NCBI GenBank assembly: GCA_018398815.1
Contig: CM031600.1
Coordinates: 54,145,334 to 54,209,333, forward strand
DNA length: 64,000 bases
Source of the DNA: Conus ventricosus
Lineage: Eukaryota > Mollusca > Gastropoda > Neogastropoda > Conidae
Direction: 5' to 3'
How positions within the stretch are numbered: the stretch's first letter is position 1; each line of letters starts with the position of its first letter. The notes under the pieces were generated by a model, which ran no database searches, had not been told where the DNA came from, and was given only the letters and a program-made list of their open reading frames with translations. Of this stretch, positions 1-64,000 are shown in pieces. The position numbers and the translations under genes were made by a program.

Positions 1-273
1 ACCATATGATGAGCCAAAAAAAGCCCTACCAGGGAGCATCGAACCCCTCTTACAGAAACAGGATGAATAGCGCGGGTTACTCTTGCAGGATCCTCACCCT
101 TACCTATCCAGGAGCCCACTCACTCCCCTGCCCAACACATTTCCCTCCAGGCCTAGAAGCAGTGTGAAAAAAACACGCCTATCTCCAAGTATGATGCCCC
201 CGCCAGCAAGCCTAAGGGATCACTGGACCACGCAAACCCTCGACCACGACAAGGTCGCAACCCCCCCGGAGGG
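1..273 (-). mobile_element. 5' end of an I/Jockey-type LINE, cut by the window edge
   Basis: This stretch is the same sequence, in the same orientation, as 21525-21763, which is the 5' untranslated end of the near full-length LINE at 15722-21763. Shared landmarks are the segment with cctagaagcagtgtgaaaaa, the segment with gggatcactggaccacgc, and the terminal accttgtcgtgg/gggggg block. Both copies stop at the same base after ggaggg, which fixes the 5' boundary of the element. The remainder of this copy would lie left of the window. No coding is expected here; short open frames in it are incidental. Confidence 0.75.
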
Positions 274-1409
274 TTGGTTCTGAGATGGAAAAATACGGTG
301 TATGGCGCAGAGAAACTAAACTCTTGCCTTGGCTTGGACCTTGAAGAAACCCCGGGGGAGAACTTGCAACTTGAAGAAAACTCTGGGGAGACGAACTCGG
401 CCGTAACAACTTGGACGTTGCAACTTTGAAGAAACTCGGGGAGGAACTTGCACCTTGAAGAAAACTCTGGGGAGCGAAGTCAGCCCGTTTCACCGCAACG
501 TTTCCTCCAAAGAGCGTGAGTATGATGAAGTTTCTCCAATGTTTCCTGTAAAAGTGAGACCTGAGGACTTTCTCCGTTCGCTCCCTTGGTGTCTGTTGCT
601 TCAGAGTACAAACCGAATCTATCACAAAAGGTCGTTCGGATCATTGGAAGAATTTTATAAAGACATTGAAAGTAATCTCACCAGTTTATCACAGTTCCGA
701 ATACATTCAGAAACCGGGTGAGTATTTCTTAAACATTTTAAGTTTGTTTAAAGACTCGCAGTTATCCGAACTTGTTTTTTCAGCAGAAATAATTTCTCAA
801 AGACCACTCTCATTACTTGAAATTTTTTCAAAAACTGTGAGTGTAGAAAGTAATCTGATAGATAAAAACGGGCTTGGCTACCAAACCCTCGCAGTCAGTA
901 AACTCCTTCTATCCATTTTTTGTAGATTAATTTCAGAGGTAGAAGAAGTTCAAGAGGAAGAAGGACTGACAGCGTTGAAAGCCGGCTTTAGACGCATCTT
1001 TTTAGGGCTTCCCAAGGACTTTCACATCTTTACGGAAAGGGACAAAGAAAGGTCACGGGAACATCGGAAAAAAAACACAGAGTTTAAAATCAAATTACCG
1101 CAGAGAGTGGTTCAACCAGTTTGGGTGGGGAGGGTTGGCATAAATATATTTTGCCGGAGGAGAAGCAGTTTCCGCGGTGGCTTCAACAGAATACATAAGT
1201 GGGCATATCCCTCAGGTTTCAAAAACATTTAATTTCTAAATATTCATCGGCAGCAAACTGATGATTTAAAGCCTACGTCAAGACGTTGCTGCCACTGGCA
1301 GGAAATTAAAGAAGAACGGCAAGAGGAACCAACTAAACGGAGGAAGTTGTTAGTGGTTTCTCAATGGAAACAGAGGCAGGGACCTCTACATACGAGAACG
1401 TTTCTCATT
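274..1409. other. unassigned stretch with one 188-codon open frame
   Basis: Nothing here matches a family I know. At 340-480 a phrase of the type cttgcaacttgaagaaaactc recurs three to four times as an imperfect short tandem repeat. The longest open frame is 666-1232 on the plus strand (188 codons), preceded in another frame by 455-721; the two overlap and could be one frameshifted gene. The predicted protein is mixed, with a basic end (ERDKERSREHRKK), and has no recognisable domain, signal peptide or membrane segment. It could be viral, transposon or host; I cannot decide. The frame ends shortly before the GC-rich tandem array at 1540. Confidence 0.35.
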
Positions 1410-1539
1410 TAAGACAGAGGAGGAACGGGAAATGGGGTTGACTCGCTCCTACAGTATCTAGAATCTCTACCGCAAGCAGACCCTCCTTCTGAACAAATCG
1501 TCCCTCTCTGAAGCAGCCTCCCTTTCCCCTTCATCGGCT

Positions 1540-2410
1540 TCGGGCACCTCTCGGGTCGCGCCCCTCCTGATCCCTCTGTCCCTTCTGCACCAGACCAGGT
1601 CCATGCACCCGCTGCCGCGCAGGAGCAGACTGGGCTCTTGGACCAGGTCCCGTCCACGTCGCGGCAGCAGGCTTTCACACCAAGCCATTTCCTGACTGTC
1701 CTTCTACACCAGACGGTGCAGTCCGTCGCAGCAGCGGGCTCCCACACAAGCCATTTCCTGTCTGTCCCTTCTGCACCAGACCAGGTCCATGCACCGCTTC
1801 CGCGCAGCAGCAGACTGGGCTCTTGGACCAGGTCCCGTCCACGTCGCGGCAGCAGGCTTTCACACCAAGCCATTTCCTGACTGTCCCTTCTACACCTGAC
1901 CGGTGCAGTCGTCGCAGCAGCAGGCTCTCACACCAAGCCTTTCCTGTCTGTCCCTTCTGCACCAGACCAGGTCCATGCACCCGCTTCGCGCAGCAGCAGA
2001 CTGCTATTTATAGGCTCTTGGACCAGGTCCTGACTGTCCCTTCTGCACCAGACCAGGTCCATGCACCCGCTGCCGCGCAGGAGCAGATGCTATTTATGGG
2101 CTCTTGGACCAGGTCCCGGTGCAGTCCACGTCGCGGCAGCAGGCTTCCACACCAAGCCATTTCCTGACTGTCCCTTCTGCACCAGACCAGGTCCATGTGC
2201 TGACTGTCCCTTATGGGCTGAGTGCCCCCTCTGCGCCGGCCCAGGTGCAACCGCATTATGCACCGGCCCAGCCGCCCTCCTCCCTCTGTACACTCGATGT
2301 CGCTCCCGACTGTACCTTATGGGTTGATACCCCTTCTGCGCCGGCCCAGGTGCAACTATATTATGCACCGGCCCAGCTGCCTCCCCCTCTGTGCAACCCT
2401 GGGAAGCTAC
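1540..2410. repeat. GC-rich tandem array, unit about 186 bp, plus a second ~103 bp unit
   Basis: The phrase ctgcaccagaccaggtccat occurs near 1585, 1772, 1958, 2043 and 2175, and ggctcttggaccaggtcc near 1635, 1819, 2010 and 2099. The main spacing is 184-187 bp, with shortened units of about 85-130 bp towards the right. From 2235 to 2400 a different unit of about 103 bp begins, carrying gcgccggcccaggtgcaa twice. A period near 186 (3 x 62) would allow translation into a repeated Pro/Ala/Cys-rich peptide, but observed unit lengths of 184, 186 and 187 shift the frame. Plus-strand open frames across it (for example 2104-2628) are proline-rich and not recognisable. It reads as a minisatellite or decayed repeat-protein exon. 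Confidence 0.8.
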
Positions 2411-2789
2411 ACCCTCGGCCCAACAACAGCCGCGCTGCCATGGTTGTCACCCCCGCACCGCTGCCTCCACCAATGCAGGGGCCCTTCCTCTCCGCACCCT
2501 GGGCGCAGCCCCCCAACAGCAACCTCGCCCCTCAACACGGCCCAACAGCAACCCTCCCGTCCACATCGGCCCCAGTTCCAAGCAGCCACCGCGCCAGCCT
2601 GTCCACAACCACCCTCCTTCTAGCGTAGAGTCTAGCTTAGTCGCATATAGTAGGTTTGTTAACAAGAAGTAGAACAAATTCACAGATTAGACAGAATTTA
2701 TGCGACTAAGCTTCGTTATAATACTTTATTTTAGGACGTAGGACTCTTTAGGACTGTTTCCTGCATGACTCTACGCAAGAAGGTTCTCC

Positions 2790-3370
2790 CTTTGACAGAT
2801 ATGTCAAACTCTCATTTACTTTGAGGAAATCGTTCTGCAGCTGGTGTAAAGACAACTTTCTTGACCTTAATGTGCAAAAAGAAAAGAAAAAACTTTCGGA
2901 AGAACCCGGAACTGTGCCAGACCTTGTAATTAATAATGGGTGAAGCTGTTTGAACGAAGTGAACGAGTATAAATATCTGGGATGATTGTGATGATAATTG
3001 CAAAAGCTACGAAATATTGGTGTTAAACCTGTATCTTACAAACTTATTTACAGGCGTGTTGAGTCATTACTTACTGCTTCTTTCATGTGCTGGTATGGAA
3101 GTTTGGGTGTGAAGAGCAAGCGAGTATTGAATGATGTGGTGAGTGTGTAGCAAAGTCGTTGGAAGGAAGCAAGTTGGAATGCAAGAAATTGTATGCAGAC
3201 GAGTGGAGGGAAAGCAAAGAAAGATTGCCAGCGATGATAGCCATGTTTTAACAAACGAAATTTTACCATCTGCACGTCGTTTTAGGACCCTTAGAGTCAA
3301 ATCTAGGGCGCAAACAACTTTTATACCCGGGTCGATCCATCTTTTGAACCATTTTCATGCTTAGTGATGT
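2790..3370 (+). pseudogene. reverse transcriptase C-terminal remnant, CR1/L2-type LINE
   Basis: Plus-strand translation in shifting frames gives the end of a CR1/L2-type reverse transcriptase. An SFCSWCKDNFLDLNV segment is followed by VNEYKYLG, the classic 'eYKYLG' motif after the palm domain, then ASFMCWYGSLGV, and finally RTLRVKSRAQTTFIPGSIH, which matches the conserved carboxyl tail (R-R-R ... SFVPSAV-R-LN). Stop codons and frameshifts interrupt it, so it is a dead 3' fragment of a LINE. It differs from the other LINEs in this window: the I/Jockey-type copies lack this tail, and the right-hand CR1-like copy ends differently. Confidence 0.75.
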
Positions 3371-4261
3371 GAAGGAATGCGAGGAGAGAGGGAGCGGGGG
3401 GGGGGGGGGGGGGGGGGTGCGAGAGAGCGAGAGCTTGTGGGGTGGTTGAAGATGTGTGTCTGTGTGTGTGTGGGTTGCTTATGCAAGGTTTACAATCTGC
3501 TCGACAGACAACAGCATCACGTGGTCCAGAGGATCAACAGTGAAGAAAGCCATGAGGACCGAAGACTGGACACGTTTATAGGAGAAAAGAAAAGAGGAAA
3601 AACAAAAAATGATTGTGTGGGTTGGCTGTCTGTCTGTTTGTCTATCTTGTTTATTTGTTTGTTCCGTGTATCTGTCCGTTTATCGGTCTTTCTCTCTTCT
3701 CTGTCTTTCTCTCTCTCTCTCTCTTCTCGCGAAAACAAAGAGAGCGAGAGCCAGCGACTGTGGGTCATGTCCAGAAACTATGTCCTGGGACGTTGGGGTG
3801 ATTTTGACCGGGATTCGATTGGGGTGATCCCGATTCGGTTCCTCCTCCAGAAGAACCTTGGCCGGAACCCCCAGCCCCTCACTATATTCGAGACCATTTC
3901 CCAGAGATTCGGACGTGGTTGGACGGGTGGGATAAATCTGAAATTGATGCGGCCCCTGATCACATTTTGGTGGAAACGGTATCTTGAATACCTGCGGATT
4001 GGCCTATGATAAACGATGCTGAGAAAAGAGTATCCCTGGAACAACCGCCATGGGCACCTGCTTAATCTACGCAGACACCTTCGAGTATACTGAGGTCGCC
4101 CTATTTGAGAGGGGATTTATGCCATCTCCGCTTGGGGGCTTGCAAACAAGATGTTTTAAAGTGCTTGTTGCTAACTGGCAGCTCCCTTGTAACGATTTAC
4201 CACTTACATTACAAGGAGAGGTCATATACGCCAGGGCCGTGGATTATTATTTAGAGCGGGA
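3371..4261. other. low-complexity sequence, then a coding-like stretch cut by a LINE
   Basis: From 3371 to 3480 there is a purine-rich block with a G run (about 3399-3417) and (GT)n; 3660-3725 is a T/C-rich block with (TC)n. From about 3770 to 4260 composition becomes balanced and several frames stay open, with readable segments such as PEIRTWLDGWDKSEIDAA and TLQGEVIYARAVDYYLER. I do not recognise these. The second segment runs right up to the 3' tail of the LINE at 4262, so an older gene, perhaps viral, may have been interrupted by the LINE. Together with the coding-like stretch at 7137-8300 on the other side, it may be one disrupted locus. Confidence 0.35.
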
Positions 4262-4442
4262 TAAGATAAGATAAGATAATGTTGCTTATAGCCCAGCGAC
4301 CGCAAAGGGCCATATCAGGGCTGTCACCACGTTAAAATCAATCACCAGTCTTTAAAAAAAAAAAAAAAAAAAAAACCAACTTTCACACATCTTGTTAAAT
4401 GACATCGTCTACAAACGCACCAGAAACTTTGTTAAAAATCTT

Positions 4443-4961
4443 TCAGCCGTAAAATCTTAAATCAGATAAAAAAATGTTAATCTCTCTCAAAAACTCAAGG
4501 ATCACGTCAGGCGGGACATCCCTGAACAGGATCTTCATGGACTCCGCCGTAAAATGTTTGTGTCTCACATCGTGCAAGTCCCAACACTCTAAAAGTACAT
4601 GTTTCATTGTGAGTGGCGCATGACATGGAATGCACCACGGAGCTTCTTCACTCCTTAAAAGGTAAGCATGGGTAAAATACGAATGGCGGTGTGCAGCCGG
4701 CACAGAAACCGTTTCCTCTTTACGACCTCCCGACGTGGATGGGAGGAAGTCCTTAAGGTTTGGACGCATCTGAAAGAGTTTGTTACTCGTCTGTGTGTTC
4801 CAATCCTCCTGCCAGAGGTCTCTCACATAATCGTTAATTTTGGGTTTCACATCTGAGCAGGGGATATAAGTGTTGGACAGTTTCTCTCTTGTGGCGTTCT
4901 TGGCTAAACGATCAACCATTTCATTCCCGCCGATGCCAAACATGGCCAGGAACCCAAGCAA
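4443..4961 (-). pseudogene. LINE copy 1: end of RNase H and C-terminal zinc knuckle
   Basis: 172 codons read the end of the RNase H domain (GIGGNEMVDRLAKNAT, the 'GN..AD.lA' box with V-D in place of A-D) and the conserved C-terminus, including CIPCHAPLTMKHVLLEC, a CX2CX7HX4C knuckle typical of I/Jockey ORF2 ends. The natural ORF2 stop is near 4443. The domain start lies in another frame upstream, so this is the tail of a frameshifted ORF2. Confidence 0.85.
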
Positions 4962-5127
4962 AGAGTAATGTTGTAACCGTCCGCCTTCAACTTGCTAAAA
5001 AGTTCAAAAAAAAGTAAAAGTTCTGGATGCTGAAGGTTGCGGCAGCTATGGCCTCCAAAGCTGACAGCGAATCGACAGAACCAGAAAGTCCCTCCTCGAA
5101 GAATGGGAGATTATCTTCAAGCCAGTA

Positions 5128-5796
5128 CTAGAGCAGTAAGTTCAGCAGAATAGACAGAAGCTCTGAATGAATATGTTCCAACAATATCTGAGAAGGAGCC
5201 CCAGGGCAGTAGGCTGCACAGGCCACTCCATCCTCAGACTTGGAACCGTCAGTGAAAACTTTTTGATAGGATGGGAATTTGGAACAGAGCTCGGCATACA
5301 AAGCCTTGTACGCCAGAGAGCTGGTAGACTCCTTACGGAAAGCTGCGAGATCAAAACGAATCTCTGGTGTGAAAAAGGTCCATGGAGGTTGATCCGGAAA
5401 CTTGGAAAAATCGGAAACTACTCCCAGGTCTATACCTGCATTCCGCACGTGAGGCTGCATACGAAGCCCAAACGGCGGAATACATTTCGGGTTTGTTTCA
5501 AACTTACTTTGGAACGGAGGGTCAAAAACACAGTCATAAGCAGGATTCTGTGGTTCTGAGAACAGTCGGATGTAATAATTCAAAGACAGTTTCAGCCTGC
5601 GGTTGCACAGTGAAGGTTCACCTGCCTCTGCGTACAGGCTGTACACAGGGGTGGTGCGGAACGCTCCAAGACAGAGACGAAGCCCTTGATGGTGGATAGG
5701 GTCCAAGAGTTTGAGGTAAGATGATCTTGCGGAGCCGTACACAGCACAACCGTAGTCCAGTTTGGAACGGACCAGGGCTCTGTAGAGGTGCAACAA
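5128..5796 (-). pseudogene. LINE copy 1: RT thumb/connection and start of RNase H
   Basis: 222 codons cover the RT C-terminal region (LVRSKLDYGCAVYGSA, the conserved 'sklDYG..vyg.a' segment; LRLCLGAFRTTPVYSLYAEA) and then the RNase H beginning FTDGSKSEDGVACAAY, which holds the first catalytic aspartate in a TDGS motif. It is separated by one frameshift from the palm domain at 6076-6774 and by another from the RNase H end at 4443-4961. Confidence 0.85.
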
Positions 5797-6075
5797 AGTT
5801 TTCTTATCAGCGCCCCAGTCGGTGTGTGCTACGACCCGCAGAATATTCAGTGCCTTTTGGCAAGCAGTTTTGAGGTTTTTAATATGGCTGAGAAAGTTAA
5901 GTTTTTGGTCAAAAATGATCCCAGAAATTTGGCCTCTTTAACAGCTGGAATGGGAGATTTCCCTACTTGAAGTTCCGGATCTGGAAAAAACTGACGGAAA
6001 TTATGGAAGTGAATACACTGGGTTTTTGTAGCAGAAAGGTGAAACCGTTTTCATCCGCCCACCGATGGATTTTAT

Positions 6076-6774
6076 CTACGCAAAGCTGGAGCCTGCGCTG
6101 GACACTCGGGTACAGGCTTCCAGTTGCGTAGACAGCAAAATCATCCACAAACAATGAGCAGTCTGAACCCTGCTGAACTGATTGAACAATGTTGTTGATC
6201 TTAATACTAAAGAGGGCAGGAGATAGTATGCTCCCTGTGGAACACCCAACTCCTGCTCGTGGACATCAGAGAGAGTGGTGCCAACCCGGACCTGAAACTG
6301 TCGTTCTGCCAAAAAATTTTGAATAAAAAGCGGAAGATGACCTCGAAAACCCAGATCGTGGAGATCATGAAGTATCCCCGACTTCCAGGTGGTATCGTAG
6401 GCCTTCTCCAAGTCAAAGAAAATTGCCACTGCGTGCTGTCTGTTTAAAAAAGCGTTTCTAAGTGTAGATTCCAGACGAATCAAATGGTCAACTGTACTAC
6501 GATGTTTGCGGAAACCACACTGTTCTTTCGCCAAAAGGCCATCGGTTTCGAGTTTCCACATGAGCCTAGCATTGACCATTTTTTCCATCAATTTACAGAC
6601 ACAGCTGGTCAAAGCTATGGGACGGTAGTTAGATGGATTAGAAAGATCTTTTCCAGGTTTGGGGATGGGAATAATGAGGGCTGTCCGCCAAGAGGGTGGA
6701 AAGCAACCTGTAGTCCACACGTGGTTGTATACCTGTAACAGGATGTTCAGACCTTCTTGCGGAAGATGTTTCAA
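6076..6774 (-). pseudogene. LINE copy 1: reverse transcriptase fingers and palm
   Basis: 232 codons carry the RT domain in order: PSSWRTALIIPIPKPGKD, NYRPIALTSCVCKLMEKM, FFDLEKAYDT (motif A, catalytic D), ELGVPQGA (motif B, GxPQG) and, after a frameshift, LFVDDFAVY (motif C as F-V-D-D; plus-strand 6140-6166). FVDD is usual for I/Jockey-type elements. The protein would copy element RNA into DNA by target-primed reverse transcription; this copy is broken. Confidence 0.9.
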
Positions 6775-7136
6775 TAGTTGATAATGTATGTCATCTATAC
6801 CTGGAGAGGAATCGCTGCAAGAGAGTAAGGCAGATTTCAGCTCGTTAATGTAAAAGGAAGATTGTAGTCTTCCATGTTGTCGGATGAAAAGTTGCAGGGC
6901 GATTTTTCTTTTAGGGCTTTGTGTTTGACAAAAGTGACTGATTTATTAGAAGAGGAGGAATTCTTTTCAATGGTTGAAGCAAGCAGATTAGCAACTGCTT
7001 TCTTTTCTGTTATTAAAGAATCCGAAAACTGAGATGGTTCACAGTGGGACAGGTGTTCTTCCCTTTGATTTTCTTAATGATGTTCCACACTTTTTTCTTA
7101 GAAGTTTGTGATGTCAGCCTGGAGCAGAAGCTTCTC

Positions 7137-8300
7137 CAGGACAACAGCAGCGAGACGACGAGGTGCAAACGGAAGAAGTCTTATCCGCTCCATTATCCGA
7201 ACCCAATGAACAGCCAATATCTCCTGAGCGTCCCCCTCCTCCGCGCCTGCGTTTGTCCCACGTGCGTGCCAGAAACACAGATACCACGAGGCTGTCCCTA
7301 CCAAGGCTGTCCCTTCTACCTTCTCTCCCAAGACCTCCTTATGTATGTCATATGCCCCTTCCACCTCAGTTAACCCTGTCCCCTCCACCTCCTCATTTAA
7401 CCCTGTTCCGTCCACTCCTCACTTAACCCGATCAGATCTTTACTTCTACACCCAATGGTCCCTGCACACCTTCCCATAACCCTGCTACCGACATCGAACA
7501 AACCCTGATGGCGCTGGAGGATTGGGCCAACTCCATCAACATCCTTACCTTAGACACTGTGGAGACTACCCTGGACACGATGCTAACCAGCATCACGGCA
7601 TCCTGGACACCGAGAAGGCCTGTTTGGCGAACGTGAGGCTAATTTGCATTTCTTTTTGTGTGTGTGAATGCTGTTTGTGTGACTGTGAGGGGCGCTAGGG
7701 AGGGGGGGGGGGGTCCGTTGTAACAATCTTTTACATTGTTTTTGTAGCCTTCACGGTGCAATCTGACTAACCAAATATGCCTATTCTGTTTTGTTGTGTG
7801 TATTTGCAGATGGTCAAGACAGTCAAGACCTGCACGCCAAATGTTAGCCAGACCAACAAACAACCGGTGCATGTACGTGAACCAAGCCAAATACGTGTCC
7901 ATTTTTGTCAGGATGCTCACCGGGCTGCTCAACAGGGGAATGAAGTGACCACCACAAAAACATCCTCATGGCGGATGTCTTTCGGGAGATCTCCAGTTTG
8001 GATCTCGAGAAAGTCCTACCCCCCACCGGCGATACCACCCAGGACCACCAGGAGTTGTCAATTTGGTAAAACTGTAAGCTCGTGGAGCTCCAAGCTGAAG
8101 TCAAGAAGATGGCTAGGGAGACCAACCCGTCTTCTGATCCGGTGGAGGTCGGCAATGGGAAAGGAAAAGGCAAGAAGGAACCAACGTGTACCGTGACAAG
8201 CGCCACTCAGACAACAACGCCCGTTCAGACAGCAGACAAGACATTTGACATTTCTCCCTCTCTCTCTCTCTCACACACACACACACAGCACTTACATGAC
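7137..8300 (+). pseudogene. unidentified coding-like region with an intron-like gap
   Basis: Immediately right of the truncated LINE, plus-strand frames read a Ser/Pro-rich segment (QTEEVLSAPLSEPNEQP) and then, after frame changes, MALEDWANSINILTLDTVET. A stretch resembling an intron follows (AACGTGAGG near 7630, then tgtgtatttgcag at about 7797-7809), after which frames read VFREISSLDLEKVLPPTG and KLVELQAEVKKMARETN. The last part ends in a (CT)n/(CA)n tract (8255-8287). No domain is recognised. It may be the continuation of the coding-like stretch at 3770-4260, split by the LINE, or a separate decayed gene (gag-like or viral structural are guesses only). Confidence 0.35.
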
Positions 8301-8616
8301 AAAAACAATACCCCTCTCCGTAAACTCTAGAATATGTCTGTGCTGTGCGACTTTTGACCTTGATTTTGTGCCGTGACTTACTTGTCGCATATATCGAGTT
8401 AGGCTTTGTAATCTTTGATTAGTCTATGTTTCGTCTATATTGCAAACTTTTTTCATTCAGGCTATAAACTGTAATTAGGCAGAGAGACTGTTTAAAACTA
8501 TACATAACAACATCTAAAAGATAAAGTGCTCTCCTTTTCGTTTAAGAGAAAGATTGTTCATTTCAAAGAGATATCTTTGCATCTTAGTCAGGCCATTAAA
8601 TATCATTTCCTTTGTC

Positions 8617-8765
8617 CTTATGTTGGAGATCACAATCATCTTGGTGAAGATGAGCACGTGCAGAGGTCTGCCATTGTGAATGATATGAAAGCACGAGTCA
8701 GAAGAGATCCTACCCACAGTTTGCACGAAGTATATAATATAGTCCCTGGGGGACGGCATCAGGCT
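8617..8765 (+). pseudogene. FLYWCH/MULE-type zinc-finger remnant
   Basis: The frame here reads GDHNHLGEDEHVQRSAIV, followed by MKARVRRDPTHSLHEVYN. The H-N-H with a following polar helix and 'K.R......p...iy' spacing resembles the end of FLYWCH-type fingers and the adjoining region of MULE-like transposases. Only about 45 residues are visible; nothing before or after in the same frame supports a complete protein. It sits about 150 bp upstream of the PC4-like gene but does not obviously belong with it. Confidence 0.4.
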
Positions 8766-8920
8766 GACTCGCTACTGGCACACTTCCCCCATCTCCCTCC
8801 TTCTTCGCCAACCACTACTTGGTAACCAGACTGCGTTTGTTGGGGTAACCCCCTCCTTTTTTCTGCGGATGTCAACCTGCTGTTCCGGACTTTGAAAGTT
8901 TTAGCTTCAACGCGGCCAAG

Positions 8921-9283
8921 ATGAATAAGGTAGAAAAGGATATTCGAGGGCAAAAACTCTATAGACTGGGAATGAGGAATACTTTTGCCGCGGTTAACGA
9001 GTGGAAAGGCGTGAAACTGCTCCACATCAGACGCTACGTCGCCCCATCTTCTTCTTCTTCTTCTTCTTCTTCGTCCTCTTCCGACGACGAGGTGAGAGAG
9101 ACTCGCTATGTGCCCACGAAAAAGGGAATAGCCCTCAACCACGACGAATGGGAGGCTCTGCGGGAGATGAGCGATTTCATTTCTCGCTCATTTACGGACA
9201 AAAAAACGAAGGAAAAAGGGGAACGGCCGAGAAAAAAAGGAGGAGGGTGGTGGGGAAAAAAACAACGGAGTAACCGAGCGTGA
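8921..9283 (+). CDS. PC4-like (transcriptional coactivator p15) ssDNA-binding protein
   Basis: 120 codons. Residues about 20-45 read NTFAAVNEWKGVKLLHIRRY, the first strands of a PC4 fold. A Ser run follows, then an acidic patch, then YVPTKKGIALNHDEWEALRE (about 66-85), the hallmark 'P.kkGI.L....W..L' helix-leading segment of PC4/p15 proteins. The C-terminus is Lys/Arg-rich. PC4 proteins bind single-stranded DNA and act in transcription or replication. The serine tract is encoded by a (TCT)n microsatellite at 9049-9070, which interrupts the fold between strands and is unusual. The frame is intact from ATG to stop. It lies 113 bp upstream of the kinase-like gene on the same strand, as in a compact viral genome. 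PC4 assignment is fairly safe; its role in this element is inferred. Confidence 0.75.
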   Translation: MNKVEKDIRGQKLYRLGMRNTFAAVNEWKGVKLLHIRRYVAPSSSSSSSSSSSSDDEVRETRYVPTKKGIALNHDEWEALREMSDFISRSFTDKKTKEKGERPRKKGGGWWGKKQRSNRA

Positions 9284-9395
9284 GCCCCGTCGTTAAAGAG
9301 ACACCAAAATACACAAATCCGCGTGTGTTTCAGTCTTCTCTTTTTTTTTTTAATAGTTTGGCTCACCCTTGTGGATTAGAAAGAAAAGAAAAAAA

Positions 9396-10143
9396 ATGGG
9401 GAATTTGCTCAGTTTAGAAGCGATCGAGGGACAAGCGGCTTGTGGCAAAACTACGTTTGTAAACGCTGAAAAAAGCAAAGGCCGAAGTGACTACGCTTAC
9501 GTAGAAACGGATCCTGGCACGGTGACAAAAGTTTATTTTTTTTTAAAAGACGTTCCTGAGGCGCCTACGGATTGCGCGCAGTCGGGTATTTCTACGGGTT
9601 ATTGGCTAAACCTCATCACTAGGGTGACTACGGCAAAAGAGAGTCGCCTTTTAATCGACAGATCTCCTTTGTCGCAGTCCTTATAACGAATTTCTGTGGA
9701 GAAGATTGTTCCCATGCGTGAAGGCCGCCATAGAGGACAAAGTAAAGACTGATCATTTTCGAGACTTAGACGCAGAAACGGACGCTGGGTGGGTGTTTGT
9801 TAGACGGGCGATGAGGTGTAATGAGGGAGTGAAAAAAGCCCTCTGTGACTTTGACGAGCTCGCGTTGGCTCTGTTGGACGATTTAAAGGCTTGCGCCGAC
9901 TCTTGCTTCGTGCTGACCACCATATACCTGTCTTTCAATGATTGGACCGATCAAACGAAGCATAGGGCTGCCGACGAACGTCGTCGCCTAAGAGGGGTTT
10001 CGACGCCCTCACGGAAAACGCCGGCACTGCTAGGATCAACTACGAAGGGCTCCTGTACTCTCCGCTGGAGACGCTATTGTGGCAGAACTTGTGGGACGCT
10101 TACTGTTGAAAGTTTCGGTCTAAAAACTGGGGCAGTTTCCTAA
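9396..10143 (+). pseudogene. P-loop nucleoside/nucleotide kinase-like gene, frameshifted
   Basis: The ATG at 9396 follows an A-rich leader. Residues 9-20 (AIEGQAACGKTT) hold a Walker A motif G-x4-G-K-T close to the N-terminus, as in deoxynucleoside/thymidine kinases of the dNK family. LLIDRSPLSQSL about residue 85 resembles the 'RSP.S' motif that follows the DR/ER motif in those enzymes. The frame stops at 9686. The following frame (9706-10143) continues with FPCVKAAIED and further helical-looking sequence, so one frameshift near 9680 splits the gene; at least one further shift lies near 9990. Such enzymes supply dNTP precursors for viral DNA synthesis. The exact substrate class cannot be read from the sequence. 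Confidence 0.6.
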
Positions 10144-10229
10144 CGTTGATCAGAGTGGAGACGGACTCCGACGGGCTGCTGATCGACCCTGAAACGAAAG
10201 GAGAACCGACTTTCCTTCGGTGCGGGCGA

Positions 10230-10360
10230 GACTGAACACATACACACACAAAAGTAAAAAAGAAAAGAAGCAGACACGCGCGCACGGGACGCGGCGTTGT
10301 GTACATAGAAATATGTGGTGACTCTAGTTTGTTTTTTTAGAGTGTGTGTGTGGTGTTTAG

Positions 10361-10423
<63 letters not shown>

Positions 10424-10528
10424 CGTCTCTTTTCCTTTTTTTCAACGACGAGGTTTGTGAACTCTTTTCGTTTGTTAGTTTCAATAAGGCATTGATTAAT
10501 TAGTTCCTGCCGCATTATACTATTTGGT

Positions 10529-10572
<44 letters not shown>

Positions 10573-11225
10573 CGTAGTAGTGTTTGATAATGCGTTGAGT
10601 GCGGTTTTTTTTTTTTTTTTGACGCTTGATTATAGATCGTTTTACGGTTAAATTAATGAGTTTTTGCGCGTATGTTCGGATCGAATGCGTGGGATGAAAC
10701 GATTCGTGTATGCGTGTGCATGCGCGCGCGTTTTGGTCATTGCGTTTTAGATAGTTTTTTTTTTTTTTGGTTGTTGTTGTGCTACGCAGATAGAGATGCG
10801 TTTTGATGCATGCCGTTTTGGTTTTTTATGTAATAACCGGTCAAAGTTTTGCTGTAAAACAATAATTTGTAGTATGCGCTATAACGCGCCTCGTGTGGGG
10901 TGACGGGTCTCGTTTTAGCCGTGTCTTAAATGAAAAAAAACTGTATCGTGCATGCGCGGTGTTTGATCACATTTGGTGACTGTGTTTGGTGCATGTCGTT
11001 TTTTTTTTTTTTTGACGAAGTTTGCTGTGAAAAAAAAAATGATATAACGATCGTGCGGGTGGTGTATCAAGATATACCTTTATCGTGTGTGTATAACGTT
11101 TTTTTTTTGTGAAAAAAAAAAAATTTGATATAACGATCGTGCGGGGTGCTGTATCAAGATAACCTTTATCGTGTGTGTATAACGTTTTTTTAGTAACCAG
11201 GCTGGTTTTTTGTTGTTTGTTTTTT
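10230..11225. other. non-coding interval of the viral-like element: (GT)n and T runs
   Basis: No gene is seen between the kinase-like gene and the zinc-finger/polymerase gene. The interval has (GT)n tracts at about 10365-10421 and 10536-10571, several T runs (10603-10620, 10757-10769, 10999-11013) and the direct repeat described separately. Short 'ORFs' here are products of the dinucleotide tracts. Confidence 0.6.
11028..11187. repeat. two-copy direct repeat of about 80 bp
   Basis: The block from gtgaaaaaaaa through gatataacgatcgtgcgg, gtatcaagata, cctttatcgtgtgtgtataacg and a T run occurs at 11028-11109 and again at 11110-11187 with a few changes. Within each unit, ataacgatcgtgcgg and tatcgtgtgtgtataacg share cgt/acg-rich words that could pair weakly. 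It lies just upstream of the polymerase gene, which is where a regulatory or origin-like repeat would be expected in a viral genome; that role is inference. Confidence 0.75.
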
Positions 11226-11235
11226 TCGTTCTGTC

Positions 11236-11520
11236 ATGTATCAGCCCACCGGGTCCTTCCCGCTATACCTGCCCCCATTGTAAAGCGGAGTTCGAGGAAC
11301 GGGATGGTTAGAGGCGCATTTGCGAAACGACCATACCGTAGGGGGTAGTGGTATTTTCTTACCTGCGCCGAGTGCGGCGCACGATTTTCCAGGAATTGGA
11401 CTTTAAAAAGGCACCTAAAAAATGGCTGTCGCGGTAAAAAAAGAAAACGCCTCACAGCCCAAACCCCCCTCCTACTATAAAAACGCTCGAAATGGGAGGA
11501 AAAGGAAAAACGAGATGATG
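11236..11520 (+). pseudogene. two C2H2/C2HC-type zinc fingers at the start of the polymerase gene
   Basis: One frame reads YTCPHCKAEFEERDG; the histidine half continues in another frame (EAHLRNDH), giving a C-x2-C ... H-x4-H finger split by one frameshift. The second finger reads TCAECGARFSRNWTLKRHLK with a following N-G-C, a C-x2-C ... H-x4-C finger. A Lys/Arg-rich stretch (KKRKR) follows. Finger pairs preceding a family B polymerase are seen in invertebrate virus-like elements with DNA_pol_B_2 polymerases. The fingers probably contact DNA or RNA; the start ATG is likely 11236 but is one base out of frame with the first finger. Confidence 0.6.
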
Positions 11521-14500
11521 TGGACGGGTGGGAAGGGGTGATGATAGACGATCCGGATTTGGCGGCCGACTATAGGGATAATTGGGGGCGATTCGAACCC
11601 ATTCTTACACCGGGCCCAATCAGTCCATGTACAACGTGCGTTGGCGGGGGGATGGGACGGTGCCCCCAGATTGGGAAGAGGAGTTGCGGACGCGTTCGAG
11701 TCTCAAAACAGAGAGACGGGGGCCTTTAGGTTCTTTCACGCTAGTCAAAATAACGCTAGGGTTTTAGACGCCCCCCGTCTCGTTCAAAACGAACGGATTT
11801 TCGGGAATTTATTCCGAGCTCCAAAATCAGGATCTGTTAGAGTATGCGAGGCAACAGCGGCCGGACTTACGCTGGACGGTGCGTTGCTTGACTTCGACCA
11901 GCTTTTACCTGAATCCGCTCAGGGATTCTCGATCGGGTGTTGCGATCACCCCCTCCCCCCTCGCCTTTTGTCCAACAGGGGCGTGTACCCCCTGGTAGAG
12001 GATAAGAAGCATTTCTTTCCTTACGAAGATAACCTTGTGTTTTTTTCGCTGCCTGGCCCTGCACCGGGGGTCCTGTAAAGGGTTTACAAACTCCGGTGAA
12101 GGAGTTGGTTCGGCGTTGGACCCCCCCGGGACAATTCGGGGGCGTGACTCTGTCCGACCTGCCTCGGTTGGAGCGCCTCTTCGACGTGGCCGTAGACGTG
12201 TTCTCCTTGGACGAGGAGGAGGAGGGCTGTTTCGTACCTCGCGTAGAAGCCCCAGGGTCGACTCCCGTCCGCATGAGGGTACTCTTGTACAAAAAACATT
12301 TTTGCTACGTCTCCGACCTAAACAAAGCCACTAACTCTTTCGGATGCCCTCATGCGGGAAGCAGTGGAAGAAGCTGAAAGAGTTATCGCAACATGAAACG
12401 TATTGCGGGGGTAAGGTGAGGCAGTGTATTCGGGGGGCGTGTACCAGCGGCCTATGACCCCCTTGGAGACTTTGGCGGACAACGGGATTCGAACCCCTTC
12501 GAATTACGTGTACCCGTATAGGGCGACGTACGATTTCGAAGCGTTTCAGGTACCGCTAAAGAAGGGGATAAGAGCAAACCGAAAAGACCGAGTACCTGTA
12601 CGAGCACGTCCCTTTGTCCCTGAGCGTAGTGCGCGAACGTGCCCGGGTTCGAGGAGCCCGAGTGCTTCGTGTCGGAGGGCGACCCCGCAGGACCTGGTAG
12701 ACCGCATGCTGGCGCACCTTCGAGCCGCGTCGGATAAGGCTTACGACCTGCTAAAGAGGGGGAATTCAGCGGGGTGTACGATCAGATTCGAACCACGACC
12801 AACCCCGTGGATTTGACCCCGAACGAATGACGCGTCTTTTAGACGATTACTTGAAAGAACTGCCCGTGATCGGGTTCAATAGTTCGTCTTACGACCTAAA
12901 CCTGATCAAACCTTACCTGTTTAGAAACCTGGTGTTAGAGGGGCAGCGGAGGAAGAGGAGGATGAGCAGGGAGAAAAGGGAGAGCTGCGTTCGCGTTACG
13001 TGATCAAGCAAGGCAATCAGTTTAAGTGCGTATCCACTCCCAAACTCAAATTTTTGGATATCCGGTATTACCTGGCGCCCGGGTATTCTTACGATAAGTA
13101 CCTGAGGGCGTACGACGTGAGTCAGAGCAAGGGGTTCTTCCCTTATTCGTACGTCAAAAACCCCCTGACCGACCTCGATCCTGCCCGGGCTCCCCCCGCG
13201 CGAGGCGTTCGATAGCACCTTAAAGGGTACCACTATGTCGGAGGAGGATTACGATACTGCCTCTCCGTGTGGCGCGAAAAGGGGATGAGCGCGTTCAGAG
13301 ACTTTCTCGTCTGGTATAATAACCTGGACGTAGTCTCCTTCCTGGAGGCCCTAGAAAAACAGGTAGAGTTTTACAGGAGTTTGGGTATAGACATGCTCAA
13401 GGACGGGGTGGGCATTCCGGGCATCACCCTCAAATACCTGTTTCAGACTGTCCCCCTCGTCTACCCCCGATGCCCACTTCTCTTTAGTGGGACCCTCGCA
13501 CGCCGACCTGCACGAGGAGATGCGAGCGCAGATAGTAGGGGGGGCCGTCGTTAATTTACCACAGGTACTACGAAAAGGGAGTGACGTGGGTTCGGGGCGG
13601 CAAACTCGCTTCCTGTTTACTAGGCTTCGATTGCAACGCCCTGTACTTGTGGGCGTTGATGAGGGAGCAGCCCACGGGCGGGTTCGTCAGGCGTCGTAAG
13701 TCCAACGCTTTCAGGGCCGAAAAATGCGACAAATTCGGACAACAGCTCGGGAATGGCTAGAATGGGTGGCTCATAAAGAGGTAGAACGCTCAGGCACAAA
13801 TTCAACGGAAAAGAGAGGTGCTTGGGCGAGCGGAGAGTCCGGGTGGAGGACGGTGGGACCAGAGGGATAGGATGTGCTTTCAGTACAACGGTGCGTCCAC
13901 CACGGCACGCGTGTTGCACGACCGAGGCCTACACGTCCACCCATACAGCCACAAGTCCATGGCCGAGTTAAGGCGCGTACCGCAGAGACCACCAGGTACC
14001 TGAGGGAGGAGGTGGGCGTGGTGGAGATGTGGGAGTGCGAGTGGGCGACCATGAAGAGGGCCGATCGCGACCTGCGTCGCTTCTTACGACGTAAATGCCC
14101 CAAACTCAAGAGCCCGTTCCATGACGATGGAGAGGATGTGACCGTCTCCTCGGTCGTCGAGGCCGTAAAAAAAAGGTTCTCTGTTCGGCATCGTCCAGTG
14201 TGATATCGAGGTGCCCGAGTCTGAGGGTGCATTTTTCCGAGCTCCAGCCCGTCTTCAAAAACGTAGGTCGTGACCAGAGAGGACATCGGCGAGTTCATGC
14301 GTTCTTACGCGATCGAGCACGGCCTGTTGTCCCAGCCCAGGCGAGTGTTGGTGGGTAGCTACTTCGGTAAGGCCATCATGCTGATCACCCCTCTTTTGCG
14401 GTGGTACTTGTCCCACGGCCTGCGCATCACCGACGTGCAACAGGTGGTGGAGTACCGACCCGCGGCTTGTTTCAGGCCGTTCGTGGAGGCCGTCTCGGAC

Positions 14501-15350
14501 GCCAGGAGGCAAGGGGACGCTCACACCGGACAAGCAGATCCTGGCCGAGTCATCAAACTCATGGGCAATAGCGCCTACGGCAAGACGGTGACCAACGTAG
14601 CCACGCATAGAGACGTGAGTTTCGTGAGTCCCGACGAGCCCCTCTTCCGTAAATTAACCCCCTTAGCCGAGGATCTGCAGGAGGTAGAGACGACGAAGAG
14701 CCCCTTGCGTTGGAACTTGCCCGTGCAGATCGGATTTTTCGTCTACCAGTACGCCAAACTGCGCATGCTGAGTTCCATTACGACCTGATCGATCGGTTCG
14801 TATCCAGAGCCGATTACCAGGTGTGCGAAATGGACCGCGATTCCTTTGTACATGGCCTTGAGCGGGCCGGACTTCGGGTCCGTGATCAAACCCGAGCTAA
14901 GGGCCGAGTTTTACCGGGTGTACGACCTGTGGTTCCCGGCTCTGGCGTGCGAGGAGCACAAGGGAGTTCGCCGATGCTTTGGGGCGGTGGGATGAGGAAA
15001 AGGGGAATAGACCTTGTTGCTCTAGTAGAAAAAAGAGGACAAACGGGAGCCGGGGTTGTTCAAAGAGGAGTACAAAGGGGACGGAATCGTGGCCTTGTGT
15101 TCCAAAACGTACTTTTGTTTCGGTCCGGAAAAAAAACAAAGCCAGTAGCAAAGGGATCAATCAGAGACAAAACGACTTAACCAAACAAAAATACTTGAAC
15201 GTACTTACGACCCGCGAGTGCGGGTACGGGACGAACATGGGATTCCGTACGGACGGGGCGCGGGTGCACACGTACTCCCAAACGCGCGGGTCCTTGTCGT
15301 ACTTTTAACCCAAAGCGAGTCGTCTGTTCCGACGGCGTCAGCACCCGACC
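11521..15350 (+). pseudogene. family B DNA polymerase (protein-primed type), frameshifted
   Basis: Motifs appear in the right order on the plus strand. A pre-exonuclease region reads GGVTLSDLPRLERLF near 12140, then a VYQRPMTPLETLADNGIRTP segment. Exo I D-F-E is at 12532-12540 (in TYDFEAF), Exo II at 12878-12895 (FNSSSYD), Exo III at 13315-13329 (YNNLD), polymerase motif A at 13629-13646 (DCNALY), motif B at 14555-14580 (KLMGNSAYG), and motif C at 14830-14844 reads MDRDS instead of the usual D-T-D-S. The long gap between motifs A and B fits the TPR insertions of protein-primed enzymes, and DNA_pol_B_2 is the matching domain class. Open segments end and restart in new frames at least eight times (for example near 12070, 12420, 13215, 13550, 13760, 14200, 14790 and 14860). 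It would replicate the element's DNA; this copy cannot as read. Confidence 0.8.
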
Positions 15351-15402
15351 CATCCTGATCTAAAAAAAAAACGAATCAAGAACTCCCTTTTTTTTTATAC
15401 GT

Positions 15403-15580
15403 ATGCGTTCGTTTATCTAAACAGTAAAGGGCTGAATGTCTGAGGCTATGGTCGGGCCAAAACAGTATGCGTTCGTTTATCTGATCAGTAAAGGGCTAAT
15501 TGTCTGAGGCCAAAACAGTATGCGTTCGTTTATCTGATCAGAAAAAGGCTAAATGTCTGAGGCCATGGTCGTGGCCAAAC
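15403..15580. repeat. three-unit tandem repeat after the polymerase gene
   Basis: The phrase tatgcgttcgtttatctgat, followed by cagtaaagggctaa and tgtctgaggc, occurs at about 15403, 15466 and 15520. Units are about 63, 54 and 60 bp; the first and third carry an extra tggtcg.ggcc tail. It sits just beyond the polymerase stop and about 140 bp before the next LINE. It could be an intergenic or terminal repeat of the viral-like element. Confidence 0.75.
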
Positions 15581-15721
15581 AAAAAAAAAAGGGTTGTTGA
15601 TTTTTTTTTGTTGTGTTGTTTTTAGGGGTGTGTAACGGTTGTTTCGCTTGTGTAACGTAGCGCAACAAACAGTTTTTTTTCCCCTCCCTTTCATCGTATT
15701 CTTTTCGAATGGCTGCGCGAG
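15581..15721. other. short AT-rich spacer, nothing recognised
   Basis: Between the tandem repeat and the LINE 3' tail there are only A and T runs and no coding signal. The sequence gaatggctgcgcgag directly borders the (GATAA)n tail. Confidence 0.5.
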
Positions 15722-15812
15722 GATAAGATAAGATAAGATAATGTTGCTTATAGCCCAGCCGACCGCAAAGGGCCATATCAGGGCTGTCCACACGTTAAAA
15801 TCAACTCACCAG

Positions 15813-15860
<48 letters not shown>

Positions 15861-15929
15861 AACTTTCACACATCTTGTTAAATGACATCGTCTACAAACG
15901 CACCAGAAACTTTGTTAAAAATCTTTCAG

Positions 15930-16770
15930 CCGTAAAATCTTAAATCAGATAAAAAATGTTAATCTCTCTCAAAAACCCAAGGATCACGTCAGGCGGACAT
16001 CCCTGAACAGGATCTTCATGGACTCCGCTGTAAAATGTTTGTGTCTTACATCGTGCAAGTCCAACACTCTAAAAGAACATGTTTCATTGTGAGTGATGCA
16101 TGACATGGAATGCACCACGGAGCTTCTTCACTCTTTAAAAGGTAAGAATGGGTAAAATACGAATGGCCGGTGTGGCAGCCGCACAGAACCGTTTCCTCTT
16201 TACGCCCACACCGACGTAGATGGAGGAAGTCTTAAGGTTTGGACGGATCTGAAAGATTTGTTATTCGTCTGTGTGTTCCAATCCTCCTGCCAGAGGTCTC
16301 TCACATAATCGTTAATTTTGGGTTTTCACATCTGAGCGGGGATATAAGTGTTGGACAGTTTCTCTCTTGTGGCGTTCTTGGCAAAACCGATCAACCCATT
16401 TCGTTCCGGCCGATCCCAACATGGCCAGGAGCCCAAGCAAGAGTAATGTTGTAACCGTCCGCCTTAAACTTGCTAAAAAGTTCAAAAAAAAGTAAAAGTT
16501 CTGGATGCGAAGGTTGCGGCCAGCTATGGCCTCCAAAGCTGACAGCGAATCCGACAGAACCAGAAAGTCCCTCCTCGAAGAAAGGGAGATTATCTTCAAA
16601 GCCAGTACTAGAGCAGTAAGTTCAGCAGAATAGACAGAAGCATCTAAATGTATATGTTCCAAAAATATCTGAGAAGAGCCCCAGGGCAGTAGGCTGCACA
16701 GGCCACTCCATCCTCAGACTTGGAACCGTCAGTGAAAACTTTTTGATAGATGGGAATTTGGAACAGAGCT
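15930..16770 (-). pseudogene. LINE copy 2: RNase H and C-terminal knuckle
   Basis: Minus-strand frames read FTDGSKSEDGVACAAY (about 16752-16705), then AELTALVLALKII, FLVLSDSLSALEAIAG (the 'SDS..AL.al' box) and, after further shifts, a degraded GN.wVDR.a box. The C-terminal knuckle is present near 16100 as in copy 1 but out of frame. The RNase H would remove the RNA template strand. Confidence 0.8.
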
Positions 16771-16906
16771 CGGCATACAAAGCCTTGTACCCAGAGAGCT
16801 GGTAGACTCCTTACGGAAAGCTGCGAGATCGAAACTAATCTCTGGTGTGAAAAAGGTCCATGGAGGTTGATCCGGAAACTTGGAAAAATCGGAAACACCC
16901 CCAGGT

Positions 16907-17224
16907 CTATACCTGCATTCCGCACGTGAGGCTGCATACGAAGCCCAAACGGCGGAATACATTTCGGGTTTGTTTCAAACTTACTTTGGAACGGAGGGTC
17001 AAAACACAGTCATAGGCAGGATTCTGCGGTTCTGAGAACAGTCGGATGTAATAATTCAAAGACAGTTTCAGCCTGCGATTGGACAGTGAAGGTTCACCTG
17101 CCTCTGCGTACAGGCTGTACACAGGGGTGGTGCGGAACGCTCCAAGACAGAGACGAAGCCCTTTATGGTGGATAGGGTCCAAGAGTTTGAGGGGAAGATG
17201 ATCTTGCGGAGCCGTACACAGCAC
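16907..17224 (-). pseudogene. LINE copy 2: RT thumb/connection segment
   Basis: 105 codons read LDPIHHKGLRLCLGAFRTTP and RRLKLSLNYYIRLFSEPQNP, matching copy 1 at 5128-5796 almost residue for residue. It begins and ends in frameshifts. Confidence 0.85.
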
Positions 17225-17594
17225 AACCGTAGTCCAGCTTAGAACGACCAGGGCTCGAAAAGGTGCAACAATGTTTTCTTATCAGCGCCCCCGTCGGTGT
17301 GTGCTACGAAACCCCCAGAATATTCAGTGCCCTTTTTGGGAAGCAGTTTTGAGGGTTTTTAATATGGCTGAAAAGTTAAGTTTTGGTCAAAAATGACTCC
17401 CAGAAATTTGGCCTCTTTAACAGCTGGAATGGGAGATTTCCCTACTTGAAGTTTCCCGGGTCTGGAAAAAACAGACGGAAATTATGGAAGTGAATACACT
17501 GGGTTTTTGTAGCAGAAAAGGGTGAAACCGTTTTCATCCGCCCACCGATGGATTTTATCTACGCAAAGCTGAGCCTGCGCTGGACACTCGGGTT

Positions 17595-18523
17595 TCAGGC
17601 TACCAGTTGCGTAGCAGCAAAATCATCCACAAACAATGAGCAGTCTGAACCCTGCTGAACTGATTGAACAATGTTGTTGATCTTAATATAAAGAGGCAGG
17701 AATAGTATGCTCCCCTGTGGAACACCCAACTCCTGCTCGTGGACATCAGAGAGAGTGTGCCAACCCGGACCTGAACTGTCGTTCTGCCAAAAAATTTTTA
17801 ATAAAAAGCGGAAGATGACCTCGAAAACCCAGATCGTGGAGATCATGAAGTATCCCCGACTCCAGGTGGTACGTAGGCCCCTTTTCCAAGTCAAAGAAAA
17901 TTGCCACTGCATGCTGTCTGTTTAAAAAAGCGTTCCTAAGTGTAGATTCCAGACGAATCAAATGGTCAACTGTACTACGATGTTTGCGGAAACCACACTG
18001 TTCTTTCGCCAAAAGGCCATCGGTTTCGAGTTTCCACATGAGCCTAGCATTGACCATTTTTTCCATCAATTTACAGACACAGCTGGTCAAAGCTATGGGA
18101 AGGTATTAGATGGATTAGAAAGATCTTTTCCAGGTTTGGGGGGTGGGAAATAATGAGGGCTGTCCGCCAAGAGGGTGGAAAGCAACCTGTAGTCCAAAAC
18201 GGTTGTAAACCTTAACAGGAGTTCAGACCTTCTTGCGGAAGATGTTTCAATAGTTGATAATGTATGTCATCTATACCTGGAGAGGAATCGCTGCAAGAGA
18301 GTAAGGCAGATTTCAGCTCGTTAAATGTAAAAGGAAGATTGTAGTCGTCCATGTTGACGATTGAAAAAGTTGCAGGGTGATTTTCTTTTAGGGCTTTGTT
18401 TTTTGACAAAAGTGACCGATTTATTAGAAAAGAGTAGGAATTCTTTTCAATGGTTGAAGCAAGCAGATGAGCAACTGCTTTCATCTCTGTTATTATAGAA
18501 TCCAAAAACTGAAGATGGTTCAC
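17595..18523 (-). pseudogene. LINE copy 2: reverse transcriptase
   Basis: Three overlapping frames carry the RT. The first (18523-18212) starts with the region before the fingers (DSSPGIDDIHYQLLKHLP). The second (18090-17746) reads TSCVCKLMEKMVNARLMWKL and FFDLEKG in place of FFDLEKAYD, so motif A is damaged just after the catalytic D. The third (17912-17595) reads ELGVPQGSILFLPL (motif B) and SLFVDDFA (motif C). Frames change at about 18200 and 17750. Confidence 0.85.
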
Positions 18524-18999
18524 AGTGGGACAGGTGTTCTTTCCCTTTGAATTTCTTAATGATGTTCCACACCTTTTTCTTAGAAGTTTTTGATGTCAGC
18601 CTGGAGCCGAAGCTCTCCAGACCGACGTATACTGATTTTAAAAGTGTTATCTGATTAAAGCACGGAGTTTCTTGATGGGCTTCGAGCGTTTGGGACCCGA
18701 AGGTCGTTGGTATACCTGACGCTGAGCCCGTATTCTACTTTTGGAAATTATGTTGGCATTCTGAATCAAACCAGGGTGTTATTGGCATTTGAAGTTTGTC
18801 GGAAGACACTGGAATACAGGCTATAGGCGAAGCAGAAGCACATTTAATCATAATATTAGACAGTGATTCAGCTGGTCAGGACTCTAATAAAATCAGTGTC
18901 TGGAACTCCCTTGGAAAATAGTGGCTGCAAATAGATCCCAGTTTGCTTTCTTATAATTTAAATGCTGAGAGCCAGAGACGTGTTCAGTTATTACAGGTT

Positions 19000-19700
19000 T
19001 TAGCAGACAGGGAAATGGTCCACTTCCGGCAGATCGACATGGAACAGACCACTCAAAGTCCAGTAACCAGCGAGGGGTCACAAACCGACAATCTAAACAC
19101 ACGAAAGTGAACCTGTGGAATAATGGAGTAAGTTGCAGATATCCGTCGTTTCAGACAACACCAAATTCAAATCCGTAAGGACATCCTCAATCAGCAGACC
19201 TCTGAGAATGACGAAACGGTACTACCCCACAGAGGGTTGTGACCGTTAAAGTCACCCCACAGCAAAAAATGACGAGGGAGTTCCTCTATCAGACTGACAC
19301 GGTCCTGACGACAAAACCGTGACAGAAGGAGGTTAAATAAAAGTACAGGATTGACACAGTCTTGTGGAGAGTGACCTCGCAGCAACATCTTGAAGGGAGG
19401 TGACAGAGAGCGACAGGACTTATACAGTAGAGTTTTGTGTATGAGAAGGGCAACACCGCCCACCATCCCAACGTGGATGGTTGAGCCGATTTGAAAGAAT
19501 ATTAAAGCCAGAAAGAGTAAAGGTCTTCTGGCTTGAATTTTGTATATCCCTGAACAGCCACGACGGAAGGTTTTATTAGATTGGCACAAAAGCCTGCAGC
19601 CCTCAAGTTGGAATTTAGTCCACGATATTCCAATGAAAAATGTATTATCCTTGGTGCAGAGGGCGAAAAGAGGAAGAGGAAATCAGGTCAACTTCCTCTA
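19000..19700 (-). pseudogene. LINE copy 2: AP-type endonuclease
   Basis: The minus-strand frame at 19589-19191 reads MVGGVALLIHKTLLYKSC and LLWGDFNGHNPLWGSTVSS. GDFN with the following H-N-P-L-W-G is the metal/phosphate-binding motif of LINE endonucleases of the EEP family. The N-terminal part (LEYRGLNSNLRA.G..AN) lies in a second frame near 19640. This enzyme nicks the target DNA to prime reverse transcription. The copy is frameshifted, and sequence 18600-19000 between endonuclease and RT is too degraded to read continuously. Confidence 0.8.
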
Positions 19701-20142
19701 CAACGTCTGTGCTAAAGGTGTAAATTTTATTTGAGGTATTACTGGACTGTGTTGGTCATTCCAGACCTTGCTGGCAGACTTGCCAACAGGTGAAGAAGGA
19801 GGTCTGATTTGGGAGACGGAGGAGGTTTTTTCTTCTATCTCCTCCATCTCCACACTGGGTTGAACACCCTTGCCTGCAGGCCACGGGCACTGGGACAGAG
19901 AGTTGAGGGGATAATTGCTTGGTTTTTAATCTGCCCAGCAGCAGAATTTTGTAGACTGCTGGGCAGTCTTGAGGAGTGGCGGATTTTTTGCCGTCCACCA
20001 GGGGCCAGTCACTTTAGGTTGGGAAGGTGGTGGACCTTGCTACCACCAGAACTTACAGATCGTACTTGCTAATGTTTTACGAAAACGTAAAGTTATCTAG
20101 TCTGACAGCAAGACGACCGAGTTGAAACTGTAGGAACTTTCT

Positions 20143-21021
20143 TTACGCCGAAGCATATGAAGGATGCTGTCGGCGACTGACTGCCCACAACCTGCTTGCG
20201 GGCTTCGAAAAAGGAGATCTTCTTTCATTTTTGATTCTTTGAATAGCGGAATCCTGAAATCCAAAGAGGGCAGTTTCGAGAAGAGGAGGGAGTGGGTTGT
20301 CCACACCGCAGTTAGCACAATGTGCCGATCCAATGACACGGCCCATCATTGGGTTGCCTTGCCGCAAAACACCGCATACCTCTTGCCCTGAACAGCGGTC
20401 CCTGACATGGCCAAACTTCTGGCACCTGAAGCACCTCAGCGGGACGGAACATATAACTGAACATGAACATTCAAGTAACCAACTTTGATGACCGGAGGCA
20501 GCACAGGGTTGCAGAAGGTCAGAAAGAGGGTGTTGGTGGCCACTCTCTCTGAACCTTTCTTTACTGTCACCCTGCGCACCTCCTGTCACACCCTGGGATG
20601 CCAGCTCCGTCTTAATTTCTGCCTCTGATACACCAGATAAATCCCTGCAGCGAATCACGCCTTTTGATGAGTTTAACTGTTTGTGGGGAGTTACCCTGAT
20701 CTCCCTGTCCACAAGTTTCTTTGCCTTCAGCAGCTGTTCAGATTGTTTTGGTGATTTACACTGAATAAGAAATGAACCATTCCTCAACCTCTTGATGGAC
20801 CGAGGGTCACCTGCTAAAGCTTGAAAGCCCTTCTGTATGGCAAAAGGGCTCAGAGCTGAAAGGGGTCTTTCCTGCTCCGTCCCTTCCATCACGAGCCAGG
20901 AAGCCCAGAATCCTGTCCTCTGTCGTACCTCCATATCGGAATCACTATCTGAATCAAAATTCCCTGAAATAGGGGATGCAGCCTTCCTCTTTTTTGGGGG
21001 GATTGTTTTTGAAAAAGCCAT
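20143..21021 (-). CDS. LINE copy 2 ORF1, gag-like protein with CCHC knuckle
   Basis: 292 codons are open from ATG at 21021. The N-terminus is basic with an acidic/serine patch (KKRKAASPISGNFDSDSDSD). Residues about 70-110 (FQALAGDPRSIKRLRNGSFL) form the RRM-like portion common in I-type ORF1 proteins. A CX2CX4HX4C knuckle, CFRCQKFGHVRDRC, lies near residue 200, and further Cys pairs (CANCGVD) follow. ORF1 proteins bind element RNA and chaperone it. The middle (about 150-185) and the end after the knuckles look shifted in frame relative to family norms, so the protein may not be fully native. Confidence 0.8.
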   Translation of the reverse strand: MAFSKTIPPKKRKAASPISGNFDSDSDSDMEVRQRTGFWASWLVMEGTEQERPLSALSPFAIQKGFQALAGDPRSIKRLRNGSFLIQCKSPKQSEQLLKAKKLVDREIRVTPHKQLNSSKGVIRCRDLSGVSEAEIKTELASQGVTGGAQGDSKERFRESGHQHPLSDLLQPCAASGHQSWLLECSCSVICSVPLRCFRCQKFGHVRDRCSGQEVCGVLRQGNPMMGRVIGSAHCANCGVDNPLPPLLETALFGFQDSAIQRIKNERRSPFSKPASRLWAVSRRQHPSYASA

Positions 21022-21761
21022 GATGTATTGTATTTTATTTCATCTCTCCCTTACCCACCCACCTTGGAGTCCAACTAAGGGGCCAGGGCCAAGAAACCAA
21101 TGTCTTGACCCCTTCCAGGCTTCGGGAGAGATAATACGACAAACAGAAACTACCAACCCTATCCCCCCTGATCATGCTCAACTCCCGGGGACAGAGAGCT
21201 GAGCACTGCAGGGGTTAACTTGGCCAGTAGGGGAACTGTCCGTCTTGACCCAGCCCCAAGAAGGGGAGCCGATTAAGTACACCCGGGCCAAAGTGTACTC
21301 CCTGTCTAGGAGAGGTCCGAGCCAAAGTGATGTGTTGAGAGCGCTGGCCCTCTCAATCACCAGGATCTCATTCCCCTCCGACACAGGTCGCACCGCACGG
21401 CAAACGCGGCGGATCTGAAGGAGACCACAGAGAGAAAAGGAGTGTGGAAAAGAAGACTTGAAGGGGAGACAAAGATAGAAAAGGGCCAAATAAGGGAGGC
21501 AGAAAACAAGAAAAGGAGAAAGGTGGGTTACTCTTAGTCAGGATCCTCACCCTTAGCCTATCTGACATGGGAAGCCCTACCAGGGGCATCAACTCCTTAC
21601 CACGTTACACTTAGGCCAAACAGCATCTGCACCTCTCAGGCCTAGAAGCAGTGTGAAAAAAACAGCCTATCGCCAAGTATTGATGCCCCCGCCAGCAAAG
21701 CCTAAGGGATCACTGGACCACGCAAACCCTCCGACCACGACAAGGTCGCAACCCCCCGGAG

Positions 21762-21763
<2 letters not shown>

Positions 21764-21801
<38 letters not shown>
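21764..21801. repeat. (GA)n tract
   Basis: A near-perfect GA dinucleotide run abuts the LINE 5' end and separates it from the hAT transposase remnant. Confidence 0.9.
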
Positions 21802-21803
<2 letters not shown>

Positions 21804-21840
21804 CAGTTGGTGCATATATCTAGAAACAAAGATCGTACTT

Positions 21841-22328
21841 CCAGCGATTTTAGAGTCAGGACACATAGCTTGTATGGCTTTTGCAAATCTCCCAGCTGAT
21901 GCAAGGGAAAGATTTGACTCGACGATTAGCCGGCACAAGATGGCTTCTGCTTTTGTGACATCGTCGTCGATGGAACTGGAGGGGCCTGCCTTAGCTTCGT
22001 CGCGAACAAAAAATGAAGTAATGGCTGTACTCTTTACACCTGCTAGTTCTTTGTGTGCGCCTGAGGCCAACGTGTTTTTTGCAGTCATGAGGCCGCCGTG
22101 TTTCACTGAAAAATGAGAGTTGCATATCGTGCAGTGTGCAAACTCGGCTCCTCTCGTTGAAGGAACGAGACAAGTGTAGGCTTCATGATGGCTTTTGGTA
22201 AATTTCTGTCCTGCTTTACGGTGTTTTTTTGCCGAGTTTGACCGCTTCTTAGAATTGTCCTCCTCCTCCATCAATATTAAATCATCCTCATCATCTGTTT
22301 CATGCGTTTCCGCTTGTCTAATGTCCAT
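21841..22328 (-). pseudogene. hAT-family transposase N-terminus (BED-like finger)
   Basis: The minus-strand frame from a likely ATG at 22328 reads an acidic N-terminus (ETDDEDDLILMEEEDN), a basic stretch, then AEFAHCTICNSHFSVKHGG with a following histidine pair, a BED-like C-x2-C ... H-x-H finger. STAITSFFVRD and LCRLIVESNLSLASAGRF follow, and CPDSKIA close to the end. This order (finger, 'SFF' box, 'a..f.v..nlpf...d', 'DSKIA') is typical of the hAT transposase-derived proteins of animals. The DDE catalytic region and hAT dimerisation domain are missing; the frame runs into unrelated sequence near 21841 and the LINE lies beyond. It is a truncated remnant, probably not a functional gene. Confidence 0.75.
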
Positions 22329-22864
22329 TGTGAATTTGTCTCTGCAGATGAAAGGCACAAACACATGGCACGACGGCGAGACGTGACGAGACGTGAAAGT
22401 GGGTCAAAGAGCTGTGTTCAGGAGAGCCGATTTTTCAGCGCGACAGCGGACTGCGCGGCAGTGTATAATGTAGTAAACTTAGGCGGGCATGCTTTAAACT
22501 TGAACCAGTCAAACTGCTGGCGAGAAAAAAAAAACTTGGATCGGCGCAAAAAACTTGGATCGGCGCGCAGAAATTGGCAGAGCAGAAATGAACAGAAGCG
22601 TAGTTTATTTTATGGTAGCATCGTAGCACAAGTGCCAAAATTCGGAGTTTGCCGCCAAAATCGTAGAGTAAACAGGTCTGCATTTTCCCACCATCACAAA
22701 GCAGAGGAATCATGCTCCTGTTATCTTGTTATCAAAGAAGCAAACTCAACCAGGTGAGATTTTGCATGCAAGAGTTAGAAACGTGTTGCTCTGTGGTTAA
22801 AGCACCTAAACTGGCATGTGAGACATACAGTTGCACTCTTCAAGTGTGATTACCATTTAAGAAG

Positions 22865-22901
<37 letters not shown>

Positions 22902-23609
22902 CTGCATTTTTTTCCATTAATCATATTCTTTATATTTTTGCCAAATGTGCATACAAAATACAATGAAATTATACAGGTTAACAGATCTGGAATACTTTCA
23001 CAATCAACAACCATCACCACAAAGTGAAAGGTAATACTTTTGCCATTAACACTCCATTACCACATCAAAGCCACTTTCCTTATTGGATTGAGGTTACTTC
23101 TGTACACATAACCATTAAATGAACACCTCTTACCCCATCTGGTTTGAGGCTATACGTGGTTCTATGATTTGAAAGACACAAACACAAACAAATCTCCACA
23201 CTTATTCCAATGCAGAAATATGTATATTATCAACACTTAAGTAAATTTGTGTAAATCTCTGATGGAAAGATGCCATTTTTTAGATAAATTTTCTTGACCA
23301 GAAATAGTACTGCTATAAATATTGTTCAAATTCATGGATTTGGGCATTTTTTGTTTTCAAAGTATATTAACACTACAACTCCACTTCAAGAAATGCATAC
23401 TAACAGCCATGACAGTGTATAAACCACAGCGGTAGCAAACTGCCAGAGCAGAGACAAGTATGTGGCCTCTTGATCCGGGTAAACATCTTCACACACACAC
23501 ACACACACAACACACACACACACACACAGAGAAAACAAGCTATTTTTGCCAGCTGAAAACATGAATAAATGGTTTGAAAACTATGTGTATTCCACCACTC
23601 TCTGCCTAC
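22329..23609. other. no gene recognised; poly-G run at 22868-22901
   Basis: This interval lies between the hAT remnant and the last visible IFT172 exon. It contains a 34-base G run and a (CA)n tract (23489-23528) and is otherwise AT-rich. I searched the minus strand for the next IFT172 exons and found none. It would be part of an IFT172 intron if the gene continues leftward beyond the window. Confidence 0.6.
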
Positions 23610-23699
23610 CTTGTGGGCCTGTTCCCACATGCCAGCCTGGTTGTACATGTCCACAGCCTCTCGGGTACAACCTGCCTCCACATAGAACTTCTGGGCCGT
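23610..23699 (-). CDS. IFT172: IFT172 exon 27 (last visible)
   Basis: 30 codons, phase 0 at both ends: [20 protein letters not shown], then [14 protein letters not shown]-type helix pair ([12 protein letters not shown]). A GT donor (GTAGG) follows, so at least one more exon is expected further left; none is seen. Confidence 0.93.
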
Positions 23700-26198
23700 C
23701 TGTATAACACACACACACACCAATGCCATTATCAATATCATGGCGAGGACAAGAACATCCTCAAACACATATCTTATATGACTTTTCAGCTTGGCTTCTT
23801 TTGCAATATTTTACACATCATATAAAACTAGCTTTTTACAAATCGTGATATGTCTACTTACTTGGAACATCCAAATAATTTACCATTAGAAATCAAGCCA
23901 AACCTTTCATAGGCATCCCTGTATGTCTTTCCAAACCATGTGTCTGTCCCATGCAGCCTTACACATCCTTGTTGACAGTTTCTTCATCATGATTGCTATG
24001 CACAAACAAAGTACGTGTTTGGCAAAAATTCTGACATTTGATAGTTTCCTGCAACACACTCTTTCCTGACAATTTCGGCCTTGTATCTGTCCCATGCAGC
24101 ATTATAAATCTTTCCAGACAAATTTTCCATGAAATATCCAATGCACAACAGCACGCCTTTCATACAATTTTCTGCCTTGTATCTGTCCCATGTGACAATA
24201 CACATCTTTTCTGACAACTTTTACCATGTAAATGTCCCAAGCAGCATTATATATCCCTCCCAACAACTTCTGTCTAGTAACTGTAAATTTTGCAATGTAA
24301 GTGTCTCATGCAGCATTACACCTTTTCTCCAGACTAATTCTACAATAAAACTGCCCCATGCATCATTACAAAACTGCCCGACAATTCCTGATATCTGATC
24401 GTCTAATGCACCATTACACACCTTTCTTGCCAAATTCTTTCATGTAAACTGTCCTGTGCAGAATTACACAGCTTTCCTGACAAATTGTGTCATCTGATTC
24501 TAATGCACCATTACACACCTTTCTTGCCAAATTCTTTCAAGTAAACTGTCCCATGTAGCATTACACATCTTGCCTGACAATTTCTACATCTTTACAGGCT
24601 ACAGCGGTGGATGGCCATCCCAGAAAAAAGCAGAAGTCCAAATAAGCAATGAGAAAGACTGGATGATTATGACACCTTCACTGTGTTCTGCATGACAATG
24701 GAGTATGACAAAGAATAGTGCAGATCCTTGACTACACAAGCATTGGTCATGGCATCTCTATGACACACATTCATGGGAATATGATCATAGTAATGATGAA
24801 TAAAAAAAACAACCCTGGTCCCATACATCATATTCGCCGATGGAAGCGTAGTGATCTCCAATCCTCTTGTAGTAGCGGGAGGCCATGTCAATGTCCTGCA
24901 TCTCCAGAATCTGTACTGCCTTCGCCCACTGTCGGGATCCAATGGCCGCCTCCACTGCTTTGGCTGTGGCTCTGTTCAGTCACATGACATCATAAGAACT
25001 TGAGAGGAATTACTAGATCAAATGAAAGCTTCATGTTCCTGTAGGAACAGTGCTTCAGACACTCAATACACTAAAGTTACGTTGAAGTGTTCTTCCAAGC
25101 AAAAGCTTCAACTGAAATTGATGAAGTGGTGCAGTCATTAGACTTATTAAGAATGTATTACAGCATTAATCTTTAAAACATAACCATCATGTCCTGACAG
25201 TATCAGTAGACTCTACTTCTTCAGAACTCAAAGAAACGATGGGAAGAGAAAAGTATCCAGATGACTTCAAACACCTCTATCAAACTGCCATTGCTCCAGA
25301 GCTTGGAAGACACTGTCAAGAATGGCCAGAAGGCAAAACCAATGCAGATATTCAGATGCAGGTAGAAAACCTTGGCACAAAAGATTTATTATATACACTG
25401 ACGGTTCCCTCACCAATGGTAAGTCAGGCTGGGGATACACAGAGAAGCAAAATGGGTGAACTATCCGGAAAGACAATGGTGCATACAGTTTAACAACACC
25501 AAGTCTAACAAGTGAGGTAGAAGCAGTGACACAAGCACTCCACTGGCTCTCATCCACAGACCAATTCAAAATTCAACTTTCTGAAGTGGGTTCATGGAGT
25601 CAGCCAGTATCATGATACTGACTCCATGAACGAACTTAAAAAAGTGGAGAATGGAATGGGAAGCCTTGCATGCATAAGATAATGTGCAACCTTCCACTGG
25701 AAAGACTCATATGGATGTACTGCTCAGGATATGCAGGTGTTAAAGGAAATGAGAGAGCAGATACACTGGCAGGCAAGGCAATGATAAGAACTGGATAACA
25801 GCTTGGCCCATCTTAAGTGATAATAAATCTAAGAATCACCTCTACAAAAAAGAATCGATGCCACTATACCACAGATCATCTTTCAGAGCTGAACATCAAG
25901 AGAGGAGTGGCTGCACATCCAGACTTGAAGGATGAGCAAGAAACATCACCAACCAAACATACAATGGAATAATCTCAAGGCCAACACTGCAAACTCATAC
26001 TGGGCCTTTCCAATAACAGAAAAAAATGATATTAAACACATCAACTGAGATAAGACTTTTATTTAATCTCTCCAGGACCCCAGTGTATTACTGTAGATGT
26101 GTGTGTGTGTGCTGGAGTGTGCATCAGAGGGGCGATGCAGGTGTGTAAAGTGGAAAGTCCATGGATATGAGTGTGTGTGCTTTTGTAGTGTGTGCTTT

Positions 26199-26239
<41 letters not shown>

Positions 26240-29200
26240 TGGTTCTTTGTTGTTCTTGTTATTGTTCGTTTATATGTCATTTTCTTAACACTTGTTTTGA
26301 ACAAATAACCAACCCACCTAAACCCCCCGGACTCTCTACCCCATCCCCCACCCCCTTCCCCAGCCCATGACACAAAACTCTGAAAGTTGAAAAGTCCTCC
26401 ATCACTGAGGCAGAGCACATGTGGCCATGAAAGAGAGGCAGAGAGAGTAGGAGGTACGGGGAGAGAGGGGAAAGACAGAGTGAGAGACAGAAAGAACAGA
26501 AACAGCCACACAGAGACATAAAAATGAATCATAATGGGAAGAGACAGATAGACAGACAGACATACAGAAAGACGGGAAAGAACAGCAGTGGCAGAAAAAG
26601 ATGGAGAGAACTGGAATCAAATGGCCTGTTTGTGTGCATTTCATCTGGTGCATGCATGCTCTGGGCAGCATGCATTGTTACCACCGAGCTGATGTATATC
26701 CCTGTACCTCAGCCAGAAGTTATCTATGCTGAATTAATGACACATATGACAGCATGAAATGCTTAACTGTACTGAACTGACCCGGCCTCAATGAAGTGGT
26801 TGATGGCAGCGTCCAGCTGTTTCTGTGATACTAGGTGGTCTCCATATTCTTCCTCCAGTTTCACCACATCGCTGGGGAATGCATAGCGAGCCAGGTCCAC
26901 CGCTGTTAAGGACACACACAAACACACATATGTGCTTGAACTTAAACAAATTATGCTTCAAGCGTAAGCCATGATCTTGCTCCATATGTGTATAGTTACT
27001 ACATTGTTTCTTAAGACCCTTGAGGGTTCTCCTTACTACTAAAGTCCAAGTCTGAGTATGAGTCACACACCCAATGAAATATACACACATGTAAACCACA
27101 TGCACACAATCATATACAGTCAGATCACTTATAGTGGCTCTTCTCAAGACACAGTGTGGCTATGTCCCAAGCCAGTCAAATACAGTCAATACTCGCACTG
27201 CTTATTTATGAGTTTATGGCCATCTATGTACAAAGGAAATCAAAAACAGCTATTACACACAATCCTTGTTTATGAGTTTACATGAATGTTTATATAAGAT
27301 GCCACAACCGCTTGTTCTTTAGTCAGTTTGTCTGTACAGTACTTGTTTAACTTTACATTCCAGACACGGTTATAACACAAAGTGAACATTACCTCTTCGG
27401 AAATCTTTGCCCTTCTTGTAACACTCCATGGCACGCTGGTAATCCTTGATCTTTTCAAACAGCTCCCCAGCCTACAGGAGTACATAGCAACAGTCAGGTG
27501 AGACAGGCAGAGAGCATGAGTGAGGGGGAGAGAGAGACAGAGACAGGACAGAGAGAGAGAGAAAGAGACGCCTTCTTCCTTGCGCTGAACCCTAAGCGAT
27601 CAAAGCTAAGTGAATTTTCGTTGTTTTATTCGTTTATGCATCACCCGACGAAGACCTAAGAGGTCGAAACGCGTTGTGTTTTGTCTTGTGACTCTTTGTC
27701 CCGTTCTCTGGGCAGTTCGCTAACATTTATTTAAGATTTATAACATATCAGTTCAATATCTATCCTGTTATTGCTCTCACATTATTCACTATATGCCTTA
27801 AAGACTGCCATGTCACATATACTGACAAACACTATTTACAAAAATAAGGGCTCCACCTGATACACATGAAATTTCCAATGAACATAATCTGTCACATAAT
27901 GTAATGGTTACATATAATGTGTGTATTTAAGCCGATCATGAATGAGTGTGCACACACCTGTGTGCATGTGTGTTGTCTTTTTGTGTGTTTTACACATGTG
28001 CGCCCATATGTGTATGTTTGTGTAAGTGTACATGCTTGCATGAGTGCAAGTATGTGAGTTTGTGCACTTTGAGCAGTGTGCATGCATGCAAGTGTCTATG
28101 CATATATGCATCTGCGCATGAATGACCCATGCCCATGTGTGTATATCTAAAATTATGACAATGTACACACATGATGTACATATCTACAAAGGTGATATTT
28201 TGAGTATGGACACATACACAAGTGACTGCTTTTTTCTTTATGCTTTGTTTTCCCCTGTGTTTGATTCAAAACATGCTATAAAAGATTATTTTCATGCATA
28301 TACATTCTCTACTTGAACAACTGCAAAACAGATTCTCACCCTTTCATGGAGCTCGGCCTTGATGAGAGCAGAAAGCGATGCGACTGATCAACTCCGAATT
28401 GGACATCAGTTCCTTCAAGAACAAGCACAGACATGCAGACAGCAGGCACACTAATACATGCAAACATATATGGACACACCTAGAAATATGTGTACAGATC
28501 ATGTATACTTAAAACTACAATAACAGAACCGTCATAACCTCAACACAGACACTTTTTCTTTCAAATTTCAAATCGAAGGCAAATGTTTACTGTCCTGAAG
28601 GTGAACTTTTCAAAGTGAACAAAAACATCCTGTAGACATCTCGTGGCTAAAATAAGGAGAAAATCAAACACCGACCTTGGCTAATTGCTGTGTAAGGGGA
28701 GCCAGAAATAGCTGCGTATGAGTAATGTCATTTATCAGGCATGGAAGATGAGGAAGAAAAAAACAACATAAAATTTTCATTGTCCAAGTTAAGAAGAGAG
28801 TCCAAAGCCCCTTACATCTCTGCTGGCAGCCAGTCGTGCAGCACGGGCGGGGGGGCCAGCCTTCATGTACAGAGAGATGGCAGAAATATAATCCCCTTCT
28901 CTCTCTTCACTTCCCCGGCACGCTCCTCCTGCCCGTCTCCATCAGCCACTGGTTGTAGTTCCGTTGCAGGGTCTCTAGCTCTGGGTGCATCTGTAAACAA
29001 ACGGGGAGAAAATATACGGGGAAACCTCAGAGTGGATAACCATAAGTTGGACATCATTAATGAAAAACAAGCCATTACTACTGCAACAAAGAGATTTTTC
29101 AGATTTTGATAAAGTAAAAGTCAGGTCATATAAAAACACACTTTTGTGCCTTGGCTTAAAGCTGTGTCAGGCCAATTGACATGGGCTAGAACACCAAGGC

Positions 29201-32200
29201 TACATCAAAATGTTGTCATGCTCTGCATAGTTATGGGGGGATTGTCTTCAGTTGTGACAAGCTCCTAGCATAACATTATCAGTCTCCAAAATCCCCCGAA
29301 GTTGGAGTGTGGCTGCCCACGTGGCGGGGTAATCAAAAAGGGTCACACACGTAATGTTCTCATCCCCAGCTGATGCATTTGTACCATAGTGTTCAAGTGC
29401 TTCGGCTGTTTGGATGATCCCTGGAGTCTTTTAGCCAGGGTACGACAACAACAACAACAAAACACACTTTTTAAACCAACACACACACACACACCTTTGT
29501 GGAAGAAAGATACTAAACTTAGGCCCCTTTACTGTGTACAAAGAGAAATGAAAGTATTGCATACTTTGAACATGCCCTGTAAGTGGGACTGCTTCAGACA
29601 ATTGAAAATAAAAAGCAAACCAAAAGAGACATAAAAAAAAATTTTACTACTGAAAGTAATTTTATGTATACTTACCTGTCCATACAAATGCCTTGTCTCC
29701 ACTAGGCATGGAACAATGTCATACATCAGGATTCCTATAAAAGACTGAAAAGGAATTTTTACTACACTGCCCCCCCCCCCCCCCCCCCCCCCACCACAAC
29801 CACCAGTGGCAAGATTGGAACAAGTGTCTCAGTGTTTTCTCAGCAGGTTTATATCTTTTTTTTTTTTTTTTTTTTTTTTTGTTCTTGTTTTTTATCTAAC
29901 ACATAAAAGAGAGAGGGGGTTCATGAGTAGTCTACTTTGAAAAAGTACCACTATTCCCCCTAGACGGTCCAGTTTCCATATCCTCTGATGTGTCTCCTGG
30001 GCAAAACTGTGGTCATCCATCTCCAGCCAGCAACCTGACATATGTCAGTGACTGTGATACTCCGCCAGTGGGCGTAACTGGTGGGAACAGTCCAGACTTC
30101 ATGTGCCCTGATAACCCTCTCTTCAAGGAAGAGGTTTCTGCCATAGATGTAAGCCTGGCAGATGACTTCTGGGTTTCACAGAGGCACCCAACCTGTCACG
30201 CCATAGCTGCATATCACAGAAGCCTGACTCTGTCCTCTTAACCCTTTGCCCCTTGGACCGTCTGAGTGCTTGCTAGTATCAAAATCTTAAGGAAGGTAAG
30301 TAACTCCGTAAATTGGATGTACTGATGTTAAATAAAAAATCAGAAAAAATACAAACCTTGGTCATAAAATATGTTTTATTTGCTCCAAAATTAAGTTAAA
30401 AATTTTGAAGTAAAATTACACATGCATCAAAGCTTATATCTTTGTTGATAAAATGGTGTAAAAAAATTATGCTAAGTTCAACACTACTGACCAAACTGCA
30501 TGAAACGCCATCGTAATCGGCATAGTTAATGTTAAGATTTTCGCCGAGATCGCCTCAATCAGCCACCAAAATCGACATCGGACTCCTCTCCTTTCACTAT
30601 TTCTTCTAATCTAAAGCCAGTAAATAGCTCCTCATCACTCACTGCCACCAAAATGTTCGCCAACATCTCCACAGTTTCATCGTCCATCTTGCCGAAGCGA
30701 AAATCTCGATCACAAATTTGCGACCGAAGTCCTCCATGAAAAAACGCACTGTTTGGACTGGAAGGAAGTTGGAAACCGGAACTACGTCACTGTATAACGC
30801 CGCAAAGCATTGTGGGAAAAATTCGTCTGCTAGGGGCAGCCAAACGGTATCGGTGTATTTCGGGCCACAGCGGGCGTTACAAGGATACCAAAGGCATCGC
30901 GTTTCGGGCCACAGTGGGCGATCCTAGGGGCAGAGGGTTAAGATACTCTTTCAGTGCTCTGACAGGACAGTTAACCTGCTCCGCCTTTGAGCATTTAGGC
31001 CTAGGACAGGATGACGAAGATTTTCCTCCAGAATGGGGAAGGCAAACTCAAATGATCCATTCCTAGAATCTATGATACAAACCCGAGCAGTCCAGCTGAG
31101 GGTGTGTTTCCTCACCAAAGCAAAGGAGAAAACTGAATTCAAGCTGTCAGGGTGAATCGACGATGAACTAAGGGAGACTGCTGTTGTTGGCCTGATGGTT
31201 AAAGGGAAGGAACTGGTTCCCCCACCCCATTTTTAATATTTTCATGGGAATCTTGATGTATGGTGTTGTTTCACACCTAGTGGAGATAAGGCGTTTGTGC
31301 GGACAGGTTCGTATGAAGAAAACTGCCATTAAAAATGGGAAAAAATCAGTACATTAATCAGAGCAATAACTAAAAAAAATAGGAAACACTGGTGGAAAGA
31401 AAAAAGCTGCGATACCTTGACTTCAGCCACTTCAATGGCTTCATCCCACATGTGCATCTCCTGGTACATCTCAATGGCTTCGTCTGTGTGGTTCTGAAAC
31501 AGTCAAATTACACAGTATACCTCAACAGCTTTGTCTGCGTGATTCTGAAACGGTCACAGAACATTAAGCAAAGCAACAGCCTTCATGAACAATCTACTTA
31601 AAAAATGTCAAGGGAAATGCAAACAATATGTAAAGAATATTTACCATCCTGCAATTTTTAACTTAAATTTGTGTATGACATATAAATGGACCAAAGTTAT
31701 GAGGGTAGGGGTGGCTGGTAGGGTGGGGGGGGGGGGGGGGGGGGGGGGGGGGGAGTGGGAGGCGTGAGGTGAGGGGGAATCATCATTTGGTGGGATCCAA
31801 GAACATGTAGCTTGAACTTGCAGCTAAATTTTACCTGTCCAAACTGACGGCTTATTCCTACTGAGTGTGCAAAAAATGCCTCATAAAATTAAACTGGGAT
31901 AGCAAGGGATCAAACCATGCCTCCTATTCAATACAGAATCGTAGGATGATCGCCCTTGATACATGTACATTATGTCCAAATGTGAGCAGACAGCTCAGTT
32001 TCGCACCTTTTCCCAGAAAGTGAACATGACCCTCTCTTGCTCAAATAATCACCTTGAACTTTCACAAAGATGTTCTTCATGTCATTTCATACCAAATGGC
32101 CCTAAACTGCAGTCACCCACTCATGCGAACTATGTGGACACTTGAGAAAGACTGCAAGAATGCATGATCAGGCATGAAAGTGACCAGCAGCGAAAAAGGC

Positions 32201-33809
32201 TGAAAAATTGGCGGGGGTCTGGGGGCCGCCGTAGGCCCCCAGTGGGGTCCAGGGGCAACGCCCCGGCGGGGGCCAGGGGGCAGAGCCCCTGAAGCTGAAG
32301 CTTTTTTATGAAATAAAAGGCCTAAAACTGCAAATAAAGCCCTATTTCAGCGCTGTTAAGAAGAAGGGCAAAAAAGCAACATTTTCATGTTTTCAGTATA
32401 AATAATACCTTAAAAGATCATATATACATATTGTGCATACTGACTCATTCACTCAAAACAATGAGACAGATTTCATCACAATATTGATTCAGTCAGTCAA
32501 TTGTACACATAAATCTATAAAAACAAAACATACATGTAAGGTTAGTTGCATGCTGAGTGACACATACCTTGAAACAGTTTTCTGCAGTCACTCCACTTCT
32601 GCTAATACTCCCATCCACGCCAGTTTTCAACAGCCAGATCAGAAGTTTTCTTACAAAGTATCATATTCATTTACAGACTCCGCTCTATGCTGCTCCACTA
32701 CTTTTGAACTGCCAGTCCATATAAATTGTATACATCAGTTCTCAACCTCCAGTCCACAAAAACTTATAACATGCTCCAGAGAGACCGATCCACATATATT
32801 TCAGTTTTCAGCCTCCAGTCCACAAATATTCAAATAAATGAAATGTTCCAGAAAGATACCACTTAACAACCAGTTCACAGGAACCCTTTAAATAGCCACA
32901 AGGTCTTCTTCAAACTTCTAGGCTGGATATACAGTTAATCCACAGTTCTATTCAATAACCTGTCACTTGCTGTATACAACTATCCACGACTAGTATTGTA
33001 CTGTACACAGAAAAAATCTGGCAGACAGCACAGTCACTGAAACACTATACAGTAGGTGCTGGGGAAAAAAGATATTGAAACAATATACAGTAGGTGCTGG
33101 AGACAAAAAGATGCCATCACCCTAGCTGCCTGACCCAAAAGTCAGATCTTTCTCAGTATGCTCTCATATTTTTGCATGCTTCTCAGGCCTCGCTGTGAAG
33201 AAGCTTCTGATGTCTCCTGATTGTGATGGGGCCTTCCTCTTTTTAGATGCTGGCTGTAGCTGGGATGACAATGATGCTTGATTGTCTGGAGCTTGGAGAC
33301 AAACAACAAAATGGTTTGGTCTCCAGGACTCTCCAAGCACCTTCTGAGAAGTGTTGGTCTAGAGTATTGCAGGACAAGTTGTGGGGTCTGAAGGATGGTC
33401 ATGCTGAAGCCTGGGGTTCAGAGTTCTGTTGAGAAGCTGGTAGGTGTTGTCTTCCCCGAAAGGAGGGCATATGGAAAGCAGCTTTGATCCCAGGACCCTG
33501 GCTACAGCATGCAGCTGCCAGATGCCCATGTATGTGCCAGATTTGGTGGTGTTCTGCACTTCCTTCCTGAAGATTTCTTTAATAGCAGCTGGTGTCAAAT
33601 CTTGAAGGTTGTATTCGTCAGATTGTGAGGCATACTTTTCAGGAAGGTTGGGCCGTTGAGCCAAGCTTTCACAGTCAGTTCCTGGGCCCTGCAGACTGAT
33701 GTTGTCCAGATAAAAGCGCTCATGAACCACCAGCTCAACAATGATCCTTGCCCTCATCTCTTGATGCCGGCCCTCTGAACCGCACACATACATGCACGCA
33801 TGCATGCAC

Positions 33810-33877
<68 letters not shown>

Positions 33878-36800
33878 AAGGCACAACGTGTGATCATTTT
33901 CTGTAAGACATGAAAATACGTAGAAGGTATTTAGGAAAGTAAGATGGAATTTGAGGGGGGGGGGGAGGGGGGAAGCAAAAAAAAAAGGGGGGGGGGGGGG
34001 AGGGAAGCAAAAAAAAAAGAGAGAGAGAGAGAGAGGAAACCACTCATAGAAAGATCATGTGAAAGACAAACACAATAATATGTGCAATATAAGACAGGAA
34101 GGAGCTGATTAAAAATAATGAAACAATACAGATCATAAAATTATATGAGCAAATCATGATAAGAAGATGACACAAGGAGAGCATGTACTTGAAGGCGCTT
34201 GTGTGCGAGAGAGAGTGAGAGAGACGCAGGAGCGAAAGGAGTGCAGGGAAGGGCAAAGGACAGGCAGAGAGAGAGAGAGAGAGAGGGGGGGGGGGGGGGT
34301 CAGCCTAAGTAAACTACTTAAAAAAAAAAAATATATATATATATTACATACCTGCAATGGTGGTGTTGTGCTTCACAGCACTGGCATTTTTCTTGTGGAC
34401 TGCCCTATTCATATGGCATCTCAGTGCAATGAAACCACGACTGCCATAGTTCACAATCTTTCCACATGGAACACAAAATGCAGCGCCTTTTTCGTCTAAT
34501 TTACGAATCACATCACCAACTCGAACATCGTCCACTTGTCTAGCCAGTCCCACCTCCAATCGTTTCTCGTCCCTTCTTTTTGCCGTGAAATCGCGGCGCG
34601 CTTAACAAACTTCGCCATTTTAACGATGTCCGACGTTCGACAGCCGCGAAAAGACCGGATGTTGTATTAACGGCGGAAGTGACCGGTTGACCCTTTTGAG
34701 AATAACAGAGTTGCAAAATGTCCAAATGGGAATAGCATCGAACGAACGTTTATTTCAGGATTTTTTTTTTGTGGGCGGCACTCCTTTTTTTCGGGCGGCG
34801 CAGATGAAAAAAATGGGCGGAAAATCCGCCTTAGGCGGATGAATTTCATGCCTGATGATGTGTTCTCTCTGTCACACACACACACACAGACACGAACACT
34901 AACAATGCATGATGTGCTCTCTCTCTCTCTCACACACACACAGACACATACATTAACAATGCATGATGTGCTCTCTCTCTCTCTCTCTCTCACACGCAAA
35001 CACACAGACATAGACACACACACATCACGTTCACATATCCACAATAGGACTACAGGAGGAAGAAGCAATTCTGACTGTCTCATATAGATCAAGTTTTTCT
35101 TCTGCAAGCATTGGGTTGGTTGGTTCAATGCAAATGTTCATTTTTGCTTCAGAATTCGTCAACAAATCTGTTCCACACCATGTTTCTGTTCGTGACAATG
35201 TACATACACCAGCAAGAAGTATGCAATAATTCCTTAAATTGTTTGTAGAATATTCCATGCAGTGTGACTGGTAGTGCCGCATCATGGTTCCTGAACATTC
35301 AATTTCAAAATCTGTAAATATGTGAGACTTGGGTTGTTTTGCAGAGAACAATCATAAATTTTATGGGAGTTTGTTTTCAGATTGTTTTACCAGTTGTATG
35401 ACATATTTAAAACTGAAATTCCTGCTGAACATGAAGGTTTTAGTCTTTATACCTAGAATGGGTGCTTTCTTTGCCGGCTAGGATTCAGTGAGGAATTAAA
35501 TCCAGTATCTGTTTGACTTTCAATTAGCATTCCACGTCTACTGAGGTGTCTTCAAAAGAACAGGAGAGTTTATAGTGGTGACACAAACAGCAAAGTTGAC
35601 AGAGTGTGAAGAGGCTCAGGTTCACTCACCCCCTCCAGGTAGATGCTCTCTGCCTCTTTGAAGTGCTTGTTGAACACAGCCAGGCGCGCTCTCACCTTGT
35701 AGTGCTGGTAACCATCTCCTCCCTTGCTCAAAAAGTGTAATAAATGAGGGAATGGAAGGATAGGCATACACAATAATGGCAAATAGAAATCCATTCTCCT
35801 CAATGGTAACAACAGAAAATCACTGGCAATTTTTTTCTGCATATTCTATTTCCTCTAGAAAAATCATACTTGCGTCTCTGTGGAAATTCATCAAGCTTCC
35901 TTCAGATCTTAGATGTGACCTCAAAATAATGGCAACAGAAGTGCACTACAGATACATTACAGAACCTTTCTGTGAAAGAGGAAAGAAAGTAGTCAACGTA
36001 CACCCCACCTGTTGACAGCTAAATGACATTTTTCATTTGAAAAAGAACTTTCCTTTCCTAACAAATGTATCAAAACAAAACACAGGTCCTGCCTCATTTA
36101 CAATTAAAAAAAAAAAGTTTCCAAGACAATTTTCCTTTCTAAATATCTATCTAGCAACCAAGTTTTGATCTTGGCATCAAAATCAATGTTTCCTTATTCT
36201 TTCCTTTATATGGAACCTTTCTGACACAAACAAAAAAACACTCACCACCTGTCTTTCCACCTCTTCAGCAATGGCCACCGTTTCCTTTAGGTAACGAGCC
36301 TTGGCTATGTTGCCAAGAGCAGAGTAGCACCTAAAATGATGAAATGAAAACCTTTATTTTCTTCATGCTAACCTCTCCAGATGAATGCCTAATCTTCACC
36401 AGGCGCGAAGCAATGTCATTACATTAGGATTCCCATAGAAAGATGGAAAATGGAGAATGGGGAGCTAACTCTACCGCTTTAACCAACACGCCAACAGGAG
36501 TTATCTCCCTTAGTGAGTTCACACTGTTGCCTCCGAGTAACTGAATTCAGCCACATCTGTTGTCCTGTTTTTTTGTGCCCTAATTATGCCCACAGTTTGA
36601 CTTAGCCTATGTATTCAGTTATGCGTGACCTCTGCCTGTTAGGCAGCAATCGCTTACTATTTTCATGTAAGATCTGACTGGCTGGTTCTCCATTTCCTGG
36701 GCTTCTTTCAATTTTCTATATTTGGCTCTTGAGTTCTGGAGCCATGAGGAAGAGTGGGGACTATCTTTTAACTTCTAGGGGACAGCTGAAACTTGGGGCC

Positions 36801-39561
36801 AGTTTGGTTGTTTGGGCCTCGTGCATATATGAGTCTGGGGCTTGGACTGGTTTCTAAGGTCAGAATCTCCACCATCCTTTTCAATATTCAGGCATTTGAT
36901 TGGACAGATAAGTATGCAGAAAAGTAATTTTACTACTAAAAGTAGTTTTATGATACACTTATCTGTTCAAACATTCAGCTCCCCCCCCCCCCCCTCCCCT
37001 GTGCAGGTTGGAAAAGGGGTTAAACTGAATTCAATCACTCAGGTGCAATACTGTGAACTAAGAGAGATTACACCTGATGGCTTGTTGGTTACTAAGGATA
37101 AGAGTTAGCTCACCACTTTCCGTTTTCACATCTTTTCATGGGAATCCTGATGTATGGTTTTGCTCCATGCCCAGTGGAGATAAGGCATTTGTTTGGACAG
37201 GTAAGTAGATCAGAAAACTAGTTTTATGAGTAAAATTCCTTCTTTTTTGGAGCCTGATCCTTGGTGTCCTCTCCGTCACAGTACTCCCATGCCACTCTTT
37301 CCACCTTCCCCATGCACGGCCACACCCGCACACATCCTGGTGCAGAATCAGCACCAGCAGTCCAAAGGAAGCATTTCATTGGTGGTCACCAGTCAGCAAA
37401 AAAAAAAAAAAAAAACAGCGAAAAATCACTGCAATACTGCTGAATCACTTGATTGGTTCAGAGGTGCCTGTTCTGATTCAACACATAATGCAAGACACAA
37501 GTATCAAACTCCTTGTCTAATGCTCCTGTCACATCCACTTCTTTTTCCTCTCTGCTATTTGTCTTTGCCATCTTTTCTTTCTTTCTGCGTACGCAGGCTG
37601 ATACTCCTGCGGACACTCCCTGTATAGCCAGGCAGTGGAGTTTTGTGTGTATGACCCTTTTTATCCGCCATTAAGGCAGCCATACTCCATCTTCAGGGAA
37701 GGTACATGCTATGTGTCACGTGTCATCCATACCAACGGCCAAACTGGCCTTCTCTTCCGAAAGTTGGTGATGGGATTTTACGTGTGTGCAAGATGTTATG
37801 CGTGCGTTCACACACGGAACCTCGGTTTATAGTCTCATTCGAAGGACTATACGGGGAATGGAGTCAGAACCAATGTTAACTCCGAGGGAAAAATCCCCTA
37901 TACCGAAATTCGAACCCGCAACCCCAGGATCACGAGTCCGGCGCTCTACCAACTGAGCTATCCGGCCCCCTCGTCTTTGCCATCTGGTCCAGATGAAGCT
38001 CCCACTGCCAGTTCCCTCTAGGCCAACGTCAAGACCATGGCCCGGCTGACAGCTACAGGCTTATAGAAAACTAATAGCAGTGGAAAACCATCAGACATTC
38101 AAAAAACATTTTTTGTGTGTTTGTTTTTTGTTTCTAAAGGCATTGGGCTCAAGTGGACTTGGCTGAACTTGGGCTACTTAATGGTTGCTCACCCCTCCTG
38201 TGTCCTCCTCCCTCATTCCTCCCAACTCTCTCTTTCTCCCAAATTTGATAAAAAGAGAATATGAACCCATCAACATCAGACCTTTTATGAAGCAACCTAG
38301 CAGCGGAGGCACTGCACTTTACAGAGTCACACGAGTGGTGTTCAGTAATGCCTGATCTACCACACACCAATCAGGGCTGTTCTATCTTGCAGAGCACACC
38401 AGCATAGCCTCATGCTCATGAAATCTGCAACAAGTGCTTTTTTTTCATCCATGATTATATTTGCCAGAAGAGTGGAGACTTCAAAAAAAAAGAAGACAAA
38501 TTTCTTTGAGGCTGTCATTTGCTTTGCCATTATCTTCACACTTTCCACCACAAGACTGCATTGGAACACCAAAAAACTGCAAACCCACATACCACTTTAT
38601 ATAACTTTCAGTACTTCACCTCTTTCTCGTAGGTTTAATGCCTTCTGACACTAGCCTCCCATCAAAATCAAAACATTGGGGAAATCAACAACAACAGCAA
38701 CAAAAACACCACATCACAGAAACAGGGCACCAACTGATCATGTATGAAGTACCCAACACTTCTGCTGGGTGTTGTTTTTGGTCAGGACAGTGTCAGTTGA
38801 TGTCCTGTGGTTGTAGAAATCGACTCCACTCCAGCATGACCCACCTTTCAGCAATATGCAGCTGTCTCTCCTCCAGAGCCAGCTTGCTCAGCGTCTTCCA
38901 CATGGCCTCCGTCTCTGGGGACGTCTCCCAACATCTCCAGGAAGTTGGCAGCTCTGAGAATCACAAAAACCAGGTGTGAGCAACAGAGTTTGACTGACCA
39001 GGTGTTGGATGACTGCTGCCGTGGCTTCCTCGCCTGACTTCATGGTCACTCTGTCACACTACTGGACTTCACTGAGAGCCTAACTGACCAACTTATCTAT
39101 TGACGACTGATATATCTGTTGAAGGGACTGATCTATCTGATTCACTGATACATTAATTCATCCACTAGGGGATTTTCTTTGTCATTTAGTTAGTTACAAT
39201 CAAAATGGGTTGCTCCTCCATTTCCCCTAAATTCTTTCTTGATTTCCCTAAGGTGATGATAAATTTCTTTCTCCCTTACTCAAGGAAAATAATAAATTTC
39301 TCTCTCCATTTCCAACCACCCTACTTCTAAAGTTAACAACATTTTAGTTCTTCATTTCCTTTAGACATGTTGCAAACACTGTCACATTTTTCTCACTCTG
39401 CCCTTAAGTCTGCTTGTATTTTACTCATTTAGATGCACACAGTCACATGCTCTGTATCGGCCAACAACTTACCTCATTGCCAATGTTGCATGCTCTTTTT
39501 AAAACATGTTCTGATCAATCCTGAAAACCCATTCCCCTCTCCTCCTTCCATGCCACTCCAC

Positions 39562-39592
<31 letters not shown>

Positions 39593-42500
39593 ACGACCCC
39601 ACTGTCCCCCACTTCGCTCTCCTCTTTTTTTCCCCTGCCTCCTCCAAACTTCTCCCCTTCCCCATAAATTCTCCTTTCCCTATTATACCTGTCATAGTCT
39701 CCATCATCAATAGCTGTGCCAAACTCCACCAGACCTTCATCCAGAGCATAAGACACTGTGTTGAAGCCCTCTGATACCAGAACTTCTGTCTTCCCATTGT
39801 TCTTTTCCACGTCCACAATGTCACCCTGTTGATTATAAGTAGTGCAGATTAAACACACAGACTGAAAGAAGTCCACATGAAAATATATTTGAATCAATGC
39901 TGACACTCTTACAATACCTGCTGCCAATGCAAAGTAACACCTTTTCATTTTCCTTAAAGTCCCTGTGTCTGTGCCAGTAAACACAATTTCCTACGGGTAT
40001 GTGCAATGACTAAGGATTTCCTCATTACTGACCCCTGAAATAATTTTCCTTCAATTTTTTTTAATCTTTTTATTTTCTCAAAAAAGGCTGGACTCTTTTT
40101 TTTCATATTTTACCCTGTGCAGGAACAAAGCAGTGCAGAATTGGGCATAGTTTTGGGACTGTTATCTGTCTGCAAGGTAATTCAACCACTGGTAAATCTA
40201 CATCCAGTTCTGTACAGCTTTTTGTAAGGACTTCTTTCCTCTTCCTCATATAGTATTCCTGAGATCTACCATCAGTAAGATTTCCACATATGTGACCTTT
40301 CTGTCCCACATCTTCATCTGATCTTCGAAGATGATGTTTGTAGGGTGAAGAAATGCTGCAAGACTTACGGATTAGTGAAGTAAGCAAAAGTGAATATTAA
40401 AGGGGATATGATTTTAGTTTGCAAGAGACAGCTTCATGTCACTTTCATTCCTTTCAATGATAGGGGAATGCCACTTTTCCTTGCTGTTTCTTTGTTATTT
40501 TTTCACCAGACCAAGATGTATAGCCAAATAACGGAATGAAAAACAAATCCTGCAGAAATAACTAGACAATTAAATAAGAAGTTTGATTACCTTGATTCAG
40601 AAAGGATCTGCTCTTCCCTCAACCTTCCCCCTCCCCCAAAGCCAACCAACCAATCAACTAAACAAACTACACACACACACACACACACACATACACACAC
40701 GCACACGCTAACCTTGATAGGGGTCATGTTGACTTTTTCTGGTGCCTCAATGTTGTACCAGATGCAGAGGCTGCCTCTGTTCTGTGCTACGACCACATCA
40801 CTGCCGGGCACCCACTGTACGTAGGAGCAGTAGTTGAGCACGCTGGTCTTCTGCCCGCTCTCAATGTCAAACAGGTACAGCTGCACAGCACAGCACAGCA
40901 CACCCAGTGGTGCCAAATCAGCCAGCAAAGTAACAGAAGATATAACACAGAACTTTTTTCGGATCTAGGAAAAGGGGTGTGGAATGGTGTGTGAGGGGGC
41001 AGGGAAGGAATGGTTGAGACAGAAAGGTGACTTTATTTTTTTCAAATCACCAAATGCATACATATACCTCCTACAACTATTTACTCACACGCACACACAC
41101 TTGCTCAGTCACACAGCGATATATATCTACACACACACACTTCATTTTTACAATTCTCAAACTTTAAAGTCTAAATCATTCATCTAATATCATACCTTGA
41201 ACTTGTTGTCTCTGAACAGAAGCTTGTGGCCAGTCTCATTCAGCTGGGGAAAAAAAGACACGTTCATAAATAAAACAAAAAAAAGCAGCTGGGAACACAA
41301 AATGAAGGCTATTTTGGGTGTAACACAAGTGGACTGAAGCCATAAAAAGCATAAAGTCAGTTAAAGATGCAAGAACTGGGCACTGAGATCAGCTGTGGAC
41401 TGAGAAGTCCAGGCTTCAAGGGAAAGGTGCTAGAGACGGCACCTCCACACATATCACAGGAAAGATCATGTGAGACTGAAGTCAACGCATGCACTGGCAG
41501 GCAGAACCTGTCCTCGCAATCGTATCATGCTGTAAAGTTTGTCTCAATGTTGGCATGCATCCTGTCACAGCTCTCTGTTCAAGACCGTCCCTGCATAGGG
41601 TATAGTGGAGAGTGCAAGTCCCAGAGGCAGGTTACAACACTCCTACCCTGTCCTGCGGAACTGATGACAGACAGCTGAGGGCCCAACCATTATGGCATGC
41701 TAGTGGATTAAAGTCACGAGGTGTGATGATGAATATGATGATGATTACTCTTCAAACTCTAGCGACTGTTTCTATTATACAGTCTATCAAACCTTAGCAG
41801 ACTGAACACTCAAAGCATCTTTGTGCACTTCTTCTTCTTTTTCTTCTGCGTATGCAGGCTGATACTCCTGTGGACACTCCCTGTATAGAATGGCAGGTAT
41901 TAATCCCATCTGCTAAACAAAGGGAGTGGAGTTTTGTGTGTATGACTGTTTTTTATCCCGCCATTAAGGCAGCCATACTCCATCTTCGGGGAAGGTGCAT
42001 GCTATGTGTAATGTGTCATCCATACCAACAGCCAAACTGGCCTTCTTCCGAAAGTTGGTGATGAGATTTTACGTGTGTGCAAGATGTTATGCCTGCGTTC
42101 ACACACGGAACCTCGGTTTATAGTCTCATTTGAAGGACTTATGTGCACTTCAGAGGTTTACTGTTATTGAAAAAATTCACTGAAGATTCAGAACATACCA
42201 GTCAAATGTCTACGTAATATTTCTAAGAGTTGTTCCCAGCCTGTAAAGTTGTTCTTTTTTAATTACTTTCAGGGCTTAAAACAGGAGGAGGAAAAAACCA
42301 CTGAAACTAGGGGGGTCCGGGGGCATGCTCCCCCTGGAAATTTTTTTTAAAAAACCGAGTGTAAATCTATGCCATTTCGCGCTTTCTGAACATAATTTCA
42401 AGAGTTATTTAGTGCATAAAAATTGCTGTAAATATAATTATTACAGGAAGACATATTTGGGACAAGGGGAGAAGGGGTTAAACACATAATAAAATGAACA

Positions 42501-42833
42501 CTCCCCCTTTAACTTGAGTGTTTTACAGGTGTTCACCAACTATAGTCTTTGGATGAAATCTCACTTCTGGGGTTGCTCAATAAGTTTCACTTTTCAGGTT
42601 TAAATGATCACACAATATCAAGTTTGAAGTTAATGCACACAAAGTCAGTAACTGCATCAAACACTTTAAAGTTCAGTCTCATATAACAGAGATCAACTTG
42701 CGGAATCAGCACATTTTGAAAGTCACAATATTCAAATTTTGATAAATGAGAAACTTGTGGAATCAGCACATACTGAAAGTCAAATTTTGAAGTTCCTAAA
42801 TTATAATAAACACTGAAATACAGGATTTCACAA

Positions 42834-42864
<31 letters not shown>

Positions 42865-45800
42865 GCTTTGTCATTTGGGTGGTGGAGGCATTAAAGAAAC
42901 ATAGCAAGGAACTCTGTTTCTTCTTGCTGCTTGCATTGTCTGCACTGTCTTTGCCATCCACCTTCTTGCTTACTTGAATTTCAACCCTATCTTTGTCTGC
43001 TGTTTCCTTGCTTTCTCCTGTCTGGCTTTCACACTCTACAATTTTTATTTCATTCTCATCCCCCTTCTTGCTGACAACTTGACTTTGATTAGTTTGAACC
43101 CCTCTTCTTCCTTGCTGCCTCCCGCCTGGCTTGCACTCTCCACATTTTCTATATCACCCTCTTTTTCCCCCACAGGATTGCAATGTTCTATCCTGGCACG
43201 TTTTACTGCTGCTAAAGTGTCTTCAGTGACCTTTCTTGTAGTTCCACTCAGCGCCTTGACGTTTGACACGTGCTTCGCTGAACGAATGTGATCAAGAGCT
43301 TTCTTCCCGCGACCACCGTAACACTTCCCTTAAGCACAGTTTGCACCAAGCTAAACCTGGTGCAATAACTTTGCGAAGAAAGTCTCCAATGACTTCTTCG
43401 TCAACTTTCTGAAGCGTCCACTCCCATTTCCACTTGTTTTTAATTGCAGATTCGTCAAAAGATCGACCCGCATGAACAATGACTGCGCGCTCCGCCATTT
43501 GTTTTTTTCCGAAAGTCCGACCGGAAACTTCTTCCAAGAATAATCAGGGGCCATAACTTGCGCGCAGTTGCTATGAACGCTTGCAAGCCGATCACGGATA
43601 CCTTGCTCCTGTCGGGTTTTTTTAAATATTTTTTTTGACAAACCGAAATCGCGGAATTCCGCCCAGACGCAGAACGTTTTAAGCCCTGTACTTTATTCAG
43701 TTCTGTCCTTCATGTATATTCTAGGAAAACAACTGAAGATGCATGGACATTATACAAGCGGGATAAAACTTACAGCATGCATGTTAAAACCAATGAAATG
43801 TAATCACAACAAACATCAATAATTAGGACACTGATGTGATTAATGCACAGCTACAACAATAACAAAACAAGACAATGATAGACAACTCACTTCAATCCAG
43901 TCGATCTTGGAATCATGGCTCACTTGGGAAATATTCATCCCTGTCAGTAGGTCAACTGCACACAACACATCAAACTTCTTCATGTCCTTTCAAACATTTG
44001 ATTGGATTTGTGATGAAAATAACATCACAGGTTGTTTCTCATGCACCTTCATTGATAGCTTTCACAGACAATTACATAGCAAGATACATATATGCAGATT
44101 CTTGCCGGCAAACATACATCCTGATTTGACATTTTCAATACACGTGCGTCACATCCTTTCAGATATCCGTGTTCATTGGTAAAGTTATATGTCATCAAAA
44201 ACATGAATACTCAAAACGTTAATGCATTTGTCCCTTCTATCTTTTTAAATTTATTTTTTTAAGCAACTGTTATTGAACTCTTCTCTCCTTTTCTCTCAAT
44301 CTCTTTCTTACTTCTCCCCACCTCCACTCTCCAACCACCTTTCTCCCAGCCACTCCTCCTTCTCTATTATTTGTTTTTAGTCTGATTATAATTTTGTATT
44401 ATTGTTCATATTCATTATTCATATTATCATTCATTTCTAGGATAATCGTGCATATTTTTGAAACAAAAATTCTTATTACAACCAAGTCAATCACCATTTT
44501 AAATACTATTCATCATCAATGCCATAAAAGTGCTCTTTTCATCGTCATAAATGTGCCTCGCTAATTGTAACAAGCTCATTTGAAAGAAGAGACCTTCATT
44601 GCAATGGGAGAGACAAAACGTAGAGCCACAAAAGACATATCACAAGTAGACCATATGCTGAAGAAGAGGAGGAAGGATTCATATTGCTCAATCAGGAAAA
44701 AAAAAAAGCAATCACAGTATGAACAGAGAAGGTACTGGTCAGCCAGACTGACTGATAGTGCAGGCACAGCTTGTGTTCCTGTGACCAAAGATACTGAGAA
44801 GGACTGACTCACTGATGGCCACTGTTTTGATGTCGATCAGGTATGCCATTTTCTTGTTGTCAGTGGTCCCACGCTGCTTCCTCTCATTCAGTCTCACACT
44901 GTCCACACAAATCAACTCTTGTTTTTCTCACATTTACCCGACAGCCTTAATCCTAGCTGGGGTGCACATATTCAAAATACCATGTTGCCAACAACAATAG
45001 AAATAAATGAATGATAAGTAAAGAGATTAATAAAAAAAAAAAAAAGGAAATAAGAGATAATCCACTTACAAAGCTTACCAAGGACTAACCTCCCCTTGAC
45101 AGATAGATCACATCCACTCTGATTACACATGCCTAGGCTACCATTACAAGCTTTCTTTTTGTTCAAGAGATATCACACACCAAATCTTATCCATCTAAGA
45201 GCAAATCTTAAATAAATGTTAGCAAACCGCCCAGAGAACGTGGACAAACGAGTCACAAGACAAAACACAACGCGTTTCGACCTCTTAGGTCTTCGTCGGG
45301 CCTTCTTCCTTGCGCTGAACCCTAAGCGATCTGAAGCGATCAAAGCTAAGTGAATTTTCGTTGTTTTATTCGTTTATTTATCACCTGACGAAGACCTAAG
45401 AGGTCGAAACGCGTTGTGTTTTGTCTTGTGACTCGTTTGTCCACGTTCTCTGGGCGGTTCGCTAACATTTATTCAAGATTTGTTTAGATTTCCGCCTGCA
45501 GTCGTCTCGCTTTGCAACTACATCTAAGAGCAGTTTATTCAAATGTCACTACTGCATATGGATACCAGATGGTGTTCATGTAAATGATGTTTCCAGTTTT
45601 TACACTGATCGACTGAGAAAACACTGAATCTGGACACTGGGACCATCTCTACATCTGAAAATGACATAGTCAGATAAGCTTATAAAACAAAAATATTAAC
45701 CTGCAGTATGTTGTATACACACATTTACACTGACTTTGAATTTGAAAATATAAACATACTAAACAAGACGACAGGAAGCAAACTTTATTTGTCCTGTAAT

Positions 45801-48800
45801 CTGTTTGTCTGGATTGTCTAGCGGAACTAATAACTTTCCTTTTTAAAAATTAGCAGAATTTATGTTTTGTTCATGGAATAATTCTATGTGCAGACAAATC
45901 CATATGAGTATTCTTTGCATCAACAAACAGAACTCTGCACAGACACAGACACACACAATCAGCTCATGTTCAACAACTTGAAAACAATACAAAGTCACAT
46001 GCAATCAAAATGAAAAATACATAACCTCCAAGACCCGTATATATACAGCAAATGCATGCCACATATCCAATATGTGCACTGTACATGCACACACTCAAGG
46101 ACACACGCTCAACCATTCAAAATGTCACAACAACAGGGAAACAAAAGGAGTCACTACCTGATCAGATGAGGGTTCATGAACTCTGTGCGCACTGAGCCAA
46201 GAACCTCAGTGGCTCCATACTCAATCAAACACAGCTCTCCAGCATTGAAGATCATACACACCTGCAAAAGCAACAAAACTCCATTTCGAATTAGGTTAAC
46301 ATGCAATGCTACAATATCACAGAAATGTGTGCACAAAAGGTTCAGTTGTATTCCCACACATATACAGCATTCCACACTGTAAACATGAAAGTACTAGAAA
46401 ATCCAAAACCACAGAACTCACATTTTCATTTTCGAAGTAGTACTTTTCATTTCCAGACCCATGCCAAGGGACCTGCAACACAGATACACACCAATGAAAA
46501 CTGATCATAACTGTGAGCGCCAGAACAGCTTGCATTTTGAATTCATTTTCTGAATACTGTAAACTACTCAACATTAAGTATGCCTAAGTATTACATATTA
46601 TGTTGACTTCAAGACTGAGAGAAAGAATTAACGAAAAAGTAATGTTAAATTACCTTAAATAAATAAATTACAAAAAAAAACAGTGAACACTTTCATAATA
46701 ATTGTGATACAAAATGAAACAATACAGACAATGAGGCAGCAGGTGCATGAGATAAAGAGAGACAGACAGACAGACAGATGGACAGACAGACAGAAAAAGG
46801 ACAGATAGCATCATAGGTAGTGACTCAAATATTTTTCATTACCTCAGTGAGCTTGCAGGTGGACAAGTCACCCAGGATGATGGTGTCAGAGTGTGAGCGA
46901 CCAGGTAGCGGTCCTTGCCCATGATGCGCACCTCATCAATCTCGTAGCCATAGTGGGATTTCAGTACCACCTTCTGGTTGCTGGACATGTTGCGCACAAT
47001 GGCCTGCACAAGTACGTGTGTGAAACCTCTCAAAATCTTCTTGAATAGCAGTTACCTGTTTTTTTTTTCTTTCTTTCCTCTTTTTTTTTTCATAATTAAC
47101 ATGGATTACACTGAGTGTCGTCAGACAGGAAAAATTTATAGAAAAAAACACTCTGAAGGAAAGAGTCATAAAGTTTAAAAGATGTACGGGAAGATTTATC
47201 AATCAGTCGAAGCTGTTATTATACAGAAGATGGGCAAAAACCCCAGAGTACAAAAACATTGAGTACCAACCTTTTTTCAAGTAAATGAGACACAAAGAAA
47301 TAACCCCGGGTAAATTTAAGTCTTAGTTAAACACACATTTGGGGCATCTGATATTAATGCAGCTTTCTTTCCCCCAAAAAAAAACACTTTTGTTTTAAAT
47401 CCAGCTTTGGGTACGGTCACAAGAAAAAATTGGGAAAAAAAAAGCCAAAAAGAGTTATCCTCCGAACACTGAAATTAAAATTTTAAAAAAAATACAAAAT
47501 TTTTACATAAAACTATTATAAACTGTCTCTTTTCAAAAGAAACCCCAAATTTAAATGGAAAACCCTTTTAGACTGCAAAAAACCCCTACTTGGGGTTAGA
47601 GGAAAGGGGTTTTTTTTGGGGAAGTAAGCATAATACGACAATGAGCAAACCTTTAGAAAAGCAAAGCCCTTTTAGACAGAGAGAGAAAGACATCTGAAAA
47701 GGGAAGGGTTTTACTGCGAGATTCTGCTGCATAACCTAATTTGATGGCTCTCATGTCACTGAATTGGGGGCAAAAAAACGTACCAATATAACTGGCCGAG
47801 GAAACATCTTTTTGCAGAATGAAAACCCACCAGTATTAAAGGGGGTTTTTTGAAGGGAAATAAAAAAAAAAAAAAATCCTTGTTGAACAGAGGGAAAAAA
47901 ATCCACAGAGCGAAGAACAACAAAAAAAACTGACACCCTGTTCTTAGGCTTTTTTCCCAAAACAAATTTGGGAAGGAACACCTTCCCGTCAGCCTCAGAT
48001 CCCCTTTTGGAAGGGAAAGCAAGGTAGGTGTTCTCAAGTGGTCTTTGCATAACCACAACCAGCTTTTTACATAGTTTTAAACATAGTTTTTTTAAAATCT
48101 TGAGCATGGGGCACCATAAAACCCCTAAATAAGGAACCAGCTCTAACCACACCTCTTCTTGAATACTAATTTTCATCGAACCCCATCCAGATCGGGGAAG
48201 AAGAAAAAAACACCTTATTAGTTATGACGAGGAGTTAGGGAAAATTACACAAATCCATCCACGGTGACACAAATCACCAGAGAAAATCCAAACACAGCAG
48301 AATGAACAACACCCTATATTTGTTAGACAAGAGTTTGAAAGGCTAGCCCTCTTTGCACAGTTACTGACTCAGGCCCCCGTGAGTGATCTCAAATTTTTGC
48401 CCAAAAGGTTTCTTCAACTGCGCAACAGCCCCACGCCACCACACAAAAGTTCCCTCCCAAAACATGAACCAATATGGCTTTATTTTACAAGCATTGCCCC
48501 GAATCAAATACTTGAGCTTACACATACCGAAATCATTTTACAACCCACAACCACTGTTGTTTACAGAGGGCCGCACATTTCTGGCCTTTTTCTCCCCATA
48601 TATACCCCCAGTCCTTTCCCACCTATCTTCTTTTTTAGTTTCTTACGGTTTTGTCAAATTTATTTTAATGAAAAACCATAAAAAAGAAAAACCCCTACCC
48701 CCACTAAAACCAACCCCACCAAAACCATTCCCAAAATGTCACAACAACAGGGAAACAAAAGGAGTCACTACCTGATCAGATGAGGGTTCATGAACTCTGT

Positions 48801-51800
48801 GCGCACTGAGCCAAGAACCTCAGTGGCTCCATACTCAATCAAACACAGCTCTCCAGCATTGAAGATCATACACACCTGCAAAAGCAACAAACCCCATTTC
48901 GAATTGGGTTAACATGCAATGCTACAATATCACAGAAATGTGTGCACAAAAGGTTCAGTTTTATTCCCACACATATACAGCATTCCACACTGTAAACATG
49001 AAAGTACTAGAAAATCCAAAACCACAGAACCACATTTTCATTTTCGAAGTAGTACTTTCATTTCCAGACCCATGCCAAGGGACCTGCAACACAGATACAC
49101 ACCAATGAAAACGATCATAACTGTGAGCGCCAGAACAGCTTGCATTTTGAATTTCATTTTCTGAAAACTGAAAAACTACTCAACATTAAGTATGCCTAAG
49201 TATTACATATTATGTTGACTTCAAGCTGAGAGAAAGAAATTAACAAAAAAGTAATGTTAAATTACCTTAAATAAATAAATTATAAAAAAAAACAGTGAAC
49301 ACTTTCATAATAATTGTGATACAAAATGAAACAATACAGACAATGAGGCAGCAGGTGCATGAGATAAAGGAAAACAGACAGACAGCCCAGATGGACAGAC
49401 AGACAGAAAAAGACAAAATAGCATCATAGGTAGTGACTCAAATATTTTTCATTACCTCAGTGAGCTTGCAGGTGGACAAGTCACACCAGGATGATGGTGT
49501 CAGAGGTGTGAGCGACCAGGTAGCGGTCCTTGCCCATGATGCGCACCTCATCAATCTCGTAGCCATGTGGGATTTCAGTACCACCTTCGGGTTTGCTGGA
49601 CTGTTGCGCACAATGGCCTGCACAAGTACGTGTGTAAAACCCTCTCAAAATCTTCTTGAATGCAGTTACCTTTTTTTTTTTCTTTTCTTTCCTCTTTTTT
49701 TTTTCATAATTGAACTGGGATTACACCGAGTGTCGTCAGACAGGGAAAAATTTGTTATAGAAAAAAACATCTCTAAAGGGGAAAGAGTCATAAGTTTAAA
49801 AGATTGTACGGGAAAGATTTATCAATCAGTCGAAGTTGTTATTTACAGAAGATGGACAAAAACCATAGAGTGACAAAATCAGTTTGATTGTGACCAACCT
49901 TTGTTTCAAGTAGAAATACAGACACAAAGGACAATAACCAGGATAAATTTAAGTCTTAGTTATAACACACACTGGTGCATCTGATTTTAAAGCAGCTTTC
50001 TTCCCAGAAATAAAACGACTTCATTTTTTTAATCCAGCTTGGGTACGGCTCACAAAAAATTTATGGCAAATAAAAAAGCAGCAATAAGAGTTTATCCTCC
50101 TGAACACTGAAATCTAATATTGAAAAAGAAATACAAAAGTTTTACATAAGAACTATTCATAAACTGTCATCTGTTTCAACTAATCCTCCAAATTTATAAT
50201 GGAACATCCTTACAGACTGCAAAACCCCCTGCAACTTGGGGTTAGATGGAAGGTGTTTTATGGAAGGTAAGCATAATATCGACAATGAGCAAGACAGGGT
50301 TCCCAGGTGATGGGCATGAGGCCAAAAAGGACCTTTAAAGGACTTTAAAAGGACCTCAAATCAGTTTAGAAGGACCTTTGCCAACATGGAGGGGGGGGGG
50401 GGGGGGGGGGGGGGTAGACAAGGCGGGAAAAGGAATCTATCCTGTAAATGTTACTCAAGAACTCAGCATATAGCTGTTCCCCAAGCTGTTTGTTATGTTC
50501 GCATGTTCGCAATCCGTCATGTTATGTACCTATATTTATTTGGGTAATAATATTTTCATCATTATTGCCCCACTCTTTATGATTTCTATAAAGCGATACA
50601 TTTTTAACATAGCATGAGCGAAAATGTTACGTCAGCTATATGCCGCGAACATTAGCACCGCGTCATGCACTGTGGAACCCGTGACGTCAAAAAGCTGGAT
50701 TGCAGCAACGCATCAGCAGAAGACACAGCCACTGCCCGCTCAGCTTCGCGTCGTCTGCTAGCTAAGCTTACTAAACAGAAAGCCCACTGATAGGCCTAGC
50801 GTTATAGGCCTGCCTACCGCGTTTCAGACGATCGCGTCGGCATCTGTCAACTCTTTGCAACTTGCAAAAGTACGGTTTGGGTTGTGGAAGATGTATTGTT
50901 TTGTTTTCAAGGGCCTCCTTCTCTTGAAAAAACAGGACTTAACAGTATCTTTCAAAAATTAAAAGGACCTCCTCGTGAGTTAAAAGGACCAACTTGCTGA
51001 ATCAAAGGACTTAAAAGGCCTTTTGACAAAAATCCCATTGATAAGGACTTCAAAGGACCCTACGAACGCTGCAAGACATTCTAGAAAAGCAAAGCCTTTG
51101 AGACAGAGAGAGAGAGACAGTCTGAATAAGGAAGGACTTTACTGCGAGATTCTGCTGGCATAACCTATATGTTGATGGCTCTCATGTCACTGAATTTGTG
51201 TAAAAATCTGTACCAATATGAACTGGCCAGAGAAACATCTTTCTGCAGAATGAACTCCACCAGTGTTAGTCAAGACAAGGAGTTAGAAAGATTAGCCACA
51301 AATCCATACCGATAAGAATCAGCCAGAGAAATATCCGACAGCAGCAGAATGAACAACTAGAACACACTAGACACCCCGTTCTTCATGCCAGTTTTTCCCC
51401 ACGGACAATTAGGGAATGGAACAACCTTCCTGTCAGCCTCACTGACTCTCCTACTCTGGAGAGATTCAAGCAAAGCCTAGCCTGTTCTACAAGCCTAGGT
51501 CTTCTGCCTAATCCACCAAGGCACATTGTACATAGTTTTAACATAGTTTTTAAACTCTTAGAGCCAATAAGTCACCACTAAAACCCCTAAATAAGGAACC
51601 GGTTCTAAACCATCACCTATTCATTGGATACTAATGTTCATCGAACCCTATCCAGTATTCGGAAGAAGAAGAACAACACACCTATATTAGTTATGAGGAG
51701 GAGTTAGGAAGATTAGCTACAAATCCATCCACGCTGACACAAATCAGCCACAGAAATATCGAACAGCAGCAGAATGAACAACACACCTATATCAGTTATG

Positions 51801-54800
51801 ACAAGGAGTTAGAAAGGCTAGCCATCTTTGCACAGCTTACCTGACTCAGGCCCACGTGAGTGATCTCAAATTTGTTGCGCACAATGGTTTTCTTCAGACT
51901 GCAGTCAAACAGCTCCACGCCACCACACAATGTTCCCTGCACCAATACATGAACCAATATGAGCTTTACTTTACAAGCATTGCCCTGAATCAACATACTT
52001 GAGCTTACACATAGCTGAAATCACTCATACACACCTACAACTCACATGCTCTCTCTCATACAGAGGCCTGCACATTTCTGGTCCTTTTTTCTCCCCATCA
52101 TACTACCCCCACGTCCTTGCCTCCCTATCTTCTTTTTTAGTTTACTTACGGTTTTTGTCTAATATCATTTGTAATGAAAAGCCATAAAAATGAAAAACCC
52201 ATACCCACACTAAAACCAACCACACACACACACACACAGAGCTAAACAGAATATCTAAAAGAAAGATACAGGATTGAAAAGTCTCCAGTTGATCCATTTG
52301 CTCCTATTGAAAATCTTATCATCTAAAAATACCCCATAGACTGAAAAGACTTCAGTTCAAGCTACTCACACAGACTACTCGAGCTCCATCACGCTTCCAG
52401 GCAAGAGCGGTGACAGTGTACATGTGTGGAATCTCCTTCAGTTTGGGCTCGTCCCACATCTGACGACGAGGACTCCAGTTCAGCACACGCAGCCTGTACA
52501 CACACACACGCACGCACAAACACAATTTGGCATTCACAATCTGTACCCACTCACAAAAACAGACAATCTTCAATTATTTTTTTCAGCTTCCGAAAAATCT
52601 TTCTGTGCATATCTCTACAACTTTTCTTGATTCTGACCCCTTTAATGACTTGCAAAGCAAACTTCAGTACACACTACACTGAATGCAGTCTTTTCTGAAT
52701 AAGAATGATAACTGACTGAAGTCAGATTGGACATGAAAGCAAGAGAGAAAAAAAAGAAGGAAAAAGGACAAGAATGAAATCAGTTAATAGGTTTAAAATT
52801 ATTTGTGTTCATCTTCTTTCTTGACTTGCCATAGAAAGGAAAGAAAGTGAAGTTCAGTGGAAGTGACATATGCTTCAAGGAAGATCAGCAAGACAGACTG
52901 GGGGAATAATCAGGAACATTAAAGAACATGATTTAGACCCTTTTCTATTAGCTTTTTTTTCCTTTCTAATTTGGACATCCTAATTGTCAAAGGTTCTATG
53001 CACGTCAAACAGGAATGAAATATTTGTTTGATCAGATATTTAAAGGCAAATTCCTCCTCTTTTACGTGAAAAAGTCCTTTTTTTTCTGCACAAGTTCCAT
53101 CCACGACTGGTGTGTTCAGTTTCAGTGTAGATCAAGACTGTCACCTTTTTCAACAGTCACAGAGTTCTGTCATGAAATATTAAACAATTCATACCTAATT
53201 GTTCAAGTACTGATAACCTTAAAAGTCAGATAAGACTAAACTGTGCCCAGTGTTTCTACCTTCTAGGTGAATTATCACGTCCAGTTTAGAGACAACAACA
53301 ATACACACAGACATGATAGAAATCAACTAAAAACACATTAGCACACACACAAAAAGTAAATAAGGACAAAAAGTACAAAGGTCATACAGGATAACAAAAA
53401 CACCAGAACTGAATATTAGTGCCCTTTCCAATGGTATAAATTTCACAATCTAGCTTCCTGATTCCCATGGTACACACAGCATGTTACAAACTGCAACAAG
53501 AGAAAAAAAAAGTTTCTTCTAATCAGACCAGAGCAAAAAAAACAGGCCGTTCCCTTTAAGGCCATTCACAATAAACTGTCTAGATTGCCATCCATCAACT
53601 GTCAAAAACAACCAGGTTATGACGGAAGTTTCATGCTCTGCAACAGACACAGAACAGAGAAGTGAATCCTTACTTGTCAAAGCTGCCCACGACCACGGAC
53701 TGTCCACTGGGACTGCAGACAGCCACAGTAAATTCATGCTCATCATCTTCCCGGCTGTAGTCAAAGTGCTGGAAACTGCGTCCATCACGCCCATATGCAA
53801 TGATTCGCTTGTCGCACCCTGCCGCCACTACGGCATTCTGGGAGAAGGCCAGAGCATAGGGAGGAGAGGGGTGGGTGCAGATCTTGCCCTGAAAAGCAAT
53901 AGGAAGAAATGTCTTTGAACAAAATGAAGAAACATTTTATTGAATAACTATACCAATTTTCACAATTAGATATCCTATCAAGTTGAATAACTATAATAAT
54001 AATTTCCAAAACTAGATATCTATCAAGTTTAATGCATGCACATTCACACTGGTCAGTATCAACACAAAACAATTAAAAGCACATTCCCAGCTCACTCACA
54101 CTTGGACAACAAAAAGGAATCAAATGTATAAAACTGCACAAGAAACAGAAAATCAAAACAACTGGAGACCAAGCATACACACCTGAGAATCTCCAGTACC
54201 CTCATCATCAAAGAAGTATCGGATGATGGAGCCATCGGCATGGCCAGAGAGAATTCCTTTGCCTGAAGGCTGAAACAGACAACATGGATGACAATTTTTT
54301 TTTAAATGTTATCTAGACTTCAAACAGCACAGTGCTCATATGTGTTCAGATTCAACTATTCTAGTTAGCCAACTCTGGTGACAGCTTTCAACTTTGTTTA
54401 ACTTGTCTATAATGTCTTAAATAGACTCAGTTTAGCCCAGCCTCATTTCTTCGTACTTTTGCTTTTTTGCAGAAAAAAATTAATTCTTGCATCTACACTA
54501 ATGTTCTAAGATCTAATCAATAAAATGATCAGCCATCCATTACACTGAAAAATCTTGGAATATGAATGGAAAGGACAAGAAAGACAAGTGGGGAGTGGGG
54601 ATGAAAGATGCAGAAAGTTTTTCTCATAAAAAAGGCAGACACCTGAATCCCTACAAATGAAACATTAAGTTGTCAAAGAATGAATGAATGTATCCCTTTA
54701 ACTTACTTATGAGCCAAAGAAACCACATAGGAGTCTGTGTTGTAAATAGTGGAGGACTTGTTTGTCTTGGTGTTGGCTGATCTGACCTGTGAACAAGAAC

Positions 54801-57326
54801 AATTAACAAAAGGTTATCTTACAATATAGCCATACATAAGAAGCTTCACACTTATTTATTGAACAGTGGTTAACATTTACCTTGTCAGCGCACATTCATA
54901 TACATTAAATAAATGTCTACATACTCTCAAAAATATAAGTGCCATTGCATATCCTGCACACAACACTATTCTTTGATTAAGACAAAGTTCATGTCTTCAA
55001 GAAATGTTGAGTTAATATTTCTGATACTGAAAACAATTTGTTGATGTACTGCTGCGTATCTATGTCAACATGCACAGATTCACAGAAAAGTAATTCTATT
55101 AAAACAAAAAACAGATAAATACATCAATGTATGACTATCCATTCTATCCAATAATATTTTTAGAGTATTCTAACATTCCATCAGCCATCTCACAAATTAT
55201 GAATTGCATTAAAAAAAGTCAGAAAATCATTATGCATACTACTAGGAATTTACAACATAAATCCAAAAAGAATAAGTCCTTTCACGTATTTGAATTAGTC
55301 ATTTCTCAGCATTCTTGATCTGAACAGTATCAATAACTTGCAAGTTTCTTTATCATAGTTTTGTTTTTTCAAATAATGCAATTTTTTCAACCACTCAATT
55401 TCAAGAAACATAAAAAAAAAAAAATCCATATGAGAATACATATCCACAGCCATGCATTAGAAGAACCTTTCCTTCTGTAAGACCAGGGAAAATCCAATAA
55501 TTATAAATGAGAGTATGTACAATGATGAATTCAGATATCCCATAACCATAAAACACCCAAATGGTTTTATATGCTTAAATGAGAAGGCAGGAACTATACC
55601 GCTGAGTGTCATTCTCTTGGCAGATATACTTCTGAGAATACTGCTAAAATTTCCTGACCAATGATGTGGATCATATATCTCAAAGACCTGATACTAGTGA
55701 TAGACATCAAGCTAAATCATTACAAAAAAAAAAAAAAAAAAAAAATCAAAACAAACTCTACAGAAGCATCGCCATCATCTCTATCCTTGCCGATCATTAT
55801 AAAACATGTAAACTGTCTCTTTAAGTCTGTGGTCCTTTATGCTCTGTTCTCATGGCCATCCAATTCCAGATTCTCATCCCCACCCATGATTTTCATGCGA
55901 ACTGAATCTTCTGGTTTGTCCAGTTAGGAATGTCACAGCAGCGGCAAGATGGCAGTTTCTGTTCATGTGCTGTCTGGCTCCCTAGACAAAGCAACAACAG
56001 TACAACCTCTTCACCACCACCTCCAGAAGTCCTTCACAGTTGGATCATTAGAAGGGGGGGGGGGGGGGGTGGGGAGGGGGGGGGGAGACAAAGAGAACAA
56101 GTCTTGCAGGAAAAAAAAAGAATTTAGTCTTTAAAAAGGAGGAGTCTTTATTCAGAGGGTCTTTGCTGGGGAGTCTTTTACAGTTCCACTGTGTATTCAT
56201 TATCCAGGGTTCCACATAATACACTGTATCATAGCAGGTAGTACAAGACATCACTGCACTGACACAGCAGCAAAACGATGGGACTCCTCTGATGCTGGCC
56301 TCAGTGTGTGACTGACAATGACAGCTCCATCCAGACAGATCTTGATGGGACTGCAACATGAAGATCCACAGTCTGGTTCCTTGATTCAGCAACTGTGTTT
56401 ATATCAGTTGAACACCCAACAGGTAAAATCTTGCATGCGCTGAGCCAGAAGAGGAGTTAAAAAACCCCAAAGAAACAGAGTAGCAGTGCAGAGTATCTTC
56501 TGATGATTGGACTTGTGGTCAACTGACATTTAAAGTTCCATGTAGACTGACATTACTGTGACTGCGAGAAGACAGACCTGGTATCAAGTTGGAATAAGAA
56601 GCAGAGCGTGATGCCACAAAAAGGGAAAGGAAAAGGGAAGATAAACAAGAAGGGAGAAGTAGTTTCTGAAAGGACTGTACTCAGGACAACACACCTTTCC
56701 ATCTGCCAGCCCAAAGATGATGGGCTGTTCGTGTGGCCACATGAGACAGGTGACAGCACTCTGTTGCACAAACTTATTGCAGATCACTTTCTTCTCATTC
56801 CTGTGGAAAAACAATAACAACAACAAATCCATACACACAACAAACACAATGCATGTACACACATTGAACTCCTGGTATATGACTAGAAAAGCAAGTCTCT
56901 ATCTCTTTCCTTAAATTTAAGAGTCTCTAAATTTGTTTTCCCTTTTTCTTCTTTAGAAAATTGACTTCTTTGTATAAATCATGCATGAACTTGACAAAAG
57001 TCATTTGGAAATTTCTTGCTTTTGTTATCTCATATTCTGTGTTTCTGGGAGAACAACACAATTTATTGCCTGAATACATTTGTTAAGTTGGTCTTCTCTA
57101 AGTTATATCATCATTTTTACCAATGTGCATACTTTTAGCTTCTTCTCTCCCCCCCCCCCCCCCCCCAGAAATTCTGCATGCAATTCTGTTTCAAACATAT
57201 AAACTACTTCTAAAGCTGGCATTCACTTTTGCTTTAAAACATTTTTCCAGGATGTTTGCAGTCAAGACAGCAACCTAGTATATGTCATTCTGTGTGTGTG
57301 TGTGTAAGTGACGTGTATGTATGTGG

Positions 57327-57374
<48 letters not shown>

Positions 57375-57875
57375 GTTACGCACGCATGCTCACATTTGTG
57401 TGTGTGTTTGAGTATGTGTTCGTATCTGTGCCAGGGTCAGAAATTGTCTGATAATTAATTATTGTCCTGGGACAAAATGACAAAATAATTCTACTTGTCC
57501 CCTCAAATTTCAACTTGCCCACTGTAAGTAAAGAGCTGTTAATAAAAGTAACAACACATCGAAAAATGACAAGTCAGTTGACATAATTCAACAAGGCATT
57601 GTCAGCACACATGTGGTAATGGTTATAGAATGAGAAATTGGGTATAAGACAAAAGATGATTCCTTCTTCCACCATTCATACAGATTATGAACGGGAAAAG
57701 GGAATCTGGGTTGGATGTGTGAAAAAGTGAAAAGGGGAGGAGGAAAGTGCAACTGGTCTGTCTTGATGACTGCTCAGTCAGTCAGACAGGCCGACCAATG
57801 GACAAGTGGAGAGAACATTACATATACCTTAAAGTTTAGTGGTCTCAGACAATTGGGCAGGTGAGTATTCTGAGC

Positions 57876-57938
<63 letters not shown>

Positions 57939-59611
57939 CGTGCATGTGTGTGTGAATGTGTGCATGCTTTTGTGTCTCTGTATGCGTGTCTATATATGCA
58001 TGCAAGCATATGTCATAATATTGACATAAATTATTAATATGCAAACCTAAAGCAAAGCTAGACTGCTACGATATTATCCTCTTTCTGTCTGTGTGTCTGA
58101 GTCACTGTGTGTGTCAGTGTATCACAAAATGAGACATGAGATACTGACCAGTCTTCTCCAATCTTGTAGACAAAAATGATATTGTCAGTCTGTCCAACTG
58201 CAATTTTGGTTGAATCAGCTGAGAAAGCCAAACCTTTGACTGTGTAGCTCTTTTTTCCATACTGAAAAGCATGATTTAAATATACTGTCATCAAAATGCT
58301 AAAAGAACATAATGAGCAATGCATCAAACAAAAATTAATTTTAAATTTTCTCATAGAAAATCCTGCTTTTATACAAGATATGACATAAATTTCTTTCTTT
58401 ACATCAAACATTACTAGAATATGAAAAAAACACATTTGGATTCCCAATCTAACAATTTGTCAAATGTTGAAAATACTAAACTAACAGTTAAAATCATAGA
58501 TCTGGATTTCAAATCGGATCACTAGGCTAGCTGACTGTAATTTCTACCTTCTCCATCTTGATCATTATCATAACTGTAATGCTAACAAACTATGAGGTTA
58601 CAAATAAAGAAAAGGCACAAAAAACCCATGTCACTACAAAATAAACTGACACTAGCAGTTTTACCTTGGAATCAGCAGGCTTGAGGGAAAACTTGTCACG
58701 TTTCTCTCCTTGTTCATCAAAGAGCAGAACCACTCTGTCTGACGTGCACACTGCCAACTTCTGGTTGTTGGCAGAAAATGTTAGGGCACAGATCTTGGCT
58801 GCTCCCTCCTAAAAAACAAAATTTAAAAAAAAAATAAAAAAGAGTAAAAATAGTTTATAAGTGGCAAAGAAATGATGTCGCAACCTTTTGCAGTACTTGC
58901 TAACTCTTCTCTTCTTCTTCTTCCTAAAATACTGGTTCACTCAAAAACAAGTAGGTCACCAGCGCACAAACAGGAATGCGTCCGCAGTTACAGCATGCCA
59001 AATGAGGCAAATGGTAAGCAGTTTGACATAATGGCATGTATTGGATTGAGACTTTACTATTAGATTCTTCAAAGGAATTTCAAGTAATAAGTTTGACATA
59101 CACGAGCAAAACATCCACAGATTGACCTGATTGACTGTCGATCACAACACACCACAATGTATCACTTACATAGTTTAAAGATTGGTGTCCTATCAGGATC
59201 ATCTTAAGCATTTTTCTGTTACTAATTATGCAACCAGTTAAGGTGAAGTAATTTAAAAATCAAGCAAAGAAAAAACAAGACAGCATTCCACTTACGTTTC
59301 TAATAGTAAGGTGAAACTAAATTCCAGCTTAATAAGTCTACTGAACATCAATCTATGCTTATGACGTACTGTACTTTACACATTATGATGCACTCTTACA
59401 CCATAACATCATTTACTGATATTGTTTGGTGTTACTGTTGACTGACCAACAGGAATTGAGACCGAAACATCAATACAAAATAGCATCACGACGTTCTTTG
59501 GAGGATCTAATTTACGGCTAACATTGAGCGATTTTGCCAGTTTTCTAATGTTTTCAGAATTAAAGTCAGTACCTGAGGAGGAAGCAGCGTCTTCAAATGT
59601 TTAAGCTGCAT
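23610..59611 (-). CDS. IFT172: IFT172, intraflagellar transport protein 172 (exons 1-27 of a partial gene)
   Basis: Twenty-seven minus-strand exons with GT-AG borders and matching phases encode about 957 residues that align end to end with the N-terminal half of animal IFT172 (about 1750 residues). Exons 1-17 give the two WD40 propellers (for example [60 protein letters not shown]). From exon 17 on, TPR-like helices follow ([43 protein letters not shown]). IFT172 is a peripheral IFT-B subunit needed to build cilia, moving with kinesin-2 and helping turnaround at the tip. The start is the ATG at 59611, matching the conserved M-x-L-K-H-L opening. Exons 9-12 are present twice. Exons 6, 10, 11 (one copy), 18, 22 and 23 carry single-base indels that look like sequence error. 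The C-terminal half is absent from the window. Confidence 0.97.
23930..24595. repeat. degenerate minisatellite, unit about 50 bp
   Basis: The phrase ctgtcccatgcagcattacacat followed by ttcctgacaa and ttc recurs about 12 times with heavy divergence (for example near 23945, 24088, 24186, 24235, 24305, 24350, 24450, 24545). Spacing is mostly 46-56 bp. It lies in the intron between IFT172 exons 26 and 27. Open frames on the minus strand here are by-products of the repeat. Confidence 0.8.
24827..24971 (-). CDS. IFT172: IFT172 exon 26
   Basis: Starts in phase 2 (one base completes G) and ends in phase 0 before GTATGG. Encodes [20 protein letters not shown], then [18 protein letters not shown] and [10 protein letters not shown], matching the solenoid region of animal IFT172. 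Confidence 0.95.
25239..26045 (+). pseudogene. RNase H remnant of a retroelement
   Basis: Plus-strand frames around 25390-25780 read a [20 protein letters not shown] segment, then [20 protein letters not shown], then a degraded 'tDS..ll.k' box, and finally [15 protein letters not shown], which carry the four catalytic blocks of type I RNase H. Stops and shifts interrupt it (near 25480, 25612 and 25790). It lies antisense within an IFT172 intron. No RT domain precedes it, so it is a 3' fragment of a LINE or a standalone RNase H copy. Confidence 0.8.
26097..26240. repeat. (GT)n-rich tract
   Basis: Imperfect and perfect GT runs, the longest at about 26199-26237, within an IFT172 intron. Both strands give long spurious open frames here. 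Confidence 0.85.
26782..26902 (-). CDS. IFT172: IFT172 exon 25
   Basis: Phase 1 to phase 2. Encodes [20 protein letters not shown], then [20 protein letters not shown]; nearly identical to the vertebrate protein in this part. Donor GTCAGT. Confidence 0.96.
27393..27471 (-). CDS. IFT172: IFT172 exon 24
   Basis: Phase 0 to phase 1. Encodes [20 protein letters not shown], then GKDFRR. Acceptor CTGTAG, donor GTAATG. Confidence 0.96.
27569..27740 (+). mobile_element. Penelope-type terminal fragment with hammerhead-like core, copy 1
   Basis: The sequence from ccttcttccttgcgctgaac through the GACC-loop-GGTC hairpin to gttcgctaacatttattt is repeated at 45300-45482. The core reads C-C-GACGA (27645-27651), a GACC/GGTC hairpin, then GAAAC. 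In the second copy the first word is CTGACGA, the hammerhead CUGANGA box. Penelope-like elements are known to carry minimal hammerhead motifs with this layout in their terminal repeats. Here the box is mutated, so activity is unlikely. Confidence 0.55.
28340..28412 (-). CDS. IFT172: IFT172 exon 23 (one-base insertion)
   Basis: Reads [13 protein letters not shown], then shifts frame by one extra T at about 28374-28376; removing that shift continues as [11 protein letters not shown]. Expected length is 72, observed 73. Donor GTGAGA. Confidence 0.9.
28816..28990 (-). CDS. IFT172: IFT172 exon 22 (two one-base losses)
   Basis: Reads [20 protein letters not shown], then the frame is lost after a GGC/CAG junction (about 28930) and again in a G run (about 28893); the other frames give EERAGEVK, then [12 protein letters not shown] and [11 protein letters not shown]. 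Observed 175 bases against 177 expected from phase. As read, a stop follows within the exon. Confidence 0.9.
30238..30941. mobile_element. piggyBac-type MITE flanked by TTAA
   Basis: TTAA at 30238-30241 is followed by ccctttgccccttgg; at the right end cctaggggcagaggg precedes TTAA (30938-30941). The two ends are inverted copies with about two mismatches in 15 bases. Termini starting CCCTTT next to a TTAA target are typical of piggyBac elements. The interior carries one small minus-strand reading frame and short repeats of a ggtttcgggccacag.gggcg phrase near 30860-30920. Confidence 0.85.
30559..30687 (-). CDS. 42-codon acidic ORF in the piggyBac MITE
   Basis: ATG at 30687, stop at 30559. The product reads [20 protein letters not shown] and then [20 protein letters not shown]. 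An acidic 'sDEE.f.GF' opening is common at piggyBac transposase N-termini, so this looks like the retained first exon of the parent transposase. No catalytic domain is present. Confidence 0.5.
   Translation of the reverse strand: MDDETVEMLANILVAVSDEELFTGFRLEEIVKGEESDVDFGG
31416..31493 (-). CDS. IFT172: IFT172 exon 21
   Basis: 26 codons, phase 0 at both ends: [20 protein letters not shown], then EVAEVK. Just right of it, 31516-31555 holds a short degenerate duplicate of the exon's acceptor end (ctcaacagctttgtctgcg and tgattctgaaac), probably a small intronic tandem duplication. Confidence 0.96.
31725..31753. repeat. poly-G run
   Basis: 29 consecutive G in an IFT172 intron; run length is likely unreliable. 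Confidence 0.9.
33142..33765 (-). pseudogene. vertnin-like domain exon in the hAT-type element
   Basis: The minus-strand frame (33765 to 33359) reads [20 protein letters not shown], then [20 protein letters not shown] and [20 protein letters not shown] with a following [10 protein letters not shown]. The G-x-Y-x-G/S-x-W-(Q/H)-L-x-A-x-A-x-V block followed by a 'yP' and a late 'R.L.PR' matches the OTU-like domain of vertnin and its transposon-borne relatives. A frame shift at about 33345 leads to a second block ([13 protein letters not shown], read from 33402 to 33142). It may be an accessory or domesticated protein of the element; its biochemical role is not known to me. Confidence 0.55.
33811..33878. 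repeat. (GA)n tract
   Basis: GA dinucleotide run interrupted once by AA, inside the hAT-type element. A related block of G and A runs follows at 33953-34035. Confidence 0.9.
34352..34618 (-). pseudogene. BED-like zinc-finger exon in the hAT-type element
   Basis: A likely ATG at 34618 (MAKFVKRA) is one base out of frame with the downstream block, which reads [20 protein letters not shown], then [20 protein letters not shown] and [22 protein letters not shown] ... H-x4/5-H is a BED-type finger as found at the N-terminus of hAT transposases. The exon ends near 34352 at an acceptor/donor-like site before an AT run. The one-base offset may be decay or sequence error. Confidence 0.55.
34860..35020. 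repeat. three-unit tandem repeat of about 65 bp rich in (CA) and (CT)
   Basis: The phrase aacaatgcatgatgtgctctc with (CT)n and (CA)n and cagacac recurs at about 34901 and 34963, with a variant start at 34853. It begins exactly at the right end of the hAT-type element. Confidence 0.75.
35031..35629. other. intronic stretch with one 106-codon open frame
   Basis: A minus-strand frame at 35351-35031 (106 codons; reads [20 protein letters not shown]) is open but unrecognised, and has no similarity to IFT172. The remainder up to exon 20 is AT-rich with no feature seen. Confidence 0.35.
35630..35722 (-). CDS. IFT172: IFT172 exon 20
   Basis: 31 codons, phase 0 at both ends: [20 protein letters not shown], then [11 protein letters not shown]. 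Of several AG acceptors, the one after gagcaag keeps phase with exon 19. Donor GTGAGT. Confidence 0.94.
36249..36330 (-). CDS. IFT172: IFT172 exon 19
   Basis: Phase 2 to phase 0: [20 protein letters not shown], then AEEVERQ. Two GT donors are possible, after CAG or after CAGGTG (which would add one valine); both keep phase. Confidence 0.94.
36360..37240. mobile_element. second locus of the 29650-31320 repeat family, with abutting termini
   Basis: A degraded left end lies at about 36374-36445 and a right end at 37136-37225 (gggaatcctgatgtatgg, ccagtggagataaggcat, ttggacaggtaag). At 36895-36975 two opposed ends meet: ggacagataagtatgcagaaaagtaatttt is mirrored by aaagtagttttatgatacacttatctgttc. 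The locus therefore looks like two copies placed end to end. A C run lies at 36980-37000. No coding is recognised. Confidence 0.6.
37574..37972 (-). mobile_element. tRNA-derived SINE, full length, 13 bp target duplication
   Basis: Read on the minus strand it starts with a tRNA-like head (37968 to about 37893) containing an A box (tagctcagttgg) and a B box (gggttcgaatttc), followed by a body of about 300 bp and a (AAAG)n-like tail. The direct repeat gtctttgccatct is present at 37561-37573 and 37973-37985, marking target-primed insertion. The head resembles a tRNA with anticodon loop CTCGTGA. RNA polymerase III would transcribe such an element from the internal boxes. It lies in an IFT172 intron in the same orientation as the gene. 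Confidence 0.9.
38845..38953 (-). CDS. IFT172: IFT172 exon 18 (one-base insertion)
   Basis: Opens as AANFLEML, then an extra G (about 38925-38928) shifts frame; the continuing frame reads [20 protein letters not shown], then QLHIAER. 109 bases observed, 108 expected from the phases of exons 17 and 19. Confidence 0.92.
39563..39592. repeat. poly-C run
   Basis: 30 consecutive C in an IFT172 intron. It creates a poly-glycine open frame on the opposite strand that is not a gene. Confidence 0.9.
39689..39825 (-). CDS. IFT172: IFT172 exon 17
   Basis: Phase 0 to phase 2: [20 protein letters not shown], then [20 protein letters not shown] and DGDYD. This is the transition from the second propeller to the helical solenoid in the family. 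Confidence 0.96.
39984..40712. other. intron 16: (CA)n tract and one unrecognised open frame
   Basis: A minus-strand frame at 40387-40103 (94 codons) is open but matches nothing I know. A (CA)n tract occupies about 40670-40700 next to the exon 16 donor. Otherwise AT-rich with no feature seen. Confidence 0.4.
40713..40880 (-). CDS. IFT172: IFT172 exon 16
   Basis: 56 codons, phase 0 at both ends: [20 protein letters not shown], then [20 protein letters not shown] and [16 protein letters not shown]. Highly conserved WD40 segment. Confidence 0.97.
41196..41243 (-). CDS. IFT172: IFT172 exon 15
   Basis: 16 codons, phase 0: [16 protein letters not shown]. Acceptor with a C/T-rich tract (ttttttccccag), donor GTATG. 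Confidence 0.95.
41832..42141 (-). mobile_element. tRNA-SINE, 5'-truncated copy with 10 bp target duplication
   Basis: This is the body and tail of the SINE at 37574-37972 (shared: ggctgatactcctg.ggacac, cgccattaaggcagccatac, ggcctt.ttccgaaagttgg). The tRNA head is missing. An extra segment of about 30 bp (ggtattaatcccatctgcta) is present here and absent from the other copy. The direct repeat tgtgcacttc flanks it at 41822-41831 and 42142-42151. Confidence 0.88.
42270..43688 (-). mobile_element. hAT-type element with transposase N-terminus
   Basis: Perfect 13 bp inverted termini (cagggcttaaaac at 42270-42282; gttttaagccctg at 43676-43688) are flanked by a tacttt direct repeat (42264-42269 and 43689-43694). 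The interior minus strand carries two overlapping frames: [20 protein letters not shown], then [18 protein letters not shown], a C-x2-C finger start, and in the next frame [15 protein letters not shown] with the histidine partner. Together they resemble the BED-like N-terminus of a hAT transposase; the catalytic part is missing, so this is a non-autonomous derivative. A ggggggtccgggggcatgct phrase inside the left end resembles the GC-rich motif inside the element at 32169. Confidence 0.8.
42837..42864. repeat. (CA)n tract
   Basis: Perfect CA run inside the hAT-type element. Confidence 0.9.
43891..43955 (-). CDS. IFT172: IFT172 exon 14
   Basis: Phase 1 to phase 0: [20 protein letters not shown] with a following IE. 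Donor GTGAGT. Confidence 0.95.
44813..44898 (-). CDS. IFT172: IFT172 exon 13
   Basis: Phase 2 to phase 1: [20 protein letters not shown], then LIDIKTVAI. Donor GTGAGT. Confidence 0.95.
45205..45482. mobile_element. Penelope-type inverted repeat with hammerhead-like core
   Basis: Two arms of about 97 bp (45205-45301 and 45384-45480) are inverted copies with only a few mismatches, separated by about 82 bp. The right arm reads CTGACGA (45385-45391), a GACC-loop-GGTC hairpin (45393-45405) and GAAAC (45406-45410), the order of a minimal hammerhead core (CUGANGA, stem II, GAAA). The left arm on the other strand has CCGACGA. The same unit occurs once at 27569-27740. Inverted terminal copies and hammerhead motifs are both described for Penelope-like retroelements. 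A cleavage triplet followed by a convincing stem I is not obvious. Confidence 0.6.
45490..46157. other. intronic sequence, nothing recognised
   Basis: AT-rich sequence between the Penelope-type repeat and exon 12'. No coding, repeat or RNA signal seen. Confidence 0.5.
46158..46261 (-). CDS. IFT172: IFT172 exon 12, left copy
   Basis: Phase 0 to phase 2: [20 protein letters not shown], then [14 protein letters not shown]. Identical in coding content to 48772-48875. Joins in phase to exon 13. Confidence 0.95.
46422..46472 (-). CDS. IFT172: IFT172 exon 11, left copy
   Basis: 17 codons, phase 0: [17 protein letters not shown]. Intact here; the right copy has lost one base. Confidence 0.94.
46843..47003 (-). 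CDS. IFT172: IFT172 exon 10, left copy (one-base loss)
   Basis: Reads [20 protein letters not shown], then [18 protein letters not shown]; one base is missing at about 46890, after which the frame [16 protein letters not shown] continues. 161 bases against 162 expected. Confidence 0.93.
48364..48453 (-). pseudogene. IFT172: IFT172 exon 9, left copy (heavily damaged)
   Basis: Corresponds to 51841-51936 with several lost or added bases; the donor reads agtaac instead of GTAAGC context. Lies in the error-rich end of the left version, so the damage is probably technical. Confidence 0.8.
48772..48875 (-). CDS. IFT172: IFT172 exon 12, right copy
   Basis: Same coding sequence as 46158-46261; both copies are intact, with the same phases. 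Confidence 0.93.
49034..49083 (-). CDS. IFT172: IFT172 exon 11, right copy (one-base loss)
   Basis: 50 bases against 51: one A is missing from an A run after VPWHGSGNE. Donor context changed to GTGGTT. Confidence 0.9.
49456..49617 (-). CDS. IFT172: IFT172 exon 10, right copy (several indels)
   Basis: Same length as expected, but with compensating losses and gains: lost bases near 49565 and 49600, gains near 49485 and 49590. The damage differs from that in the left copy, so neither copy alone gives the intact exon. Confidence 0.9.
50295..51071. mobile_element. hAT-type MITE, 777 bp, present in one of two copies
   Basis: Ends are cagggttc (50295-50302) and gaacgctg (51064-51071), inverted with one mismatch, flanked by caaga direct repeats (50290-50294 and 51072-51076). 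The matching point in the left version (about 47648-47665, gacaatgagca then ttagaaaagc) lacks the insert and keeps one target copy in degraded form. The interior repeats the word aaaggacct/aaggac near both ends and contains a G run at 50391-50414. No coding is recognised. Confidence 0.85.
51841..51936 (-). CDS. IFT172: IFT172 exon 9
   Basis: 32 codons, phase 0: [20 protein letters not shown], then [12 protein letters not shown]. Donor GTAAGC. Confidence 0.96.
52370..52493 (-). CDS. IFT172: IFT172 exon 8
   Basis: Phase 2 to phase 0: [20 protein letters not shown], then [20 protein letters not shown] and C. Donor GTGAGT; using it keeps phase with exon 9. Confidence 0.96.
52500..53673. other. 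intron 7, nothing recognised
   Basis: AT-rich sequence with short CA/CGCA repeats next to exon 8 and A runs. No exon, transposon end or RNA signal seen. Confidence 0.5.
53674..53888 (-). CDS. IFT172: IFT172 exon 7
   Basis: Phase 0 to phase 2: [20 protein letters not shown], then [20 protein letters not shown] and [20 protein letters not shown]. The longest exon seen. Donor GTAAGG. Confidence 0.97.
54183..54269 (-). CDS. IFT172: IFT172 exon 6 (one base lost at its start)
   Basis: Reads [20 protein letters not shown], then DDEGTGDSQ. Exon 5 ends in phase 2, but this exon as read must begin in phase 0; one extra C at the CAG/CC boundary would restore phase and give an Asn codon across the junction, as in the family. 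A homopolymer loss is the simplest explanation. Confidence 0.93.
54707..54786 (-). CDS. IFT172: IFT172 exon 5
   Basis: Phase 0 to phase 2: [20 protein letters not shown], then VVSLAH plus two bases. Donor GTAAGT. Confidence 0.94.
54860..56690. other. intron 4, A runs and a G-rich block; no feature recognised
   Basis: AT-rich intron with an A run at 55722-55744 and a G-rich block at 56047-56085. No transposon termini or exons could be recognised on either strand. Confidence 0.5.
56695..56800 (-). CDS. IFT172: IFT172 exon 4
   Basis: Phase 2 to phase 0: [20 protein letters not shown], then [15 protein letters not shown]. Acceptor TTCCACAG. Confidence 0.96.
57150..57167. repeat. poly-C run
   Basis: About 18 consecutive C in intron 3. 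Confidence 0.85.
57290..57372. repeat. (GT)n tract
   Basis: Imperfect then perfect GT runs in intron 3 of IFT172. Confidence 0.9.
57879..57937. repeat. (GT)n tract
   Basis: Long perfect GT run in intron 3; produces poly-His/Thr open frames on the minus strand that are not genes. Confidence 0.9.
58149..58261 (-). CDS. IFT172: IFT172 exon 3
   Basis: Phase 0 to phase 2: [20 protein letters not shown], then [17 protein letters not shown]. Donor GTCAGT. Confidence 0.97.
58665..58808 (-). CDS. IFT172: IFT172 exon 2
   Basis: 48 codons, phase 0: [20 protein letters not shown], then [20 protein letters not shown] and SLKPADSK. First WD40 repeat. Confidence 0.97.
58903..58986 (-). mobile_element. 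short SINE-like 3' tail, copy a
   Basis: Minus strand: gcgctggtgacctacttg, tttttgagtgaaccagtatt, then ttaggaagaagaagaag. The same piece, on the plus strand, is at 60338-60404. The (AAG)n end is like that of the tRNA-SINE copy at 41832, suggesting a related family sharing a tail. Confidence 0.6.
59573..59611 (-). CDS. IFT172: IFT172 exon 1 (start codon)
   Basis: 13 codons from ATG at 59611: [13 protein letters not shown], matching the conserved IFT172 opening. Donor GTACTG. No upstream in-frame ATG is needed. Confidence 0.96.
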
Positions 59612-59942
59612 CGCAACCTCTTTTAACGATTTCTTTTTCTCTTGGGTTCAATGAACGAACGCTTCTGCTGAAAACTCGTCCCTCGGTTCACACAGACGCG
59701 CTTCTCAGGAATGTTAGCAACTGCCTCGTTTCCGAATCCTATTTTACAGCTGGTTAAAAATTAGTTTTGTATTTATCCTCCAAATTAACTCAAAATCGCA
59801 TTCAAAATGAATGCATTGTTAGAAATTTTATAAATATCTGTTTGTTACAGTCATAAAGCATTAACATTACATAATAATTCATATCCAAAAGGCTAATACG
59901 AGAACACAGCTAGTTTGCTGTGTTGTTTGTCATTGTTTAAAG
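59612..59942. promoter_or_regulatory. presumed bidirectional promoter interval
   Basis: Only 331 bp separate the IFT172 start codon from a plus-strand ATG with a short coding exon. No TATA box is evident; the interval contains the IFT172 5' UTR. Head-to-head spacing of this size often means a shared promoter. This is inferred from position only; I could not confirm an X-box (RFX site), which ciliary genes often have. Confidence 0.4.
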
Positions 59943-60005
59943 ATGGCAGCCTTGAATCTTAGACGATTCCTTGTTCCTGCAAATGCGATACGTTTAGTTG
60001 AGTTG
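59943..60005 (+). CDS. candidate first exon of a divergent gene
   Basis: ATG GCA start in a good context (agATGG), 21 codons reading MAALNLRRFLVPANAIRLVE plus L, then a consensus donor GTAAGG. The basic, Ala/Leu-rich peptide could be a mitochondrial targeting sequence. The next exon was not found; it may lie beyond the LINE or outside the window. Confidence 0.4.
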
Positions 60006-60160
60006 GTAAGGTCATGAGGCTCAGATATCATCTGTTCTCGTTCAAAGTTAATTACAGAATATGTGCATCTTCTTTATCAGGAAATCGTTAAATATAGCAA
60101 GTATTTCTTTTCATTTTAACTTAGGAATTAGTGTGTGTGTGTTGTGTGTGTGTGTGTGGT

Positions 60161-60194
<34 letters not shown>
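60161..60194. repeat. poly-G run preceded by (GT)n
   Basis: 34 consecutive G after a GT tract (60131-60158). Confidence 0.9.
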
Positions 60195-60195
<1 letters not shown>

Positions 60196-60337
60196 CTCAT
60201 TCTGACTGCGAAGTGGATATAATTATAAGTATTGCCCTGTGCAGTATCTGTGTCTGTTATTTATGAAGTCTTTGGCAGACATTTGTCGAAGATTCACATG
60301 CATGAGTCGCACTGTTTTATGTTATTTTATTTTATTT

Positions 60338-60404
60338 TTTAATATGCGCGCTGGTGACCTACTCGTTTTTGAGTGAACCAGTATTTTAGGAAGAAGAAGA
60401 AGAA
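60338..60404 (+). mobile_element. short SINE-like 3' tail, copy b
   Basis: Plus strand: gcgctggtgacctactcg, tttttgagtgaaccagtatt, ttaggaagaagaagaag. Inverted relative to the copy at 58903-58986; the pair flanks the IFT172 start region about 1.4 kb apart. Confidence 0.6.
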
Positions 60405-60662
60405 GCATGACTTCTAATTACGTTTGAGAAAAAATGTTCGTTTGCATCTTATGTCATGCAGCAATGCAGTAGTCAATACTAGAAACTTAATATTTACACT
60501 GTAACAACTTTAACTTTCTTGTGTCTTGTCCTGTTTTGCAGCAATGCTGTAGTCTGTACGAGAGGGGGGGGGGGGGGGGTGGGGGGACTTGAAGTTTGGT
60601 GTTTACAGGTGAGAGGCCAGCCTGGACTTGAAAGGGACCAGAGACACGGCCATCACAACCCT

Positions 60663-61517
60663 CTAAGGCAGTCTGTTCCATTCTGGGATAGTCCTTGGGA
60701 AGAACGACATCAGTCGATATTTGGTTCTGCGGGAAGGAATGTCATACTCATAGCTGAAGGAGTTATTCTTCCTGGAGCTCAGCCTTCTGCTTGTTGGCTT
60801 TGGCAGGTAGATGGAGTTGATGGAGATGTGCCCATGATGGTATTTATAGAACATCTGCAGGCGAGCTCTCTGTCGTCACTGTTGGAGTGTGGGCCAGTCG
60901 AGGGATTCTAGGATGGAGTCAACGCGTGAAGTTTGGTGGTAGGAGTTTGAGACCCATCTTGCTGCTCTGCGTTGAATTTTTTCGATGGCCTGGGTCTCAG
61001 TTGCAGTGTACGGATCCCATACAGTAGCTGCATACTCAAGAATTGGACGAACAAGGGTTTTATATGCGGTTTCCTTTGTCCTCTTGTTGCCAGTCTTGAG
61101 GTTGCGCCGGTGAAAGCCCAAGGTCTTGTTGGCTTTGCTGGTGATGGCATTGATATGGGATTCCCACTTCATGTCATCCTGGATGGTGACTCCCAGGTAT
61201 TTTATACTACTGGCATTCTCCAGAGTGTGCCCATGAAGCTCATACGCTGGCGTGATCTTGCTCCGCTTGCGGGTGGCGTTCAGCGTGGAGCACTTCTGAG
61301 GATGGAAATCCATTGACCATTTCTTCTCCCAGATGGTTAGAGAGTTTAGATCTTCTTGCATTATCTTCTGATCTACTTTCCTTTTAATGGTCCTGCTGCA
61401 CATGGTGTCGTCTGCGAACAAACGGACTTTTGACTTGATGCCGTCAGGGAGGTTGTTGACGTAAAGCAAGCAGAGGCATGGCCCAAGGACTGATCCCTGT
61501 GGGACTCCCAATTCCAC
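60663..61517 (-). pseudogene. CR1-like LINE: RT palm end, thumb and C-terminus
   Basis: 61517-60876 reads ELGVPQGSVLGPCLCLLYVN (motif B), KVRLFADDTMCSRTIKRKVD (motif C as F-A-D-D), SSIKYLGVTIQDDMKWESHI (the 'ikYLG' motif) and LVRPILEYAATVWDPYTATE. After one shift, 60854-60663 continues with MFYKYHHGHISINSIYLPKP and FFPRTIPEWNRLP, the conserved end. Confidence 0.9.
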
Positions 61518-62103
61518 AGGGACAAAGTAGATCTGGCTTCCTCACATACAACAGCCTGCTGTCTGTCTTTGAGGTAATTCTCAATCCATGCACTGGTGCG
61601 GCCTCCGATGCCGTAGCGACGTAATTTGTGGAGAAGAATAGCGTGGTTGACTTTGTCAACGGCCTTGGAGAAATCAAGGACAATGAATGGTGTCCTCCAG
61701 GTTGCCTCTCTCAAGTTCTTCTGTCGTCTCGTCCACATACCCGAGAAGCTGAGTCTCGCAGGACCGTCCGCTTCGGAAGCTGTACTGCTCTGGACAGAGA
61801 ATGCTGTAGGTCTCAAGGTAGGACATCAGATGGCTGGTGAAGATTGCTCCATCAATTTGCAGGCTATGCAGGTGAGGGAGATGGGCGGTAGTTGGCTGCC
61901 TGCTACCTTTCTCCTTTCTTGAACACGGGGGTGACATGGGCCAACTTCCAGTCTGGAGGCAGTATTCCGGTTCTATAGGAATTTTGGAAGAGCAAGGCGA
62001 AGGCTGTGGCTATTTCCTCTACGACCATCCTCAGGAATCTTGGGGTGATGCCTTCAGGGCCTGGTGCTTTATTCAGGTCGAGATTCTGCAGCAGATTCTT
62101 CAC
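61373..62103 (-). pseudogene. CR1-like LINE: RT fingers and palm start
   Basis: 62103-61903 reads LDLNKAPGPEGITPRFLRMV and GILPPDWKLAHVTPVFKKGE. 61937-61674 contains ILCPEQYSFRSGRSCETQLL ('Q.GFr.grSc.tqLl'). 61816-61373 contains FIVLDFSKAVDKVNHAILLH, motif A with D-F-S-K-A. Three frames are used. Confidence 0.88.
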
Positions 62104-62185
62104 TCCCTCTTCTGTGATGGAGATATCATCACACTCACAGGCTGGATAGATAGGGAGGTCAGATGGTGGTGGACAACGTTGTTAA

Positions 62186-62566
62186 CTACTCAGCAGTAAC
62201 TGTGTTTTGGGGGCTGAAGACAGAGCGGAACTGGCTGTTGAGTAGCTGGGCTTGTTCCTTAGGATCTGTGATCAGCTTTCCTGTGTCCTTCAGTGGAGAA
62301 ACGCCCACACATTCTGTTTTTCTTGTTTTAATATAGCTCCAGAACTTCTTATTTGGGGTAGTTGGATTTGGATTTTCATCACTGATCAGGTCTTCGATGT
62401 ATCTCCAATAGGCACGGCATAGGCGCTTCTGGATGAGTCGCTTGAGCTCCTTAAACTTGACCAGGAGGGCGTCGTTCCCAGATTTCTTGTACTTCTTATG
62501 GACCCTATCCTGTTTGCGTATCAGCCTCTTAGTCTCATAGTCTACCCACGGGTGACTTGGCTTCAA
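62186..62566 (-). pseudogene. CR1-like LINE: linker between endonuclease and RT
   Basis: 126 codons: HPWVDYETKRLIRKQDRVHK, KRLCRAYWRYIEDLISDENP and NKKFWSYIKTRKTECVGVSP, the basic helical linker typical of these ORF2 proteins, ending LLNSQFRSVFSPQN. Confidence 0.85.
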
Positions 62567-62964
62567 CCTGGCTTGCTTGTGAGGGATCTTGTAGCAACTG
62601 GGTTAGGCCACTTCGAAGTTCGTCCAGATATCTCCTACTTCACTGCTATCATCATAGCTGGTCATGACGTGTTGGTTTCTAGCTGCCTTGCTGCTTCTCT
62701 CAGTGGCTTCTCACACTCTTCTGTGTAGATGGGTATGAGCTGCTGAGGCTGGCGCTTCTTTTGGGGGGTGGATATCCAGTTCTATGTACACTGTCGGACA
62801 ATCCTGGAAGAGTCTCAGTTCTAGGGACCAGATTGGGATGATTCGTGAGGAACAGGTCTAAATGTTCTCCCCTCTAGTGGGCTCCTGTACCATCTGTTCG
62901 CATCCTAGGTCGTTAATGTCGTCCATGAATTTGCGGTGGATGTTCGGGCTTGGGCATCCCTTCT

Positions 62965-63405
62965 TCAATATCTTGGGGGCCAGTGCCATCCGGGCAGGTT
63001 AAAGTCACCTCCAGCCACGATGATAGCGTTGTTTGTGAGCGAGGCGCGGTGGGCTGATTCACTTAAAGCTTTCATGCTCTCGGCGTCTTCTGTATGCGGG
63101 TGGTAGTAGCAGCAGACCAGCAAAGTTCGGTGTCCCTTCAGTTTGATTTTCGCCCAGAGGATTTCGCAGTTCGTGATCATTTCTGGTTCTTCGTATGAGG
63201 TCAGGTTTTCTGCGACAGCAATGAACACTTCTCCACCAGTCTGATCTTTTCTATCTCTGCGAAAGATACTGTAGCCCCTTGGGAAGATTTCTGCATTAGT
63301 GTGTACTGGTGTCAACCATGATTCAACTCCTAAAATGTCAGGTCTTATGCTCTGGACAAGGTTATTAAACTCGGCCACTTTACCCACAATGGACTGGCAA
63401 TTCAC
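62965..63405 (-). pseudogene. CR1-like LINE: endonuclease
   Basis: 146 codons: MNCQSIVGKVAEFNNLVQSI, RPDILGVESWL, FRRDRKDQTGGEVFIAV and NAIIVAGGDFNLPGWHW. N-x-Q-S, E-S-W-L (catalytic E) and G-D-F-N-x-P-x-W are EEP endonuclease motifs. The C-terminal S-D-H motif is degraded around 62820. Confidence 0.9.
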
Positions 63406-63559
63406 AGTCAGAAAGCGGAGTAGCCTTCTACTGTGTTTGTCCTGCTTACTTGCTCTTGTTGGTGTGGACGCATGGAAACGGTGGAAGGAACTGTTAAGGT
63501 TTGAGCTGAGGGATGAGTCAGCTACTGAGCTAGCTTGTGCAGAAACCTATGCCGTGTAG

Positions 63560-63730
63560 GTCAAAAGCAACAGTACTGTAGTTGGCATTTGCACATATTA
63601 CACAGTGCAGGTGACGTCGCTTCTGCCAAGGAGGTTGTATGAGTTGCTGGTGATGTTTTGGCATTTTGTGTGGAACCATTGTCCACAGGACTCACACGCT
63701 ACTCACATTTGGTCCCATCCGACATAGGAG
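63560..63730 (-). pseudogene. PHD-type finger, probable ORF1 of the CR1-like LINE
   Basis: A minus-strand frame reads ACESCGQWFHTKCQNITSNS, then YNLLGRSDVTCTVCNMCKC. C-x2-C-x2-W-F-H-x2-C ... C-x2-C is the second half of a PHD finger, which occurs at the N-terminus of ORF1 in several CR1/Crack-like LINEs of invertebrates. The first half would lie near 63740, where a G run (63764-63781) disrupts the sequence. Confidence 0.6.
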
Positions 63731-63800
63731 TAATGGGTATCATTGTCGTCTCCGACGGGGATGGGGGGGGGGGGGGGGGGGTCGTATTCTCATGTACGTT

Positions 63801-64000
63801 CGGTATGCTTGGTGAGTCAACTGAGTTCGTAGCAGCATGTTGAGGATGGGTGTGTGACATAATGATGATGCACACTGCTGTTATATTAAGAAGTACACGT
63901 TCAGAGTGATAGGTAATATTTGGGGAAAGCGAAAAGGACAATGGTAGTTCAGGTAGTTCAGTCCAACATGGGCCCGCCATGTTCGTTTTACACTGGTTGA
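63801..64000. other. window edge, nothing recognised
   Basis: May be the 5' region of the LINE. No firm feature is visible. Confidence 0.4.

Follow-up and report, generated by a model that had tools for sequence, protein, structure and literature searches.

A probable decayed group I Maverick/Polinton relic with PC4-like and kinase-like genes in Conus ventricosus, and mirror-image copies of its family

The analysed stretch of 64,000 nucleotides from the genome of Conus ventricosus (hereafter the window) carries a truncated copy of what is read here as a Maverick/Polinton element (Table 1), in which PC4-like, kinase-like, zinc-finger and polymerase parts, all located on the plus strand, follow one another in the order first described. 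The genome searched comprises 3.52 Gb in 12,740 contigs, and the element forms a multi-copy family within it. Homology to one of these copies, designated C16, starts at position 8733, runs in pieces to 15458 and resumes at 15588-15722 (blastn). At the left edge (8733) the C16 copy extends beyond the relic into more ORFs, while at the right edge (approximately 15721) a LINE tail interrupts the window copy and other copies extend past this point. Both ends of the window copy are lost, and no integrase was detected in the window. It had been proposed that the missing genes might lie at 3.8-4.3 or 7.1-8.3 kb; however, when the whole window was compared with 12 ORF pieces from the left half of C16 (from the integrase and the ORFs interpreted as ATPase, capsid and protease), no credible match emerged (best E 0.016 over 33 aa), and this proposal was abandoned. 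The relic is flanked by two minus-strand copies of one LINE-type retrotransposon (4259-7142 and 15719-21166), the latter of which cuts its right end and of which many more copies are present on contig C10242. Elsewhere in the window, tandem repeats of 68-186 bp occupy positions 1575-2116, and a 220-aa ORF on the minus strand (21702-22364) resembles, by eye, the zinc-finger start of a transposase.

Table 1. Features of the relic in the window
Feature	Position	Strand	Evidence
Truncated Maverick/Polinton copy, right (replication) half	8733..15721	+	blastn homology to C16 and other copies
PC4-like ORF, intact, 120 aa, poly-Ser insert	8921..9283	+	Pfam PF02229
P-loop kinase-like gene, two broken frames (9399-9686, 9655-10143)	9399..10143	+	motifs
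Non-coding spacer, GT repeats and 86-bp tandem repeat	10144..11235	.	tandem repeats 10367-10421, 10537-10570, 11030-11191
C2H2 zinc-finger stretch, polymerase N-terminus, frame-broken	11236..11440 (limits by eye)	+	tblastn to C16
Protein-primed-type family B DNA polymerase pseudogene, several frames	11548..15180	+	motifs, Pfam, tblastn
Decayed Vsr-like insertion homologue	13763..14060 (limits by eye)	+	tblastn, two polymerase pieces versus relatives
53-bp tandem repeat, 3 copies, between polymerase and terminal region	15401..15579	+	
Right breakpoint, LINE tail (GATAA)n	15720..15740	.	other copies continue there

The product of the PC4-like ORF, a putative single-stranded-DNA-binding protein, scored 40.8 bits on PF02229 (cut-off 25), thereby upholding the initial identification of this gene. 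Comparison with the PDB returned three PC4 chains (E 0.014-0.023), and the structure predicted for the protein, albeit at low confidence (mean pLDDT 56), consists of five strands followed by a helix. A protein database search returned 58 candidates, none of which attained E ≤ 1e-3. In C16, C4 and C12, whose PC4 pieces are frame-broken, the scores remained under the PF02229 cut-off (14.7, 21.5 and 15.5 bits, respectively). In the PDB alignment the tryptophan of the motif KGIALNHDEW is aligned to a PC4 tryptophan, and we take it to be the same residue as W89 of PC4. The latter residue has been described to stack on DNA (PMC4350104). In the C12 copy, a second ORF is situated upstream of PC4 (L041:7374-7901); it displays a PC4-like helix pattern by eye, and no Pfam match was obtained for it.

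The kinase-like gene is frame-broken, with the P-loop (EGQAACGKTT) and a DRSPLS motif in the first of its two frames and the remainder in the second; an ADERRR motif is also present. In an alignment of five loci, broken ones included, the residues around DRSPLS, T-I-Y-L-S and AD-x-RR proved to be conserved. Neither half in the window matched a Pfam kinase family at E ≤ 1, and among 58 candidates retrieved from the protein database with a kinase half none reached E ≤ 10. Similarly, a natural, nearly complete ORF of 233 aa (L046) matched no Pfam family at E ≤ 10, and no solved kinase was matched in the PDB by the kinase-like protein, the L046 ORF included. A PDB match to the repeat protein 7on7 was composed of six weak stretches and was rejected as spurious. 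The kinase motifs of the gene were thus recovered, while the dNK identity suggested for it, to which its P-loop, DRS and lid-like motifs would correspond, found no profile match; based on its motifs, the product is designated here as a putative P-loop kinase-like protein.

The polymerase gene has decayed into a pseudogene. Its piece at 14267-14788 matched PF03175 under the cut-off (E 0.011, 15.1 bits; cut-off 25.8), and displays 31% identity over 134 aa to the L001 polymerase of the same genome (in a comparison whose E-value covers eight loci only), which possesses an open frame of 1317 aa and scores 66.8 bits on PF03175. The family B assignment made at first sight is reached in two steps, from the window piece to PF03175-positive L001, even though the direct PF03175 match lies under the cut-off, and protein priming is predicted from the sequence. 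The DTDS of relatives is changed to DRDS in the window copy (14833-14844). The long polymerase ORFs of relatives were all under the PF03175 cut-off (3/3; 12.6-17.1 bits), and none of the four C16 polymerase ORFs matched this family. Zinc fingers, regarded originally as a gene of their own, are retained in the window as broken pieces only (approximately 11.24-11.44 kb, by eye against C16), although they are clear in both C16, where the ORF scores 34.0 bits on PF00096, and C12. Since the C12 copy holds the fingers and the polymerase N-terminus within one open frame, the fingers do not constitute a separate gene there, and their reading as such was discarded.

Inside the polymerase lies a Vsr-like domain characterised by the motifs D-G-W, HGCxxHxHxC and EMWECEW. 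A profile of this insertion derived from seven loci matched three Vsr chains (best E 4.7e-4), the next match being at E 0.13; single insertion sequences were under the Pfam Vsr cut-off in four of six cases and gave no match in the other two. The motif was identified in nine of the 15 loci L009-L023, the window copy (L009) being among the six without it, and in none of the eight loci L001-L008, which score well on PF03175 (up to 66.8 bits). A Vsr-like polymerase insertion of approximately 140 aa is reported to distinguish the Mavericks of group I from those of group II (PMC10328495). L001-L008 make up another polymerase family of this genome; as they lack the Vsr motif, both Maverick groups may coexist in one host.

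The association of the three genes was assessed across the genome. All PC4 candidates (150/150; 60 matches merged to 43 loci) and all kinase candidates (114/114; 85 matches merged to 48 loci) were scored, while the polymerase search gave at least 152 matches and its counts represent lower bounds, as the best 150 of 6554 candidates were scored. On the same strand as PC4, a kinase is located 371-511 bp downstream at 28 of the 43 PC4 loci, and at no fewer than 14 of the 43 the downstream sequence includes a polymerase piece at a distance of less than 8 kb. PC4 is accompanied by kinase and/or polymerase at 31 loci at least, with 12 displaying neither among the matches listed. Seen from the kinase, a polymerase piece on the same strand follows at a distance of 3.7-5.3 kb at 14 or more, and of 1-12 kb at 17 or more, of the 48 loci. 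Three PC4 loci possess a polymerase and no kinase match, and some copies may therefore lack the kinase. Because the spacing of 371-511 bp recurs at 28 of 43 loci, the PC4-kinase linkage is no accident, and the notion that the host's own PC4 and kinase genes adjoin a polymerase relic by chance, in favour of which the adjacency itself and nothing more can be cited, is effectively refuted. The condition named beforehand in the first-pass annotation as refuting its own reading, namely genes of separate loci that merely adjoin one another, fails at the same loci, where PC4 and kinase were found together.

In C16, an rve integrase (PF00665, 57.6 bits versus a cut-off of 32.6) is followed on one strand by ORFs interpreted as ATPase, minor and major capsid, and protease, and PC4, kinase and polymerase come after the protease-like ORF on the same strand, within the inverted ends. 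Nothing over the Pfam cut-off was obtained for the ORFs read as capsid (by eye only), ATPase and protease. The inverted ends of C16 (21217766-21218482 pairing with 21232962-21233675, 86.7%) form part of a terminal repeat that reaches approximately 0.87 kb inward from the low end at 21217609, which starts AGTAGTAT; the last ~157 bp are missing from the high end. C12, a more distant copy, matches the capsid-like ORFs of C16 in unchanged order, and its protease-like ORF matched PF00770 under the cut-off (E 0.002, 18.3 bits; cut-off 21.3). A match to PF04665 (E 0.1) was likewise under its cut-off. A 6-bp target-site duplication was not found at C7, and the high end of C16, as mentioned, is cut. 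The AGTAGTAT ends of this family resemble the (AGT)2 end motif published for vertebrate Mavericks (PMC8097293).

Taken together, what the window contains is very probably the replication half, now decayed, of a group I Maverick/Polinton, a virus-like element of approximately 16 kb with inverted ends, a retroviral-type integrase, and PC4 (often with the kinase) ahead of the polymerase. The block, its gene order, its Maverick type and its PC4 gene had been recognised correctly in the first-pass annotation, while the kinase family named there found no profile match and the zinc fingers are not a separate gene in C12. It had furthermore been suggested that the module may represent an undescribed lineage outside the known Mavericks. 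Such a virus lineage, not a Maverick and with a replication module of its own, would be consistent with a limited literature search that found no Maverick gene set containing PC4 or this kinase, and with protein searches (PC4, kinase) and a viral-contig scan that retrieved no relative (six pattern stretches and no relatives with the C16 polymerase ORF). It is nevertheless improbable, as the integrase, the inverted ends and the AGTAGTAT terminus are Maverick features, and the same applies to the weak match with an adenovirus protease and to the Vsr-like insertion. Since the polymerase family carries this insertion, which marks group I, a lineage outside the Mavericks is unsupported. With the anatomy, gene linkage, family and decay of the element established by these comparisons, it is a known kind of element furnished with an accessory replication module (PC4, kinase) that we did not find in print.

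Copies of this family elsewhere in the genome were surveyed for mirror-image arrangements using 150 polymerase matches listed, merged to 141 copies. Among these matches, all seven pairs of polymerase neighbours at most 15 kb apart are arranged head-to-head with the polymerase ends outward, and pairs within 40 kb comprise eight head-to-head and two tandem ones. The centres of four of the seven pairs were read and are near-perfect hairpins, their arms being 95.7-99.1% identical: C7 (arms 98.6%, loop 60 nt), C29 (96.9%, 87 nt), C10 (95.7%, 119 nt) and C25 (99.1%, 1707 nt). At C7, the only one whose element ends were seen, the arms span 6699920 to 6709925, both limits being ends of the element, and the flanks differ. 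The C7 arms are 98.6-98.9% identical to each other versus 87.4-95.7% to C16; as they reach up to 97.6% with C4 and up to 97.0% with C10242 (over 0.5-0.8 kb), the arm identity of 98.6% does not exceed that to every other copy by a wide margin. By our own reading, a G/C run of about 7 nt at the C7 turn is common to both strands. Inverted arms of at least 500 bp and 80% identity were present, among twenty 10-kb stretches fetched, only in C7 and C4, the other 18 and all seven window stretches being devoid of them. At L031 (C4:102283933-about 102298100), also head-to-head, the arms are ~83-84% and ~88-94% like C16, and this locus is either a recombinant of two lineages or the result of two insertions. 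By eye, kinase pairs less than 15 kb apart include two on the same strand (C4 102230341/102235687 and C3 133569725/133582049) and one head-to-head (C33 45518), while a pair at C5 (81180/81200 kb) is oriented tail to tail, approximately 19 kb apart.

Self-copying of a folded-back strand to its 5' end would yield such a shape, and we judge the chances to be even that several family copies are integrated snap-back genomes. The alternative, under which the head-to-head copies arose through inverted duplication of chromosomal DNA or through misassembly rather than as integrated replication products, is possible, if on the doubtful side. Fold-back chromosome inversions are known (PMC7467729), C7 lacks a target-site duplication in addition to being the one hairpin whose ends were checked, and the C4 arms are only 82% alike and differ by lineage, which, like the same-strand and tail-to-tail kinase pairs, the two tandem polymerase pairs and the similarity of the C7 arms to C4 and C10242, speaks against the hairpin reading. 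Conversely, the C7 arms terminate at both element ends between unlike flanks, the turning points differ among the four hairpins read, and an arm divergence of 0.9-4.3% is unlike a plain read artefact. The rarity of such arms in the stretches mentioned above argues in the same direction. A limited literature search found no palindromic Mavericks.

The replication mode of Mavericks has so far been inferred from gene content, and we know of no direct demonstration of how these elements copy themselves. In the mechanism judged likeliest, the polymerase would start at the ends of a free linear genome and copy it by strand displacement, the PC4-like protein most likely coating the displaced single strand, and the kinase most likely raising the nucleotide supply. 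An unprotected displaced strand that had been copied from the end on the polymerase side might occasionally fold back and serve as its own primer, with synthesis running to its 5' end and producing a mirror-image molecule that the integrase would insert as such. If several copies are indeed integrated snap-back genomes, the host genome would constitute a fossil record of errors in the linear strand-displacement replication of Mavericks, and defective Maverick genomes would move alongside full ones. The location of PC4 beside the polymerase and the chromosomal hairpins hint, independently of one another, that a free linear genome is replicated by strand displacement, and the hairpin reading can be checked in any Maverick-rich chromosome-level assembly with no need to revive an element.

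Replication of AAV starts in another way than that of the Maverick type. AAV snapback genomes, which are self-complementary half genomes that are symmetric or contain an unpaired loop (asymmetric), share their shape with the hairpin copies described here, but are found in parvovirus particles, whereas the latter are chromosomal (PMC8235507). Thymidine-kinase-like genes are carried by Bidna-class parvovirus segments (PMC11071296), and the polymerase of this group is said to derive from Polintons (PMC11071308); by description, the nucleotide-kinase-like gene is common to these segments and the present family, although they represent a different kind of virus. The association of PC4 with Mavericks/Polintons was not encountered in a limited literature search. 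Group I Mavericks/Polintons (Kapitonov and Jurka 2006, as cited in PMC10328495) have in common with the present family the Vsr-like insertion in the polymerase, the rve integrase, inverted ends, an AGT-type terminus and a protease-like gene; the present family differs in having two further genes, one PC4-like and one P-loop kinase-like, that are located after the protease and before the polymerase, and may also differ in the C2H2 fingers of its polymerase ORF. Vertebrate Mavericks share the polymerase, integrase and inverted ends, as well as capsid, protease and ATPase as these are read in C16 (PMC8097293). Their genes are described as forming two modules of opposite orientation, although not in all cases (Xenopus tropicalis being one exception), in contrast to C16, in which all recognised genes occupy one strand; furthermore, that account makes no mention of a kinase, whereas the present family possesses a kinase-like gene.
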